Shown here in pieces: positions 1 through 64,000 of a stretch of DNA of 64,000 nt (its first letter is position 1; every line of letters begins with the position of its first letter). The notes beneath the pieces are model-generated. The model did no database searches, was not told where the DNA came from, and saw only the letters and a list, made by a program, of their open reading frames with translations. The position numbers and the translations under genes were made by a program. Source of the DNA: an uncultured Sphingorhabdus sp. (GTDB lineage Bacteria > Pseudomonadota > Alphaproteobacteria > Sphingomonadales > Sphingomonadaceae); contig CANMXN010000001.1 of assembly GCA_947501885.1 (NCBI GenBank), positions 496,001 to 560,000 of the forward strand, read 5' to 3'.

Positions 1-1
1 T

Positions 2-58
2 GTTGATATTCGGCCCAAGGATGGCGTGAATTGGATCGATGGCCCAATAAGCGAATAG
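2..58 (+). CDS. 3' end of an unidentified gene (partial, left edge)
   Basis: Of the three forward frames at the left edge only this one stays open. It encodes 18 residues ending in WIDGPISE before a TAG stop. The other two frames stop at once or within nine codons. The fragment is too short to assign to a family. It would be convergent with the methyltransferase gene that follows, with about 25 bases between the stops. Confidence 0.4.
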   Translation, partial: VDIRPKDGVNWIDGPISE

Positions 59-83
59 CTATAAATATTCTAATTTATAGATT

Positions 84-1301
84 TTAAACTTTGTTTTTTA
101 TAAATTTTGATACAAGTTCAACATGCGTAGACCAGCGGAATTGCCCAACAGGCCAAATCTTTTCTAATATATAACCACCTGCAATTAATCGCTTTGCATC
201 ACGCGCAAAGCTGGATGGATTACAACTCACATACGCAATATTCTCTACATCACTTTGGGCTAATTGCTCCACTTGTTCACGCGCCCCTGCTCTGGGGGGA
301 TCCAAGACAACTGCATCGAAACGGTTTAATTCTTCACTGTTTAGCGGCCTACGATATAAATCGCGATGTTCAGTAAATATTTGTTTTTGTGCTTTGTTAG
401 CAGCAGATTTCAGAGAAGAAATGGCGGACCGATCTCCTTCCGCAGCATAGATTTTTTGTTTTGTATCCATAGAAAGGGCAAATGTGCCTAGTCCTGTGAA
501 TAAATCTGCAATTAGATTTGATGATGCCGTAATATCACGTACAGCATTGACCAAAGCTTCTTCTCCGTCTTTTGTAGCCTGCAAAAACCCAAAATGTGGA
601 TAAGAAACCGTCGTTTCGTTGAAAGACACAGTTACGGGTTCGGGCTCCCATTGCGTTATATTGTCTATACCATCATTTACGCTGAGTCTTGCCAATTCAT
701 ATTTTCGCGCAAAATTGGTTACAGCTTCTATTTGTTCCAATCCTTCTGGCATCCAATTCTCGATAAGAAGATCAATCCCTTGGTCTATTTGTACCATTCT
801 AATTTGAACATTACGGCGCCGATCAATAAAAGATTTTAGAAATTGACGTAACGGATCAATCAATGCAAATAATGACGCTGTCATGACGTCACATTGCGTA
901 ACATTCACAATTCTATGACTTTTTTCACTACTAAAGCCCAATTGAAAATTCTTACCAGTCCATGAAGATCGTAGAGATATCCTTCGGCGGCTAGCTGGAG
1001 GTGATAGATAAGTCTCCATAAAATTAGGTAATAATAAATCCTGCCCCAAAAGCGCATTCTCTATCCGCTGCCTGACAAATTCACTTAATTTATCATCATC
1101 AACATGCTGTAATTGACAACCGCCACATAGGTTAAAATGCGGACAAATAAGCTCAATATGATGCGGTCCATATGTTATCCCGCCGCTGTCTTCAATACGG
1201 TCTCCAGGTGCGCTAAGAGCAACATATCGACCATCCACCGTTATGCCGTCCCCGCGCGCAGCAATGCGCTCTATAAGATTATCATCGGTATTTGCTGTCA
1301 T
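84..1301 (-). CDS. Class I SAM-dependent RNA methyltransferase, RlmD/TrmA family (23S rRNA or tRNA m5U type)
   Basis: The 405-aa protein has the layout of the RlmD/TrmA uridine-C5 methyltransferases. A TRAM-like N-terminus is followed by an iron-sulfur cysteine cluster (Cys53, Cys59 and Cys62, with Cys137 as likely fourth ligand). A Rossmann methyltransferase domain follows, with the SAM-binding motif DLFTGLGTFAL near residue 267. The DPPRAGA loop lies near 335, and the catalytic nucleophile is Cys360 in YVSCNPSS. The family transfers a methyl group from SAM to C5 of a uridine in 23S rRNA or tRNA. Which RNA is modified cannot be decided from sequence alone, so no symbol is given. It is a monocistronic minus-strand gene, convergent with the fragment at the left edge. 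Confidence 0.9.
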   Translation of the reverse strand: MTANTDDNLIERIAARGDGITVDGRYVALSAPGDRIEDSGGITYGPHHIELICPHFNLCGGCQLQHVDDDKLSEFVRQRIENALLGQDLLLPNFMETYLSPPASRRRISLRSSWTGKNFQLGFSSEKSHRIVNVTQCDVMTASLFALIDPLRQFLKSFIDRRRNVQIRMVQIDQGIDLLIENWMPEGLEQIEAVTNFARKYELARLSVNDGIDNITQWEPEPVTVSFNETTVSYPHFGFLQATKDGEEALVNAVRDITASSNLIADLFTGLGTFALSMDTKQKIYAAEGDRSAISSLKSAANKAQKQIFTEHRDLYRRPLNSEELNRFDAVVLDPPRAGAREQVEQLAQSDVENIAYVSCNPSSFARDAKRLIAGGYILEKIWPVGQFRWSTHVELVSKFIKNKV

Positions 1302-1357
1302 GAGCTGTGACTAGCAAAAGGACAGTGATTATACTAATATAATAATAGCAGGCCTAC

Positions 1358-1909
1358 TCAATTAGGAATGGGATAAGGAACCCCAGGTGTACCGCGCGGT
1401 CCAACATCGGCATCAGATAGATTACTACCGGTCTGATCCTCAATGGGTACTTCTAGCGCAGCATTTTCATCTATTGGTTCATCACCTGTAGCCAATATTG
1501 ATTGTCCGCTGCCTGTAAAGCGGGCTTTTAACTTATAACGATCTGCTCCTGATATAAGCATAATATTATCATCATCAATGATTTCAATGATGATAGGATC
1601 AAAACCTTCGGCTGCTTCTAGCCCTCTACCATCGGTTAAAATGCGGAATCTTTTAAAACCACCATCACTATGTCGAATCATCAAAATAGTTTGATCTTCC
1701 TCTACAACACGTTCGGTAGCACAGCTTAACGTAAATTGTTCAACCGCATCCAATGCACATTCAATTTTATTGCCCACCAACGCCTCTTCTTGCGCTGCAG
1801 CAATATCTTCTTCATCGCTGCTACAAGCAGATAGAGCTAAGCAACCCATTGATAATGATAGAGCGACACCAGCCTTGTTAAATATCAGAGAATATATGCT
1901 TTTCACCAT
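1358..1909 (-). CDS. Hypothetical secreted lipoprotein
   Basis: This 183-aa protein was not recognised as a named family. Residues 1-28 form a lipoprotein signal peptide ending in LALSAC, so Cys29 is the probable lipidated residue. An acidic linker ([14 protein letters not shown]) follows, then a beta-rich domain with two cysteines (IECALDA and LSCATE) that could form a disulfide. The tail from about residue 150 is rich in Asp, Gly and Pro. The start overlaps the end of ilvD by 32 bases. An AGGAG lies just upstream and is better spaced for the GTG at 1906 than for the ATG at 1909, so the true start may be one codon later. It is probably cotranscribed with ilvD. Confidence 0.75.
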
Positions 1910-3599
1910 TTGCTCCTGGATGTGTTACAGCCCCTTTATAAGCAGGTCCGACATTCTGTGCATAGCGCCATAATGCACCTGCCCCATAATTGGTCACATG
2001 CTCTTGCCATTCTTTAAGGCGTTTTGCCAATATTTCTTCATCTACCAACAAGTCAATGGTCCCTTCATTGGCATCAATAGAAATTTGATCACCATCATGA
2101 ACCAAGGCAATAGGGCCGCCCGCGGCTGCTTCTGGTCCAACATGGCCAATACAAAAACCGCGCGTGCCACCAGAAAACCGTCCATCTGTGATCAGAGCTA
2201 CTTTCTCACCCATACCTTGGCCATAGAGCGCCGCTGTTGTAGAGAGCATTTCGCGCATCCCCGGACCACCCTTTGGTCCCTCATAGCGGATAACAACCAC
2301 TGTACCATCTGTGATCTCGCGTCGTTCAACAGCAGCAAAGGCATCTTCCTCACATTCAAAAACACGAGCGATTCCTCTAAAAGTTAAACGCTCCATACCA
2401 GCCACTTTCACAATAGCCCCTTCTGGTGCTAAAGTTCCTCGAAGCCCTACTACACCGCCAGTTTCCGTAATTGGTGTCTTGACGTCATATATAACCTTTT
2501 GATCAGGATTCCATGTGATCTCATCAATATTCTCACCCAATGTTTTACCCGTAACTGTCATGCAATTGCCGTGTAAATATCCGCCATCGAGCATAGTCTT
2601 CATAAGCATATAAACACCGCCTGCTTCATGCATATCTTTGGCAACATATTTACCGCCTGGTTTCAGATCGGCAATATAGGGCGTAGATTTAAAAGTTTCA
2701 GCCACATCGAATAAATCATATTCAATACCACATTCATGCGCCATTGCGGGTAAATGCAGCGCTGCATTGGTCGACCCGCCTGTAGCAGCCACAACGCGAG
2801 CTGCATTTTCAAAGGCTTCTTTGGTACATATATCGCGCGGTTTCAAATTAAGTTCGAGTAATTTCATCACTTGCTCACCCGCAGCTGTGGCTATATCGGC
2901 ACGGCTTTTATAAGGTGCAGGCGCCATATTGCTATTGGGTAAGGACAAGCCAATCGCTTCTCCGACACAGGCCATAGTATTGGCGGTAAATTGCCCACCG
3001 CATGCGCCATGCCCAGGGCAAGCAACTTTTTCAAGTGCAATAAGCTCCTGTAATGGACAATTGTTGGCGGCATATTGGCCAACGGCTTCAAACACATCGA
3101 CAACCGTTACATCTTCCCCTTTATGTGACCCGGGCAAAATAGATCCACCATATACAAAAATTGATGGCACATTAAGGCGCAGCATTGCCATCATCATACC
3201 CGGTAAAGATTTATCACACCCTGCAAAGGTCACGAGCGCATCATAACAATGGCCGCGCACGCTTAATTCCACTGAGTCTGCGATAATTTCACGGCTAACC
3301 AGCGAGCTTTTCATACCCTGATGCCCCATCGCAATACCATCCGTGACCGTGATAGTATTAAAACGAAAGGGTGTGCCGCCAGCAGCGATTACACCTTCAC
3401 GCGCTATATCGGCCTGCGCGTTTAACGTTGTATTGCACGGAGCGCTGTCATTTCCCGCAGAGGCAACGCCCACAAACGGTTTGGCAATATCTTCTTCTTC
3501 CCATCCCATTGCATAATAATAGCTGCGATGCGGTGCGCGCTCTGGTCCAACAGATACATAGCGGCTTGGTAATTTAGATTTATCAAATTTATTGCTCAT
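1878..3599 (-). CDS. ilvD: Dihydroxy-acid dehydratase
   Basis: IlvD removes water from 2,3-dihydroxy acids to give the 2-keto acids that precede valine, isoleucine, leucine and pantothenate. The 573-aa product carries the family signatures: the iron-sulfur cysteines in GCDKSLPG and [12 protein letters not shown], the first cluster residue in SAPCNTT, and the C-terminal [12 protein letters not shown] loop. The reading frame extends upstream to 3647, but the added residues have no family similarity. Family proteins begin close to [15 protein letters not shown], so the ATG at 3599 is chosen. The 3' end overlaps the lipoprotein gene that follows. Confidence 0.96.
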
Positions 3600-3650
3600 T
3601 TTTGTTCCGCTTGTCCTAATTGTTCCATATGCCCTAGCGTAGGCCATAGA

Positions 3651-4379
3651 TCATGCAAGTATTTTTGTAATTTTCAGACATACTCTGCCCAATATTTGAG
3701 CGAATCTTTCATGATCTTGTTGATTGACCACCAAATCTTGCCGCATCTCTACGCCAAAATAAGGAATATTTAGCGTTTCAGCATGGCGGTCCATTGTATA
3801 ATTGAGCAATTTCCCAGAGTAAGGCAGTTGATCACCAACATTCAAACCATATTCCTGTAATAATGTAATTGCGCATTTTGATGTGCTCTCATGCTCACCA
3901 TATAATATGCCTATATCCCAAGGGCGGTGAACATCAGGGTCATCTTGCAAAATATTGGTAAAACTATGCAATGAAAGAATAAGGCATGGCTGCATATCAT
4001 GCAATATTTGCTCTATTTTCTCATGATAAGGTCTATGGAAGCGCTCGATACGCTCTGTTCGTTGCTGCGGGCTAATTCGATTGCCCATTATAATATGGCC
4101 ATCACTATTATCTGGTATCATGGAGGGGTCATCCTCACCGCGATTAAGGTCTACCACCAAGCGTGATTGCGTTGCCATAATCGCCGAGACAGTAAATTGA
4201 CTAACAATAAGCTCAGCAACAGCTTTCACGCCTATATCTACAGCTATATGCTTGCTAAGCAGCACATCATCGATACCCAGATCAATATCATCTGGCACGA
4301 CATTTGATGCATGGTCAGCAATTATCAATATACCGCCATGTTCAAAACCACCAATCATCTCATAAGGTTTATGCATCAT
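3651..4379 (-). CDS. N-formylglutamate amidohydrolase family protein
   Basis: The 242-aa protein matches the N-formylglutamate amidohydrolase family, zinc-dependent hydrolases acting on N-formyl amino acids and related amides. Visible family features are HASNVVP near the N-terminus, SRLVVDLNRGEDDPS in the middle, RFHRPYHEKI, and LSLHSFTN, which supply the conserved His, Asp, Arg and Glu residues. The start overlaps the ispE stop in an ATGA arrangement, which indicates translational coupling. No histidine-utilisation genes lie nearby, so the physiological substrate is open. Confidence 0.88.
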   Translation of the reverse strand: MMHKPYEMIGGFEHGGILIIADHASNVVPDDIDLGIDDVLLSKHIAVDIGVKAVAELIVSQFTVSAIMATQSRLVVDLNRGEDDPSMIPDNSDGHIIMGNRISPQQRTERIERFHRPYHEKIEQILHDMQPCLILSLHSFTNILQDDPDVHRPWDIGILYGEHESTSKCAITLLQEYGLNVGDQLPYSGKLLNYTMDRHAETLNIPYFGVEMRQDLVVNQQDHERFAQILGRVCLKITKILA

Positions 4380-5230
4380 TTTAACTCACTTGATAAAAAC
4401 CACCAATCAGGGCGTTGCTTTTCAATATTTTCTTGAGCGATATCTCTATCATTTTCATTCTTAAACAGAGCAAAGCATGTTGCTCCCGAACCTGACATGC
4501 GCATCATCATTGGTTTTTGCTGATCAAGTACGTCAATCACATCTTGAATTTGTGGAAATAATGATATCGCAGCGCGCTGCATATCATTACCAGCTTTATA
4601 CAGAATAGAGTCTAAATCTATTTCCAATGCACCACCCGATTGCCCGTCCCACGCGGCAAAAATAGAACCAGTAGATACGCAGACCATAGGGTTTATCAAT
4701 AAAATCGGCAAGCCTGCAAGGTCAAGCTTATCGGATAATGGTCTCAGATTAGTGCCTATCCCGCTACCATGACTTATCTCGCTCATGACGCACGCAGCTA
4801 TGTCAGCGCCCAATGGCGTAATAAGTTCAGCAAGTTGAGAAAGTTCACAATTTATGCCCCAATGACTATTAAGCAAGCGAGCAGCGGCAGCCGCATCAGC
4901 CGAACCTCCACCTATTCCAGAAGCTATTGGCAGGTTTTTGCGTAAATGAAGAGCAGCACCGCCATTAATATTGAAATGACTTTGCATCAATTTAGCCGTT
5001 TTTATTATGAGGTTGTCATCAATAACCCCACTAATTCGATCTCCAAAGGGTCCATCAATCGATAAAGATAATATATCATCAGAGCTTATAGATAATGCAT
5101 CACCATCACGTAAAAATGCAAAGACCGTATCAATATCATGATAGCCGTCATCACGGCGTGCCATAATATGCAAAGCCAGGTTTATCTTAGCATAAGCAAT
5201 TTCATTGTTAATACTATTACTTATCTGCAT
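4376..5230 (-). CDS. ispE: 4-diphosphocytidyl-2-C-methyl-D-erythritol kinase
   Basis: IspE is the ATP-dependent kinase of the non-mevalonate (MEP) isoprenoid pathway. The 284-aa protein has the GHMP-kinase fold signatures: AYAKINLALHI near residue 13, containing the catalytic Lys, and the glycine-rich phosphate loop LPIASGIGGGSADAAAAARL near residue 100. The C-terminal MRMSGSGATCFALF motif is also present. It lies three bases after the TPR gene stop and overlaps the amidohydrolase start, so the three genes probably form one transcript. A TPR gene followed by ispE is, to my knowledge, a common order in sphingomonads. Confidence 0.95.
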   Translation of the reverse strand: MQISNSINNEIAYAKINLALHIMARRDDGYHDIDTVFAFLRDGDALSISSDDILSLSIDGPFGDRISGVIDDNLIIKTAKLMQSHFNINGGAALHLRKNLPIASGIGGGSADAAAAARLLNSHWGINCELSQLAELITPLGADIAACVMSEISHGSGIGTNLRPLSDKLDLAGLPILLINPMVCVSTGSIFAAWDGQSGGALEIDLDSILYKAGNDMQRAAISLFPQIQDVIDVLDQQKPMMMRMSGSGATCFALFKNENDRDIAQENIEKQRPDWWFLSSELK

Positions 5231-5233
5231 ATA

Positions 5234-6895
5234 TTATGATTCAACATAAGGTATATCTAGGCCATATTGGACCTTATGATCGAGACGGTTTTTGTCATGA
5301 CTATTCGCTATCAAGGCTGCTGCTCGCCATATATATCGGGCATCAACCAACCTACCTTTGGACCAATAGGCATCACCCAAATGTTCTTGGATCTCACTAT
5401 CTTCTTTGGACATATTTGCCGCTATCTCAAGCAAAGGAATAGCTCTATCTAAATCACCTTGCAGATAATATCCCCATCCCAAACTGTCGGTTATATCGGG
5501 TGAATTAGGTTCTAGCTTATGAGCTTTTTTTACAAGATCAAAACCGCGTTTAACATCCTCACCACGCTCTAATAGTGAATAGCCATAATAATTGAGTAGA
5601 AATGGGTTTTTTGCCTTTAAAGCCAAGCCTTCTTCTAGGGTCTTTTTAGCTTTTCTCCATTCCTGACCATTGGTCAAACTCCGAGCTTGATATAGCCTAA
5701 GGTAAGATTCTCGCAATTTTTGTTCATCACTCACTCTATCTATCAATATGTCATAGGTTGAAGCAGCTTTATCATATTGTTCAACACTATCATAGGTTTG
5801 CGCAAGCAATAGCATCAATGTTTGAGAATTAGGATGCTGTTTATGTGCGCGCTGCGCAATGATTACAGCCTCATCCCCTCGTTCTTTTTCAAGCAACATT
5901 CTAATATTTTGACTAGCAAAAAGCGAATAATAGGGATCATTCACATCCCACCCATTTAAAATTTTATTGGCGCTTTCTATCTGATCATTTGCACCAAGGG
6001 CATTACCCAATTGTAAAGCGATTACGGGATCATTGGGAGCCAACCATTGCGCAGTACGCGCAAAAAATATTGCTATATCGAATAGTTTTTGATCAATTAA
6101 AGTGTTCGACACTCGCCCATATAAGCGCGCCACTCCAATATTAGCCGATATTTCAGTGCTATAAGCAGGTAATTTTTCACCATTGTTAATAATTGACAAA
6201 TAGGCAATAGCAGCCCCACTACCTTGCGTGCGTAGCAATGCACGGGCAAAACCTTCTTTACCATTCTGTGCCAATATGGGGGCCGATTTCAATATAAGGT
6301 TGCGAGCAAATGCCTCATTAAACGGTCTAACCGAAACTATATCCTTTTGAACTTTATCATATTGTTGCAAAGCTAGATATTGATAGGTGATTTGGTCTCT
6401 TGCATAAAAATTTGTCAGTCCACTATTCTTATCTCTATCAAGCAAGATTGTCCCATCATTACCCTGCTGTGTATCTATCCATGATAGCATAATCGGGGCC
6501 ATAAAACCAAATACAGGATCGGTTTTTACCGATATCACGGCCTGCTTCGCTCTATTCCAATCTTTATTTTTTAGGGCATCGCTATACCGTAATATATGCG
6601 CCTGAACAGGAACACCATCTTTACCATCTAACGCATCTATAGCTTTTAGAGCCGTCTTGACATCGCCCTGTCGCAAAGCAATTTCAAATAAACGGTCTAC
6701 TAATGTTTCACTGTCTGACTGCCTTGCAAAAAGCCTATTATATCCTTTTAAAGCGGACGCATTTTTTTTATTGATTTCCTGCAAACGTGCTTCAACAAAA
6801 CTCTCTAATAATGCATCATTAGCATGAGAATTAGCGCTAACATTGCTCGATAATATCGCAGCACAAATAGCTATAATGAGAGAGATATTTTTCAT
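5234..6895 (-). CDS. Secreted tetratricopeptide repeat protein
   Basis: The 553-aa protein starts with a signal peptide (MKNISLIIAICAAILSSNVSA). The rest is helical, with TPR units clearest in the C-terminal third: YDKAASTYDILIDR, WRKAKKTLEEGLALKAKNP, YYGYSLLERGEDVKRGFDLV and GDLDRAIPLLEIAA. The family acts as a periplasmic or outer-membrane-associated scaffold; no specific partner can be named. The frame is open to 6916, but an AAGGAAG lies correctly before the ATG at 6895, and only this start leaves the signal peptide at the N-terminus. It sits between the ETF-QO gene and ispE on the same strand with short gaps. Confidence 0.9.
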   Translation of the reverse strand: MKNISLIIAICAAILSSNVSANSHANDALLESFVEARLQEINKKNASALKGYNRLFARQSDSETLVDRLFEIALRQGDVKTALKAIDALDGKDGVPVQAHILRYSDALKNKDWNRAKQAVISVKTDPVFGFMAPIMLSWIDTQQGNDGTILLDRDKNSGLTNFYARDQITYQYLALQQYDKVQKDIVSVRPFNEAFARNLILKSAPILAQNGKEGFARALLRTQGSGAAIAYLSIINNGEKLPAYSTEISANIGVARLYGRVSNTLIDQKLFDIAIFFARTAQWLAPNDPVIALQLGNALGANDQIESANKILNGWDVNDPYYSLFASQNIRMLLEKERGDEAVIIAQRAHKQHPNSQTLMLLLAQTYDSVEQYDKAASTYDILIDRVSDEQKLRESYLRLYQARSLTNGQEWRKAKKTLEEGLALKAKNPFLLNYYGYSLLERGEDVKRGFDLVKKAHKLEPNSPDITDSLGWGYYLQGDLDRAIPLLEIAANMSKEDSEIQEHLGDAYWSKGRLVDARYIWRAAALIANSHDKNRLDHKVQYGLDIPYVES

Positions 6896-6922
6896 ATTCT
6901 TCCTTATCCCCCTCATCGTAAT

Positions 6923-8563
6923 TTACATATTAGGATAGTTAGGGCCACCGCCGCCTTCTGGCGTTACCCAATTAATGTTTTGGGTAGGATCTTTTATATC
7001 ACAGGTCTTACAATGCACGCAGTTTTGGGCATTAATCTGTAATTTTGGGTCACCTTCTTCTTCACCAATAATCTCATATACACCTGCTGGACAATAACGT
7101 TGTGCAGGCTCATTATAAAGCGCTAGATTCACTTCAACAGGTACAGCATCATCTTTCAGTTGAAGATGTACAGGCTGATCTTCTTCATGATTGGTATTCG
7201 ACAAGAATACAGAAGATAGACGATCAAAACTAATTACGCCATCTGGTTTCGGATATTCAATCTTTTGTGAAATATCGGCGCGATGCAAGCTTTCATGATC
7301 GGGGTGATGCTTCATGGTGAATGGCAAACCAATTTTAAGGGTGCGCATCCACATATCAATACCCGATAATATTGTGCCAATTTCACCACCAAATTTGGCA
7401 ATAAGGGGCTGCGCATTTTTAACCAGCTTCAACTCGTCAACAACCCAACTTTCATCAACACTGCTTTGATATTCATAAAGCTCATCATTAGATCTTTGTT
7501 CTGACATTGCTTTACCAATAGCCTCAGCCGCCAACATGCCAGATTTCATGGCCGTATGGCTACCTTTGATACGCGGAACATTCACAAAGCCAGCGCTGCA
7601 TCCAATTAAGGCACCGCCTGGGAAAGCCAGCTTAGGGATAGATTGTAAACCACCCTCGTTAATCACGCGAGCACCATAGGACACACGCTTACCACCTTCT
7701 AATATTTGGCGGATTTCTGGATGTTGTTTCCAACGTTGAAACTCCTCAAATGGGAATAAATTGGGGTTTTGATAATCAAGCGCAACCACAAAACCTAATG
7801 CTACCTGATTATTGGCTTGATGGTAGAGAAAACCTCCTCCCCATGCCTCATCAAGCGGCCAACCTTGCGTATGAATAACTTTACCTGCGCTATGATTATC
7901 AGGGTCAATATCCCATAATTCTTTCATGCCTAGGCCATAGACTTGCGGTTCGCAATCCGCCTCTAGGTCAAATTTATCGCGTAATATTTTCGTCAGGCTT
8001 CCCCGCGCTCCTTCAGCAAATAACGTATATTTACCATGCAGTTCCATACCGGGTTGATAGTCACCTTTTTGACTACCATCTCGCGCAATTCCCATATCTC
8101 CAGTGGCCACCCCTTTGACTGAACCATCTTCGTTGTAAAGAATCTCTGCGGCAGGAAAACCAGGGAATATCTCCACACCCAAATTCTCTGCTTGCTCGCC
8201 TAACCAGCGGCATAAATTACCCAAGCTAACGGTATATGTACCTTTATTGTGCATCCAGCGTGGGGTGAAAATATGCGGTATTGCAAATTTACCATTTTTG
8301 GAAAGCACCCAATGATGATTCTCTGTTACAGGCGTCTCAGAGAGTGGGCAATTTTGATCGCGCCAATCTGGAATAAGCTCATCCATTGCTTTGGGGTCAA
8401 CAACAGCCCCAGACAATATATGCGCACCGATTTCAGAACCTTTTTCTAATATACAAACTTCGATATCAGGATTGACCTGTTTCAACCTTATCGCAGCACT
8501 AAGGCCTGCTGGACCACCACCAACAATTACCACGTCATAAGGCATAGAATCACGTTCGTTCAT
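6923..8563 (-). CDS. Electron transfer flavoprotein-ubiquinone oxidoreductase
   Basis: ETF-QO passes electrons from reduced electron-transfer flavoprotein, fed by acyl-CoA dehydrogenases, to ubiquinone at the membrane. The 546-aa protein begins with the FAD-binding motif VVIVGGGPAGLSAAIRL. It contains the ubiquinone- and membrane-facing central region, and ends in the [4Fe-4S] ligands YCPAGVYE and CVHCKTCDIKDP, followed by the family's typical end NWVTPEGGGGPNYPNM. Length and domain order are normal. It stands upstream of the TPR-ispE genes and is divergent from the UDG gene across 151 bases. Confidence 0.96.
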   Translation of the reverse strand: MNERDSMPYDVVIVGGGPAGLSAAIRLKQVNPDIEVCILEKGSEIGAHILSGAVVDPKAMDELIPDWRDQNCPLSETPVTENHHWVLSKNGKFAIPHIFTPRWMHNKGTYTVSLGNLCRWLGEQAENLGVEIFPGFPAAEILYNEDGSVKGVATGDMGIARDGSQKGDYQPGMELHGKYTLFAEGARGSLTKILRDKFDLEADCEPQVYGLGMKELWDIDPDNHSAGKVIHTQGWPLDEAWGGGFLYHQANNQVALGFVVALDYQNPNLFPFEEFQRWKQHPEIRQILEGGKRVSYGARVINEGGLQSIPKLAFPGGALIGCSAGFVNVPRIKGSHTAMKSGMLAAEAIGKAMSEQRSNDELYEYQSSVDESWVVDELKLVKNAQPLIAKFGGEIGTILSGIDMWMRTLKIGLPFTMKHHPDHESLHRADISQKIEYPKPDGVISFDRLSSVFLSNTNHEEDQPVHLQLKDDAVPVEVNLALYNEPAQRYCPAGVYEIIGEEEGDPKLQINAQNCVHCKTCDIKDPTQNINWVTPEGGGGPNYPNM

Positions 8564-8714
8564 AATATCATCCTAATCTTTATGGAGTATATTGGGCACT
8601 CCATCACTTATATCTTTCACCATAACGGCTTTTAGGCAATTGTTTATATACTTCATTGCCAATCTATAGCAATATATAAGCCATTTTTGATAATAGAGTG
8701 GAATTACAAATAGC

Positions 8715-9578
8715 ATGAATGATACATTGACCTTAGTGCAATCTTATCTGCAATGGTGGGAGATGGCTGGCTTTGATCATGCAATGGATAGCAAAACTAT
8801 TAATTGGCTAGAAACGAAAGAAAAAAAACAAGCTTTAATTGACCAAAAAAACGAATCTTTCTCTGAAAGACTAACTGTCACAAATCCGCATCCCGAAATA
8901 CCGGCACAGTCAAAACTAAACGAAGCGCACACAAATTCAAAAATTATTCCTAAGATATATATCGATGAGAAAGACTGGCCTCAAACAATTGAGGACTTAC
9001 ATACGGCCTTTAAGAATGGTGATGCGCTTCCTGGAAACCTTTACAGTGATGAAAGAATATTACCACGCAGAATAGAATTTTGGGCAAATGATATTGATAC
9101 GCAAAGCAATGGAGAACAACAGAATTCTCGCACCCTTATGCTCATTGGGGATATTCCAAATGAGCAAGACATTAGAGAGAAAATGATATTTTCTGGCAAA
9201 CAGAATAATTTGATCGTCAATATGATGACAGCTGGTAATTTTAATAATTTTGATATTTACTGTACAAATATAGCGACAACAAGACCACAATTTGACGAAT
9301 TACCACAACAAGATTTAACCAGTCTTTATGCGCTTTTACGTCATCATATTGCTCTTTTAAAGCCAAATGCCATTATTAGTTTCGGTTCAGCCTGCTGCAA
9401 TGCACTACTCAACGCAGAGTTAATGAATTCTCGTAAAAATTTACATTATTTTAACCATAATAATATCAATAAACCGCTGATAGCAACTTTTCACCCGCGA
9501 TCTTTAATAGCGCAGCCACAGTTAAAACGGCAAGCTTGGAGAGATTTGCAGGTATTAATGAAGAAAGACATTTTGTGA
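8715..9578 (+). CDS. Divergent family-4-like uracil-DNA glycosylase
   Basis: The C-terminal two thirds of this 287-aa protein follow the bacterial family-4/5 UDG fold. There is a motif-A-like segment LMLIGDIPNEQD, then FSGKQNNLIVNMM, YCTNIATTRPQ, ALLKPNAIISFGSAC, and a motif-B-like FHPRSLIAQPQLKRQAWRDL. The enzyme excises uracil from DNA. Here motif A is degenerate (the usual form is GEAPGxxED) and the N-terminal CxxC that helps bind the [4Fe-4S] cluster in classical family 4 is absent. Activity is therefore uncertain. Its position before the transglycosylase and moaB matches what I know of sphingomonad genomes. The stop overlaps the following GTG. Confidence 0.8.
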   Translation: MNDTLTLVQSYLQWWEMAGFDHAMDSKTINWLETKEKKQALIDQKNESFSERLTVTNPHPEIPAQSKLNEAHTNSKIIPKIYIDEKDWPQTIEDLHTAFKNGDALPGNLYSDERILPRRIEFWANDIDTQSNGEQQNSRTLMLIGDIPNEQDIREKMIFSGKQNNLIVNMMTAGNFNNFDIYCTNIATTRPQFDELPQQDLTSLYALLRHHIALLKPNAIISFGSACCNALLNAELMNSRKNLHYFNHNNINKPLIATFHPRSLIAQPQLKRQAWRDLQVLMKKDIL

Positions 9579-11392
9579 AACAATCTGCGATATCCGCGCT
9601 AACAACCATTACGACCTTTACTATTTTGCATATGATCGCTCCCACAGCTCATGCAAATGAAGATATACAAAGTGATGTAGCTGCCTCAACTTCTTCTGCT
9701 TCCGCTAGACTTTGGGACAATAGTAAAGACCTTTCTGTACCATCAACCTTAAGCAATAAAGATAAAAAGAAGTTTGAAAAGATTTTCACGGCAATTGAAA
9801 ATCAACAATGGGACGATGCTAAACAGGCAATTGAGAAAGCTCCTAAAGGTCCGCTTCGCTATATGGCACAAGCAGAATTATATCTGGCCGCTGGCAGCCC
9901 GCGCATTGAACGTGATGAATTACTATCTTTAATCGATAACGCACCTTATTTACCGCAAGCCGAGCAATTGGGCCGTCTTGCTTCACGAAGAGGTGCCGAG
10001 AAACTACCTACATTACCTGGCCGTCAGAAATTATCTTATAATGGCAGCTCACCAAGCCGACATCTTCCAAAGTCCGTTGCTGAAAAAGGTGGCAAAGCTA
10101 TTCGCAATAGTATCAATAATTATATTAAAAATGATGCCCCCGCATCTGCCGAAGATGTTTTAAATCATAATATAAATGATATTTCAGATGCTTTACGCAC
10201 AGAGTTACAGCACCGCATTGCTTGGTCTTACTATATTGAAAATGACAATCAAAACGCTCTACGCTTATCGCGTTTAGCAGGTAATTCTGCTGGTGAATGG
10301 GGTGTTCAAGCGCGTTGGACAGAAGGCTTATCTCTATGGCGCCTTGGACAATATGCAAATGCCTTGCCTGCTTTTGATCATGTCGCTCAATTTGCTCATA
10401 ATGAAGATTTGCGCAGCGCAGGATATTATTGGGCTTCGCGTGCAGCAATGGCATCACAAAAACCAGCATTGGCTCAATCAAGATTACAAAATAGTGCTTA
10501 TTATCAAGAAACATTTTATGGCCAATTGGCTAGTGAAGCTCTTGGTATGAGAGTTAAAGTCGTTCAATCTAGCAAGTTCGATAAGAAAGCATGGAATACA
10601 TTGCGTTCACAAGAGAATGTGCAAATTGCAGTCGGCTTATCAGAACTTGGCCGTACATCGCTCGCCAAAGAAGCTATACAGTTCCAAGCACGTATTGCTG
10701 GTAAAGATATGCATAAAGATCTGGGTAATTTAGCCAGTGAGTTGGGTCTCCCTGAAACACAATTATGGCTAGCGCAATATACACCTTCGTCTCAATCAGC
10801 GGATATTTCTTCGCGCTACCCTACACCCAATTGGACACCTCAAAATGGCTGGCGTATTGATAGCGCGTTAGCATTTGCGCACACACTGCAAGAATCTGCG
10901 TGGAGAAAAAGCGTCGTTAGCCCCGCTAATGCGCGCGGTCTTATGCAAGTTCTGCCCGGCACCGCCCGCGATATTGCAAGAGCATCAGGCTATACTTTCA
11001 AACCAAGTGATTTGAATAAGCCCGAAGTCAATTTAGAATATGGCCAATCATTTTTGGAGCATCTGCGCGATAGCAGTGCTACAGAGGGTCTTCTTCCTAA
11101 AATTATCGCAGCCTATAATGCTGGTCTAACCCCTATTACGCGCTGGAATCATGAAATTAAAGATGGCGGCGATCCATTGCTTTACATTGAATCCATCCCA
11201 TATTGGGAAACCCGTGGATATGTTGCTACAATTTTGCGCAACTATTGGGTGTATGAGCAAAAAAATAATAGCAATAGCGGCTCAAAAGCAGGTTTAGCGC
11301 AAAATCTATGGCCTAGCTTTCCGAATGCAGCCAATGGTAACCGCGTTAATTTGGTGAATAAGAATAAGAGCTCCACCCTTGCCGCTCGATGA
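9575..11392 (+). CDS. Soluble lytic transglycosylase (Slt-like)
   Basis: The enzyme cleaves peptidoglycan glycan strands in the periplasm, leaving 1,6-anhydromuramic ends. The 605-aa product has a signal peptide (KQSAISALTTITTFTILHM...AHA), a long alpha-superhelical region and a C-terminal SLT domain. That domain holds the catalytic Glu in TLQESAW, then SPANARGLMQVLPGTA and KIIAAYNAGLTPITRW. The frame is open from 9536, but the GTG at 9575 forms a GTGA overlap with the UDG stop and puts the basic residues of the signal peptide at the start. The gene ends by overlapping moaB. Confidence 0.93.
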   Translation: MKQSAISALTTITTFTILHMIAPTAHANEDIQSDVAASTSSASARLWDNSKDLSVPSTLSNKDKKKFEKIFTAIENQQWDDAKQAIEKAPKGPLRYMAQAELYLAAGSPRIERDELLSLIDNAPYLPQAEQLGRLASRRGAEKLPTLPGRQKLSYNGSSPSRHLPKSVAEKGGKAIRNSINNYIKNDAPASAEDVLNHNINDISDALRTELQHRIAWSYYIENDNQNALRLSRLAGNSAGEWGVQARWTEGLSLWRLGQYANALPAFDHVAQFAHNEDLRSAGYYWASRAAMASQKPALAQSRLQNSAYYQETFYGQLASEALGMRVKVVQSSKFDKKAWNTLRSQENVQIAVGLSELGRTSLAKEAIQFQARIAGKDMHKDLGNLASELGLPETQLWLAQYTPSSQSADISSRYPTPNWTPQNGWRIDSALAFAHTLQESAWRKSVVSPANARGLMQVLPGTARDIARASGYTFKPSDLNKPEVNLEYGQSFLEHLRDSSATEGLLPKIIAAYNAGLTPITRWNHEIKDGGDPLLYIESIPYWETRGYVATILRNYWVYEQKNNSNSGSKAGLAQNLWPSFPNAANGNRVNLVNKNKSSTLAAR

Positions 11393-11906
11393 AAGCAAAA
11401 CCTTTAAACCCATTAATATAGCGCTTTTAACGCTGTCTGATACACGCACTTTAGACAATGATAGCAGCGGCGATATATTGGATCAGCGTATTATTGACGC
11501 AGGCCATCACATCGTTGATCGCATCATCTGCAAAGAAGATTTATCCTTGATGACCATGCAATTGCGTGCATGGATTGATGATGAAAATGTAGATTGTATC
11601 ATTACAACAGGCGGCACGGGATTAACGGGACGCGATTCTACGCCCGAAGCATTGGATACAGTCAAAACGCGCGACATCCCTGGTTTTGGTGAATATTTTC
11701 GTTATATCAGCATTGCATCAATCGGTACATCTACCATCCAATCGCGTGCTTGCGCCGTAGTTGCAGATGGCACCTATATATTCGCCTTGCCTGGTTCTAA
11801 TGGCGCGGTAAAAGATGGCTGGGATCAAATATTAGTGCATCAGCTCGATAATCGCCATAAACCATGTAACTTTGTGGAAATCATGCCGCGCCTGATGGAA
11901 GAGTGA
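11379..11906 (+). CDS. moaB: Molybdenum cofactor biosynthesis protein MoaB
   Basis: The 175-aa protein is a MogA/MoaB-type molybdopterin-binding domain, involved in molybdopterin adenylylation. Family motifs are LTLSDTRTLDNDSSGD, the TTGGTGLTGRDSTPEA loop and FALPGSNGAVKDGWDQI. No ATG starts the frame. The first usable start is the TTG at 11379, with AAGAG eight bases before it, overlapping the transglycosylase stop. Together with moaC and moeA near 30 kb this shows a molybdoenzyme-using organism. The stop TGA directly abuts the TAA of the convergent DUF1330 gene. Confidence 0.9.
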   Translation: MPLDESKTFKPINIALLTLSDTRTLDNDSSGDILDQRIIDAGHHIVDRIICKEDLSLMTMQLRAWIDDENVDCIITTGGTGLTGRDSTPEALDTVKTRDIPGFGEYFRYISIASIGTSTIQSRACAVVADGTYIFALPGSNGAVKDGWDQILVHQLDNRHKPCNFVEIMPRLMEE

Positions 11907-12341
11907 TTAGCTAAAACCATTACCTTTGGTTTCAATCGGTTTCATACGTATCAATCGACTCGTTTGCACAGCTGCTTGCCTGTTAACGACAGCGATTTGA
12001 TAGGCAGGATCAGTGACCATCTCCAGAAATGCACTGCTATTGGGATAGCGCGCAATAAAACACGCATCCCAAGCCTCATCGGATGGACCAATCAGCAGCG
12101 CCTCCATCTTGCCGCGCCAAATAATCGAACCACCAACGCGCTCAAATATAGGACCACTCTCTTTACCATATCTCTGATAGGCTTCAAAACCGCTGAGCAC
12201 TTTTCCCGCCTGAGCATGCCCATCGGGATAGGTTGCACTATCTTTGAAGCGGATTAAGTTGAGCATTTCTATAGGCGTATCGCGCGGTAGAGATTTAAAA
12301 TAATCAAAATTCTCGCGCTCAGGATCAACATGATTATCCAT
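11907..12341 (-). CDS. DUF1330 family protein
   Basis: This 144-aa protein resembles the DUF1330 family, small dimeric alpha/beta-barrel proteins of unknown role. The match rests on PIEMLNLIRFKDSATYPDG, GSIIWRGKMEALLIGP, and the ARYPNSSAFLEMVTDPAYQ segment before a basic end. Its start overlaps the stop of the acyl-CoA ligase by one base (TGATG), so the two are probably cotranslated. It may act in the same fatty or aromatic acid metabolism, but that is inference from position only. Confidence 0.82.
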   Translation of the reverse strand: MDNHVDPERENFDYFKSLPRDTPIEMLNLIRFKDSATYPDGHAQAGKVLSGFEAYQRYGKESGPIFERVGGSIIWRGKMEALLIGPSDEAWDACFIARYPNSSAFLEMVTDPAYQIAVVNRQAAVQTSRLIRMKPIETKGNGFS

Positions 12342-13933
12342 CAGACATCTAACTTATAATCAGCAAAGGTCTTACGAAGCTCTGTTTTTAATATTTTTCC
12401 AGTTGCTGTGTGCGGAATTTCATCTACAAATTCAATCGCATCAGGCATCCACCATTTGGCAATCTTATCGCTCATATAGGCTTTAATCTCTTCTGCACTC
12501 ACTTTGGAATCAGAACTTCGCACAATGGCGAGCAGTGGCCGTTCATCCCATTTAGGGTGATAAATGCCAATAGCAGCAGCTTCGGCAACACCAGGGCAGC
12601 CAACCGCAACATTTTCCAATTCAACCGAGCTAATCCATTCTCCGCCCGATTTAATCACATCTTTTGAACGATCAGTAATTTGCAGCGTTCCATCTGGATG
12701 CAAAGTCGCAACATCGCCCGTATCGAACCAACCATCTTCATCACAAGCATCTTCTTCGGCCTTGAAATAGCGCTTAATTATCCATGGACCGCGAATAAGA
12801 AGTCGCCCAGAGGTTTCTCCGTCGCGTGGCAACAGATTACCATCATCATCGACAGTACATAATTCCACACCAAATATGGGGCGTCCTTGCTTACATACTT
12901 GGTCAACTTGCTCATCAAAGCTAAGTTCGTCCCAATCAAAACTAGGAGATCCGACTGTTCCTATAGGCGAGGTTTCCGTCATTCCCCAAGCATGACCAAC
13001 GCGAACACCTGCTTTCATCAACCGCTCAATCATAGAGCGCGGGGCGGCAGACCCGCCAATTGTAGCCATGCGTAATGCTCCTAAGTCCACGCCCGTTTGA
13101 TCCTGATATTGAAACATCGCAAGCCAAACCGTTGGAACACCAGCGCTGTGCGTTACTTTCTCACGCATCATAAGGTCATGTAATATTTTGGGGTCATTAA
13201 CGGCACTATAGACGAACTTCACACCAACGGCCGCCCCTGCCCACGGCAACCCCCAACTAGCCGCATGAAACATGGGTACCACTGGCAACATAACCGATTG
13301 AGCATCAAAATCAAAAGCTGCTGGCTGTAACCCTGATATAGCATGTAAGGTGGTTGAGCGATGCTCATAAATCACGCCTTTGGGGTTTCCCGTTGTACCA
13401 CTGGTATAGCAGAGCATACATGGATCATGCTCATCACACTGCGCCCATTCTACATTGCCATCATGCGGCGCAATCCACTCCTCAAAACCATCTGTACCTT
13501 CGGATGGATCATAACAAATATAATGCTCAATGCTGGTCCATTTATCTTTTAGTCGATCAATAATCGGTTGAAAGGCTGCATCATATAGCATCACCTTATC
13601 CTCGGCATGATTGGCAATATAGATAAGTTGCTCATCAAATAGGCGTGGGTTAATTGTATGTAACACACCGCCAACACCAACCGCCCCATACCAGCTTACC
13701 AAATGGCGGCTATGGTTCATGGCTAAAGTTGCAATGCGATCACCTTTTGAAATACCAAGTTTCTGTAAGGCTTGTGTCATTTTAAGAGCATCTTGGCGAA
13801 TTCCCGCCCAATTGGTACGGCTTTCACTGCCATCTGCCCAATAAGAAATAATTTCTCTATGGCCATGTTCACGTGCAGCATGATCAATCAAACGACTAAC
13901 CTGCATAGGTTGATGTTGCATTCCACCTAACAT
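12341..13933 (-). CDS. Long- or medium-chain fatty-acid-CoA ligase (acyl-CoA synthetase)
   Basis: The 530-aa enzyme activates a carboxylic acid with ATP to the acyl-adenylate and then the CoA thioester. ANL-superfamily motifs are in order: the P-loop [12 protein letters not shown] near residue 178, [10 protein letters not shown] near 318, the hinge [11 protein letters not shown] near 405, [13 protein letters not shown] near 430, and the C-terminal catalytic Lys in [12 protein letters not shown] near 515. The form is that of the FadD-like ligases with a fatty acid or related substrate; chain length cannot be read. It precedes DUF1330 with a one-base overlap and follows dnaE by 41 bases. Confidence 0.92.
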
Positions 13934-13974
13934 TACTTTCTCCCAAAATTAATCAGTCAATTAATGGCCAATTA

Positions 13975-16900
13975 TTACATAGCACGCAAGGGGGCAAATT
14001 CGACATTCTGGATTCCGTCAATCGCTTCTATTTTTTCTATCATTTCACTATCAAGGCGAAAATAATCACCTAATATAATAGGTATTTGGCTATCGTTATG
14101 ACGTACATTAGCAATTAACCTACCTTTACCAGCACTATAAGGGGCCATTACATTAGCCAGTTTATGAAAAGCATCATCAGTGTTGATATCCATTGCAATT
14201 TGCAGACGTGCATCGTTTACCATAGCGGATAATGCGCGCGCACTACGAATTGAAAATCTTGGACTATCATCCCCCTCTTTCATATCCATTTCCACATTGA
14301 GCAATAAACACTCGGTTGATTTGGCAAACTCTGCTAAATCCGCTGACACTGCTTCATCAAAGCAAGTAGCCGAAAATTGACCGCTACTATCGGAAAGGTC
14401 CACCAAGACAAATCTTTTGCCGCGTTTTGACTCGCGCCAGCGTAAACCCTCTATAAGCGCCGCCAATGTTGCAGGCTTTCGTACTCCCTCTGGAATAGGT
14501 TCGCTATTCAATAATTCACTATAGCTACGCGCACCATTAGAGCGGGCAACGGCATCAAATTGCGTGATGGGATGAGCAGAGAAATAATAACCATAAGCAT
14601 CTTTTTCTCGCATCATACGTTCACCTAATGCCCATGATGCGTCTAAATCCAGCCTAAGGGCAGCTGCATCACCCTCTCCATCTCCACCAAAAAGGCCGCC
14701 TTGACCACTTTCACGTGATACTTTGGCAGATTGCGCTGCGGCGATAATTATATCCGCTGCGGCAAAGACCGAAGCGCGATTAGGTTCAATCGTATCAAAC
14801 GCTCCACCTGATGCTAGATTTTCTAACTGCCGACGATTGATCATGGTTGGGTCAATACGATTAGCAAAATCATCAATATTTTTATACGGACCTGAATCAA
14901 TACGCTCTTGAACGAGTGACTCCATCGCCTTTTCACCAACATTTTTCATACCTGCTAGGGCAAACCTAACAGCCAATTCGCCTGATTCATTTTGCTCTAC
15001 AGTAAAATTGGCCGAGCTATTATTGACACATGGTGCAAGGCACTTCACATCTAAACGGCGCATATCATCAACAAATATACCTAGTTTATCGGTTTGATGC
15101 ATATCAAAGCGCATAGAGGCTGCATAAAATTCATGCGGGTGATAGGTTTTAAACCAAGCCGTATGATAGGCTAGCAAAGCATAAGCTGCTGCATGACTTT
15201 TATTGAAACCATAACCTGCGAACTTATCAATTAAATCGAATAACTCGCTAGCTTTTTTAGCGTTAATATCATTATGTTCTTCACATCCACGGATAAATAT
15301 ATCGCGCTGCTCGTCCATCTCAGCTTGGTTTTTCTTACCCATAGCACGGCGAAGTAAATCAGCGCCTCCCAGCGTATAACCCGCCAAGACTTGTGCGGCC
15401 TGCATCACTTGTTCTTGATAAACAAATATCCCATAAGTTTCTTTCAATATACCTTCAAGCAAGGGGTGCGGATATTGGATATCTTCTTCACCATTTTTAC
15501 GGCGACCAAACATCGGAATATTATCCATAGGGCCAGGGCGATAGAGCGAAACCAGTGCAATAATATCGCCAAAGCTTGATGGTTTAACGGCCGACAATGT
15601 TCGGCGCATACCCTCAGACTCTAATTGAAACACACCAACAGTATTTCCGCTTTGCAATAATTCATAAACCTTAGAGTCATCAACAGGCAGCGTAGTCAAA
15701 TCTACTTCAATATCGCGCATCGCCAGCAGTTGCTGTGCACGTTGCAATACAGACAATGTTTTCAAGCCGAGGAAGTCAAATTTAACCAAGCCAGCAACTT
15801 CGACAAATTTCATATCAAATTGCGTCACAGGAATTTCAGAACGCGGATCACGATAAAGCGGCACAAGCTGTGATAAATTACGATCACCAATCACCACACC
15901 CGCAGCATGAGTAGAGCTATGCCTTGGTAATCCTTCTAATTTCATAGCTAAATCAAATAATTTGCGCACATCTTCTTCGCGTCGATATTCCTCGCGTAAT
16001 TCAGAAACACCCGCAAGCGCACGCTGTAAATCCCATGGATCAGTAGGATGATTAGGCACCATCTTGCATAGCCTATCAACTTGGCCATAACCCATTTGCA
16101 ATACACGGCCTGTATCACGCAGCACAGCACGTGCTTTTAATTTACCAAAGGTAATAATTTGAGCAACTTGGTCACGGCCATATTTTTTCTGCACATATTG
16201 AATAACTTCGCCGCGCCGCGTTTCACAGAAATCAATATCAAAGTCAGGCATGGAGACACGATCAGGGTTTAAGAATCGTTCAAATAAGAGACCAAGCTCA
16301 ATCGGATCAAGGTCGGTTATGGTCAGTGCCCATGCCACCACGCTACCAGCTCCTGAGCCACGCCCTGGACCAACGGCAATATCATTATCTTTAGCCCATT
16401 TGATAAAATCAGCAACGATCAAGAAATAGCCCGGAAAGCCCATATTAGTAATAACTTTGGCTTCAAAATCTAACCTATCATAGTAGACTTGCCGTTTATC
16501 ATCGCTAAGGCCGTCATAGCATGACAGACGATCATCAAGCCCTTTACGCGCATCAGCCATTAATTGAGCAGCCTCAGCCTCTAAATCGCCTGCTATACTA
16601 GGTAAAATAGGATCACGGCGCGGTGCTCCGACACCGCAGCGTTGAGCAATGACAAGCGTATTGGATATTGCCTCTGGAATATCGGCAAAAATCTCTTTCA
16701 TCTGTTTGCCCGTTTTTATCCAAGCTTCACGCGAACTGCGTCTACGGTCTTCACTCGCAATATAGGCACCTTGCGCAATACAGAGCATTGCATCATGCGC
16801 CTCATAAAAATCAGGCTCAACAAAACAGCTAGGATTGGTCGCTACTAGGGCAATATTGCGCTCATACGCCAAGTCTATCAGTTCAGATTCTGCACTTTCT

Positions 16901-17445
16901 TCAGCGGCATCCCCACGGCGGCATAATTCAATATATAATCTATCGCCAAAGGCATTGTGCAACTTATCCAGATAATGCAGCGCATCATCATTTTGCCCAT
17001 CCGCTATTAGGCGCGTTAACGCCCCTTCACCGCCCGCGGTAAGAGCAATTAAGCCCTCATTATACGTTATAATATCTGATAGGCTGACATGGGCATCATC
17101 ACTAATTGGCCGGTCCAAATGTGATGCTGATACAAGTTTGCAGAGATTTTCATAACCCACTTCATTTTGCGCATAAAGTGCAAGCCAATCATATTGCAAT
17201 GTTCCATTACTTTGTTGTTTGTCTCGTGCAACCGAGATCATCGTTCCTAGAATTGGTTGAACACCAGTGGCACGGCATCCATCCTCAAAAGCCATCACAC
17301 CATAAAGACCATTACGATCACTAATTGCTATGGCTGGAAACCCTAGGTTTTTAGCATATTTTCCTAGAGTTTTAGGCTCCATCGCTCCGTCAAGCATGGT
17401 ATAAGCAGAAAAAATGCGCAAAGGAACAAAGGGAACATAGGCCAT
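13975..17445 (-). CDS. dnaE: DNA polymerase III alpha subunit
   Basis: DnaE is the replicative polymerase. The 1156-aa protein has the PHP domain (1-280), the C-family palm with the catalytic acidic motif PDFDIDFCETRR, fingers containing GPGRGSGAGSVVAWAL, a helix-hairpin-helix region and a C-terminal OB-like domain. In the PHP domain the metal ligands are changed: LRIFSAY where active PHP domains have LRVHS, and ISDRNGLYG where they have TDHGN. It is therefore presumably not a nuclease. The frame starts with a TTG at 17451, but the ATG at 17445 has AGAG seven bases upstream and matches family starts. It seems to be transcribed alone or with the ligase. Confidence 0.96.
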   Translation of the reverse strand: MAYVPFVPLRIFSAYTMLDGAMEPKTLGKYAKNLGFPAIAISDRNGLYGVMAFEDGCRATGVQPILGTMISVARDKQQSNGTLQYDWLALYAQNEVGYENLCKLVSASHLDRPISDDAHVSLSDIITYNEGLIALTAGGEGALTRLIADGQNDDALHYLDKLHNAFGDRLYIELCRRGDAAEESAESELIDLAYERNIALVATNPSCFVEPDFYEAHDAMLCIAQGAYIASEDRRRSSREAWIKTGKQMKEIFADIPEAISNTLVIAQRCGVGAPRRDPILPSIAGDLEAEAAQLMADARKGLDDRLSCYDGLSDDKRQVYYDRLDFEAKVITNMGFPGYFLIVADFIKWAKDNDIAVGPGRGSGAGSVVAWALTITDLDPIELGLLFERFLNPDRVSMPDFDIDFCETRRGEVIQYVQKKYGRDQVAQIITFGKLKARAVLRDTGRVLQMGYGQVDRLCKMVPNHPTDPWDLQRALAGVSELREEYRREEDVRKLFDLAMKLEGLPRHSSTHAAGVVIGDRNLSQLVPLYRDPRSEIPVTQFDMKFVEVAGLVKFDFLGLKTLSVLQRAQQLLAMRDIEVDLTTLPVDDSKVYELLQSGNTVGVFQLESEGMRRTLSAVKPSSFGDIIALVSLYRPGPMDNIPMFGRRKNGEEDIQYPHPLLEGILKETYGIFVYQEQVMQAAQVLAGYTLGGADLLRRAMGKKNQAEMDEQRDIFIRGCEEHNDINAKKASELFDLIDKFAGYGFNKSHAAAYALLAYHTAWFKTYHPHEFYAASMRFDMHQTDKLGIFVDDMRRLDVKCLAPCVNNSSANFTVEQNESGELAVRFALAGMKNVGEKAMESLVQERIDSGPYKNIDDFANRIDPTMINRRQLENLASGGAFDTIEPNRASVFAAADIIIAAAQSAKVSRESGQGGLFGGDGEGDAAALRLDLDASWALGERMMREKDAYGYYFSAHPITQFDAVARSNGARSYSELLNSEPIPEGVRKPATLAALIEGLRWRESKRGKRFVLVDLSDSSGQFSATCFDEAVSADLAEFAKSTECLLLNVEMDMKEGDDSPRFSIRSARALSAMVNDARLQIAMDINTDDAFHKLANVMAPYSAGKGRLIANVRHNDSQIPIILGDYFRLDSEMIEKIEAIDGIQNVEFAPLRAM

Positions 17446-17563
17446 ATTCAAACTCTATGTACCATCATCATAAAGTCAAAAATATTGCTATGAAAAGCTG
17501 TGGACAATGGTGATTAATTGACCTTACGAAACACCAGCGCTTAGAAATATAATCATAGAGTAT

Positions 17564-18043
17564 TTATTGAGCGAGCAGTTTTTCAATATCTTTTGTCAGT
17601 GATTCAGGTTTCACTTGAGGGCCATATCTTCCAATCACTTGCCCATTACGACCAATGAGAAATTTGGTGAAATTCCATTTGATTTTGCGTGACCCTAGCA
17701 ATCCCGCTTGCTTAGACTTTAAATACTCCCAAAATGGGTCTTGATGATCACCATTCACATCAACTTTTTGCATCAATGGGAATGTTACATTATAATTTAA
17801 GCTACAGAAATTTTGTATCTCATCAGCATCACCAGGCTCTTGTTCACCAAATTGATTGCATGGAAAGCCTAATATCTCAAATCCTTGATCTCTATATTGC
17901 TTATATAATGCTTCAAGGCCTTTATATTGCGGCGTAAAGCCGCATTGTGATGCCGTATTAACAGCCAAAACCACCTTACCAATATATTCTTTATATGAAA
18001 TATTCGAACCATCAGCCTGCTTCAATGTGAGCGTTTCAATCAT
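17564..18043 (-). CDS. Glutathione peroxidase family protein
   Basis: The 159-aa protein is a cysteine-type glutathione peroxidase, reducing hydroperoxides with thiol reductants. The peroxidatic residue is Cys in NTASQCGFTPQ (no selenocysteine). The second conserved block FPCNQFGEQEPG and the WNFTKFLI block with catalytic Trp and Asn are present. Length is normal for the short bacterial forms, which often use thioredoxin rather than glutathione. It lies eleven bases downstream of lolD on the same strand and may share its transcript. Confidence 0.93.
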   Translation of the reverse strand: MIETLTLKQADGSNISYKEYIGKVVLAVNTASQCGFTPQYKGLEALYKQYRDQGFEILGFPCNQFGEQEPGDADEIQNFCSLNYNVTFPLMQKVDVNGDHQDPFWEYLKSKQAGLLGSRKIKWNFTKFLIGRNGQVIGRYGPQVKPESLTKDIEKLLAQ

Positions 18044-18054
18044 GATGTAACTGC

Positions 18055-18744
18055 CTATACTTCATGCAGAATCCCATCTTTTAACCGCACCACACGATCC
18101 ATCTTTCGAGCCAAACGCTCATTATGCGTTGCTATTAAAGCAGATGATCCCTCAGTACGCACCAAATCAACAAATTCTTCAAGCACAATATCAGCGGTAT
18201 GCTCATCCAAATTGCCAGTTGGTTCATCGGCCAACACCAATTGAGGCGCATTAGCAAGCGCTCTTGCGACTGCTACACGCTGCTGTTCGCCACCAGAGAG
18301 TTTTGATGGATGATGCTTAATGCGTTGAGCAAGACCCAACTTCTCAAGTAAGTACAGGGCCCTAGCTTCAGCATCAGCCCTTTTTACACCCGTGATAATT
18401 TGAGGTAAGATGATATTTTCTTGCGCATCAAAATCCGTCAACAGATGATGAAATTGATAAACAAAACCAAGCTTCTCCCTACGAATACGCGTACGTACAT
18501 CACTAGTAACATCATAGGTTTCTTCGCCATCAATCTTGATAGAGCCTTCAAACCCACCTTCTAACAACCCAACTGCTTGTAAAAGTGTGGATTTACCCGA
18601 CCCTGATGGGCCGAGTAGTGCAACAATTTCACCAGATTTTATTGTTAAATCTACTCCGCGCAATACTTCAATTACAGTTTCACCTTGCGTAAAGCTGCGT
18701 TTCAAATCTTTTAATCCAACAATATTTCTATTCATATCATTCAT
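18055..18744 (-). CDS. lolD: Lipoprotein-releasing ABC transporter ATP-binding protein
   Basis: LolD powers release of outer-membrane-destined lipoproteins from the inner membrane to LolA. The 229-aa ATPase has Walker [12 protein letters not shown], the Q-loop VYQFHHLL, the signature [15 protein letters not shown], Walker [13 protein letters not shown] and the switch His in ATHNERLA. The FQFHHLL-type Q-loop is typical of LolD. The start overlaps the end of the permease gene by eight bases. Confidence 0.94.
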
Positions 18745-19987
18745 AACGAAGCACCTGAACTGGATCCGTATTCGCGGCCTTATAGGCAGGGTATAATGTC
18801 GCTAGGAAGCTAAAGAATATGGCCATGACACAGATACCAATCACTTCAATAGGCTCGGTCTTAGAAGGCAGTTCAACCAACACTCTAATTTCAGGATTCC
18901 ACAAAACTTGCCCAGTAAGGAATTCAATAAAATTCACAACATTTTGCCGAAAATATAAAAATATAAACCCTAATATCGTGCCAGCGGCGACACCCAAAGT
19001 ACCGATCAATGTGCCAACGCTGATAAATATTTTTAACATAGATCGACGCGATGCACCCATCGTGCGTAATATCGCTATATCGCGGGTTTTTGATCGCACC
19101 AGCATGATAAGAGATGATAAAATATTAAACACAGCCACTAGGACAATGATGGATATAATAACAAACATTACAACCCGTTCAACAGCCAAGGCTTCAAATA
19201 GTGAGGCATTTAAAACTTTCCAAGGGATCACTCTTGCCAGACTTTCCAGCTCTATTGATAGCGGTTTTAAGATATTCTCAACATTATCAGCATCGATAGT
19301 TTTTACTTCGATTAAGCCGATCTCATCGCCCATTAGCATCAAGGTTTGGGCATCTTCCATTGGCAAAATAACCAATGCCTTGTCATAATCATATAAGCCA
19401 ATTTCAAATATAGCGCCTATTTCATACGATATCTCGCGTGGTACGGTGCCAAAAGGCGTCGGCCGTCCTTCAGGGTTGATGATTGTTATTTTATGACCGA
19501 TAGTTGCACCAATATTACGCGCCAATCCAGAACCGATGGCAACACGTTCACTACCCGCAGTAATTGTTGAAATATCGCCAACAATAGTTTTACCTTTTAA
19601 CGTTGGGTTCGTACGGATATTTTCGACCTGCATACCGCGTAATAACACCGCCTCAACACGGCCATTAAATGTCGTGAGTAACGGTTGGTCAATCAACGGT
19701 GTGGCTTCCGTTACACCTTCTACACTACGTGTTTGCTCTAATATCTCTTGCCAATTTGATATACGCCCATTGTAACTTTGAATAATAGCATGCCCGTTAA
19801 GACCCACACTTTTATCAAACAGTTCTGCGCGAAAACCATTCATCACGCTCATCACTACAATTAAGGCTCCAACGCCCAGCATGACCGCGATTAAACTTAT
19901 TGCTCCTACAAGAGTAATAAATCTATCGCCCTTACCTGGTAAAAGATAACGGCGCGCCACCATATATTCTAACGGAGACAAAAACAT
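18737..19987 (-). CDS. Lipoprotein-releasing ABC transporter permease, LolC/LolE family
   Basis: The 416-aa membrane protein has the FtsX/MacB architecture. One N-terminal transmembrane helix (about 25-48, [20 protein letters not shown]) is followed by a large periplasmic domain (50-270) and three C-terminal helices. The N-terminal [15 protein letters not shown] and the [15 protein letters not shown] segment are characteristic of LolC/LolE. Only one permease gene is present, as in organisms where a homodimer (LolF type) does the work of LolC and LolE; this is inference. It is the first gene of the lolCE-lolD-gpx cluster. Confidence 0.92.
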
Positions 19988-20096
19988 TTGTAACTTATTA
20001 TCCTCTAATCACACTTTAATTTCCGTGTGTAGCTTTGTCTTGCAATGGTCAAGCATCATCTGTTGGTTACAGAATATTATCAAAATTCTTATACCT

Positions 20097-20122
20097 CTTG
20101 AAATCTAAAATCATATCCTTAT
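20097..20122 (+). promoter_or_regulatory. Candidate sigma-32 (RpoH) heat-shock promoter
   Basis: CTTGAA at 20097-20102 and CCTTAT at 20117-20122 are separated by 14 bases. This fits the heat-shock promoter pattern of alphaproteobacteria (CTTG, then 16-18 bases, then CYTAT). Transcription would begin close to 20130, immediately before the first hairpin of the leader. It is supported by its position before a small heat-shock gene. Confidence 0.55.
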
Positions 20123-20131
20123 CTTTTTTGT

Positions 20132-20226
20132 AGGGCGCCGGATTACTGGGCCCTGAACAAAGACTAACTTACTAATGAAGCGCCAATTTTGGGCTTCACA
20201 ATAAAATTGCTCAATAGGAGAATATT
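20132..20226 (+). ncRNA. Candidate ROSE-type RNA thermometer in the 5' leader of the small heat-shock gene
   Basis: Three successive hairpins can be drawn. Hairpin 1 is 20132-20154, with AGGGC paired to GCCCT. Hairpin 2 is 20177-20197, with GAAGC paired to GCTTC. Hairpin 3 is 20206-20223, in which UUGCUC pairs with GAGAA and hides the Shine-Dalgarno AGGAG at 20216-20220. All three can carry a single bulged G. In hairpin 3 this gives the UYGCU motif with unpaired G that is diagnostic of ROSE elements, where heating opens the stem and allows ribosome binding. ROSE elements are known before small heat-shock genes in alphaproteobacteria. The folding is by eye; no energy calculation was made. Confidence 0.7.
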
Positions 20227-20724
20227 ATGAACCGTCTTGATTTTACGCCATATCGCCGCACCACAGTTGGTTTTGATCGCTTGTTTGACTTGCTAGAAAA
20301 TTCCAACCGCAACGGTCAAAATGAAAACTACCCCCCTTTTAACATCGAGCGCTTGTCCGAGGATGATTATGTCATAACCATCGCGGTTGCTGGCTTTAAA
20401 AATGATGAAATAGATATTACCGCACAGCAAAATTTGCTTACCGTTGTTGGGCAGAAAAATATTGATGGTAATGACAATCGGGATTTCTTGCACGTTGGTA
20501 TCGCCAATCGCAACTTTGAACGCCGTTTCCAACTGGCCGATTATGTCCATGTAACTCAAGCTGATATGGCCGATGGATTATTGACCATTAAATTGCTGCG
20601 CGAAGTGCCAGACGCGCTTAAACCGCGCAAGATTGAAGTAGGCACTACGCTCAAAACAATCGAGCAAAGCGGCGATGATAATGTTGCTAAATTATCATCC
20701 AAAAAATCTAAAAAAGCGGGCTAA
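20227..20724 (+). CDS. Small heat-shock protein, Hsp20/IbpA family
   Basis: The 165-aa protein is an alpha-crystallin-type holdase that keeps unfolded proteins soluble during heat stress. It begins MNRLDFTPYRRTTVGFDRLF, typical of the IbpA class. The alpha-crystallin core is at about 38-135, with EDDYVITIAVAGFKNDEIDI, LTVVGQK, and FERRFQLADYVHV. The usual C-terminal IxI/V contact motif is weak (RKIEVGTT), and the tail is Lys/Ser-rich. It is a single-gene unit: candidate RpoH promoter and thermometer upstream, strong terminator downstream. Confidence 0.93.
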   Translation: MNRLDFTPYRRTTVGFDRLFDLLENSNRNGQNENYPPFNIERLSEDDYVITIAVAGFKNDEIDITAQQNLLTVVGQKNIDGNDNRDFLHVGIANRNFERRFQLADYVHVTQADMADGLLTIKLLREVPDALKPRKIEVGTTLKTIEQSGDDNVAKLSSKKSKKAG

Positions 20725-20763
20725 ATTCTCTCTCTCCTCTAAATTAAACTTAGACCGCTAATT

Positions 20764-20792
20764 GGGCAGTGCAATAGTGCTGCCCTTTTTAT
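20764..20792 (+). terminator. Rho-independent terminator of the small heat-shock gene
   Basis: A perfect six-base-pair GC-rich stem (GGGCAG 20764-20769 with CTGCCC 20780-20785, ten-base loop) is followed directly by TTTTTAT. It lies 39 bases after the stop. On the other strand no T-tract follows the stem, so it does not serve pyrG. Confidence 0.88.
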
Positions 20793-20837
20793 ATATCCAT
20801 TTAAGAGAAATTATTCAGCCAATTGATAATCAGCGCC

Positions 20838-22469
20838 TTATACTAGGCGACTTTGTTTTAATGCAGCCCCAATGAAGCTTGCAAATAAGGGATGCGGATC
20901 AAATGGGCGTGATTTAAGTTCAGGATGAAACTGCACACCTATAAACCAAGGATGATCAGGGCGTTCCACTATTTCGGGTAAACTGCCATCAGGCGACATG
21001 CCAGAGAAAATTAAGCCGCCTTGCTCCAAACGTTCTTTATATGCCATGTTAACCTCAAAACGATGTCGATGCCGTTCTTCAATGTCTTGCGCTTCATATA
21101 CAGACGCAACATGGCTATTATCATTTAGTTTCGCTGGATAGGCCCCAAGGCGCATTGTTCCGCCAAGATCACTATCGTCATCACGTGTCTCAATACCATC
21201 TTTGCTCTGCCATTCCGTAATAAGGCCAATCACTGGGTTGTCAGTGGGGCCAAATTCACTTGTCGAGGCATTATCTATACCGCTGACATTACGGGCGCCT
21301 TCTAAACAAGCCATCTGCATCCCAAGGCAGATACCAAAAAATGGTATATTGCGTTCACGGGCAAATTTAATGCTCGCAATTTTACCTTCGCTACCTCGTT
21401 CACCAAAACCGCCTGGCACCAAAATCGCATGCATCGGTTCTAATTTGCTGACGAGATCTTTTTCACTCTCAAACATCTCAGCATCAAGCCATTTGATGTT
21501 AACGCGGGTGCGGTGCGCCATTCCGCCATGCACCAAGGCTTCATGCAGAGATTTATAAGCATCTTGAAGACCAACATATTTACCAACAACGCCAATAGTT
21601 ACCTCACCTTCTGGGTTGTGATAGCGATCGGTAATATCATACCAACGCGAGAGGTCTGGTTCCTTATTATTATCAATATTAAAAGCATGAAGTACTTGAT
21701 CATCCAATCCTTCCGCATGATATTGCAAAGGCACTGCATATATACTCTCAGCATCCAATGCTGGAATAACCGCTTCTTTACGGACATTACAGAAAGCGGC
21801 AATTTTAGCACGCTCATTCTCTGGTAGATTATGCTCACAGCGACATAGCAATATATCGGGTTGTATCCCCAGAGATGTTAATTCGCGCACGCTATGCTGC
21901 GTTGGTTTGGTTTTTAATTCACCAGCCGCAGCCACATAAGGAACCAGCGTAACATGGATAGAAATACTCTGATCACGGCCCAATTCATTACGCAATTGAC
22001 GAATAGCTTCCATGAACGGCAGCGATTCAATATCTCCTACCGTACCACCAATCTCACATAATATGAAATCAAGGTCATCGCTTTTATCCAATGCAAACTT
22101 CTTAATCTCATCCGTTACATGTGGAATCACTTGCACGGTCGCACCTAAATAATCGCCGCGCCGTTCTTTGGCGATAATATCTTGATAGATACGTCCAGAC
22201 GTCACATTATCTGATTGACGCGCAGAAACACCGCTAAATCGCTCATAATGTCCCAAATCAAGATCTGTTTCCGCTCCATCATCGGTCACATATACCTCGC
22301 CATGTTGGTAAGGTGACATAGTTCCAGGATCTACGTTTAAATAGGGATCAAACTTACGAATGCGGACGCGGTAACCGCGCGCTTGCAATAGTGCTGCAAG
22401 ACTTGCAGCCATTAGACCTTTTCCCAGTGAGGAGACCACACCGCCAGTAATAAAAATATATCGCGCCAT
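20838..22469 (-). CDS. pyrG: CTP synthase
   Basis: PyrG makes CTP from UTP, ATP and glutamine. The 543-aa protein has the N-terminal synthetase domain ([17 protein letters not shown] form, here ARYIFITGG, then [20 protein letters not shown] and [15 protein letters not shown]). The C-terminal class I glutamine amidotransferase domain has nucleophile Cys in [11 protein letters not shown], and His and Glu in [12 protein letters not shown]. Length is normal. It lies downstream of secG and tpiA on the same strand, but the terminator after secG separates it from them. Confidence 0.97.
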
Positions 22470-22615
22470 GGGAGTAGACGGTTAGGCGAGTATATAGCTG
22501 TTTGACAAGGGTTAGAATCTATTAATTTCAAAAAAGTTATGGATAAGTCATACGATCAAAAATAAACACGCAAAGTCAACCATCTTTCAACCTTATAGTG
22601 AAAACAATATAACAT

Positions 22616-22646
22616 AAAAAAAGCAGCTCCCAAATATGAGAACTGC
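22616..22646 (-). terminator. Rho-independent terminator after secG
   Basis: Read on the minus strand, GCAGTTCTC (22646-22638) pairs with GGGAGCTGC (22631-22623) around a six-base loop, with two G-U pairs, and is followed by seven T residues. It lies about 30 bases downstream of the secG stop and upstream of pyrG. Confidence 0.85.
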
Positions 22647-22676
22647 CTTTCATTATTCATTTCTAACGAAAAATAT

Positions 22677-23096
22677 TTATTCGCTATCTTCACCTTCCGA
22701 TTCGCTCGCAGCAGCCGCTGCTGCAGCTTCCAATGGATCATCCGTTGCTGGCGCAGCTGGTAATGCTGGATTAACAGGTGCTTCTGGTGCTAATTCTGCT
22801 GGAGCTTGCTCAACCGCTTCACGTTGAAAACTATCGTCAATTTCACTCACAGAACCTTGCTGAGCTGCAACAAAAGCTAATCCAACGGATAAGCTGATGA
22901 ATAATATTGCTAAAACGGTAGTTGTCCGTGTCATAAAATCAGCGGCGCCACGTGCGGACATCAATCCTGATGGACTGCCGCCGACTCCTAGACCACCACC
23001 TTCTGAGCGTTGCATTAATATAGTAACAACCAGTGCAAATGCTATTGTCCCTTGAACAATAACCAAAAAATGAAACAGGCCCATTAACGTATCCAA
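22677..23096 (-). CDS. secG: Preprotein translocase subunit SecG
   Basis: SecG is the small two-helix subunit of the SecYEG channel. The first helix is at 5-27 (GLFHFLVIVQGTIAFALVVTIL), then comes the conserved cytoplasmic loop MQRSEGGGLGVGGSPSGLMSARG, and the second helix is at 53-75. The 139-aa protein is longer than the E. coli form because of an Ala/Pro/Glu-rich tail (about 90-139), which is common in alphaproteobacteria. It follows tpiA, again a frequent neighbour. Confidence 0.93.
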   Translation of the reverse strand: MDTLMGLFHFLVIVQGTIAFALVVTILMQRSEGGGLGVGGSPSGLMSARGAADFMTRTTTVLAILFISLSVGLAFVAAQQGSVSEIDDSFQREAVEQAPAELAPEAPVNPALPAAPATDDPLEAAAAAAASESEGEDSE

Positions 23097-23184
23097 TATC
23101 TATAATATAATTAATTTCACAGACCACATAGCGATTGATATCGCAATCTTCAATCGCTTTAGGTAATTATATTATCATTCATAT

Positions 23185-23931
23185 CTATGCCGCGGCTATA
23201 ACTGGAGCAAATTTCTCAGCACTAAGGCTTGCACCGCCAACAAGACCGCCGTCCACATTGGCAATTTTCATCAAATCATGCGCATTAGAACCATTCATCG
23301 ATCCACCATATAATATATGTATATTATGCCCTGCATCTCCATAATATTCTACCAGTGCATGACGTATTGCCAAATGCATCTCAGCGACATCATCTAAGCT
23401 TGGGATTCGCCCAGTGCCAATCGCCCAGATAGGTTCATAGGCAATAGACAAGTTCGTTCCGTCAAAATCATTTCTAATATCTGGCAGCGATTCTAACAAT
23501 TGTTCAACAACAATCGTGACAGCATTCCCGCTATCACGCTGTGCTTCGCTCTCTCCAACACAGAGAATTGCATGCATATTAGCACCCATTGCTGCAATAG
23601 CCTTTGCCTTAACATCAACATTGCTTTCTCCTTGGTCTTCACGCCGCTCACTATGACCAACAATGATATATTGGGCATCGCATTCCGCTATCATGGCCGC
23701 CGATAAGCACCCTGTATGCGCACCATTTTCATTCGCATGGCAATCTTGTGCGCCAATCGCCATTGATGACACCGCATTTACAGCAGGTTCAATCAATGTA
23801 GCAGGTACGCATATGGCCACATCAGCGTTATTTTGCTGCGACGCTACATCTGATATGGCTCTAAGTTCTGGCAAATCAGACTTATGGCCATTCATTTTCC
23901 AATTACCAACGACCAATTTCTTTAAAGTCAT
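23185..23931 (-). CDS. tpiA: Triosephosphate isomerase
   Basis: TpiA interconverts dihydroxyacetone phosphate and glyceraldehyde 3-phosphate. The 248-aa barrel enzyme has the active-site Lys in VGNWKMNG, the catalytic His in IVGHSERRE, and the catalytic Glu and loop 6 in AYEPIWAIGTGRIPS. The phosphate-binding ILYGGSMNGSNA and DGGLVGGASL segments are also present. Length is normal. It is divergent from ppiD across 262 A+T-rich bases. Confidence 0.96.
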   Translation of the reverse strand: MTLKKLVVGNWKMNGHKSDLPELRAISDVASQQNNADVAICVPATLIEPAVNAVSSMAIGAQDCHANENGAHTGCLSAAMIAECDAQYIIVGHSERREDQGESNVDVKAKAIAAMGANMHAILCVGESEAQRDSGNAVTIVVEQLLESLPDIRNDFDGTNLSIAYEPIWAIGTGRIPSLDDVAEMHLAIRHALVEYYGDAGHNIHILYGGSMNGSNAHDLMKIANVDGGLVGGASLSAEKFAPVIAAA

Positions 23932-24139
23932 AATATATTCCCTTTATCTTCACTATGTAGCAAATCTAGTAATCACTCATATAAACAGGTTCATTCTGCT
24001 TATGAGAATAATGAGATTCTGTTCAAGCTAATTCCTATCAAATGTGAATAGGTTAATGCAGGCAATCAATATCTCCATAATGAGCTGGACGGTAAGATTA
24101 ATTACATTCATATGCTAAGAATGCTTGATTGTCGTCTAT

Positions 24140-24167
24140 TTGCTACCTAAAGCTTCATTCATATAAT
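24140..24167 (+). promoter_or_regulatory. Candidate sigma-70 promoter of ppiD-trp
   Basis: TTGCTA (24140-24145) and TATAAT (24162-24167) are 16 bases apart, 26 bases before the ppiD start, in the divergent tpiA-ppiD spacer (23932-24193). The rest of that spacer shows no gene, tRNA or clear leader peptide. Confidence 0.45.
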
Positions 24168-24193
24168 ATAATCATAGAAAGCATTAGCCTATT

Positions 24194-26134
24194 ATGTTTG
24201 GCAAAATTCGATCTTTATTCAGTTCTCGCTTTGGCGCAATATTCGCGCTATTATTCATTGGCCTAATCGCATTAGCATTTGCATTGGGCGATGTAACAGG
24301 TTCTGGGACATTCGGCGGTGTCGGAGCTGGCAATGCGGCCAAAGTAGGTGATGAAGATATTACCATCGCTGAACTGCGTGATTTAACCGATAATCGGCTG
24401 CGTAATGAACGTCAGCGTAATCCTAATTTAGACATATCTCAATTTGTCGAAGCAGGCGGCCTAGATGCGACTTTAGAACAAATAATCAATCGTGCTGTCT
24501 TATCAGAATTTGGTAAAAAGCATGGCATTGGCGTTAGCAAAGCTATGATTGATGCTGAAATCAGAGAAATACCGGGTGCCACAGGAGTCGATGGTCAATT
24601 TACAAAAGAAAGTTTCCAAGCTTTGTTACAACGTCTCCAATTGACGGAACAAGCCATTCGTAAAGATTTCACCCAAAATCTATATGCTCAACAATTATTC
24701 CCTATCGCAACGAAAGGCGTTGTCGCACCTAATAATTTGGTACTACCCTACGCATCATTGGTACTAGAGCGCCGCGAAGGGCAAATTGCGGTTGTACCAT
24801 CAACATTATTTTTACCCGAAAAACCACCGACAGATGATGAATTAAGCGCTTATTATAAAGAGAATGCTACCCAATATATCATTCCAGAGCGCCGCTCCGT
24901 AAGCTATGCAATTTTTGGCAGCGATATTGTCGACAATGAGGCAACTCCAACTGAAGAAGAGGTCGCTGCTTATTATAAAGAAAATACAGAAAAATATGCT
25001 GCGAGTGAGACACGTGATATTGAACAAATAATCGTTCCTACCCAAGATGCAGCAAATAATCTCATCAGTGAAGCGCAAAAAACTGGATCATTAAGTGAGG
25101 CTGCAAAAGAAACAGGCTTATCGGTGACCAATATAAGTGCTGTTACCCGCAAAACATTAAATGATGACGCATCAAAGGCAGTAAGTGATGCTGTATTCGC
25201 AGCTGAGAATGGTGCTTTTGCATCCGCAGCTAGAGGCGCATTGGGTTTTTACGTTGTTAAAGTTACCAATATATCCGAAACTAAAGCTCGCAGCCTAGAA
25301 GAAGCACGCGCAGAAGTTATCGCTTTTGTCACTGCTCAAAAGAAAAGCGAGTTATTGGCTGAACTTACCACTGAGATCGAAGACTCTCTAGCAGATGGTA
25401 CGTCAATCAATGACATCGCCAAGCAAAGATCGCTCAAGATTGAAACAACGCCTAACCTCGTTGCAACAGGGCAAGACCCTGAAAATCAATCTTATCAACC
25501 TATTCCAGAGATGGCGGCTATTCTTCCTAATGCTTTTCAAATGGAGAATAATGGAGAGGCACAATTAATTGAAATTGAACCCGGTACAAAGTTTGCGATG
25601 ATCACAATCGCCAAATTATCCGAAGCTGCACCACCTGAATTATCCAAAGTCAAAGACACTGTTACGCAGCGATGGGCCCTAGATAAAGGATTAAGCAAAG
25701 CGAAAATAGAAGCGGATAAAATATTAAAAGCAATCGAAGGCGGCGTTAAAATTGATCAAGCCATTAAAGATAGCGGACTCAAATTACCGCCCATTCAACC
25801 TCTTAAGGCCAATCGTTTTGAATTAACCCAATCAGGACAGCAAGTACCGCCAGCACTGGCTCTAATGTTCTCTATGAGTGAGGGCAGTACAAAAAAATTG
25901 GAAGCAGCCAATGATAATGGGTATTTCATTGTTGATCTAAACACAATTATCCGCGGTGATGCTAGCAAGCGTGAAAATATTCTAAACCTTACGCAAAGCC
26001 AATTTAAAAATATCTTTGGTCAAGAGCATATGGCGCAATTTATTAATGCTGCCCGTCAAGAAATTGGTGTTGAGAAAAGTGAAAGTGATATCGAGACACT
26101 TCGTAAAGCTCTTACAACCGTTACTGCGAATTAA
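24194..26134 (+). CDS. Peptidyl-prolyl isomerase / SurA_N chaperone (PpiD-like)
   Basis: The 646-aa protein is a membrane-anchored periplasmic folding factor. One transmembrane helix at 13-31 (FGAIFALLFIGLIALAFAL) is followed by a SurA_N/PpiD-like chaperone region (50-200). A parvulin-type PPIC domain lies near 265-375 (YAASETRDIEQIIVPTQDAA ... GALGFYVVKVT), and a second helical part follows. PpiD helps outer-membrane and secreted proteins emerging from SecYEG. The isomerase site may be degenerate. It ends 21 bases before trpE and is probably the first gene of that transcript. Confidence 0.88.
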   Translation: MFGKIRSLFSSRFGAIFALLFIGLIALAFALGDVTGSGTFGGVGAGNAAKVGDEDITIAELRDLTDNRLRNERQRNPNLDISQFVEAGGLDATLEQIINRAVLSEFGKKHGIGVSKAMIDAEIREIPGATGVDGQFTKESFQALLQRLQLTEQAIRKDFTQNLYAQQLFPIATKGVVAPNNLVLPYASLVLERREGQIAVVPSTLFLPEKPPTDDELSAYYKENATQYIIPERRSVSYAIFGSDIVDNEATPTEEEVAAYYKENTEKYAASETRDIEQIIVPTQDAANNLISEAQKTGSLSEAAKETGLSVTNISAVTRKTLNDDASKAVSDAVFAAENGAFASAARGALGFYVVKVTNISETKARSLEEARAEVIAFVTAQKKSELLAELTTEIEDSLADGTSINDIAKQRSLKIETTPNLVATGQDPENQSYQPIPEMAAILPNAFQMENNGEAQLIEIEPGTKFAMITIAKLSEAAPPELSKVKDTVTQRWALDKGLSKAKIEADKILKAIEGGVKIDQAIKDSGLKLPPIQPLKANRFELTQSGQQVPPALALMFSMSEGSTKKLEAANDNGYFIVDLNTIIRGDASKRENILNLTQSQFKNIFGQEHMAQFINAARQEIGVEKSESDIETLRKALTTVTAN

Positions 26135-26155
26135 TTGGGAGGCCATAGTAACAAC

Positions 26156-27691
26156 ATGGCCGCTCAAAACCATAATATAATAGGACAAGCACGCTCTAAT
26201 TTAGAGCAAGGTCAGCCAGCTTTACTGTGGAAACATATTGTGGCAGATACAGAAACACCTGTTTCTGCGGCACTAAAGCTTATGCAAAGTGATCGTGGTG
26301 ACTTTTTACTCGAATCTGTCGAAGGCGGTGAAACACGCGGCCGCCATAGTCTCATCGGTCTTGATCCTGACCTTATTTTCAGGGCCAACGGTAATGATGC
26401 GCAAATTAACTCTAATTGGGCCTATGACCGTAATGATTTTAAGTCCCTAGAATCAGATAGCCTCAGCGCCCTTCGGCAACTAGTGGCATCATGCCATATG
26501 GATGTTCCAGAGGAATTACCCGATGCTTTGGCCTGTCTGGTTGGTTATTTTGGCTATGAAACCATTGGTTTAGTTGAAGAGCTTCCGCGCGCTGCACAAT
26601 CAAACTTAAAAACTCCTGATATGTTATTTGTGCGTCCAACGGTGATTTTAATATTTGATCGTCTAAGCGATGAATTGTTTATCATTGCTCCTATCTGGCC
26701 CGAAACACCTGGAGAACCAAAAACCTGTGGGGATAATGAAAAGAAGATGACCGCAGCCTTGGATAAGATTGACGCTGTTGAACGTCAATTGAATCAGGGC
26801 GTACCTAGCTTAGTCCGCAATGTGCAGTCCATGGATATAGATTTCACACCCAATATAGCACCAGATGATTATAAAGAGATGGTGCGCCGTGCCAAAGATT
26901 ATATAACAGCTGGTGATATATTTCAGATCGTATTGGCACAGCGTTTTACAGCGCCCTTCACCTTACCGCCGATAGAATTATATCGGGCATTGCGGCGCAT
27001 AAACCCCTCGCCTTTCCTATTTTTCCTCGACTTACCCGAATTTGCATTGATCGGCTCTAGCCCAGAAATATTGGTACGCGCTAAAAATGGTGAAATCACA
27101 ATACGCCCTATCGCAGGTACACGTCCGCGCGGTAAAAATGCTTCTGAAGATGCAGCCAATAAAGCTAGCCTACTCGCCGACCCTAAAGAATGCGCAGAAC
27201 ATTTAATGCTGCTTGATCTGGGCCGCAATGATGTGGGCCGCGTTGCCAAAGCCGATAGCGTGAGCGTTACCGATAGCTATATGGTCGAATTTTACAGCCA
27301 CGTCATGCATATAGTGTCCAATGTCACGGGCGATCTTGATGATAAATATGATGCGATTGACGCTCTATTCGCTGGTTTTCCAGCAGGAACCGTCAGCGGC
27401 GCGCCCAAGGTACGGGCGTGCGAGATTATCGCAGAATTAGAACCCGAAACGCGCGGCGCTTATGCGGGCGGCGTAGGGTATTTCTCACCCAATGGCGATA
27501 TGGATAGCTGTATTGTTTTGCGCACGGGTATCGTCAAAGATGGTCAATTGCATGTTCAAGCAGGCGCAGGGATTGTCGCCGACAGCGATCCTGATTATGA
27601 ATTGCGCGAATGTGAAGCCAAATCGGGCGCATTGCTGGCCGCTGCAAGAGAAGCGGTGCGCCGTGCCCATGACGCGGGGTTCGGACAGTGA
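26156..27691 (+). CDS. trpE: Anthranilate synthase component I
   Basis: TrpE converts chorismate with ammonia from TrpG to anthranilate, the first tryptophan-specific step. The 511-aa product has the N-terminal feedback-inhibition motif [18 protein letters not shown]. It also has the chorismate-binding domain with [48 protein letters not shown] and [15 protein letters not shown]. The frame runs back to a TTG at 26135, but family proteins begin near MAAQNHN, at the ATG at 26156. GGGAGG (26137-26142) lies rather far upstream of it. No leader peptide or attenuator precedes the gene. Confidence 0.96.
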
Positions 27692-27701
27692 GAGTAATAT
27701 T

Positions 27702-28286
27702 ATGATCCTTGTTATCGATAATTATGACAGCTTTACCTTTAACCTTGTCCATTATCTGATGGAACTAGGCGCGCAGGTGCGCGTAGAGCGCAATGATGCA
27801 ATTACCGCTGATGAAGCCTTACAAAGCGGTGCGGATGCATTTTTAATCTCTCCTGGCCCTTGTACGCCCAATGAAGCGGGTATTTCGCTTGATTTGGTCG
27901 CAGCCTGTGCCAAAGCGAAAAAACCGCTCATGGGGGTTTGTCTAGGACATCAATCCATTGGACAATATTTTGGAGCAAAGGTCATCCAAGGCGGTCTTAT
28001 GCACGGGAAAACATCGACGATAACGCATGATGGCAGCGGATTATTTAAGGATATCCCATCGCCATTTACTGCGACACGCTATCACTCGCTTATCGTTGAG
28101 GATATTCCTGATTGCTTGAAAGTCACAGCAACAGCCGATGATGGCAGCGTGATGGGTTATGCGCATGAGAGCCTACCGATTCATAGCGTACAATTTCACC
28201 CTGAGAGCATCGCCACCGAACATGGGCATGACTTGTTGGCCAATTTCATGCGTATCGCTGGATTAGAACCAAAGGATTTATCATGA
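27702..28286 (+). CDS. trpG: Anthranilate synthase component II (glutamine amidotransferase)
   Basis: TrpG supplies ammonia from glutamine to TrpE. The 194-aa protein starts [19 protein letters not shown], the family's invariant beginning. It has the oxyanion region [11 protein letters not shown], nucleophile Cys in [10 protein letters not shown], and catalytic His/Glu in [12 protein letters not shown]. The open frame extends 210 bases upstream inside trpE, but the ATG at 27702 with GAGAG upstream fits the family exactly. It overlaps trpD by ATGA. Confidence 0.96.
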
Positions 28287-29221
28287 GCAATTTATTCAAT
28301 GATATGCTCGATAGGAAATTATCTGCTGCTGAAATTTCTGATGCGCTGACCCAGATGGCGGATCGCGGAGAAAGCGCCGATGAAATAGCATCCGCCGCGC
28401 TAGCTATGCGCAGCCGTATGATCACGGTCGATGCCCCTAAAAGCGCGATCGATGTATGCGGTACGGGCGGCGATGGCAGCCATAGCCTGAATATATCCAC
28501 CGCAACGGCTTTGGTGGTGGCGGCTTGCGATGTTCCCATGGCCAAACATGGCAATCGCGCTGCATCGAGTAAATCGGGTGCTGCGGATACATTAGAGGCA
28601 TTGGGATTAAACCTCGCTAAGGCGGATGCTGCAAAATCCTTAACCGAGATTGGTATTGGCTTTTTCTTTGCCCCCAATCATCACCCTGCTCTAGGCCCGA
28701 TTGCACCAATCCGCAAAGCGCTTGGGCGCCGCACCATATTTAATTTGCTCGGACCGCTTTGCAATCCTGCGCGCGTCAAACGCCAGCTTATCGGCGTTGC
28801 ATCGCCCGATTTGATAGAAAAATATGCACAAGCAGCGGTGCAATTAGACTATGAAAAAGTAATGATTGTTTCGGGCATGGAGGGGTTAGACGAAATTAGC
28901 ATTTCTGGCCCTACCAGAATAGCCATGATCGACAGGACTAATATCCAATATTCATCTCTGTCACCCGAAGATGTCGACCTACCGCGTCATGATGCTGATG
29001 CGATAAAAGGCGGTGATGCAGACTATAATGCAGCTGCTTTGCGTAAAATGCTGATGGGCGAGAAATCCGCCTATCGCGATGCAGTCATATTGAACAGCGC
29101 CGCGGCTTTGATGGTAGCAGGCGAAGTGGATAGTTTTGAAGAAGGAGCAGAAGAAGCCGCTGAAGCCATCGACAAAGGGCTTGCCAACACATTATTAGAT
29201 TGCTGGATAGCGCACCAATGA
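28283..29221 (+). CDS. trpD: Anthranilate phosphoribosyltransferase
   Basis: TrpD joins anthranilate to phosphoribosyl pyrophosphate. The 312-aa protein has the PRPP-binding [30 protein letters not shown], and [11 protein letters not shown]...[13 protein letters not shown] segments. It is somewhat shorter than the usual 330-345 aa because both the N-terminus and the C-terminal domain are compact. It is translationally coupled at both ends (ATGA with trpG and with trpC). Confidence 0.95.
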
Positions 29222-30009
29222 GCGATAAATTAACCGAAATATGCGATGTAAAACGCACCCATGTTGCGAAGCGCAAAGCGCAGCTTAGCAATGCACAAAT
29301 ACAAGATGCCATCGCCACGCAAAGCGCGCCGCGCGGATTTATTCAATCAATCGAACAAAAATCACAAAATGGTTTTGCATTGATTGCTGAGATTAAAAAA
29401 GCCAGTCCCTCGAAAGGCCTAATCCGTGAGGATTTCGATCCGCCATCGCATGCAAAATCCTATGAAGATGGGGGTGCGGCTTGCTTATCCATATTAACCG
29501 ATACGCCCTATTTCCAAGGCACAGATGAATATTTAATCGCGGCACGGTCCGCCACTTCACTTCCCTGTTTGCGCAAGGATTTTATGGTCGATCCTTGGCA
29601 AGTCGCAGAATCGCGTAGCCTCGGCGCTGATGCTATATTGATTATTATGGCCGCATTGGATGATGCTCTGGCCGCAGAGATAGAAGATGCAGCTATCCAT
29701 CATGGCATGGATGTGCTGGTTGAGGTGCATGATGAGGAGGAATTAGAACGCGCATTACAATTAAAATCGCGTCTTTTGGGGATCAACAACCGCAACCTCA
29801 AAACTTTTGAAACCAGCCTCAGCATGACTGAAAGACTATCAACAATAGTGCCCGATGATCGTATCATGGTGTCCGAAAGCGGCATATTCACCCATGATGA
29901 TTGCTTGCGTCTTGCACAATCAGGGGCGCGCTGTTTTCTGGTGGGGGAATCACTTATGCGGCAAGACGATGTTAGTGCAGCAACGCAAAGACTGTTGACG
30001 GGATCATGA
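29218..30009 (+). CDS. trpC: Indole-3-glycerol-phosphate synthase
   Basis: TrpC closes the indole ring. The 263-aa barrel protein has [17 protein letters not shown] (catalytic Lys), [50 protein letters not shown] and VSESGI. The ATG at 29218 overlaps the trpD stop; an upstream extension to 29200 lacks family similarity. trpF, trpB and trpA are not in this window, so the pathway is split. The stop overlaps moaC by ATGA. Confidence 0.96.
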
Positions 30010-30473
30010 GTAAATTAACCCACATAGATGGAGATGGCAGCGCCCATATGGTTGATGTTGGCGGCAAAGATGCAACGATGCGCGAAGCCATTGCATCGGG
30101 GCAAATATCTATGCATGCTGATACGCTGCAAGCCATAAAGGATAATGCCCTTAAAAAAGGAGATGTCCTCTCTACCGCGCGGATTGCGGGCATTATGGCG
30201 GCCAAGAAAACCAGTGAATTAATCCCGCTTTGCCATCCGCTGATGCTGAGCAAAATTTCGGTTGATTTTGAATATTTGGATAATGGAATATTGGTCACCG
30301 CGCTTGTGCGTTTAAACGGTCAAACAGGCGTTGAGATGGAAGCGCTCACTGCGGTTAATATCGCCTTGCTCACTATCTATGATATGGCCAAAGCATTGCA
30401 AAAAGATATGGTGCTAAGCGATATTAAGCTTCTTAAAAAGACAGGTGGGAAATCTGGGGAATGGAGCGCCTAA
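30006..30473 (+). CDS. moaC: Cyclic pyranopterin monophosphate synthase
   Basis: MoaC, together with MoaA, makes the first pterin intermediate of molybdenum cofactor. The 155-aa protein has the family blocks [40 protein letters not shown] and [21 protein letters not shown], with the catalytic Lys in the final [13 protein letters not shown]. It continues the trp chain through an ATGA overlap. Confidence 0.96.
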
Positions 30474-31651
30474 TGGCTGGTTTAATGCCCCTCATTGATG
30501 CGCAGAATATTCTATTAAATTCGGCGAGAAAATTAGACTCTGAAATCGTCAAAATAACCGATTCATTGGGTCGTATTACAGCACGAGATATATGCGCCAA
30601 ACGCTCTCAGCCTGCTGCTAATATGTCATCTATGGATGGTTATGCCATTTGTTATGATGCCAATATCACATCATGGGACGTTGTTGGAGAATGTAAAGCA
30701 GGAACAACACCTTGCGACACGATTATATCAGGTCAGGCAGCGCGTATTTTTACGGGAGCATTACTTCCCGAAGGCGCGGATACGATTATCATTCAAGAGA
30801 ATATCACTATAGATGGTTCAAGAGCATCACTAAAACCAAATTGCACTATGAATAAAGGTCAGCATATTCGCCGCGAAGGCAATGATTTTGCACAACATGA
30901 AACGATCATAAAAGCTGGTGAAACTATAACAGCAGCAAAAATAGGGCTTCTTATAGCAGCCGGACATGATCATATTTCAGTGTATAAAAAACCTCAAGTT
31001 GCAATCATCTCGACGGGCGATGAATTACGAGAAATTGGTGATATGTGCGAACCGCACCAAATTCCTGCTAGCAATGGACCTATGATTGCTGCGATGTTAA
31101 ATGATTGTGAAATTGTTTATAATAAGATTGTCAAAGATGATTTATTGGGCATTACCCAAGCTATTAGGAATAATGATCATTGCGATATCATAATTACCAT
31201 TGGCGGTGCCTCGGTTGGTGATCATGACCTAATAGTCCCTGCTCTTAGAAACCTTAAAGCCAATATAAATTTTATGAAGGCTGCTATAAAACCAGGAAAG
31301 CCTATATTAACGGGGAAAATTGGTGATGCTATTATAGTTGGATTGCCAGGGAACCCGGCTAGTGCTTATGTAACCGCAATTCTATTTTTATTACCCCTTA
31401 CAGGCTATATCATGGGTAAAAATAGCTATATGCCTATAGAAAAAAATGCCCAATTAAATCATGAATTACCTGCAATACAAGAAAGAGCAGAATTTTTACG
31501 CGCAAAAGTAGTTGGTCATAATATCATGCCCTATACGGGGCAGGATAGCGCAAAAATATCAACCTTATCAGAATCTAACGCCCTATTGATTAGACCATCA
31601 AACTCCCCCAATATAGCTACTGGCGCAATGGTAAAATATATCGAAATTTAA
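30473..31651 (+). CDS. moeA: Molybdopterin molybdenumtransferase
   Basis: MoeA inserts molybdate into adenylylated molybdopterin. The 392-aa protein has PAANMSSMDGYAI near residue 45, ARIFTGALLPEGADTII, IRREGNDF, ISTGDEL, the molybdopterin-binding TIGGASVGDHDL and GLPGNPASAYVT, and a C-terminal domain IV. The ATG at 30473 forms TAATG with the moaC stop and is preceded by GGAG at proper spacing; it is preferred to the ATG at 30461 inside moaC. It is the last gene of the ppiD-trp-moa chain. Confidence 0.95.
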   Translation: MAGLMPLIDAQNILLNSARKLDSEIVKITDSLGRITARDICAKRSQPAANMSSMDGYAICYDANITSWDVVGECKAGTTPCDTIISGQAARIFTGALLPEGADTIIIQENITIDGSRASLKPNCTMNKGQHIRREGNDFAQHETIIKAGETITAAKIGLLIAAGHDHISVYKKPQVAIISTGDELREIGDMCEPHQIPASNGPMIAAMLNDCEIVYNKIVKDDLLGITQAIRNNDHCDIIITIGGASVGDHDLIVPALRNLKANINFMKAAIKPGKPILTGKIGDAIIVGLPGNPASAYVTAILFLLPLTGYIMGKNSYMPIEKNAQLNHELPAIQERAEFLRAKVVGHNIMPYTGQDSAKISTLSESNALLIRPSNSPNIATGAMVKYIEI

Positions 31652-31677
31652 TTTTTCATGATAATCATAGAAATATG

Positions 31678-31706
31678 TTGACTTAACCCCTTTTGTTTCT
31701 TAATTG
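31678..31706 (+). promoter_or_regulatory. Candidate lexA promoter
   Basis: TTGACT (31678-31683) and TAATTG (31701-31706) are 17 bases apart. The minus-35 is a good match, the minus-10 only fair. The SOS box lies directly on the downstream edge, where a bound repressor would block RNA polymerase. Confidence 0.5.
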
Positions 31707-31720
31707 TTCTTTATTCGTTC
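31706..31720 (+). promoter_or_regulatory. LexA operator (SOS box, alphaproteobacterial type)
   Basis: GTTC at 31706-31709 and GTTC at 31717-31720 are separated by exactly seven bases. This is the direct-repeat operator GTTC-N7-GTTC recognised by LexA of alphaproteobacteria, unlike the CTG-N10-CAG palindrome of gammaproteobacteria. It lies 18 bases before the lexA start, so lexA is autoregulated. Confidence 0.9.
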
Positions 31721-31738
31721 TATATTGAGGATTAAGAA

Positions 31739-32440
31739 ATGCTCACAGCAAAACAATTTGAACTGTTAAATTTTATCCATCAACGCTTAGAAGAGACGGG
31801 CATATCTCCCTCATTCGAAGAAATGAAAGAAGCGCTTGGATTAAAATCAAAATCAGGTATCCACAGGCTTATATCAGCTTTGGAAGAGCGTAGTTTTCTG
31901 CGTCGCTTACCTAATCGAGCCAGAGCATTAGAAGTTATTAAATTACCCGACATAGGACAAGAAACTCCCGTCAAACTTAACAAGAGTGTCATAGAAACAG
32001 TACAGAAAAAATCTACATCTGATTTGCCGGCTAATGCTATGCCTGTTGCTGCTAATGATGTTATTGAAATCCCACTTCATGGCAAAATTGCCGCTGGCGT
32101 ACCTATAGAAGCTATGGAAGGACAAAACAGCCTTGCTGTTCCTCTCGCATTGCTGGGTTCTGGAGAGCATTATGCGCTTGAAGTTTCAGGCGATTCCATG
32201 ATCGAAGCAGGTATTTTTGATGGTGATTATGCACTTATCAAACGTACGCAAACTGCGCGTGATGGAGAGATTGTTGTGGCCCTTGTCCGTAATGAAGAGG
32301 CAACGCTTAAATATTTACGCAAAAATGGTCCACAAATTCAACTGGATCCAGCCAATGCAGCCTATGAACCGCAAATCTATCCCGCCGAAGAAGTCGCTAT
32401 CCAAGGAACTTTAGCAGGTCTATTACGGCGTTATCATTAG
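31739..32440 (+). CDS. lexA: SOS response transcriptional repressor LexA
   Basis: LexA represses DNA-repair genes and cleaves itself when RecA is activated. The 233-aa protein has a winged helix-turn-helix domain (1-65, ending [14 protein letters not shown]). A linker follows, then the S24 peptidase domain with the Ala119-Gly120 cleavage site in [11 protein letters not shown], nucleophile Ser153 in SGDSM and Lys191 in [13 protein letters not shown] stands eight bases before the ATG. The neighbouring SOS box supports autoregulation. The gene is convergent with comEC with only 21 bases between the stops and no clear terminator. Confidence 0.97.
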
Positions 32441-32461
32441 TAATCATTATACATTGCGATA

Positions 32462-34636
32462 TTAGCGTTCAGGATATGTAATTTGTCTCATTTTATTATA
32501 TTGTGACCACGGCAAATGCCTCTGTTCACTGGCAACATTTCTTATTACATTGGACGATAAATAAATAGCTACGCCTCCACTTGATTGCAAAAAACGTCTA
32601 TCAACTTTTAACCGCTTTGGTTTACAATTATAGGGCAAATATCGATTGCTAAAGGCCATATCAACGCGCCGGCACGCCGCTGCCAATTCCATAGCGGGAA
32701 CAAAATTATTGGATTTGGTTGCCAATATTGTCCATGGTTCTTTATCAACATTATAATAGACTGAGATGATACAAATATCATCTGAACATTGCGCATTGGG
32801 CCAGTTTTTTATATCGGCGGCAGGTCCATCAAAACCAGCATTTTCATTGAGCAATTCTCGAATATATTCCCCAGCCCCAGACCGCAAAAGCAACATTTCT
32901 TTTTTACCTTCATCAATATCACTCTCAACAACAGTATTTACAACAGCCAGATGGCCTCCATCTCCTGTTACCAATATATCGGGTATTTCGGTACGTAACA
33001 AAGATATAGAAGCTAGAACCAACGGAATTACAGCGGTCCATCGCGCCTTAGTCTGTAATATAATCATTATAACCGCCGAGATAATGATAAGCGCATAGGT
33101 AGCGCTACTAATATTGGCTGTAGTTTTTATCGCTCCTGGTAACGCAGTAACATAATGCGCTAAAGTGATAATGGCTTCAATGGATTGACCACAAATCCAC
33201 CAAAATGGTGCGCCTAAACCAATAATATCAAATAAAAATGCCATTGCACCACTCGGAATAATAACAAATGTTGTGAGCGGTATCGCAATCATATTGGCTA
33301 GTGCGCCATATACACCCGTTTTCTGAAAATGATAAAGCGCAATAGGCGCCAATGCCATTTCGATTACCAAACCTGTGATAAATAATGATATCAGAAAGCG
33401 GCCCATTGCCTTTACTATATGTTCTTCACGGCGACGTACCAATTTTTGCATGAATTGCGTCTCATGCAAGGTGATAATCGCAGTAACCGCTGCAAAGCTT
33501 AGTTGAAAACTTGGCCCCATCAATACTTCTGGCCATAATAATAATATGAACAAAGCGCCAAATGCGACAAGGCGTAGGGTAAAAGGTTCACGACCCAATA
33601 TTAAAGCTGCAAGAATTAAACAGGCCGCAATGCAGGCCCTAATGGTTGGCACTTGAGCGCCCGTCAATATAGTATAAAAAATCGCAATCAATGCCGCAAA
33701 TGAGGCCGCATAAATGGGCACTTTATGGCGAAGAGCAAAAGATGGAAATAAAGCCAATATTTTTGCGACTATAAAAAAACTAATAATAACAATAGCAGTT
33801 ACATGTAAACCGCTGATCGCCAGTAAATGGGCCAAACCACTGCGGCGCATTGCCTCTGCATCTTCAATAGCAATTGCGCCGCGATCACCCGATGCTAATG
33901 TAGCGGCTATCGCCCCTGCTCTGCCAGATACTTTGCTCCGAACATAAGTCGCAATTTCATTACGAATACCATCAATATTTTGATTATTATGTGCTTGTTC
34001 GACAATTTCAACTTCGCCAAGTGCAGACCCCGTTGCTCCCAATCCATCAAACCAAGCTCGTTTTGCAAAATCATAAGCCCCTGGAACAGCAGGCCCCGCA
34101 GGCGGCAACAGTCTTACTTTTGATTTAACAATGCTACCGTGGGTATAATTATCCGTAAATTGGTCTTGATTGATATTAATACGAATTTTTTCTGGTAGAG
34201 ATTGATTACCATCTGTTTCTAGCGTTAAACGCACAATTTCGCGCGATGGTAATTTTTCAATAGACTCTATTCTCCCATAAATATGTCCAACCCATGGCTT
34301 AGACAATATAGGTGATGCAACTATTTCAGACCGCAATGTGATAGCGGACCATCCCAAAATAAAACAAAGCGCAGCCATAAACATGATAAGGCTCAATCGC
34401 GATTGGAATTTAAACCAGAAGGCGAGACATATTATACATATAGCAGGAAATAAAAATATCGTAGCTTGCTCTTGACCAAAGGAGAACCAGGCCGCGATAC
34501 CTAATGCTACAAAAAAGGGAATGAATAAAGGTAAGCGCGGGGATTCTGCCTCCAGCCATGTCTCTAATTGCGTAAAATAAGAGCTTATATTTTGCTTCAC
34601 AAACAATGGTTCTAAATAAGATCCTAGAGATAGCAT
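32462..34636 (-). CDS. ComEC/Rec2 family DNA-uptake channel protein
   Basis: The 724-aa inner-membrane protein belongs to the ComEC family, the channel that brings single-stranded DNA into the cytoplasm in natural transformation. It has an N-terminal DUF4131/OB-like part with two or three helices. The competence domain (about 230-500) carries GDRGAIAIEDAEAMRRSGLAHLLAISGLHV and many helices. The C-terminal soluble region (about 550-724) begins DILVTGDGGHLAV but has no HxHxDH-type metal motif, so the metallo-beta-lactamase nuclease domain of classical ComEC is missing or degenerate. Position next to lexA agrees with sphingomonad gene order. Confidence 0.9.
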   Translation of the reverse strand: MLSLGSYLEPLFVKQNISSYFTQLETWLEAESPRLPLFIPFFVALGIAAWFSFGQEQATIFLFPAICIICLAFWFKFQSRLSLIMFMAALCFILGWSAITLRSEIVASPILSKPWVGHIYGRIESIEKLPSREIVRLTLETDGNQSLPEKIRININQDQFTDNYTHGSIVKSKVRLLPPAGPAVPGAYDFAKRAWFDGLGATGSALGEVEIVEQAHNNQNIDGIRNEIATYVRSKVSGRAGAIAATLASGDRGAIAIEDAEAMRRSGLAHLLAISGLHVTAIVIISFFIVAKILALFPSFALRHKVPIYAASFAALIAIFYTILTGAQVPTIRACIAACLILAALILGREPFTLRLVAFGALFILLLWPEVLMGPSFQLSFAAVTAIITLHETQFMQKLVRRREEHIVKAMGRFLISLFITGLVIEMALAPIALYHFQKTGVYGALANMIAIPLTTFVIIPSGAMAFLFDIIGLGAPFWWICGQSIEAIITLAHYVTALPGAIKTTANISSATYALIIISAVIMIILQTKARWTAVIPLVLASISLLRTEIPDILVTGDGGHLAVVNTVVESDIDEGKKEMLLLRSGAGEYIRELLNENAGFDGPAADIKNWPNAQCSDDICIISVYYNVDKEPWTILATKSNNFVPAMELAAACRRVDMAFSNRYLPYNCKPKRLKVDRRFLQSSGGVAIYLSSNVIRNVASEQRHLPWSQYNKMRQITYPER

Positions 34637-34996
34637 AAGAACTATATACTCTATTATTGCGCAAGCCGCTATCTCAGAAATTACACAAATTTCTTATAAA
34701 GTAACATTTACAAGCATATTTATAACTACTTCTATAAGCAATTCCACTTGACCTTAGCGTAAATATGTTACAAATCGAACACCATATTTAGAGATGATTT
34801 TCCCCAAGATAATAATGCAACAATCATGTGGCCAATTTCATCTCAATCGATGTCGTTATCAATTAAGGTTATTTGCAAGTTTCAAATTGTAGCTTGAATA
34901 TCGGCAATCATATTTATCAATTTACCATTTCACGGTAAATTTAATTTTAGTCAGAAACACAGTGGCTTTTCTGCTGCTGTTGGAACGGAGATTTTA
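34637..34996. other. Non-coding spacer between comEC and gltA
   Basis: This 360-base A+T-rich spacer separates two divergent genes. No open frame, tRNA or palindromic repeat of the nuo type is seen. It must hold the promoters of comEC and gltA, but no hexamer pair stands out; weak minus-35-like TTGACC (34748) and TTGCAA (34873) lack good minus-10 partners. The one clear structure is the inverted repeat at 34919-34941, listed separately. Confidence 0.7.
34919..34941 (+). promoter_or_regulatory. Perfect inverted repeat upstream of gltA
   Basis: AATTTACC (34919-34926) and GGTAAATT (34934-34941) are perfect eight-base arms around a seven-base spacer, 55 bases before the citrate synthase start. 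The even, A+T-flanked dyad could be an operator for a dimeric regulator. Alternatively, because TTAATTTT follows, it could be a weak hairpin in the leader. Confidence 0.5.
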
Positions 34997-36283
34997 ATGA
35001 CAGATGAAACAGCAAAAATGATCCTTAATGGGCAAGAATATGAACTACCCGTTATGAAAGCAACCGCTGGACCTGATGTTATCGATATTAGAAAATTATA
35101 TGCACAATCTGATGCTTTTACATTTGACCCTGGTTTTACTTCTACGGCTAGTTGTGAATCTGATCTAACCTTCATTGATGGCGGCAAAGGTGTTTTACTC
35201 CACCGCGGGTATCCCATTGGTCAATTGGCCGAGCAAGCCACGTTCATGGAAACGGCTTATTTGCTTTTAAATGCCTCTCTACCAACACAAAATGAGCTAG
35301 ATGGCTTCAACCATACCATTACCAATCATACCATGCTACATGAACAATTAGCAAAATTCTTTAGCGGTTTCCGCCGTGATGCACATCCTATGGCTATCAT
35401 GTGCGGTGTCGTGGGTGCCTTAAGTGCCTTTTATCATGATTCAACGGATATTAATGATCCCGAGCATCGCAAAATTTCCAGCCACCGCTTGATTGCAAAA
35501 ATGCCTACAATTGCAGCTATGGCTTATAAATATTCGATGGGGCAACCTTTTGTATATCCTGATAATAGCTTATCTTATACAGGAAACTTCTTGCGCATGA
35601 CATTTGGAGTTCCAGCAGAAGAATATGTTGTGGACCCAGTGGTGGAACGAGCAATGGACCGCATATTCATTCTACATGCCGATCATGAACAAAATGCATC
35701 TACATCGACCGTCCGCCTCGCAGGCTCATCAGGGGCAAATCCATTCGCATGCATAGCTGCGGGCATTGCCTGCTTATGGGGGCCAGCACATGGCGGGGCG
35801 AATGAAGCAGCGCTTAACATGCTACATGAAATTGGCACTGTAGATCGCATTCCAGAATATATTGCGCGCGCAAAAGACAAAAATGATCCATTCCGCCTAA
35901 TGGGCTTTGGCCACCGCGTGTATAAGAATTATGACCCCCGCGCTACGGTTATGCAAAAAACTGCCGCCGAAGTACTTGAAAAACTCGGCGTTTCCGATCC
36001 AATTTTCGATGTCGCTAAAGAATTAGAGCAAATAGCGCTTAATGACCCTTATTTTGTTGAAAAGAAATTATACCCTAATGTTGATTTCTATTCTGGCGTC
36101 ATTTTATCGGCTATTGGTTTCCCAACGGAAATGTTTACAGCCCTATTCGCATTAGCACGCACTGTGGGCTGGGTCGCACAATGGAACGAGATGATCTCTG
36201 ATCCTGGTCAAAAAATTGGCCGTCCGCGCCAACTATATACCGGGCCAACAGAACGAGATTTTGTGCCAATCAATCAAAGATAA
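34997..36283 (+). CDS. gltA: Citrate synthase
   Basis: GltA condenses oxaloacetate and acetyl-CoA at the entry to the TCA cycle. The 428-aa protein is of the long, hexameric gram-negative type. Catalytic residues are visible in [30 protein letters not shown] (first His), [14 protein letters not shown] (second His) and [10 protein letters not shown] (Asp). GGAG lies seven bases before the ATG. It is monocistronic, with a clear terminator 15 bases after the stop. Confidence 0.97.
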
Positions 36284-36297
36284 ATTATAAAGATATA

Positions 36298-36327
36298 GAA
36301 GGCATCATTTGGTGCCTTCTTTTATTT
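36298..36327 (+). terminator. Rho-independent terminator of gltA
   Basis: GAAGGCA (36298-36304) pairs perfectly with TGCCTTC (36313-36319) around an eight-base loop and is followed by a T-rich run. The last bases overlap the end of the convergent kinase-like gene. Confidence 0.88.
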
Positions 36328-37677
36328 GGGCAAGTAAAGAATGAAACAAGCACCCTTGCCTGCTTCGCTTTCTAATACCAAATCACCGCCCATTGCACGC
36401 GCCAATCGATGTGAGATATATAGACCTAGTCCGCTGCCGCCGTCACCTGTGCGGCCTAATCTTTCAAACTTCTCAAAAACCTTATGATGCATATCTGTGC
36501 TAATACCTGGTCCCTGATCACGAATGGACAAATATGCCGTATCATCCGTTGCACCATATGATATGGTTATTTCTGTGTTTTCAGGTGAATATCGCACTGC
36601 ATTTGCAAGCAGATTTAACCCAATTTGCAGAACACGTCTAAACTCACCAACGGCATTAACTAGGTCATCCATAGCATCAATAGTGACTTTGATATTCTTA
36701 TCACTGGCTTTCAAAGCCATAAGCCCTGCTAGTCGCGTAGCAATATCGCCCAATTCAATATCATCCTTGGCAATTGCAAACCCAGGTTTATCCAAGGCTT
36801 CTAGATCACTTAAATCATCAACAATTTCTATTAAATGCCGAGCAGCATTAGCTATATCATGCGCATAATTAGCATAATTCTCACGTATCGGACCGTGAAG
36901 TTTACTACCAATAGTATCGGCATTCGCAATAATACGTCCCAATGGTTGCCGAATAGCTGGAGCCAATTGTGCCGATATCAAGCCTTGATAGATTGTATTG
37001 CTTTCAGAATTTTCATTCAATTCATTACTTACAAACTCATGCTTATAAGGACTAATATAACATTCATACCCTAGGAAATTTTCTTGATCATCGCGTCTTG
37101 GTATGGCCGATAATTCATAAACTCCTTCCAATGCCTTTATCGACACAATATTATGGTCGACAGTCTTATGCTGAGCGAATATCTCTCTTATAGAGTTTAT
37201 TATAGCTTTATCTGCCGAAACAATATCAAAAAAGTTACTACCGATAAAATCACCAAATAATGCTACATATTTCTCATCTGATTGAAAATATGTAATGATA
37301 TTACTCTCATTGCATAAAAAGAAGATATCATCCTGATAGGCATTATTATCAATTGAAACACCTTCGGGTTCATTTGCTTCAACTATATGTTTCTCGGTCC
37401 ACCCCAATATCGAAAGAACCGCAACACCATCTTCAATATGACTATCTATCCATAGTTCAATATCAAAATCTTGATCCGCAACATTGATCATCCGCGATAA
37501 AGGCATATTCAATTTATGCGTAAGCATTGCTATATTGGCTATAGATGGAATAGCAACTTTACCGCCATCTGAACCGCCTGCTCTGATATGTAGTCTTCTA
37601 AAGGCTGGGTCCGCATAAAGCAGATTACCATCAATATCTATTCGCAATATTATTGTTTCGGTCAATTGATCAGGCAT
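36322..37677 (-). CDS. Histidine-kinase-like ATPase protein lacking the phospho-acceptor histidine
   Basis: The 451-aa protein has two N-terminal PAS-like segments (about 10-90 and 110-210). A dimerisation segment at 230-295 (AQLAPAIRQPLGRIIANAD) is followed by a complete HATPase domain: N-box NLLANAVRYSPENTE, G1 DQGPGIS, F-box VFEKFERLG, and G2 GSGLGLYISHRLARAMGG. In the dimerisation helix, Pro240 stands where the H of HELRTPL is expected, so autophosphorylation on the usual site seems impossible. It may be a pseudokinase that senses and binds ATP, or phosphorylate elsewhere. The ATG at 37677 follows the DUF2336 stop by one base and has GAGAG upstream. Confidence 0.82.
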   Translation of the reverse strand: MPDQLTETIILRIDIDGNLLYADPAFRRLHIRAGGSDGGKVAIPSIANIAMLTHKLNMPLSRMINVADQDFDIELWIDSHIEDGVAVLSILGWTEKHIVEANEPEGVSIDNNAYQDDIFFLCNESNIITYFQSDEKYVALFGDFIGSNFFDIVSADKAIINSIREIFAQHKTVDHNIVSIKALEGVYELSAIPRRDDQENFLGYECYISPYKHEFVSNELNENSESNTIYQGLISAQLAPAIRQPLGRIIANADTIGSKLHGPIRENYANYAHDIANAARHLIEIVDDLSDLEALDKPGFAIAKDDIELGDIATRLAGLMALKASDKNIKVTIDAMDDLVNAVGEFRRVLQIGLNLLANAVRYSPENTEITISYGATDDTAYLSIRDQGPGISTDMHHKVFEKFERLGRTGDGGSGLGLYISHRLARAMGGDLVLESEAGKGACFILYLPK

Positions 37678-37678
37678 A

Positions 37679-38641
37679 TTACTCTCTATCAACTAGCGAT
37701 GCAGACCATTGGGTGATTTTTTCACATGCTTCAGCAGGCGAAATATTCAAATATTCATCATTTATCTGAGCAATAAACTGATTGTGGTCATTTTTATCAT
37801 TATGCTGAAAAATTTTCAAAATATTATCTAAAGCCAGAGATAAATCCATATTAACTGCGCGAAATAACAATGCACATAAGAGCGGTGATCTATCCGCTAA
37901 TATAGTAATGATTACATGCCTATCGACAGATATTTCTTGCTCTAATAATGCAACAAATAATGCGGCATATTCAGGCTTAAATTGCCAATATTCACTCACA
38001 TCTTCATCTCGAAGCAGATATATCAACTTTCTGGAAGAAGCCGTTATGGACTCTGCTTCACTATGTGCTTCAAGCCACCGAGTAGTTGCATCAATCATAG
38101 CTGTATCAATTGTCTTATCAATCACCTCAAATGTTGCAACAATACGCCAAGACAAACGTTGTAAATCTTCTGGGGGCAATTCATAATAATTACCCAATTC
38201 TAATGACTTAAACCGACTATGAGCGAGTGATAATGTTTGTACATTATTTCTAACTTTTATATTTTCATGTTGCGTCAACTTCTCAGGAAGCTCTGCATAT
38301 ATATCACTATTATTCAAAAATAGTTTTTGGAAATGAAATAATGATAGTGCCGCATCTATAATATTTCTATCATTTAATAAACCAGATTCTATCAATATAG
38401 GATAAGATAGCGACCGATCCATTATTCTATTTTCCATAGAAGAGTGCCGCAATATAGAGCGTTCAATATTGAACACCATCATATATAAGCTATTTTTCAC
38501 GCTCGTGATTAAGTGTTCATCAACAGAGAAATTACTTTTTGGGAAAATATAATGCGGTAAATCAGATCGCGCAGCCGAAAGGTTGCGCGCTTGCAGCAAC
38601 GCACTTTCTTCAAAAGAATGTGACCCAGAGTTTTTAGACAC
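37679..38641 (-). CDS. DUF2336 domain protein
   Basis: The 320-aa soluble, helical protein resembles DUF2336 proteins, which occur in alphaproteobacteria, often beside signalling genes. Support comes from the helical-repeat segments ADRSPLLCALLFRAVNMDLS and LLRDEDVSEYWQFKPEYAALF. No enzymatic motif, signal peptide or membrane helix is seen. Its stop lies one base before the kinase-like start, so the two are probably cotranslated and may act together. The assignment to DUF2336 is from memory of the family, not from a search. Confidence 0.6.
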   Translation of the reverse strand: MSKNSGSHSFEESALLQARNLSAARSDLPHYIFPKSNFSVDEHLITSVKNSLYMMVFNIERSILRHSSMENRIMDRSLSYPILIESGLLNDRNIIDAALSLFHFQKLFLNNSDIYAELPEKLTQHENIKVRNNVQTLSLAHSRFKSLELGNYYELPPEDLQRLSWRIVATFEVIDKTIDTAMIDATTRWLEAHSEAESITASSRKLIYLLRDEDVSEYWQFKPEYAALFVALLEQEISVDRHVIITILADRSPLLCALLFRAVNMDLSLALDNILKIFQHNDKNDHNQFIAQINDEYLNISPAEACEKITQWSASLVDRE

Positions 38642-38741
38642 AAATTATCCTAATATCTAATCTATTATCCTTCTAGCGCATCAAAGTTAATTTCGCTTTA
38701 AGCTTGAATAATGATTATTAGAAGTATTGAACATCAGTAAC

Positions 38742-39917
38742 CTAGTTACCTTCTCTATTACTTCTAGGCATGACAACTGCCCCTATAAAAACCCAAAATG
38801 TCAACGCCAAGACGATACCCATTATCGCATAACCTTGCGAACTCCAAATTGAAGCAATTATCAGTATTAAAAATATATCTGAAAATGATAATATAAATTT
38901 ATTAATGCGGTTATTAAAACTAAGATATTGAATAGAATAGCATAATAAAAATAATATCATTGTTATAATATATTGATCAATTGTCGCTGACGGAACACTA
39001 AATAATAATATCAACAATAATAATATTGATGCCACAATATCCCCCGCTATTCCATATCGTGTTTCTTCATTAAAATGATTATATTTTTGCAACAGATAGG
39101 ATACAAACCGTACAATGAATATTATTATGAATGCTAATATATACCATTGAAAATATAGAGATATTAATGCAGTAATTCCTATTATAAGCGGTATGTAATG
39201 TAATGACTTGCCTATGTTCACATTAGCCCATAACTTAGGCAATATCATCTTTGTAACGGGCATAAATATATAAGTTTCTGTAAGCCCTTTTTCTCCTATA
39301 GTCTCATCCAAATTCTGTAGATATATATTACTTAATTGCTTGGCTTGCTTCTGGTTTACAACCTTGAATATATCATCTGGATTTGGTTCGATAATATTTA
39401 AAGCACAGCCATTTTGTAGCGCCAATCTAAGTAATGTAGAATGAATGTCGGAATCTTCAGGCATCATGTCCAATGCAGAAATTAACTTGCCATCAATCTT
39501 AGCTAATCCAGCCCAACGATGCTCTAAATCAATAAGTTCAAATTGTTCATATTCTGCTATATTCTCTAATGCTAATATCTGAGAAACGTCATTGCCACAT
39601 AAAGTCTCTAAATATCTATCATCGCATAAAACGGCTTCTGACATTAATAAAAATTGATCATCTTCGCTCAGCATATCTCCTAAAGCATGCAAAGAACGAA
39701 CATATTCAACTTCTATGCCTACGCGACGTAAGTCATTGGTGAACTGAAGAATATGACTATTCATCGAAGCAGTCGATATTATAAACCGCTCGACACCTAA
39801 TTTCCTTAACTGCGATATCTGTCTATGAACTACAGCTTTCCCAGCAACTCTCAACAATGCAGCAGGGCGTTGATTTTCACTAGCATTATCAATCATCAAT
39901 AAGGCTATTTTGATCAA
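38742..39917 (-). CDS. Nucleotidyltransferase-like N-terminus with C-terminal multi-pass membrane region
   Basis: The 391-aa protein has an N-terminal domain (1-225) that begins like sugar- or CDP-alcohol nucleotidyltransferases: RPAALLRVAGKAVVHRQISQLRKLGVERFII. The Lys- and Gly-rich signature loop is reduced, however. Residues 235-390 form about six to seven hydrophobic helices. The CDP-alcohol phosphatidyltransferase motif (DGxxAR...GxxxD) was looked for and not found. The architecture suggests a degenerate bifunctional enzyme of polar-lipid synthesis, but this is a weak inference. The gene lies 100 bases upstream of the DUF2336 gene on the same strand, and its codon use is very A+T-rich. 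Confidence 0.6.
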   Translation of the reverse strand: MIKIALLMIDNASENQRPAALLRVAGKAVVHRQISQLRKLGVERFIISTASMNSHILQFTNDLRRVGIEVEYVRSLHALGDMLSEDDQFLLMSEAVLCDDRYLETLCGNDVSQILALENIAEYEQFELIDLEHRWAGLAKIDGKLISALDMMPEDSDIHSTLLRLALQNGCALNIIEPNPDDIFKVVNQKQAKQLSNIYLQNLDETIGEKGLTETYIFMPVTKMILPKLWANVNIGKSLHYIPLIIGITALISLYFQWYILAFIIIFIVRFVSYLLQKYNHFNEETRYGIAGDIVASILLLLILLFSVPSATIDQYIITMILFLLCYSIQYLSFNNRINKFILSFSDIFLILIIASIWSSQGYAIMGIVLALTFWVFIGAVVMPRSNREGN

Positions 39918-40027
39918 ATTATACTACCTTTGTCGATAAACTTTATATGCCAAAACCATATAAATAGCGTATCACAAATATATTCCAAATGATACTATTA
40001 TTGACTTATCGCTTATATCGAAGTGGT

Positions 40028-40330
40028 TTAAACTGCTTTGATAGAATCAATGGCAGAGCGTAATTCCCGAATTATTACAGGATCACCAGGTGCACCGTCA
40101 GCGGCGTCATGTGCTAATTTTTTGATATCTTCTGCGCCAAAACTTGCAGCTAACCCTTGCAGGCGCCATGCAGAATATTGCCAATTGGCATCGCAACGTG
40201 ACCTACTGAGTAGATCTAATTGTCTATCAGCACTTTCAAAGAAAGCGCTGCGTAGCTCAGACATTAAGACAATATCTTCACCTGCAGCTTCCTTTATTGC
40301 TGTTGTAAAAGAACCATAATCAACGGACAT
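40028..40330 (-). CDS. Hpt-like domain protein lacking the phospho-histidine
   Basis: The 100-aa helical protein has the size and pattern of a histidine phosphotransfer domain. In the key helix it reads SAWRLQGLAASFGAEDI, where active Hpt domains have HxLKGxxxSxGA. Trp55 therefore stands for the His and Gln58 for the Lys, and it cannot accept phosphate in the usual way. It may have become a binding partner or inhibitor. It is divergent from the large coiled-coil gene (70 bases apart) and lies in the same block as a kinase-like protein that also lacks its His. Confidence 0.7.
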   Translation of the reverse strand: MSVDYGSFTTAIKEAAGEDIVLMSELRSAFFESADRQLDLLSRSRCDANWQYSAWRLQGLAASFGAEDIKKLAHDAADGAPGDPVIIRELRSAIDSIKAV

Positions 40331-40400
40331 AATGCGTTAAATAAGGCGAAGATGTTAACTTTACGTTTCTAATGACAAAAAATATGGTAAACAGATAATT

Positions 40401-42875
40401 ATGACTGGGGTAGAGAAACAAAAAACTGACAAGGCTATATCTGAAAAAAGAGATATAGATGATTATCTTTATACAGATAAATCAATAGCCTATAAAAGCA
40501 ATATCCAGTCACCTAGACGTACAGCTATGGACTTTCTGTCCTATAATAATGGGGATATTCTTATGCCAAATGCTAATAAAAAAGCGATCCCATTGACTCA
40601 TAATCACGAATTAAAGTCTGAAAACATTGAAACTGATAGCGATAGTTTGGAAGATGAAGACAGCATTGAAAATGAAATCCATGACGATAATATAACAGAA
40701 GAACAATCACCCGTTGATGATTATTATGAGGAAGATAGTTTAAACAATAAGATCAGTCGATATTTATTGCCATCTAGCTTCATAGCACTGGCAATAGGTT
40801 GGACTAGTTTTTTCATTTGGGCAAACTTTGAGACCATTAAGAGCGGTATTACACCATCAGAAATACCAAGTTTAATAATGAATTGGTCCGTTCCAACTAT
40901 CTTAATCGCTGTTGGCTGGCTGTTATTTATGCGCAGCAGCAAAGCCGAAGCGCAAAAATTTGGTGATGTCGCCAATCATTTGAATAGGCAAGCAAACGAA
41001 GTTCAAGATAAAATGCGCGAAGTTAATGAGGATATAGCATTAGCGCGTGACTTTTTGTCGCAATATAGTCGCGATATAGAACATATAGGTCGAAACTCTG
41101 CACAAAATATCACCGATGCTGCCAAAACTCTTGAAATAGCGTTTAATGATAGTGAGATTAAAGCAGAAAAACTCGAACAAGTCAGCAACAATGCCAATAG
41201 TAATTTAGAACTTTTACGTAAAAACTTACCTGTCGTTAACAGTGCAGCAAAAGACGCTACTAATATGCTTGGTAAAGCCGGAATTGAAGCTAAAGAGCAA
41301 ATGCAAAGTCTGAAAACGGCTATGGATCAGAGCATAGAGAGTGTCCAAACTAGTAAAGCAGAATTAGAGGCATTATCACGCAGCAATAAAGATGTTACTG
41401 ATAATATCAGAAAACAGAGTGAAGGAATTAAATCATTCACCAATGAAATGGTTGAGACATCTCAAGCAAATGCTCAAACTATTGGAGAAAGCCTCAGAGA
41501 CGAATATGAGGGTTTTAATAATAAAATTGATGAAACAATCGAAAGTTTAAATCTACAAACCAGCCAAATTTCTGAGAGCATTAATAGTAAGATCGCCGAT
41601 CTTAATGAAGCTCTTGCGCAATTAAAAAATAGTAATTCATCTGAAAATGAACATATCGATGATATGATTGAAAAAGTCCAAAGCCATATTACTCAAAGTG
41701 AAGAAAGACTTGAAATATTAAGTACTTCAGCGTCTGAAAAGACGGCCAAGATGGCTTTTGCCTTAACTGCCTTAAACGATAATAGTGCCAATGTTGGTGA
41801 AGGTCTTGCGAATAATCATAAGCAAGCTGAACTGCTGATAGAGCGTACCGAGAAATTATTATTAGCATTGGATAGCAGTTCTCGAGAATTAGATGAAACA
41901 ATGCCATCTGCGATGAAACGAATGGATGAGATACTCACAGCCATTGATTTACGCTTTGCAGATACATTCGAAAATATTGGCAAAATATCAGATTTGGAAA
42001 ATAGCCTATCTGATAAGAGCATTGAAATTGACGGATTGATAAGAGCGGCCTCTGAACAAATAGAGAATTTATCAACCAAGCAAGGCGATGAATTTAATAC
42101 ACACACCGCAAAAGCTAAACAATTATTAGAAACGCTTGAGGCTAGTAAAGAAACGATCCATCATATCACAAATATTAGCGATGAAACATTTATCCAGAAT
42201 ATTAACAAAATTAATCAACACATCGATGAAAGTGCGCAGCATTCCAGAGAGATTATCAGCAAAAATATCGAAGAAAGCAAAAACCAATTGGCCGAGAATA
42301 GTGCGGCTGTTATCCAAGAAGCTGCTGAATTACAGATATCTCAAATTCGGGAGAATTTAGAAATATCACTCAACAGCCATATTGAAAAAGCCAGCGATGC
42401 GATTGGAAAATTACAAGGTCAATTGATCGAAATTCAAGAAATGGCGGATAATATAGAAAAACGCGTCATAGATACTTCGAGAGAATTTTCTGGCGTTGGC
42501 GATGAGAGTTTCTCACGCCAAATGGCTCTGCTTACAGAATCTCTTAATTCAACGGCCATTGATGTTGCTAAGATCATCTCAAATGATGTCACCGATAATG
42601 CTTGGGCTGCTTATCTTAAAGGTGATAGGGGCGTATTTACACGTAGAGCAGTGAAATTACTAACAGCAAGCGAAGCCAAATTAATCATTGCTCATTATGA
42701 TGACAATATTGAATTTCGTGACCATGTGAATCGCTATATCCATGATTTTGAAGCTATGATGAGAGTTTTGCTCAGTACACGCGATGGCAATGCAATCGGC
42801 GTTACCATGCTATCATCTGACGTGGGCAAATTATATGTCGCATTAGCACAAGCAATTGAACGCCTTAGAAAATAA
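40401..42875 (+). CDS. Large membrane-anchored coiled-coil protein (TipN-like architecture)
   Basis: The 824-aa protein has an acidic, disordered N-terminus (1-115), two close transmembrane helices (about 121-142 and 158-177), and a coiled-coil region from about 185 to 730. A conserved globular end (740-824) contains KGDRGVFTRRAVKLLTASEAK, YIHDFEAMMRVLLSTRDGNA and SSDVGKLYVALAQAIERLR. Two N-terminal membrane helices followed by a very long coiled coil is the layout of Caulobacter TipN, a cell-polarity landmark. That comparison is by architecture only. It forms a single-gene plus-strand unit, convergent with the DUF1467-rnj end of the nuo operon. Confidence 0.75.
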   Translation: MTGVEKQKTDKAISEKRDIDDYLYTDKSIAYKSNIQSPRRTAMDFLSYNNGDILMPNANKKAIPLTHNHELKSENIETDSDSLEDEDSIENEIHDDNITEEQSPVDDYYEEDSLNNKISRYLLPSSFIALAIGWTSFFIWANFETIKSGITPSEIPSLIMNWSVPTILIAVGWLLFMRSSKAEAQKFGDVANHLNRQANEVQDKMREVNEDIALARDFLSQYSRDIEHIGRNSAQNITDAAKTLEIAFNDSEIKAEKLEQVSNNANSNLELLRKNLPVVNSAAKDATNMLGKAGIEAKEQMQSLKTAMDQSIESVQTSKAELEALSRSNKDVTDNIRKQSEGIKSFTNEMVETSQANAQTIGESLRDEYEGFNNKIDETIESLNLQTSQISESINSKIADLNEALAQLKNSNSSENEHIDDMIEKVQSHITQSEERLEILSTSASEKTAKMAFALTALNDNSANVGEGLANNHKQAELLIERTEKLLLALDSSSRELDETMPSAMKRMDEILTAIDLRFADTFENIGKISDLENSLSDKSIEIDGLIRAASEQIENLSTKQGDEFNTHTAKAKQLLETLEASKETIHHITNISDETFIQNINKINQHIDESAQHSREIISKNIEESKNQLAENSAAVIQEAAELQISQIRENLEISLNSHIEKASDAIGKLQGQLIEIQEMADNIEKRVIDTSREFSGVGDESFSRQMALLTESLNSTAIDVAKIISNDVTDNAWAAYLKGDRGVFTRRAVKLLTASEAKLIIAHYDDNIEFRDHVNRYIHDFEAMMRVLLSTRDGNAIGVTMLSSDVGKLYVALAQAIERLRK

Positions 42876-42944
42876 GAGCGTTCCTAAATTGGTGCATATT
42901 TTCGCAGAGAATCATTATTGTGCTCTGGTTCGCAAGCTTTATTG

Positions 42945-43196
42945 TTAAATAAACGTCTCGGTGGTTATCCATTCAAAAACATAATTGGCATAGAATAAAC
43001 CGAATAATATACTCGCCAATATTGTAGCGCGAATGATAACCAATTTGGGTTTAAAATTAGCAGGTGCGCTATCCGCCTGCCCAGCTATTTTACTCTGTCC
43101 CAACTCATCATGCGTCTTTATGCCAATTGGCAGCATAATGAATGCACTAATAACCCAGAACAAAATATAGATAGCCAAAATTGATGTTATTTGCAT
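42945..43196 (-). CDS. DUF1467 family membrane protein
   Basis: The 83-aa protein has two transmembrane helices (about 5-25 and 55-76) joined by a polar loop of about 30 residues, the form of DUF1467. Known family members often sit next to rnj in alphaproteobacteria; here the ATG overlaps the rnj stop. The function is unknown. It is the last gene of the long nuo-birA-coaX-rnj transcript. Confidence 0.85.
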   Translation of the reverse strand: MQITSILAIYILFWVISAFIMLPIGIKTHDELGQSKIAGQADSAPANFKPKLVIIRATILASILFGLFYANYVFEWITTETFI

Positions 43197-44833
43197 TATA
43201 GTTCCGTGATCAAAACATTAACGATCGGTTTTTTGCCCGTCCAACGATACGCACAGCGGCGCACAGACAATCTCACATCTTCACGTATTTTCTCAATATC
43301 TGAAGTCTTATTCTTAATGGTAGAAAACACATCATCATATGCTTCGTCCATAAAGTCGTCCATCTCGGCATCGAGCGGAACACCATTACAATGAATCGTA
43401 CATTTTTGAATGGGTCTTCCCTCTTTATCCAAAATGATTGCAACAGAGATTTGTCCATGCATAGATATTTTGCGGCGCTCATTAATAGTGCTACCATCTG
43501 CATCGATTAATATATCACCGTCTAATATAAGCCGGCCTACTCTCTCATAGCCAATATGCTCAGGACCATTAGGCGCTAGCCTAATCAAGTCACCATTTTT
43601 TTGTAATATCTGTTTCTCTATACCTTGTGCTTCACCAAATCGGCAATGCTCTTTCATATGCCTAATTTCACCATGCACAGGCACCAATATTTCAGGTCTA
43701 ATCCAGTCATACATTTTGGCGAGCTCAGGCTTCCCAGGATGTCCTGACACATGAATGTGCGCCTGTTTTTCGGTAATCATTCGCACATTCTGTTCAGCCA
43801 GAGCATTCTGAATACGGCCAATAGCCAATTCATTACCCGGAATTTGCTTGGAAGAAAAAATCACTGTATCGCCATCATCTAATTTAATTTTATGACTATC
43901 ACTGGCAATACGGGCAAGTGCTGCGCGCGGTTCGCCCTGCCCGCCAGTTGCAATAATCATCACATCATTGCGCGGTAAGCGCATAGCCGTATCAAAATCT
44001 ACTGTTTCAGGAAATGTTTTGAAATAGCCGTTAGCCTTGCCAATTTCGAGCATCCTATCAAGCGAGCGCCCCGCTACACATAATGTACGATTGGTCTCTT
44101 TGGCTACTTCCCCCAATGTTTCAAGCCGCGCCGCATTGGATGCAAATGTCGTCACCAATATACGGTTTTTTAGCCCCTTAGTAACATCAATCAAATTACG
44201 TTTAACATCGCCCTCAGACCCCGAAGCTTTATCATTAAAGACATTGGTACTATCACAAACCAGTGCCAATATATCCATATCACCAATTGCGGATAATTCT
44301 TTTGGAGATGTAGGCGTCCCTATAAGAGGTTCCTCATCAAGCTTCCAGTCGCCTGTATGGAAAATATTCCCATGCGGCGTTTCAATTAACACACCATTTC
44401 CTTCGGCAATACTATGTGCCAAGGGTTTATAGGTCACCTTGAACGGGTCTAAATCAACCTGTCCCCCTTCATCGACAATATGTAGTTCTGCGTCATTAAT
44501 ACCATGCTCTTCGAACTTGTGGCGAATAAGGGCTGCGGTAAATGCGGTCGCAAAAAGCGGTACATCAAATTCTTCAACCAAATAGGGCAAAGCACCAATA
44601 TGGTCTTCATGCCCATGCGTTAAGACTATACCAACAAGATCATTGCGGCGATTTTCAATAAATTCCAAATCGGGCAATACCAGATCAACGCCAGGATAAT
44701 GTGGGTCAGAAAAACTCATCCCCATATCCACCATCAACCATTTGCCATCACAGCCATAAAGATTGACGTTCATGCCAATTTCACCAGAACCGCCGAGGGC
44801 TAGGAATAATAATTCTTTTTTGGATTCGTTCAT
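43196..44833 (-). CDS. rnj: Ribonuclease J
   Basis: RNase J is an endo- and 5'-exonuclease of RNA maturation and decay. The 545-aa protein has the metallo-beta-lactamase motif HGHEDHIGALPYL near residue 74, further metal ligands in HSIAEGNG and HTGDWKLD, and the beta-CASP domain with SGHPGKPELAKMYDWIRPEILVPVHGE. Length is normal. It lies 15 bases after coaX. Confidence 0.95.
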   Translation of the reverse strand: MNESKKELLFLALGGSGEIGMNVNLYGCDGKWLMVDMGMSFSDPHYPGVDLVLPDLEFIENRRNDLVGIVLTHGHEDHIGALPYLVEEFDVPLFATAFTAALIRHKFEEHGINDAELHIVDEGGQVDLDPFKVTYKPLAHSIAEGNGVLIETPHGNIFHTGDWKLDEEPLIGTPTSPKELSAIGDMDILALVCDSTNVFNDKASGSEGDVKRNLIDVTKGLKNRILVTTFASNAARLETLGEVAKETNRTLCVAGRSLDRMLEIGKANGYFKTFPETVDFDTAMRLPRNDVMIIATGGQGEPRAALARIASDSHKIKLDDGDTVIFSSKQIPGNELAIGRIQNALAEQNVRMITEKQAHIHVSGHPGKPELAKMYDWIRPEILVPVHGEIRHMKEHCRFGEAQGIEKQILQKNGDLIRLAPNGPEHIGYERVGRLILDGDILIDADGSTINERRKISMHGQISVAIILDKEGRPIQKCTIHCNGVPLDAEMDDFMDEAYDDVFSTIKNKTSDIEKIREDVRLSVRRCAYRWTGKKPIVNVLITEL

Positions 44834-44848
44834 AAAAATGGCTCTAGC

Positions 44849-45619
44849 CTATTTTTGAGGCTGGCGGTGATATAAAATAGATAATCCTCTTAAAGTCAGA
44901 TTGGGATCAATATGATCAAATATTTTATCTTCTGTATCGAATAAGGCGGACAAGCCACCCGTTGCAATTATTGTGACAGGTCCCTCAATTTCTTGGCGCA
45001 TTTTAGCAATTAATCCCTCAAGTAAAGCATGATAACCCCAATATAGACCAATAGAGATTTGATCATTGCTATTCTTGCCAATGACACTATTATCATCAAG
45101 ACGTTTTAAATCAATATGAGGCAATTGCGCAGCCGCATGAGCCAATGCATCGCGCGATAATGCGAGGCCTGGCGCAATCAAGCCTCCATTATAGCTGCCA
45201 TCTTTTCCGATATGATCCATTGTCGTTGCCGTACCAAGGCTGATGATAATCAAATCCCCTTCATATTGATCATGTGCGCCAATTGCATTGACCAGCCTAT
45301 CGCTACCAACGCTGCTAGGACTATCAACATTAATAGCAAGTCCCATATCCATCTGATGCGCAATCAATGCTTCTACACCGATATATTCTCGGCCAAATAT
45401 TTGCAGGTTTTCCAATATTTGCGGTACAACGGTTGAAATGATCATGCCTTCAATATCATCGCTATAACCAGCTTTATGTAATAGCGGCGCAATATAATCG
45501 GCATATTCCTTGCCCGAACGATCATGCTCGCTAGCCATACGCCATTGCGCTACAACATTCTCACCATCCATGAGGGCAAATTTTATATTGCTATTACCAA
45601 CATCAATAACAAGCAGCAT
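44849..45619 (-). CDS. coaX: Type III pantothenate kinase
   Basis: CoaX phosphorylates pantothenate in the first step of coenzyme A synthesis. The 256-aa protein has the ASKHA fold motifs of this class: DVGNSNIKFAL (phosphate 1), SSVGSDRLVNAIGA and ISLGTATTMDHI with the catalytic Asp, then GGLIAPG. It lies eight bases after birA. Confidence 0.95.
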   Translation of the reverse strand: MLLVIDVGNSNIKFALMDGENVVAQWRMASEHDRSGKEYADYIAPLLHKAGYSDDIEGMIISTVVPQILENLQIFGREYIGVEALIAHQMDMGLAINVDSPSSVGSDRLVNAIGAHDQYEGDLIIISLGTATTMDHIGKDGSYNGGLIAPGLALSRDALAHAAAQLPHIDLKRLDDNSVIGKNSNDQISIGLYWGYHALLEGLIAKMRQEIEGPVTIIATGGLSALFDTEDKIFDHIDPNLTLRGLSILYHRQPQK

Positions 45620-45627
45620 AGAATATC

Positions 45628-46332
45628 CTAATCAATCATGAAAATATCACCAGCATGGATAGTATAAATAGTATCATCCGCTAATTTTAGCAAACAAGCC
45701 CCTTCATTATCAATGCCGGCAAATAGGCCCGTCATATTTTCATGACGCAATTTTTGCCCTTTTTTATGCGCATGTTGGAGCCAATATTCGCGAATAGGCG
45801 CAAAACCTTGATCGCGCCAACGCTCCAACCATAAAGCAAATATTTCAGCCAACTTGTGCATAAATTCGTCTGCATCGGTCACGTTTATACCCAGTTCGGC
45901 AAAACTAATGGCCTTTCTATCAATATTCTGCGGACTATGCATCAGGTTAACACCCGTTCCCATTATCACAGCATTTCCGCTGCGCTCCAACAATATGCCA
46001 CAGATCTTAGCGCCATCAATCAGCACATCATTTGGCCATTTGATCATCGCATCTTGATATGAAAGATAGGATTGAATAACCTGATGCAATGCATTGGCCG
46101 CAACGAAAGCCAAATTGGTAGCGGGTGGATCATCAGGTTTTAACCTAATAATTGTACTGGTATAAATATTACCCGTTGGCGATACCCAATCGCGCGCATT
46201 GCGTCCGCGCCCTGCCCCTTGGCTTTTCGCGCGCAGCCATAAGCCCTCGATTGCTCCTTTATCGGCACGTTTCAACAAATCGCTATTGGTTGACCCTGTA
46301 TGATCAACCGTCTCGATTATATATTTATCCAT
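45628..46332 (-). CDS. birA: Biotin-[acetyl-CoA-carboxylase] ligase
   Basis: BirA attaches biotin to the carboxyl carrier protein. The 234-aa enzyme has the biotinyl-AMP loop GAGRGRNARDWVSP and the KWPNDVLIDGAKICGILLE segment. It lacks the N-terminal helix-turn-helix of E. coli BirA, so it is a monofunctional ligase without repressor activity. Its start overlaps the end of nuoN by eight bases, placing it in the complex I transcript. Confidence 0.94.
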   Translation of the reverse strand: MDKYIIETVDHTGSTNSDLLKRADKGAIEGLWLRAKSQGAGRGRNARDWVSPTGNIYTSTIIRLKPDDPPATNLAFVAANALHQVIQSYLSYQDAMIKWPNDVLIDGAKICGILLERSGNAVIMGTGVNLMHSPQNIDRKAISFAELGINVTDADEFMHKLAEIFALWLERWRDQGFAPIREYWLQHAHKKGQKLRHENMTGLFAGIDNEGACLLKLADDTIYTIHAGDIFMID

Positions 46333-47782
46333 TTACGAATAAGAAAGCGGCTGCGACCTCGGTCCATTCTAGCATGGTTGGAAAAGCCAACCAGCCTAAT
46401 GGCGATATGAAGAGCGCCAATATTCCGCCAATCCAGATTAATGACTTGCTATCAGATCCCACAATCACATTAGCTGGATCATCAAAATACATGATTTTAA
46501 TGACCTTTAAATAATAAAAGGCACCAATAACGGATGCTGCAATACCAATAACCGCCAAAGGCAAGAGATCAGCCGCAACTGCCGCTTGAAAAACTTGCAG
46601 CTTACCAGCAAAACCGAACATTGGCGGTATCCCTGCGAGCGAGAACATAATTACCATAAAGGCTGCAGCAAGCAGCGGTTTATGTTTTGAAAGCCCTGCA
46701 ACATCATCCATAGTGCTGCGCATATTTCCATCTTTATCTTCAAGTTGCATCAAGCAGATAAACCCGCCCAAAGTCATTACGACATAGATGATTAAATATA
46801 GCAGCAAACCTGCAACGCCAGCCTGCGTTGCAGCGGCAAGACCTATAAGAATGAAACCAATATTGTTGATCGAACTATAAGCCAAAAGCCGTTTCAAACT
46901 TTTCTGTCCTATCGCCCCCAAGGCCCCAACAACAATTGACATAATGGCAACAACAATCACAATCTGCTGCCATGCCCCAATTTGCGAGGTAAAGGCCTCT
47001 CCCGCGATACGCACCAATAAGGCCGTAGCGGCTACCTTTGGAGCACTTGCAAAAAATGCCGTAACAGGCGTTGGCGCACCTTCGTAAACATCAGGTGTCC
47101 ACATATGAAAGGGCGCAGCACTAATTTTAAAAGCCATCCCCGCCAACACGAAAACAATAGCAAATGTTGCTCCCATGCTCAGTTCACCCGATAAGGCCTC
47201 ATTAATAGCAAGAAAGCTTGTGCTGCCCGTAAAGCCATAAACTAAGGAAATACCGAATAATAATATACCGCTAGCAAGGCCGCCAAGGATAAAATATTTC
47301 AGGCCAGCCTCGCTTGATTTTTCATCATCACGCGCAAAGCTTGCAAGCACATAAGCCGCCAAGGAATTAAGCTCTAAGCCAATATAAAGGGTTAACAAAT
47401 CAACCGCTGAGACCATCAGCCCCATACCGACACACGCCAGTAATATAAGCACAGGAAATTCTGCTTTCATCGCCGACTTTTTTTCCAAATAGCGCGGTGC
47501 AATAAGTAAAGTAATGGCTGCAGCGCCGTATATCAGCAGCTTGGATAGGCTGCTGAATCCGTCGGCACGATATTGGCCAAAAAAGGCATCACCGCCAAAT
47601 TCAAAAGCTTCATTGGTCAAAATTGTAAAGGCATAAAAACCCGCACCCAGCAAAGGCACAATCGCAACATAGCTGATTAAACGGCCATATTCTTTAAACC
47701 ATGCAGCGATCAGTAATAAGAATAAAGAACTAAAGCTAAGAATAAGCTCAGGACGCGTATAGAAAAGATCATTCTCACTCAT
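46325..47782 (-). CDS. nuoN: NADH-quinone oxidoreductase subunit N
   Basis: NuoN is one of three antiporter-like proton-pumping membrane subunits of complex I. The 485-aa protein has about 14 helices. The conserved Glu of TM5 is in YIGLELNSLAAYVLA. HMWTPDVYEGAPTPVTAFFASAPKVAA carries the lysine of the broken helix, and a further channel Lys is in QKSLKRLLAYSSI. Length is normal. It overlaps nuoM by ATGA and birA by eight bases. Confidence 0.96.
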   Translation of the reverse strand: MSENDLFYTRPELILSFSSLFLLLIAAWFKEYGRLISYVAIVPLLGAGFYAFTILTNEAFEFGGDAFFGQYRADGFSSLSKLLIYGAAAITLLIAPRYLEKKSAMKAEFPVLILLACVGMGLMVSAVDLLTLYIGLELNSLAAYVLASFARDDEKSSEAGLKYFILGGLASGILLFGISLVYGFTGSTSFLAINEALSGELSMGATFAIVFVLAGMAFKISAAPFHMWTPDVYEGAPTPVTAFFASAPKVAATALLVRIAGEAFTSQIGAWQQIVIVVAIMSIVVGALGAIGQKSLKRLLAYSSINNIGFILIGLAAATQAGVAGLLLYLIIYVVMTLGGFICLMQLEDKDGNMRSTMDDVAGLSKHKPLLAAAFMVIMFSLAGIPPMFGFAGKLQVFQAAVAADLLPLAVIGIAASVIGAFYYLKVIKIMYFDDPANVIVGSDSKSLIWIGGILALFISPLGWLAFPTMLEWTEVAAAFLFVNG

Positions 47783-49341
47783 CAGTGCGCACTCCCTTCA
47801 GAAGATTCGTTCGTATTGGCACCAACGCGATATTGAGCCGTGCCGGGGTCATCCGCTAAAAATTTACCATCCAATTGCGGCGTTGATGGCGCAACCCTCT
47901 CGACAATTTTGCTCACATCATCACGAATAGGCGCAATGAAGCTCTCTGGATAAACGCCCATCCACATGACGGCGGCGGCTATTGGCGTTAACAACCAAAA
48001 CTCGCGTCCATTCAAATCTTCCATTGCTGCTGCATCCATATTTTTTTGCTCGCCAAATGCTATACGGCGATAAAGGTAGAGCATATAAGCTGCTCCTAAA
48101 ATAATACCCGTTGTACAGATTAAAGTTGCCCACGTTGACACTTTATAGACACCAGCGAGCGCCAAAAACTCACCAACAAATCCGCTGGTCCCCGGAAGTC
48201 CAATCGACGCCATAGTGAAAAGCAGAAATAATATCGCATATTTGGGCATATTAATTGATAGGCCGCCATAACGATCAATTTCGCGGGTATGCAGGCGGTC
48301 ATATATCACCCCAACACACAGGAATAGTGCGCCCGAAACCAAACCATGACTGAGCATGACAATGATAGCACCTTCTAGACCCTGTTGATTAAAGGTGAAA
48401 AGCCCGACGGTTACAATCGCCATATGCGCAACAGAGGAATAAGCGATAAGCTTTTTCATATCTTGCTGCACCAAGGCTACCAAAGATGTATAAATTACCG
48501 CAACCATCGACAAGCCATAGATAAGCCATATGAATTGCGCCGATGCATCAGGAAACATTGGCATCGAAAAGCGTAAAAAACCATATCCACCCATTTTCAA
48601 CAACACACCCGCCAATATCACCGATCCTGCTGTTGGAGCTTGTACGTGCGCATCGGGAAGCCAAGTATGCACAGGCCACATCGGCATTTTCACGGCGAAG
48701 CTGGCGAAAAAGGCAAGCCATAGCCATGTTTGCGCCGCTGGCATAAAGTCATAATTTAGCAATGTTGGTATATCGGCAGTCCCCGCTTGCTGGATCATCC
48801 AAATCATCGCAATCAGCATCACAACAGAACCAAGCAGCGTATAAAGGAAGAATTTATAACTTGCGTAAATGCGATTTGTTCCGCCCCATATCCCGATAAT
48901 TAGGTACATTGGAATAAGGCCAGCCTCAAAGAAGATATAAAAAAGCATCAAGTCTTGAGCAGCGAACACGCCAATCATCAAAACTTCCATTAACAAAAAT
49001 GCTGCCATATATTCGCTGACGCGCTCTTTAATGGCATACCAGCTTGCGCCTATACATATGGGCATCAAAAAGACAGATAGCATGATAAGCATGAGCGATA
49101 TGCCATCAATGCCCAACTTCCATCCGATAGGGCCAAAAAGCTCGGCGCTTTCAACAAATTGCCATTGCGCCCCACCAATTTCATAATGTTGCCAGAGCCA
49201 TATGCCCAAAACCAAATTTACAAAAGTTGCGCCAAGGGCTAAAATACGGGCGCTGTGCGCGCGCGCAAACAAACATATTATGGCCGCTATCATTGGAACA
49301 GCCAACATGATTGATAAAATGGGTAAATCCGAAATATTCAT
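47782..49341 (-). CDS. nuoM: NADH-quinone oxidoreductase subunit M
   Basis: This is an antiporter-like membrane subunit of complex I, 519 aa with about 14 helices. Channel residues are in [11 protein letters not shown] (Glu), [30 protein letters not shown] (Lys) and [16 protein letters not shown] (Lys). A hydrophilic tail of about 35 residues ([16 protein letters not shown]...) extends beyond the last helix. It lies two bases from nuoL and overlaps nuoN. Confidence 0.96.
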
Positions 49342-49343
49342 AA

Positions 49344-51347
49344 TTATCGCACCATCATCCAGCTAATTGCAGCGACCAAGCCAAGCAGCATGACCAGCGC
49401 ATAAGTATAAACATATCCTGATTGCAAACGCACTGCCAGCGCGCTGCCATATTTCACAACATATGCCGCTCCATTGGGGCCAAAGCGGTCGATTATACCA
49501 ACATCACCAATTTTCCAAAATTGCTTACCAAACCAAAAGGCAGGACGAATGAAAAGGAAATGATAAAGTTCATCGAAATACCATTTGTTGAGGAAGAATT
49601 GATGGAGAGGCTGAAATGTCTTGGCCAATCGCTGCGGCGCATCATTTGAAATCAAATACATGTAAATCGCAATGATTAGTCCCGTTAGCATTGCTATGGT
49701 AGAGGATAATTTTACCCACAATGGCACAGCGTGCATGGCGTGAATAAGACCAACATCAAAATCAAGCGTACTAATTGCCCAGAAATTTATACCGCCTTCT
49801 TCCGCATATATAAATTGGTCTTTGAATATATAGCCCGCAAACACAGCACCAAAAGCCAGTATCGCAAGCGGTATCGTCATAGAAAGCGGGCTTTCATGGG
49901 GATGATAACCGCCTGTGCTGTCTTCTGCTTCTTCGGGCGTTTTATGAACGCTATGCTGAATATGCTCGCTATTGATCCAGCGCGGCTTGCCCCAAAATGT
50001 AAGGAACATGAGGCGCCAACTATAAAAGCTAGTGAGCAAAGCTGCTAATACACCGATAAAGAAGGCATAACCGCTATATGTGGCGCTGCTTGCAAATGCT
50101 GCTTCGATAATTGCATCTTTCGAATAGAAGCCTGCAAATCCGGCCACACCAACAATACCAACACCCGTAATTGCAAGTGTCCCCGCCATCATCGCCCAAA
50201 AAGTAAGCGGGATATGTTTGCGAAGGCCGCCATAATAGCGCATATCTTGTTCGTGATGCATGGCGTGAATAACGCTGCCCGCGCCGAGGAATAATAGCGC
50301 CTTAAAGAAAGCATGGGTGAACAAATGGAACATAGCCGCACTATATGCGCCCGTACCAGCAGCAAAGAACATATAGCCCAGCTGTGAACAGGTGGAGTAA
50401 GCAATCACGCGCTTAATATCGGTTTGCACCAAGCCAACGGTTGCTGCAAAAATAGCCGTTGTTGCACCAATAATTGTAATCATATTCAGCGCAAATTCGC
50501 TGGTTTCAAAGAGCGGTGATAAACGACAGACCATGAACACACCAGCAGTCACCATAGTCGCGGCGTGGATGAGCGCAGACACTGGCGTTGGTCCTTCCAT
50601 TGCATCGGGAAGCCATGTGTGAAGCCCCAATTGAGCTGATTTGCCCATCGCACCAATGAATAAAAGCACACAGATTAGGCTCATCACATCAACACGCGTA
50701 CCCAAAAAGCCGATACTAGAACCTGCATAGCCTGGAGCTACCGCCAAAATTTCAGGAATAGAAACAGTACCAAACACAAGGAAAATACCAAAAATACCGA
50801 GCATGAAGCCCAAATCACCGACACGGTTAACAACAAAAGCTTTGATCGCCGCTGCGTTCGCACTTGGTTTTTTAAACCAAAAACCAATGAGCAGATAAGA
50901 TGCAAGACCAACGCCTTCCCATCCAAAGAACATCTGCACCAAATTATTGGCCGTCACCAACATCAACATAGCAAAGGTAAAGAGTGATAAATAAGCAAAG
51001 AAGCGTGGTTGATCTGGATCTTCATCCATATAGCCCCAGCTGTAAAGATGCACGAGCGCGGAAACGCTGTTTACCACTACAAGCATAATTGCCGTTAAAG
51101 TATCAACGCGTAATTCCCAATCAAATTTAAGATCGCCCGATTGTACCCATGTTAGAATAGGTTCAACATAAGCTGGCTGTCCGCCCGCAACAAAGGACAA
51201 AAATATCGGCCAACTCAATGCCGTAGAAACAAATAATGCCCCTGTGGTTAAGGCTTTGGCCGCCACATTGCCAATCACGCGGTTGCCAATGCCTGCGATA
51301 ATAGCTGCCAAAAGCGGCAGAAATACTATGATTTCAATCGATGACAC
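49344..51347 (-). CDS. nuoL: NADH-quinone oxidoreductase subunit L
   Basis: NuoL is the distal proton-pumping subunit with the long lateral helix. The 667-aa protein has [18 protein letters not shown] (channel Glu), [30 protein letters not shown] (Lys) and [19 protein letters not shown] (Lys). The C-terminal lateral helix and last membrane helix are present. The start appears to be a GTG at 51347, with AGGA a short distance upstream. Length is in the usual range (610-700). Confidence 0.96.
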
Positions 51348-51350
51348 ATT

Positions 51351-51656
51351 CTATCCTTTCATCTGATTGACATCGTCAACCGCAATTGTACCGCGGCCGC
51401 GGAAATATATGACCAATATTGCAAGCCCAATCGCCGCCTCACCAGCAGCAACGGTCAGCACAAACATTGCAAAAATTTGCCCCGTTAAATCGCCCAAAAA
51501 AGCACTAAATGCGACAAAGTTTATATTCACGGCAAGCAATATCAATTCAATCGCCATCAAAATGATAATCACATTTTTACGGTTCAAGAAAATACCTAAG
51601 ACGCCCATTACAAAAAGAATAGAGCTTACGACCAAATAATGTTCGATACCAATCAT
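51351..51656 (-). CDS. nuoK: NADH-quinone oxidoreductase subunit K
   Basis: The 101-aa subunit has three membrane helices with the conserved buried glutamates in [12 protein letters not shown] and [12 protein letters not shown], which take part in the proton path of complex I. Start overlaps nuoJ by ATGA; nuoL follows after three bases. Confidence 0.96.
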
Positions 51657-52267
51657 AGCGATACCCCCTTGCCTACTTCGGGTTTTGCATTACGCGTTGC
51701 TTCTTCGGGGCGGCGTTTGACTTGATCGCTAATATTTTGTGGACGAACACCGCTGCGTTTGCGGTTTGTCAGCACAATCGCACCTACCATAGCCACCAAC
51801 AAGATCAGTCCAGCAGCTTCGAAAAGAAAGATATATTTGGTATAGAGCAATTGCCCCATCGCCTCGATGTTAGAGACGTTATCGGGCGTTGCATTGCTGA
51901 TCGATTGTCCAAGCTCTACTGAACCTGCACGCATAGCGCCAAGGCCAAGTACCAATTCACACACCAAAATAATAGCGAGCAAAATACCCAGCGGTAGGTT
52001 TTTCATAAAACCAGCGCGCAGCTCAGCAAAATCTATATCGAGCATCATCACAACGAACAAAAATAGCACCGCAACCGCACCAACATATACAATCACCAAG
52101 AGCATAGCGACGAATTCAGCGCCAACCAGCACCATCAGTCCCGCCGCATTAAAAAAGGCCAAGATAAGCCATAAAACGCTATGCACAGGATTGCGCGAAA
52201 ATATCACCATCGCCGCACTGGCGATCACCACCGATGCAAAAGCATAAAATGCAATTAGCTGTATCAC
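51653..52267 (-). CDS. nuoJ: NADH-quinone oxidoreductase subunit J
   Basis: The 204-aa membrane subunit has five helices, including the third helix with [21 protein letters not shown], which changes conformation during coupling. It begins with a GTG codon and ends in a polar tail ([21 protein letters not shown]). A 48-base spacer separates it from nuoI, one of the few unoverlapped junctions in this operon. Confidence 0.95.
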
Positions 52268-52315
52268 CGCAATGCCCCACTCATTAAAATCATAATATCA
52301 ATATCCTTCAGGCCC

Positions 52316-52804
52316 TTAACGATAGGGAGCATCGGCGGCAAGGTTTGCGGCAATTGTGCGCTCCCACTTATCACCATTGTCCAATAATTTGCCTTTGTCA
52401 TAGATTAATTCTTCGCGCGTTTCGGTCGCATATTCAAAATTTGGTCCTTCAACAATCGCATCCACTGGGCATGCTTCCTGACAAAAACCACAATAAATAC
52501 ATTTGGTCATGTCAATGTCATAGCGGGTGGTACGACGGCTGCCATCATCGCGCGGTTCTGCCTCAATGGTAATAGCTTGTGCAGGACAAACCGCCTCACA
52601 CAGTTTGCATGCGATGCAGCGCTCTTCGCCATTAGGATAACGGCGCAGCGCATGCTCACCGCGAAAACGCGGAGACAATGGGTTTTTCTCAAATGGATAA
52701 TTTAGCGTGGCTTTGGGTTTGAAAAAATATTTCAACGTGAGCCAATGCGCCTTTAGAAACTCCCAAAGCGTGAATGTTTTTATTAGGTGACCGATAGTGT
52801 TCAT
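52316..52804 (-). CDS. nuoI: NADH-quinone oxidoreductase subunit I
   Basis: The 162-aa ferredoxin-like subunit carries clusters N6a and N6b through two eight-cysteine-fold motifs, [16 protein letters not shown] and [16 protein letters not shown]. It has the typical amphipathic N-terminus that lies on the membrane arm. It overlaps the extended nuoH by ATGA. Confidence 0.97.
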
Positions 52805-54261
52805 GATAATGCCTTTAGTTGATCTACTGTAGTGCAGTCACCACGTAATGAAACTCTTGCGTCTTTATAAGTGAGCGTCATAATTGAAGGTTTAGTATCA
52901 TTATAATTGCTGATAGATATATGCAAAGTTTCGGAATTACTTGTTTTTGATGTAAGAGAACCAGAAGTATGGCAACATTCTACTGCTAAAAGCTCATACT
53001 CAAAATCACCTTTTAATCTATCAGGTGATTTAATTTTAATATTAGCCAAGTCCTTCAATTCTCCTTCGAGACGTTCCATGTAAACAAACATCTCAGGCTC
53101 TCCTGTTTTTGCCTGATAATATTTTTCATCATAAAGAGGACAAACTTCAGTTGCTCCCAATGAAGCCATAATTTCAGATGTAGGAGATAATTTCTTAGAA
53201 ATTGAAGTTGTTTCTTTATCAAAGCCATCTGTCATCATTAAATAACCGCTAGTGAGCACTATGAATAGCAAGCTGATCGGCAAGAATACCTTCCAACCCA
53301 ATCGCATCAATTGATCATAGCGGTAACGCGGCACTGTCGCCCAAATCCAACTAAACATGAAGAAAAAGAAAAATGTTTTCGCAAAGAGCCATATCCAACC
53401 TGGCACCAAATAAAGCGGTTCCCAATCAATTGGCGGCAACCAACCACCAAAAAATAAAATCGCATTGAGCATGCACATAAGCAAAATATTCGCATATTCG
53501 CCCAACCAGAAAAGCGCGAATGACATGCTGCTATATTCGGTTTGATAACCCGCCACCAATTCGGATTCCGCTTCGGTTAGATCAAACGGAGCGCGTGCTG
53601 TTTCCGCCAAAGAGCTTATAAAAAATAATACCCACATCGGAAATAAAAATGGATTTAATATATAGGCATTGACGATACCAAAACCATGTCCGCGCTGTGC
53701 TTCTATGATACCATTCAAATTAAACGTACCTGCCCACAAAACCACGCATACTAATATAAAACCAATGGAAACTTCATAGCTAATCATTTGTGCCGCAGCA
53801 CGCATAGCCGAGAAAAAGGGATATTTACTATTCGATGCCCAACCCGAAATCACAACACCATATACGCCAAGTGAGCTGATCGCTAACACATAGAGCAGGC
53901 CAACATTAATATCGGCCAGCACCGCACCAGAATTAAATGGAATCACCGCCCAGGCCGCTAAAGCAACCGTGAAGGTTATGATAGGAGCAAGTAAGAATAG
54001 TCCTTTGTTCGCAGCACTTGGAATGATGGTTTCTTGCAAGAAAACCTTTAATCCATCGGCAAAACTCTGCAGCAAACCAAAGGGGCCAACCACATTAGGT
54101 CCGCGGCGCAGCATGATGGCGCCCAATACTTTACGGTCAACATAAATAATCATCGCCACCGCCAGCATGAGAGGCAATGCGATTAAGAGAACACCCGCAA
54201 GGCTGGCAATAAAGAAAGCCCAATCGGCATCCATGCCCCAAGAGATGAATGTTTCGGTCAT
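52801..54261 (-). CDS. nuoH: NADH-quinone oxidoreductase subunit H with an unusual C-terminal extension
   Basis: NuoH forms much of the quinone pocket at the foot of complex I. Residues 1-345 are an ordinary NuoH with eight helices, including [39 protein letters not shown] and [17 protein letters not shown]. Family members normally end here (about 340-350 aa), yet this protein continues to 486 aa. The added part, about 348-486, is hydrophilic, rich in Ser/Lys/Glu and contains four cysteines ([23 protein letters not shown]). The ATG at 54261 follows the preceding stop in a TGATG overlap with AGGGG upstream; the frame also has a TTG one codon earlier. See the extension entry. Confidence 0.95.
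52804..53220 (-). other. C-terminal extension domain of NuoH, probably periplasmic
   Basis: This is the segment for about 139 residues after the last NuoH helix. It has no similarity that I recognise, no membrane helix and no signal peptide. As NuoH is generally modelled with eight helices and both ends on the periplasmic side, the domain would be exported by its fusion to NuoH. The base composition looks more A+T-rich than the nuoH core. The secreted proteins encoded next to the other nuo genes suggest that it was once such a separate gene which lost its start and became fused. That is inference. Confidence 0.7.
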
Positions 54262-54914
54262 CAAGAAACCCCTGCTTTGTTTGATTGTGAGCGCATTTTA
54301 TACAAAACCTCTGCCATTACAGATTTAAGATTAGAACGGCTAATCGATAGTTGTGCACCCACAGATATACACTCATTTAGAGCCGCAGTAACGCTATTCA
54401 TGTAACGTGCTTCTTCGCTACTTTGTGGTTGAGCAATAGCAAAATTATGCGCTGCATTAGGGTTGCTCTTTATGGTGCAATCCGAAAATTTTCTAAGCGC
54501 CAATTGATCGCCCTTTATCTGTCCATATTTGGGTGATATTTCTCTATTATAATCCAGTGTAATATTCTGGGTCACATTAATTATTAATTTGCGATAATAT
54601 TTATTGTAAAGTGCAACATAGAGCGTGCGGCGAAATAGACCATCTTTGAAGACCAGTTTTTCACCCAACTTTGCACAATCTGGTACAATTAATCCTTCAT
54701 CCAAATTATTTTGATCTGCATGGCCACCAGGGATTAATAAAAATGCATCAATGATTTTTTCGCGTCTTTTGCTGGTTAGCAAGTATTGCGCATAGCCATG
54801 CATCGCTTTTTCAGCACGCAGCGTGGATGATCTCTTATCACTTTGCAGTGCAGAAGCACTCGCAAAACTCAATATAAAGCTTATGATAGGCAAAGAGGCA
54901 AAACGCAAAATCAC
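54261..54914 (-). CDS. Secreted protein in the nuo operon, second tandem paralogue
   Basis: The 217-aa protein starts with GTG in a GTGA overlap with the preceding gene. It has a signal peptide ([21 protein letters not shown]) and no membrane helix after it. It is a clear paralogue of the preceding gene product: [18 protein letters not shown] against LFRRSLYTALYNKHFRKI, and [19 protein letters not shown] against LRKASDCAVRKDLELAHNF. The C-terminal half keeps a pair of cysteines 36 residues apart (SDC...NEC); in the first half one cysteine is lost (a Tyr stands there). I do not recognise a characterised family. It resembles, from memory, an uncharacterised sphingomonad secreted family ending in LRGALAEALY. 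Confidence 0.85.
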
Positions 54915-54927
54915 TCCGCAGCCTCCA
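54904..54927 (-). repeat. Junction direct repeat, copy 1 (end of first paralogue)
   Basis: These 24 bases are repeated at 55584-55607 with one mismatch. On the minus strand they read TGGAGGCTGCGGAGTGAT and onward. The repeat encodes the shared C-terminal EAAE, supplies GGAGG as ribosome binding site, and contains the TGA stop overlapped by the GTG start of the next gene. Confidence 0.85.
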
Positions 54928-55591
54928 CAGAGTTTTGAGCGTTAACTGTACGCAATTTATATAGTGATTCTGCAAACTGACCTTTCAAAGCTTGGCGAGT
55001 TAGTTGCAATTTAACTTTTTTGGGCAAACACTCTTGCAATGGTTTGGTTATGTCTGATTTCAACTTATTTTCTTTCTTGCTGTGTAGTTTTGCAATAATA
55101 AAATTATGTGCCAATTCTAGATCTTTGCGAACCGCACAATCTGAAGCTTTCCTCAACAGCAATTGAGCATCACCCATTTCTTTATAATGTGGAGCTATCT
55201 CTTTAGAATAATCAAATTCAATAGTTATATCAATATTAGTAGGGGCAATTTTGCGGAAATGTTTATTATATAAAGCCGTATATAGAGAACGCCGAAACAA
55301 ATGTCCCCTAAATGCTAATCGCGAACCATTTGGAAGGCATGTTTTGATAATTAACTTATTACCTTCTATATTTTGATCAGGATGATTATCGGGAATTAAA
55401 AAATATTCTTTCGTTAATTTCTCACGCTTGATTAAATTTACTAAACATTTTGAATATTTATACATTTCAATTTCAGCCTGTTTTGCAAATTCAGCATTAT
55501 ACAGACTATCATAAGAATCATCGAACGGCTGAGCATTGGAAGAGGGCATGAAAAGGAAGAATGCTCCAATAAAAAACAAGAGGCGCAACAT
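54911..55591 (-). CDS. Secreted protein in the nuo operon, first tandem paralogue
   Basis: The 226-aa protein has a signal peptide (MLRLLFFIGAFFLFMPSSNA). The mature part consists of two related units of about 60 residues. Each has two cysteines exactly 36 residues apart, the second followed by LP and then an (L)xxxLY segment: KC...TC-LPNGSR...LYTALYNK, and DC...EC-LPKKVK...AESLYKL. Four cysteines suggest two disulfides in the periplasm. It ends VEAAE like NuoG and NuoF. The start may be ATG at 55591 or the GTG at 55594; the paralogue uses the equivalent GTG. The function is unknown, and its position argues for a link with complex I. Confidence 0.85.
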   Translation of the reverse strand: MLRLLFFIGAFFLFMPSSNAQPFDDSYDSLYNAEFAKQAEIEMYKYSKCLVNLIKREKLTKEYFLIPDNHPDQNIEGNKLIIKTCLPNGSRLAFRGHLFRRSLYTALYNKHFRKIAPTNIDITIEFDYSKEIAPHYKEMGDAQLLLRKASDCAVRKDLELAHNFIIAKLHSKKENKLKSDITKPLQECLPKKVKLQLTRQALKGQFAESLYKLRTVNAQNSVEAAE

Positions 55592-55607
55592 CACTCCGCA
55601 GCCTCCA
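55584..55607 (-). repeat. Junction direct repeat, copy 2 (end of nuoG)
   Basis: This is the partner of the repeat at 54904-54927 (23 of 24 bases the same). It lies across the stop of nuoG and the start of the first secreted paralogue. The pair marks the ends of a 680-base unit, which fits tandem duplication or insertion of that unit at the nuoG end. Confidence 0.85.
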
Positions 55608-57597
55608 ATATGTCTTCGCCGTGAATAAGCTCAGCCGAACAGCGGTTCATGGTCTCGCTGGCACGGGCAATCGCATTAGTCAGATAGAAATCCTTAATTG
55701 GATAGGTAATTTTGCCTTTGGCATCTGTATCCAATTTGGGCGCTTCCCAACCATAATCTGCCACTGCCTCAACGCCAAGCGCAGGAAATTCTGTAATCAT
55801 AGCCGCACGGCAAGCGGCAAAATCATCAAAAGGCAATTTATGACCCAACACATCGGACAGCGCGCGTAATATCGACCAATCTTCGCGCGCATCACCGGGT
55901 GCATATACTGCTTTATTGCTGCGCTGCAAGCGTCCTTCGGCATTGACATAAGTGCCATTTTTTTCCGTATAGGCTGCTGCTGGCAAAATAATATCAGCGG
56001 CATGCGCGCCCTTATCACCATGATGACCGATGAAAACTTTCAAACTATCGCCAAATTGCGTGAAATCCACCTCATCCGCGCCCAAGAAAAAGGCAAGCTT
56101 CGGTTTGGCTTTGACAATATCTTTAATGCCACCTTTTTGGGCATATCCGAGCATCAGGCCGCCCATGCGGCTCGCCGCCATATGCAGCACATTAAAGCCA
56201 TTCCAATCATCAGTTACGAGTTTATATTTTTTCGCAAGTGCGAGAGCATCACCATGCGCGCCTTTAACGCCCAAAGCACCGCCACCAATAATGAGCATAG
56301 GTCTTTGCGCATTTTTAAGCGCATCAGCAGCAGCTTTAGGAAGCTTTGCAATCATGCCTGCATCATTGCCGAGCCATTCGGCGCGATAGGTTAAATCAAC
56401 CTCTTCACCAATGGCAAAGACTTTCGCGCCATTTTTAATCGCCTTACGGATACGTGTATTAACCAGCGGTGCTTCCCAACGTACATTCGTACCGATCAAC
56501 AAAATTACATCAGCTTCCTCGGTGCGCGCTATGCCCGTATTATAATTAACGGCTGACATGGACGACACATCATAATCAAGGCCCGTTTGGCGGCCCTCGA
56601 GCATGTCACTACCCATTGATGCAAGCAATGCTCTCGTAGCATATAGTGTTTCACAATCCACCATATCACCAGCAATCGCCGCAACGCTATCCCCAGCATC
56701 CACGTCTTTAATGGCTGCAAAAGCTTCGCTCCAACCAGCTTCAACCAATTTGCCGTCTTTACGGATATAGACTTTATCAAGACGGCGCTTCATCAGGCCA
56801 TCAACGGCATGACGGCTTTTATCCGAAATCCATTCCTCGTTCACATCATCATTGATGCGCGGTAAAACGCGCAATACTTCTCGGCCACGCGCATCGAAAC
56901 GCACATTGCTGCCCACGGCATCCATCACATCAATACCAAGTGTATTTTTCAGCTCCCATGGACGCGCTTCAAACGCATAGGGTTTAGATGTCAGCGCCCC
57001 AACAGGGCATAAATCCACCACATTGCCCGATAGCTCGCTATTCACGGCTTCTTCGAGATAGGATGTGATTTGCATATTCTCGCCGCGCCCGACCGCGCCA
57101 ATAGCCTCTACGCCAGCAACTTCTTCGGAAAAACGAACGCAGCGCGTGCAATGAATACAGCGCGTCATGACCGTTTTAACAATCGGCCCCATATATTTTT
57201 CGGTGACTGCGCGCTTATTCTCTTCATAGCGCGATCCGCCCTTGCCATAGGCAATACTCTGATCTTGCAGATCGCACTCACCGCCTTGATCGCAAATTGG
57301 GCAATCGAGCGGGTGATTGATGAGCAAAAATTCCATCACACCTTCGCGGGCTTTTTTGACCATCGCGCTGTCGGTACGGATTTCTTGGCCTTCCATCGCA
57401 GGAAGCGCACAGCTTGCTTGCGGTTTTGGCGGGCCGGGTTTCACCTCGACCAAACACATGCGGCAATTGCCCGCAATGCTGAGGCGTTCATGATAGCAAA
57501 AACGCGGAATTTCTTTGCCTGCTAACTCAGCCGCTTGCAGCACAGTTGCGCCTTGGGGGACTTCTAACTCTATTCCATCTACGGTTAATTTAGGCAT
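55591..57597 (-). CDS. nuoG: NADH-quinone oxidoreductase subunit G
   Basis: NuoG is the large iron-sulfur subunit of the peripheral arm. The 668-aa protein has the N-terminal [2Fe-2S] ligands in CYHERLSIAGNCRMCLVEV and ASCALPAM, and the His-Cys3 [4Fe-4S] site in HPLDCPICDQGGECDLQ. The third site is CIHCTRCVRF with VVDLCPVGALTS. A molybdopterin-oxidoreductase-like domain without cofactor follows. The frame runs back to 57612, but [16 protein letters not shown] at 57597 is the family start and has GGGAG eight bases upstream. It overlaps the preceding secreted-protein gene by eight bases and ends in LEAAE. Confidence 0.97.
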   Translation of the reverse strand: MPKLTVDGIELEVPQGATVLQAAELAGKEIPRFCYHERLSIAGNCRMCLVEVKPGPPKPQASCALPAMEGQEIRTDSAMVKKAREGVMEFLLINHPLDCPICDQGGECDLQDQSIAYGKGGSRYEENKRAVTEKYMGPIVKTVMTRCIHCTRCVRFSEEVAGVEAIGAVGRGENMQITSYLEEAVNSELSGNVVDLCPVGALTSKPYAFEARPWELKNTLGIDVMDAVGSNVRFDARGREVLRVLPRINDDVNEEWISDKSRHAVDGLMKRRLDKVYIRKDGKLVEAGWSEAFAAIKDVDAGDSVAAIAGDMVDCETLYATRALLASMGSDMLEGRQTGLDYDVSSMSAVNYNTGIARTEEADVILLIGTNVRWEAPLVNTRIRKAIKNGAKVFAIGEEVDLTYRAEWLGNDAGMIAKLPKAAADALKNAQRPMLIIGGGALGVKGAHGDALALAKKYKLVTDDWNGFNVLHMAASRMGGLMLGYAQKGGIKDIVKAKPKLAFFLGADEVDFTQFGDSLKVFIGHHGDKGAHAADIILPAAAYTEKNGTYVNAEGRLQRSNKAVYAPGDAREDWSILRALSDVLGHKLPFDDFAACRAAMITEFPALGVEAVADYGWEAPKLDTDAKGKITYPIKDFYLTNAIARASETMNRCSAELIHGEDILEAAE

Positions 57598-58150
57598 CAA
57601 TGAAGCTCCCATCAGCCTGGATGAACTGGCATTTCAGTGATTTTTCGATTTTTTGTTCTGCTTCTGACAAAACAGCAGAATATGAAGTTATTATCTCTCT
57701 GATATCACCATCGAGATAAGCCCATAAACCAGAAACAATTTTTTCTTCGTTATTTGAATTAATGGATTGAAGACATCTGTAAACTCTCAAATTAACATCT
57801 TGTTCTATTTTTTTAGGACGATTTCTCTTAATTTCTTTCTCGAATTTGTCTTGTAAATATACAGGAATTGTTTTCGGTATAATTCCTTTACAAGCCGCAA
57901 TCATGCGATATCTCATCAGAGTTTTTATCGATTTATTAGGGCTTGAAAACTCTTCCAAAACATTTGCTGGCTCACTTTTCAACCACGTTTCGGTTGTTTG
58001 TGGTACTTTAGTCCATGCACAAGACACCATTTTCTCAACATCAAAAGACCCTACCTTTTGAGCATGTAAACTTTGATGAGAAGATAAAAACAATGTTAAG
58101 ATCAAAAACACCGCGACAGCTTTCAAGCTGAATTCTATATTACTATTCAT
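57590..58150 (-). CDS. Secreted protein of unknown family between nuoF and nuoG
   Basis: The 186-aa protein has a signal peptide or signal anchor ([19 protein letters not shown], about 12-30). A mostly helical mature part carries four cysteines (VSCAWTK, AACKGII, YRCLQSI, SLKCQFI) and many Lys and Glu residues. No known family is recognised, and it is not obviously a paralogue of the two secreted proteins after nuoG. It starts by ATGA overlap with the nuoF stop, where the nuoF C-terminal codons provide GGAGG seven bases upstream. It ends by overlapping nuoG by eight bases. Its A+T-rich codons contrast with both neighbours. Confidence 0.8.
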
Positions 58151-59481
58151 TCCGCGGCCTCCAATGTTTCTGGCAAACTATCCGCACCTTTGCGCTCATT
58201 TATGCGGCGCTCCATCTCGGGACGGAAATGGCGGATAAGCCCTTGGATCGGCCAAGCCGCAGCATCACCAAGCGCGCAGATTGTATGGCCTTCGACCTGC
58301 TTAGTGACCTCAAACAATGTATCAATATCTTCAATCTCAGCATTACCATCACGCATTTTTTCCATCACGCGCCACATCCAGCCCGTGCCTTCGCGGCATG
58401 GCGTGCATTGACCGCAGCTTTCATGCTTATAGAAATAGCTTAGACGGCTAATCGCACGGACAATATCGGTGCTTTTATCCATGACAATGACCGCCGCCGT
58501 GCCAAGGCCGCTGCCCAGATCACGCAGCCCATCAAAATCCATCGGTGCATCCATAATCTGTGCGGCAGGAACCAAGGGAACCGATGAACCACCAGGGATT
58601 ACCGCCAGCAGATTATCCCAACCGCCCGTAATACCGCCGCAATGTTTTTCGATCATATCTTTGAACGGAATGCTCATTGCTTCTTCGACAACGCATGGCT
58701 TTTCAACATGACCAGAAATTTGAAATAATTTCGTACCGTGATTATTCTCACGGCCAAAGGATTTGAACCAGCTAGCACCGCGCCGCAAAATCGTCGGTAC
58801 AACGGCAATGCTCTCCACATTATTCACCGTTGTTGGGCAACCATATAGTCCAGCCCCTGCTGGAAATGGCGGTTTAAGGCGCGGCTGGCCTTTTTTACCT
58901 TCAAGGCTCTCAATCATCGCGGTTTCTTCGCCGCAGATATAAGCCCCTGCGCCGCGATGGACAAAGACATCAAAATCATAGCCCGATTTCGCCGCATTTT
59001 TGCCGAGCAGTCCAGCATCATAAGCCTCTGCAACAGCAGCTTCCATGACCCGTGCTTCTTGGATATATTCTCCGCGAATATAAATATAGGCCGCCCGCGC
59101 GCGCATCGCAAAGCCCGCAATCAATGCGCCTTCGACTAATTTGTGCGGATCATGGCGCAATATTTCACGGTCTTTACAGCTTCCTGGCTCAGACTCATCT
59201 GCGTTAATCACCAAAAAGCTGGGACGCGGATTGCCGTTGCGATCAAGCGGCGCTTCTTTTGGCATGAACGACCATTTCAAACCCGTGGGAAAACCAGCCC
59301 CACCGCGGCCGCGCAAACCCGAAGCTTTCATCTCTTCGATAATCGCTTCATTACCGCGCTTGATAATATCTTTAGTTTTATCCCAATCGCCGCGCTTTTG
59401 CGCCGCTTTCAGACCCGCGTCTTGAAAACCATAAACATTGGTGAAGATGCGGTCTTTATCTTGGAGAAAATCGAAACTCAT
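58147..59481 (-). CDS. nuoF: NADH-quinone oxidoreductase subunit F
   Basis: NuoF binds NADH, FMN and cluster N3. The 444-aa protein has [20 protein letters not shown] for [41 protein letters not shown], and the cluster ligands [17 protein letters not shown] with the fourth Cys in [10 protein letters not shown]. It ends in LEAAE. The upstream micro-ORF stop overlaps its ATG. Confidence 0.97.
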
Positions 59482-59591
59482 ACCTCTAACTCCGCATAAT
59501 CGTCATGCTGCACTTGGTTCAGTATCTCCATCGCAGCAGACCTTGAAACAAGTTCAGGGTGGCGAAAGTATAAGGAAATTTCAAAACTCAT
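59478..59591 (-). CDS. Micro-ORF before nuoF, made of a nuoF start copy plus a palindromic repeat
   Basis: This 37-codon frame begins MSFE, copying the start of nuoF (MSFD; ten of the first eleven bases the same). It runs through a type-2 palindromic repeat (translated RHPELVSRS ... LNQVQHDD) and ends in a TGA that overlaps the nuoF ATG. It begins by ATGA overlap with the 68-aa gene, and AAGG lies nine bases upstream. It probably keeps ribosomes moving between the two genes rather than making a useful peptide. Confidence 0.55.
59501..59564. repeat. Type-2 palindromic repeat pair, copy a
   Basis: Two inverted arms, CGTCATGCTGCACTTGGTTC and CTTGAAACAAGTTCAGGG, flank a short variable centre. 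The core TGAACTTGTTTCAG and its complement also occur at 60847-60937 and 61735-61822. This is the form of a widespread family of intergenic repeats in alphaproteobacteria. Confidence 0.85.
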
Positions 59592-59794
59592 TTGCCATCA
59601 CCTTCTGTCTCGCGGCCTTTGGCTTTTGATGCCTTGGCAATAAAGACGATGCCAAGAATAAAAAATACCAACAATCCATTATTGCCAGAAATCATTCCCA
59701 CTGTTCCTGCGATAAAAAAAGCAATGCCCGCCAACATCATATTGCTCGGCAATTTATCGGAAATATTCTCGGAAAGCTCTTTAACCTCCTTCAT
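59588..59794 (-). CDS. Small membrane protein (68 aa) in the nuo operon
   Basis: The protein has a polar N-terminus (MKEVKELSENISDKLPSN) and two hydrophobic helices (about 19-36 and 41-56) joined by SGNNG, then a basic-acidic tail ([15 protein letters not shown]). The frame is open to 59929, but AGGAAAGG lies correctly before the ATG at 59794, and the upstream part overlaps another gene. It resembles the 63-aa protein encoded just upstream in layout, not obviously in sequence. The function is unknown. It is coupled by ATGA to the micro-ORF before nuoF. Confidence 0.75.
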   Translation of the reverse strand: MKEVKELSENISDKLPSNMMLAGIAFFIAGTVGMISGNNGLLVFFILGIVFIAKASKAKGRETEGDGK

Positions 59795-59837
59795 TACAAT
59801 TCCTTTCCTATGATCATGACTAATAAAGTGAAGTGCA

Positions 59838-60029
59838 TTACTTATCACTTTCTTCGGTATCAGATTTAGGTTCATCGGCTTTCTTTGAATGCCGTGCTGA
59901 CAATGCAAAAAAAGTGACGCTACCACCAATAAACACAGCGCCTGCGGGGTTATCTTTAATAAAGCTCATATAAGCGCCAAGGCATAAAAGCATTACGCCT
60001 GCGACTATGAATAGCATTTTTTTATCCAT
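59838..60029 (-). CDS. Small membrane protein (63 aa) in the nuo operon
   Basis: The protein has two hydrophobic helices (about 5-20, MLFIVAGVMLLCLGAYM, and 28-41) separated by IKDNPAG, and a polar tail (HSKKADEPKSDTEESDK). The ATG at 60029 forms TAATG with the nuoE stop and has GGAAGG seven bases upstream. An ATG two codons earlier is too close to that site. It was not recognised as a known accessory subunit of complex I. Confidence 0.75.
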   Translation of the reverse strand: MDKKMLFIVAGVMLLCLGAYMSFIKDNPAGAVFIGGSVTFFALSARHSKKADEPKSDTEESDK

Positions 60030-60697
60030 TACCATTCCTTCCGATAGTCATGATTTTTTTCAACCATCGCGGCAAGGCTGGTAACGCCGCCTTCGGGTTC
60101 AGATGTATGACGGCCTTTTATCTGTGTCCCTGTTTTGGGCTTTTTATCTTCGGCTAAAGCCTCCAAAACAGCGGTTGTTTTATCATAATCCAAATCTTCA
60201 TAATTATCATCATTGATCTGAACCATGGGTGCGGTTGCGCAATTGCCCATACATTCCACTTCGGTAAGGGTGAACAGGCCATCGGGCGTCGTTTTTCCCT
60301 TGACCATACCTTTATTTTTACAAGCCGCCATCACATCATCACTGCCGCGCAACATGCACGGTGTCGTACCGCATACTTGCACATGATATCGGCCAACCGG
60401 CACCAAATTATACATGGTATAAAATGTCGCCACTTCATAAACGCGCATATAAGGAATATCGAGCTGCGCTGCGACATATTCGATCACAGGAACGGGCAAC
60501 CACCCCTGGGTATTGGTTGCCTTGCCAACTTGACGTTGAGCCAAATCTAATAAGGCCATAACAGCAGATTTTTGACGGCCAGCGGGATATTTCGCAATCT
60601 CTCGATTGGCGGCTTTCTGCGTCGCAGGTGTGAATTTGAAATCGCCCCATTTGGCACGGACTTCTGCTTCATCTGGTATGTTTTGAGTTTCAGCCAT
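60029..60697 (-). CDS. nuoE: NADH-quinone oxidoreductase subunit E
   Basis: NuoE is the 24-kDa thioredoxin-like subunit with cluster N1a. The 222-aa protein has the ligands in CGTTPCMLRGSDD and VECMGNCATAPM, and the upstream YEVATFYTMYNL block. The C-terminal extension after about residue 180 (KPKTGTQIKGRHTSEPEGGVTSL) is common in alphaproteobacteria. GGGGAG lies eight bases before the ATG, inside the end of the preceding micro-ORF. Confidence 0.97.
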   Translation of the reverse strand: MAETQNIPDEAEVRAKWGDFKFTPATQKAANREIAKYPAGRQKSAVMALLDLAQRQVGKATNTQGWLPVPVIEYVAAQLDIPYMRVYEVATFYTMYNLVPVGRYHVQVCGTTPCMLRGSDDVMAACKNKGMVKGKTTPDGLFTLTEVECMGNCATAPMVQINDDNYEDLDYDKTTAVLEALAEDKKPKTGTQIKGRHTSEPEGGVTSLAAMVEKNHDYRKEW

Positions 60698-60836
60698 TTA
60701 TAAGACTCCCCTCTGTCATTGCGAGGAACCTCGGTAACGAAGCAATCCATTGCGAACTAGATTGCTTCGCTGCGTTCGCAATGACAATTACGCCGAACAT
60801 TTCTGGTTTAGTGAGTAAATTTGCTGTATCAGCCAT
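60690..60836 (-). CDS. Micro-ORF B, containing a type-1 palindromic repeat, coupled to nuoE
   Basis: The frame has 48 codons and begins [14 protein letters not shown]. It then reads through the 71-base type-1 repeat as VIVIANAAKQS...QWIASLPRFLAMT and ends in a TGA eight bases inside nuoE. The end of the repeat supplies GGGGAG for nuoE. The beginning (42 bases) is repeated exactly at 61724 (micro-ORF B'). The start overlaps the micro-ORF A stop (TGATG), with GAGG seven bases upstream. Confidence 0.55.
   Translation of the reverse strand: MADTANLLTKPEMFGVIVIANAAKQSSSQWIASLPRFLAMTEGSLING
60715..60785. repeat. Type-1 palindromic repeat, copy 1
   Basis: The 71-base element begins GTCATTGCGAGGAAC and ends with the inverted GCGTTCGCAATGAC; the inner arms GAAGCAATC and GATTGCTTC also pair. 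Copy 2 is at 61603-61673 with about ten differences. It belongs to a well-known class of dispersed palindromic repeats found in many proteobacteria. Confidence 0.88.
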
Positions 60837-60988
60837 CACAAAACCTCGTCATGCTGAACTTGTTTCAGCATCCACTTTGCACTGCCGTGCAATGTTAGAA
60901 GCGGAGAAATAGACCCTGAAACAAGTTCAGGGTGACGAAAAGCGGCGCGGACTTCTGCTGCTTCTACGATGTTTTGATTATCAGCCAT
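60836..60988 (-). CDS. Micro-ORF A, degenerate nuoE start plus type-2 repeat
   Basis: The frame has 50 codons. The first 15 (MADNQNIVEAAEVRA) are a copy of the nuoE start (MAETQNIPDEAEVRA; 37 of 45 bases the same). It continues through a type-2 repeat pair ([10 protein letters not shown] ... [10 protein letters not shown]) to a TGA overlapping micro-ORF B. It starts by TAATG overlap with the 158-aa secreted-protein gene. Confidence 0.55.
   Translation of the reverse strand: MADNQNIVEAAEVRAAFRHPELVSGSISPLLTLHGSAKWMLKQVQHDEVL
60847..60937. repeat. Type-2 palindromic repeat pair, copy b
   Basis: The inverted arms CGTCATGCTGAACTTGTTTC and CCCTGAAACAAGTTCAGGG lie about 50 bases apart. The core is the same as in copies a and c, with a different centre. 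The outer CGTCA/TGACG ends are complementary. Confidence 0.85.
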
Positions 60989-61464
60989 TACAATTTCACC
61001 TCTTCCACTCGAGATATTCTCAGAGCACCAGATTCATTTTGACTAAAATAAAATTTAAGCACTGCCTCTTTAACTCCTAACGGGTCAAGTCTCAGGCTTA
61101 CAGCCGCAGCCCAACAATTACTTAACATAAATATAGAAACTGAATTCCATTGGGGAATCATAGGAGAGCCATCATCATATAATTCATCTTGTATTCTGAA
61201 TCCACTATCTGATGAATCGGTATAATAGGCATCTTTATCAAAAATTAATTTTAAGTCGAACGGTTCGTCTTCTTCCAATTTCTCAAAAAAACTATTAACT
61301 AATTTCTGTGCTTCGGGTGAATATAAATTCTCGACATTCTGTTGCCCAGCACGAATTCTCTCTTCTTCGGATGCGGAATTACCAGGAATAGCAGGTGGTA
61401 TTGCTAGAGAAGCAGTTGAGTTAAAAAATAAGAAAATCGCCCCTAAAAGATATACATACTTCAC
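60988..61464 (-). CDS. Secreted protein (158 aa) of unknown family between nuoD and nuoE
   Basis: The protein has a signal peptide (KYVYLLGAIFLFFNSTASLA, cleavage likely before IPPAIPGN). The mature part has an acidic region (SEEERIRAGQQNVENLYSPEAQ, KLEEDEPFDLK) and a beta-rich end with one cysteine (LSNCWAAAVSLRLDP ... LRISRVEEVKL). It was not recognised. The size and a beta-strand-rich end could suit an NTF2-like or similar small fold, but nothing decides this. It starts with GTG overlapping a copied nuoD end (GTGA) with GGGAG eight bases upstream, and stops in TAATG with a copied nuoE start. It is more A+T-rich than the nuo genes. Confidence 0.78.
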   Translation of the reverse strand: MKYVYLLGAIFLFFNSTASLAIPPAIPGNSASEEERIRAGQQNVENLYSPEAQKLVNSFFEKLEEDEPFDLKLIFDKDAYYTDSSDSGFRIQDELYDDGSPMIPQWNSVSIFMLSNCWAAAVSLRLDPLGVKEAVLKFYFSQNESGALRISRVEEVKL

Positions 61465-61586
61465 CGATCACACTCCCTGAACATAATAGCATTATCGAGC
61501 GGTTGCTGGATTCCCGCCTTCGCGGGAATGACGAACATTGTTGCGCGAACTTCTGCTGCTTCTACGATGTTTTGATTATCAGCCAT
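61461..61586 (-). CDS. Micro-ORF A', nuoE start copy, type-3 repeat and nuoD end copy
   Basis: The frame has 41 codons. It starts with the same 15 residues as micro-ORF A (two base differences in 45) and passes through a type-3 repeat (FVIPAKAGIQ). It finishes MFRECDR followed by TGA, copying the nuoD end (VFGECDR). The stop overlaps the GTG of the 158-aa gene exactly as the genuine nuoD stop overlaps the next GTG. Confidence 0.55.
   Translation of the reverse strand: MADNQNIVEAAEVRATMFVIPAKAGIQQPLDNAIMFRECDR
61506..61533. repeat. Type-3 palindromic repeat (ATTCCCGC...GCGGGAAT)
   Basis: This short element has arms ATTCCCGC and GCGGGAAT around CTTC and ends TGACG. It is of a kind scattered through many proteobacterial genomes. 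A single copy occurs in this window. Confidence 0.8.
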
Positions 61587-61724
61587 TTATAAGACCCCCT
61601 CTGTCATTGCGAGGAACCTTGGTGACGAAGCAATCCATTGCGATGTAGATTGCTTCGCTGCACTCGCAATGACAATTCCAACGAACATTTCTGGTTTAGT
61701 GAGTAAATTTGCTGTATCAGCCAT
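61587..61724 (-). CDS. Micro-ORF B', containing a type-1 palindromic repeat
   Basis: The frame has 45 codons and begins [14 protein letters not shown] like micro-ORF B. It then reads through the second type-1 repeat in the same frame (IVIASAAKQS...QWIASSPRFLAMT). Its TAA directly touches the ATG of micro-ORF A', and GGGGG lies eight bases before that ATG. Its start overlaps the stop of micro-ORF C' (TAATG). Confidence 0.55.
   Translation of the reverse strand: MADTANLLTKPEMFVGIVIASAAKQSTSQWIASSPRFLAMTEGVL
61603..61673. repeat. Type-1 palindromic repeat, copy 2
   Basis: This is the partner of 60715-60785, of the same 71-base length. The similarity extends on both sides, so that about 150 bases (roughly 61584-61738 and 60695-60850) are a duplicated segment. 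Confidence 0.88.
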
Positions 61725-61843
61725 TACAAAACCTCGTCACCCTGAACTTGGTTCAGGGCCTCTTTGTTAATAATGATCGCCTCTTCAAGCACAACAGATA
61801 CTGAAACAAGTTCAGCATGACGAATGATGCAATAATCAATCAC
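61724..61843 (-). CDS. Micro-ORF C', type-2 repeat, coupled to nuoD
   Basis: The frame has 39 codons and starts with a GTG that overlaps the nuoD TGA (GTGA), with GGGGAG eight bases upstream inside nuoD. It reads [11 protein letters not shown] ... [10 protein letters not shown] through a type-2 repeat and stops in TAATG with micro-ORF B', with GAGG seven bases upstream of that ATG. Confidence 0.5.
61735..61822. repeat. Type-2 palindromic repeat pair, copy c
   Basis: The inverted arms CGTCACCCTGAACTTGGTTC and ACTGAAACAAGTTCAGCATG lie about 45 bases apart. The centre is unlike those of copies a and b. Confidence 0.85.
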
Positions 61844-63066
61844 CGATCACACTCCCCGAATACAATATCCATCGCGCCCAAAATGGCAGTAGCATCAGAG
61901 AGCATATGCCCACGGCTCATGAAATCCATTGCCTGCAAATGCGAAAATGCAGTGGGTCGGATTTTACAGCGATACGGTTTATTGCTGCCATCGCTCACAA
62001 GATACACGCCAAACTCGCCTTTGGGGCTTTCGGTCGCGACATAGACTTCGCCCGCAGGAACGTGAAAACCTTCGGTATAAAGCTTAAAGTGATGAATAAG
62101 CGATTCCATCGAGCTTTTCATTTCGCCCCGCTTTGGCGGAACAATCTTGCGATCATCGCTTGCAATCGGCCCATCGGGAATATCGCGGATACATTGCTGA
62201 ATGATTTTAGCGCTTTGATAGACTTCCTCAACGCGGACCATAAAGCGGTCATAACAATCGCCCTTTGTTCCCACAGGGATTTCAAAATCCATCTCGGCAT
62301 AAACATCATAAGGTTGTGACTTGCGCAAATCCCATTCAATACCCGCAGCACGGATCATCGGTCCGCTAAACCCCCATGCAACGGCGTCATCCTTATTCAC
62401 AGTAGCTATATCAACATTGCGCTGCTTGAAAATACGGTTATCAACGACCAAGCTCATCGCATCGCCAAATAATTTAGGAAGCCGCGTCTCGCACCATTCG
62501 CTAATGTCAGTAAGTAGTTTCAATGGCACATCTTGGTGGACACCGCCTGGACGGAAATAAGCACTGTGCATGCGCGCGCCCGATGCCCGCTCAAAGAAAT
62601 TTAAACAATCTTCACGCAGCTCAAATACCCAGAGATTGGGAGACATTGCACCAACATCCATAACATGCGCACCAATGTTGAGCATGTGATTACAAATGCG
62701 GGTTAATTCGGCGAACATGACGCGTAAATATTGCGCCCGTTTTGGCACATCTAAATCGAGTAATTTTTCAATCGCTAGCACATAGCTATGTTCCATACCG
62801 AGCGGCGAGCAATAGTCGAGACGATCAAAATAAGGCAAAGCTTGCAGATAAGTTTTATACTCTATCAGCTTTTCAGTGCCGCGATGTAGCAATCCAACAT
62901 GCGGGTCGATACGCTCTACAATCTCGCCATCTAATTCCATCACCATGCGCAAAACGCCGTGCGCTGCGGGATGTTGCGGGCCAAAATTCAGCGTGTAATT
63001 TTGAATTTCAATATCGCCGACAGTTTCTTCGCTCTTGGAAGTTATCATTTCAGGAAGCTCGTTCAT
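61840..63066 (-). CDS. nuoD: NADH-quinone oxidoreductase subunit D
   Basis: NuoD (49-kDa) forms the quinone pocket with NuoB and NuoH. The 408-aa protein has [13 protein letters not shown] with the quinone-binding His, [26 protein letters not shown] with the key Tyr-Asp region, and [27 protein letters not shown]. It ends DIVFGECDR. The stop overlaps a GTG of the micro-ORF chain, while upstream it overlaps nuoC by ATGA. Confidence 0.97.
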
Positions 63067-63773
63067 TTCTTAGCTCCTTTTTTCGGAGCAGCTTTCTTAG
63101 CTGGTTTTTTGGCAGCCTTTTTAGCAGGCGCTTTTTTGGGCTTTTCTTCTGCTTTTGGAGCATCAGGAGCTTTTTCATCGCCAGGAAGAATATAATCCGC
63201 CCCTTCCCAAGGCGACATAAAGTCAAAACTGCGAAAATCTTGCGCCAATTTCACAGGCTCATAGACAACGCGCTTTGCTTCTTCGCTATAGCGCATCTCC
63301 ACATATCCCGTAAGCGGGAAGTCTTTGCGGAATGGATGCCCTTTAAAACCATAATCGGTCAATATGCGGCGTAAATCAGGGTGGCCTGAAAATAACACAC
63401 CATAAAGGTCAAACACTTCACGCTCTAACCAATCAGCCACAGGCCAAACGCCCGTTACCGTCGGAACAGGCGTGTCTTCATCGGTGGAAGTTTTTACTCT
63501 AATACGGTGATTTTTGGTCAAACTCAGCAGATGGTAACAAATCTCAAATCGTAATGCGCGCTCGGGATAATCGACGCCAGCAATTTCTACCAATTGTTGA
63601 TATTCATGCTCATCACGAAGCATCTTCAAAGCATTGGCAATGGACTCGCGCTTAACCATGAATGAAATCTCGTCATTGGCCTCGACAGCATCCAGACAAT
63701 CTTTGCCCAGCGCCTTTTTGAGCGTATTTATCGCGCCTTTAGGATTATCAACTTTTGGTGCATTATGGGTCAT
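63063..63773 (-). CDS. nuoC: NADH-quinone oxidoreductase subunit C
   Basis: NuoC is the 30-kDa subunit of the peripheral arm. The 236-aa protein has the conserved [29 protein letters not shown] and [22 protein letters not shown]. After about residue 195 a tail very rich in Lys, Ala and Pro ([21 protein letters not shown] and onward) is added. Such basic tails occur in some alphaproteobacterial NuoC proteins and may contact nucleic acid or lipid head groups, which is open. Confidence 0.96.
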
Positions 63774-63782
63774 TATGGCTCC

Positions 63783-64000
63783 TTAACGCTCTATTGTACC
63801 AATGCGGCGGATTTTGCGCTGCAATTGCATCACGCCATATAACAACGCCTCAGCAGTCGGCGGACATCCTGGCACATATATATCAACAGGAACGATACGA
63901 TCACAACCGCGCACAACGCTATAGCTATAATGGTAATAACCACCGCCATTGGCGCAGCTCCCCATTGATATAACATATTTAGGTTCTGACATTTGGTCAT
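63783..64000 (-). CDS. nuoB: NADH-quinone oxidoreductase subunit B (partial, right edge)
   Basis: This is the C-terminal part of the subunit that carries cluster N2, the last electron carrier before quinone. Visible are [22 protein letters not shown] and [20 protein letters not shown], with two of the cluster cysteines. The frame remains open to the edge (DQ before MSEPK matches the family), so the start lies outside the window. The internal Met at 63992 is not the start. nuoA presumably lies beyond. Confidence 0.95.

Follow-up and report, generated by a model that had tools for sequence, protein, structure and literature searches.

Many insertions have passed through the nuo operon of the Sphingomonadaceae, and the survivors mostly form gap-free chains of open reading frames (ORFs) at junctions where genes overlap, doing so far less at nuoI-nuoJ, the junction that never overlaps. 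The nuoD-nuoE junction of the window, the 64,000-nucleotide stretch of DNA analysed here, is an elaborate case, in which six ORFs (39, 45, 41, 158, 50 and 48 codons) link nuoD to nuoE with zero untranslated bases. Whether natural selection acts on the coupling of neighbouring genes, or coupling merely follows from their dense packing, is difficult to test; the pattern described here suggests that ribosome hand-over between nuo genes is itself under selection, and we infer that selection on termination-reinitiation coupling has quite probably filtered the insertions, with the encoded peptides as by-products. We found no report of a family-wide pattern of gap-free inserts in the literature searched, which consisted mostly of papers outside subscription.

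The nuoD-nuoE junction of the window

All genes at this junction lie on the minus strand. The stop codon of nuoD (408 aa, 61840..63066) ends at 61840, and its last codons, CGG TGA, give the first micro-ORF, C' (39 aa, 61724..61843), its GTG start through a GTGA link (-4). C' lies on a palindromic repeat, R1 (61734..61823), with inverted arms at 61734-61756 and 61801-61823, and a 43-aa ORF resembling it is the sole nuoD-nuoE linker in another junction (L039). A TAATG link (-1) leads to B' (45 aa, 61587..61724) on a second palindrome, R2 (61602..61675, read from the sequence), and the TAA of B' touches the ATG (0) of A' (41 aa, 61461..61586), a composite of a nuoE 5' copy, the R3 palindrome (61508..61532, likewise read from the sequence) and a closing 28-nt copy of the nuoD 3' end (61461..61488; MFRECDR versus VFGECDR). 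A GTGA link (-4) is then followed by a 158-aa ORF with a GTG start (60988..61464), the N-terminus of which resembles a signal peptide when judged by eye.

Beyond a TAATG link (-1), micro-ORF A (50 aa, 60836..60988), found too in genome G156 (junction L040), consists of the first 15 nuoE codons in copy (60944..60988) and then an R1 repeat (60846..60938; inverted arms 60846-60877 and 60907-60938), so that A and A' both open with nuoE 5' end copies (MADNQNIVEAAEVRA versus MAETQNIPDEAEVRA). A TGATG link joins it to B (60690..60836), 48 aa from its ATG or 49 aa with GTG (60839) as start, which lies on an R2 repeat (60716..60786) whose 3' arm ends immediately ahead of the nuoE purine stretch. B overlaps nuoE (222 aa, 60029..60697) by 8 nt, the nuoE start ATGGCTGA giving the upstream frame a TGA stop. 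The predicted folds of R1 in A (60830-60975; -55.6 kcal/mol, z -4.63) and of R2 in B (60680-60845; -53.4 kcal/mol, z -3.89) are both strong. The sequence-only reading, which had described a junction free of untranslated bases with a purine-rich stretch ahead of every start but makes no mention of the gene-end copies in A and A', is confirmed by ORF coordinates, order and overlaps and by the stretches readable in the sequence; its view that the chain is unlikely to be accidental agrees with the finding that none of 20 dinucleotide shuffles of the spacer gave a gap-free chain.

Inserts occur at other nuo junctions of the window as well, again on the minus strand. At nuoE-nuoF, a 37-aa micro-ORF on an R1 repeat (59478..59591) overlaps nuoF (-4), begins MSFEISLYF where nuoF begins MSFDFLQDK, and is equally long in G068 (L206) and G155 (L207); the chain at this junction is gap-free only if its second ORF (86 aa) uses an upstream start, whereas a start at MKEVKE would leave about 40 nt untranslated. 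A 186-aa ORF at nuoF-nuoG (57590..58150) overlaps both nuoF and nuoG, and a related pair of ORFs (227 and 217 aa) at nuoG-nuoH (54261..55594) overlaps its neighbours.

Spaced nuoD-nuoE junctions across the family

Among 124 distinct nuoD-nuoE junctions of Sphingomonadaceae, with identical junctions entered once and L055 and L126 left out because they have no nuoD, 29 are direct and 95 are spaced by 52-1162 nt of very varied content. When links were permitted only from -20 to +8, all 95 spaced junctions proved gap-free, against 26.3 expected from shuffles and 23 from the reverse complement, and under a strict test 49 of 53 were gap-free against 6.6 expected; the random stops or frameshifts in relatives' spacers that had been named as evidence against the earlier reading are not what these spacers contain. 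Many of the surveyed junctions are related by descent. Grouped into clusters that share any ORF or DNA, they give 25 gap-free out of 25 (8.6 expected). Outside the family, 20 genomes of the class have no insert between nuoD and nuoE, 19 being direct and one having the genes 9 nt apart.

The geometry of the spacers is narrow, with the first start at -4 or -13, positions of one frame, in 76/95 and the last stop at -1 or -8 in 87/95. nuoD has CGG as its final Arg codon at 72/95 spaced but only 1/29 direct junctions, and CGGTGA ends nuoD at 68/95 and 0/29, respectively. The GCT-GA start of nuoE is equally common at direct junctions (22/28 at -1) and hence is not an adaptation to inserts. Shine-Dalgarno matches, which contribute to coupling to a varying degree, precede nuoE with a length of at least 4 nt at 69/95 spaced and 29/29 direct junctions, being rarer when spaced, and precede 77/138 insert ORFs against a background of 29%. 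Between G156 and the window, a 1-nt difference in micro-ORF B exchanges a TAA stop (0) for a TGA stop (-8) while preserving the geometry.

Inserts throughout the nuo operon and the nuoI-nuoJ contrast

Across 61 operons, with identical junctions entered once and values below -300 or above 6000 nt dropped as mis-hits, the junctions other than nuoI-nuoJ hold 210 inserts no shorter than 60 nt, of which 197 are gap-free (62.9 expected) and 179 pass the strict test (31.3 expected). At nuoI-nuoJ the strict test is passed by 3 of 16 inserts, a difference from the other junctions with Fisher p = 4e-8, although this junction still exceeds its shuffles (lenient, 10/16 versus 5.0; strict, 3/16 versus 0.5). 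Six of its 16 inserts (103-206 nt) have no gap-free chain even under the lenient test, so the transcript tolerates some untranslated RNA. Inserts bearing repeats follow the general pattern (54/57 gap-free, 17.2 expected), and generic palindromic repeats form coupled micro-ORFs at nine nuo junctions.

The sequence-only reading had proposed that repeats were tolerated only where they kept ribosomes loaded. The difference between overlapping junctions and nuoI-nuoJ fits this proposal. As a rule it has exceptions: 13 of the 210 inserts fail the lenient test (three at nuoC-nuoD, three at nuoE-nuoF, seven at nuoF-nuoG) and 31 the strict one, including 4/53 at nuoD-nuoE. In a larger set of junctions, again with identical ones entered once, gaps are found at 19/25 spaced nuoC-nuoD and 7/11 spaced nuoB-nuoC junctions, compared with 7/86 at nuoE-nuoF and 1/44 at nuoF-nuoG. 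A uniform rule for all nuo junctions is therefore rejected, since nuoB-nuoC and nuoC-nuoD are often gapped and nuoI-nuoJ behaves differently. Spaced nuoB-nuoC and nuoC-nuoD junctions are mostly short.

Nor is a genome-wide rule for codirectional spacers supported, as they show no excess over expectation: of those longer than 45 nt in about 360 kb, taken from simple gene calls in a list without nuoD-nuoE, 12/110 are gap-free in the window's own genome (12.6 expected) and 12/114 in G068 (10.8 expected). Two codirectional spacers above 4000 nt were left out of the counts. Among pairs that overlap in the other genome, one of five inserts is gapped. Outside the family, 9 of 18 inserts at junctions other than nuoK-nuoL are gap-free against about 4.9 expected, with 14 nuoK-nuoL values (1938-2117 nt) excluded as presumed NuoL query mis-hits.

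Proposed ribosome relay versus polarity

In the model that we favour, the stop of nuoD and the start of nuoE would have overlapped ancestrally, so that nuoE would be fed by ribosomes that ended nuoD and then reinitiated. In Sphingomonadaceae the nuo junctions have taken up palindromic repeats, local duplications and small genes, which would have survived mainly where this relay was kept: an insert would have to stay open in one frame, begin close to the upstream stop and end close to the next start, a few bases away in each case. At the end of nuoD, CGGTGA makes a GTG start available; at the start of nuoE, ATGGCTGA contains a TGA that can stop a second frame, and TAATG or TGATG can do so for another. 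Given such starts and stops, many inserts can be bridged by one frame. What is kept would be the translated frame and not the micro-peptide.

The -4 and -1 overlaps of the putative relays are those of known termination-reinitiation pairs, and a stop and start only a few bases apart are found in 95/95 nuoD-nuoE spacers and 197/210 inserts. Such overlaps are enriched among subunits of heteromeric complexes (PMC10666635, PMC6728339), and a 38-nt gap in E. coli cost two pairs 80-90% of their reinitiation and a third pair all of it (PMC10666635). The nuo junctions differ from these pairs in that the overlap has been rebuilt around ORFs that were inserted and are not conserved, and the dependence of the downstream gene on it is presumptive.

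The strongest competitor, in our judgement an unlikely one, is that the relay concerns polarity only, protecting the RNA from Rho termination or decay by a cover of ribosomes and not delivering ribosomes to the next start. The inserts do sit in a long operon, both of those folded hold strong hairpins and continuous translation would protect the message; however, polarity should permit gaps of tens of bases, whereas all 95 nuoD-nuoE spacers keep their links between -20 and +8 and 87/95 last stops lie at -1 or -8. The six nuoI-nuoJ inserts that lack any gap-free chain also speak against polarity, since they show that untranslated RNA is tolerated in this transcript.

The pattern offers a simple rule, a ready collection of natural alleles that reporters can use, and a way in which repeat DNA may come to be translated.

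Origin of the inserts

Gap-free order would arise automatically, without selection, if elements inserted into start/stop overlaps and duplicated them, an account that we regard as improbable. Its precedent is the MIRU repeat of mycobacteria, probably the closest known parallel, in geometry. The MIRU model includes insertion at an overlap together with duplication of that overlap. According to PMC12548453, MIRUs are short, ORF-bearing repeats at a start codon, coupled at -4 to the gene there, which is interpreted as a means of inserting with little effect on expression. Repeat inserts with this geometry include those at nuoJ-nuoK of L189, L199, L209, L211 and L220, with -4 at both ends, and T follows TGA in six of seven nuoJ-nuoK inserts, as in nuoK, which is compatible with a short duplication. 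NTGA stands at the upstream stop in 160/197 gap-free inserts, and gene-end duplications are clear in some nuoD-nuoE spacers (nuoE 5' copies in 6/95, nuoD 3' copies in 2/95) and elsewhere (nuoG 5' in L188, nuoF 3' in L213).

Against insertion as the whole explanation, flank duplications occur no more often than they do in mismatched flanks (18/224 versus 142/1692), the bases flanking both overlaps match barely above controls in 62 inserts, and the mechanism alone does not guarantee an open frame of the correct length. R1 itself also occupies convergent or gapped places: among 30 loci in G124, 9 are convergent and 4/7 codirectional spacers are gapped. Long target-site duplication is not supported as a general mechanism by the flank tests, although a minority of inserts carry clear gene-end copies. 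A Y1 (RAYT) transposase as driver of the repeats is rejected, since a search for PF01797 at E <= 0.001 found nothing in the 21 contigs of the window's own genome, with 5/14 control genomes positive. The nuo inserts differ from MIRUs, moreover, in comprising several unrelated palindrome families, small genes and gene-end copies that mostly obey one rule, in forming chains of up to six ORFs, and in having last stops at nuoD-nuoE mostly at -1 or -8, with no element-specific coupling ends found.

Micro-peptides

The earlier suggestion that the peptides may be by-products agrees with a comparison of three micro-ORFs between species, in which their pN/pS is high, at 0.55-3.1 (nuoE-nuoF micro-ORF 0.55-0.89; A 0.60; B, first 40 codons, 3.07), against 0.03-0.10 for nuoD, nuoE and nuoF. 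The least probable alternative, that the micro-peptides are functional small proteins kept for complex I assembly or regulation, can point to insert families that resemble real conserved genes, for instance a SnoaL-like ORF at nuoD-nuoE (17 ORFs in 17/61 operons, with a Pfam match for one member) and small hydrophobic ORFs (nuoE-nuoF in 28 operons, nuoD-nuoE in 10), but it is opposed by these pN/pS values, by the dispersion of 279 insert ORFs over 126 families, 95 of them singletons, and by the 158-aa ORF, for which a search of the 44 further genomes in the genus at E <= 0.001 brought up nothing. Pfam and NCBIfam gave nothing for that ORF at E <= 1 either, and no credible protein family match emerged for it or for the micro-ORFs. 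More tentatively, new genes could arise at overlapping operon junctions as in a nursery: since mainly open, coupled inserts survive there, repeats and stray DNA would be forced into micro-cistrons translated at complex I levels, and some of these would become the lineage-specific small proteins found at those junctions today. The operons would in that case amount to a natural saturation-insertion experiment that maps the gene pairs in need of ribosome hand-over.

Relation to other palindromic elements

Palindromic repeats held open in a reading frame are also seen in the Rickettsia palindromic elements, nearly half of which lie in frame within host ORFs (PMC10969869). The repeats of the window differ in forming separate micro-cistrons between genes, each with its own start and stop, and are not inserted in frame within a host protein gene in the Rickettsia manner. 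As short, hairpin-forming sequences in many copies, the nuo-junction repeats presumably resemble REP-type intergenic palindromes, from which they differ in lying inside predicted translated frames and in a genome with no detected Y1 transposase. With up to two mismatches allowed, a 17-nt core of R1 has 54 matches in the window's own genome and a 23-nt core has 168 in G124.

Architecture of the nuoD-nuoE junction

In the window, nuoD (61840-63066, minus strand) and nuoE (60029-60697, minus strand) are joined, on that strand, by six ORFs of 39, 45, 41, 158, 50 and 48 codons (C', B', A', the 158-aa ORF, A and B). Re-reading of the sequence and a chain test returned the same links between successive ORFs as the sequence-only reading, whose count of zero untranslated bases also held, the ORFs abutting or overlapping throughout. 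The five micro-ORFs traverse three families of palindromic repeats, R1 (core CTGAACTTGTTTCAG), R2 (cores GAAGCAATCC and TTCGCAATGACA) and R3 (core CCGCGAAGGCGG), and two of these repeats fold into strong hairpins near the start codon that follows (-53.4 kcal/mol, z -3.89; -55.6 kcal/mol, z -4.63). Codons 1-15 of nuoE recur as a copy at the start of both A and A', and A' closes on a copy of the 3' end of nuoD, so that duplication of the junction itself made part of the chain.

Gap-free junctions across the family and the operon

We sampled the best 30 loci from 119 family genomes, 30 kept from 45 genus genomes (two already in the set) and at least 80 named loci, those listed including Sphingopyxis, Sphingorhabdus and other Sphingomonadaceae; two loci lacked nuoD, and 136 nuoD-nuoE junctions were located, 124 of them distinct (that of G124 (L047), a genome of the same genus as the window, is identical to that of Sphingorhabdus profundilacus IMCC26285, L074). 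Direct junctions, with a spacing of 8 nt or less, account for 29/124, and the other 95 have spacers of 52-1162 nt. A spacer was called gap-free when it could be crossed by ORFs of 10 codons or more, with every start, that of nuoE included, lying -20 to +8 nt from the stop before it; all 95 spaced junctions passed, against 26.3 in shuffles and 23 for reversed spacers. The proposal that relatives keep frames and overlaps though the sequence varies is thus borne out, the content being widely different: SnoaL-like ORFs of ~110 aa, hydrophobic ORFs of 59-60 aa, coiled-coil-like ORFs of 75 aa, and elsewhere 43-49-aa ORFs that are mostly repeat sequence. Clustering by any shared ORF or DNA left 25/25 groups gap-free (8.6 expected), a test of limited independence since one group contains 69 of the spacers.

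The survey was extended to the surroundings of nuoE (20 kb at most) in 60 genomes, with the window added, counting inserts of at least 60 nt. Gap-free inserts numbered 4/4 at nuoB-nuoC, 13/16 at C-D, 53/53 at D-E, 45/48 at E-F, 31/38 at F-G, 23/23 at G-H, 11/11 at H-I, 7/7 at J-K, 7/7 at K-L, 1/1 at L-M and 2/2 at M-N, together 197/210 (shuffles 62.9, reversed 69). A strict test (ATG or GTG starts only, -16 to +3, ORFs of at least 20 codons) retained 179/210 against 31.3, including 49/53 at D-E against 6.6. The exception is nuoI-nuoJ, which never overlaps (0/59 junctions spaced by 8 nt or fewer) and where 10/16 inserts were gap-free under the lenient test (5.0 in shuffles) and 3/16 under the strict one (0.5); it differs from the other junctions with Fisher p = 4e-8 (strict) or 7e-4 (lenient), values computed over related and hence non-independent genomes. 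In a larger set of shorter loci, spaced junctions were gap-free in 79/86 cases at E-F and 43/44 at F-G, and in 6/25 at C-D and 4/11 at B-C, where spacers are mostly shorter than 60 nt.

Where stretches of two genomes were compared, their codirectional spacers longer than 45 nt showed no gap-free excess over shuffles (12/110 vs 12.6; 12/114 vs 10.8), in simple gene calls that lost some pairs, including nuoD-nuoE; the pattern is therefore not a genome-wide property, and a gap-free rule for all codirectional spacers is not supported. Pairs overlapping in one genome and spaced in the other were gap-free in 4/5 cases (1.4 expected). Outside the family, 20 genomes of the same class were picked from 58 searched; 19 have a direct nuoD-nuoE junction and one has a spacing of 9 nt, so that the spaced state looks derived in this family, over an ancestral overlap; inserts elsewhere in these operons, K-L excluded, were gap-free in 9/18 cases (~4.9 expected).

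Palindromic repeats as inserts

With nuoI-nuoJ left out, 54/57 inserts carrying a repeat core, at nine junctions, were gap-free (17.2 expected); a few of these core matches, within ordinary ORFs, may be due to chance, since cores at one mismatch also occur within 88/779 nuo genes. A family of 33 related ORFs, by sequence mostly R1, occupies seven junctions in 16/61 operons, and at empty sites in relatives the overlap is present with no insert in it (compare, for instance, nuoJ-nuoK of locus L209 with that of L191, L193 and L208).

Outside these junctions R1 is an ordinary intergenic element. Nine of its first 30 matches in G124 are convergent, and codirectional spacers there were gap-free in 3/7 cases (1.4 expected); for the first 30 matches in the window's own genome (a 2.65 Mb assembly) the figure was 6/14 against an expected 1.8, with nuo contributing three; both counts come from simple gene calls. 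At two loci of the latter genome away from the nuo operon, L317 and L318, R1 makes up one micro-ORF each (47 and 46 aa, starting at -4), flanked by genes that run in the same direction. Across 464 kb, six codirectional spacers bear repeats, and the two that are gap-free (0.7 expected) are nuoD-nuoE and one whose flanking genes overlap in another genome, G068.

The closest precedent for coupled repeat inserts is MIRU, as described in PMC12548453 (section 11). What seems new is breadth: one rule covers repeats of unrelated families, small genes and duplicated junctions, operon- and family-wide.

A probable filter on insertion

Gap-free inserts are most likely the outcome of a filter on frequent insertion. 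Insertion into operon junctions would be common, the downstream gene would be fed at some junctions by putative reinitiation and, at these, the survivors would mainly be inserts that relay ribosomes. In E. coli, according to PMC10666635 (section 6), a 38-nt gap cut reinitiation by 80-90% or fully. Counting against this reading are the lack of a gap-free excess among codirectional spacers in the two genomes compared, the 13/210 inserts that fail the test at junctions other than nuoI-nuoJ, and the nuoE-nuoF chain of the window, which needs an upstream start. Polarity alone could be invoked to account for the relay, but explains less, because nuoI-nuoJ tolerates inserts of 103-206 nt with no chain. 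An insertion mechanism that seeks coupling sites is not supported, flank comparisons of the inserts giving it no backing.

Peptide, frame and junction ends

A 37-aa micro-ORF at nuoE-nuoF, compared among three species, gave pN/pS values of 0.55-0.89, A gave 0.60 and part of B 3.07, all from short sequences with few changes, against 0.03-0.10 for nuoD, nuoE and nuoF in the same comparison. At the end of B, a 1-nt difference between the window and the genome G156 switches the stop (TAA at 0 or TGA at -8) with the geometry unchanged. A and B (60690-60988) are 87-98% identical to the G156 locus in 60-nt blocks (97, 98, 87 and 95), nuoD and nuoE being 88% identical, and G068 has neither A nor B; on these identities, interspecies exchange or conversion may have occurred.

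CGG is the last Arg codon of nuoD in 72/95 spaced and 1/29 direct junctions, and CGGTGA, giving the GTGA overlap, ends nuoD in 68/95 and 0/29, respectively, an excess for which selection or common ancestry could account. Direct junctions, too, usually have the nuoE start ATGGCTGA (22/28 at -1), which thus offers inserts a pre-existing landing site and is not an adaptation to them.

Other inserted ORFs and gene-end copies

The window also holds secreted-looking ORFs of 186 aa between nuoF and nuoG (57590-58150) and of 217 and 227 aa between nuoG and nuoH (54261-55594), the latter two belonging to a family of 20 ORFs found in 13/61 operons, only at F-G and G-H. The nuoH ORF (52801-54264) encodes 487 aa, of which the last ~130 look like a C-terminal extension when set against the usual NuoH length. 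EAAE precedes the stop in nuoF (58147-59481), nuoG (55591-57612) and the inserted 227-aa ORF (54911-55594), and the end of nuoF is likewise copied at the close of the F-G insert of locus L213; these shared ends are possibly a trace of end duplication. Locus L188 has, in its nuoF-nuoG spacer, a near-copy (62 nt) of the 5' end of nuoG, which sits at the stop of nuoF, upstream of the actual nuoG.
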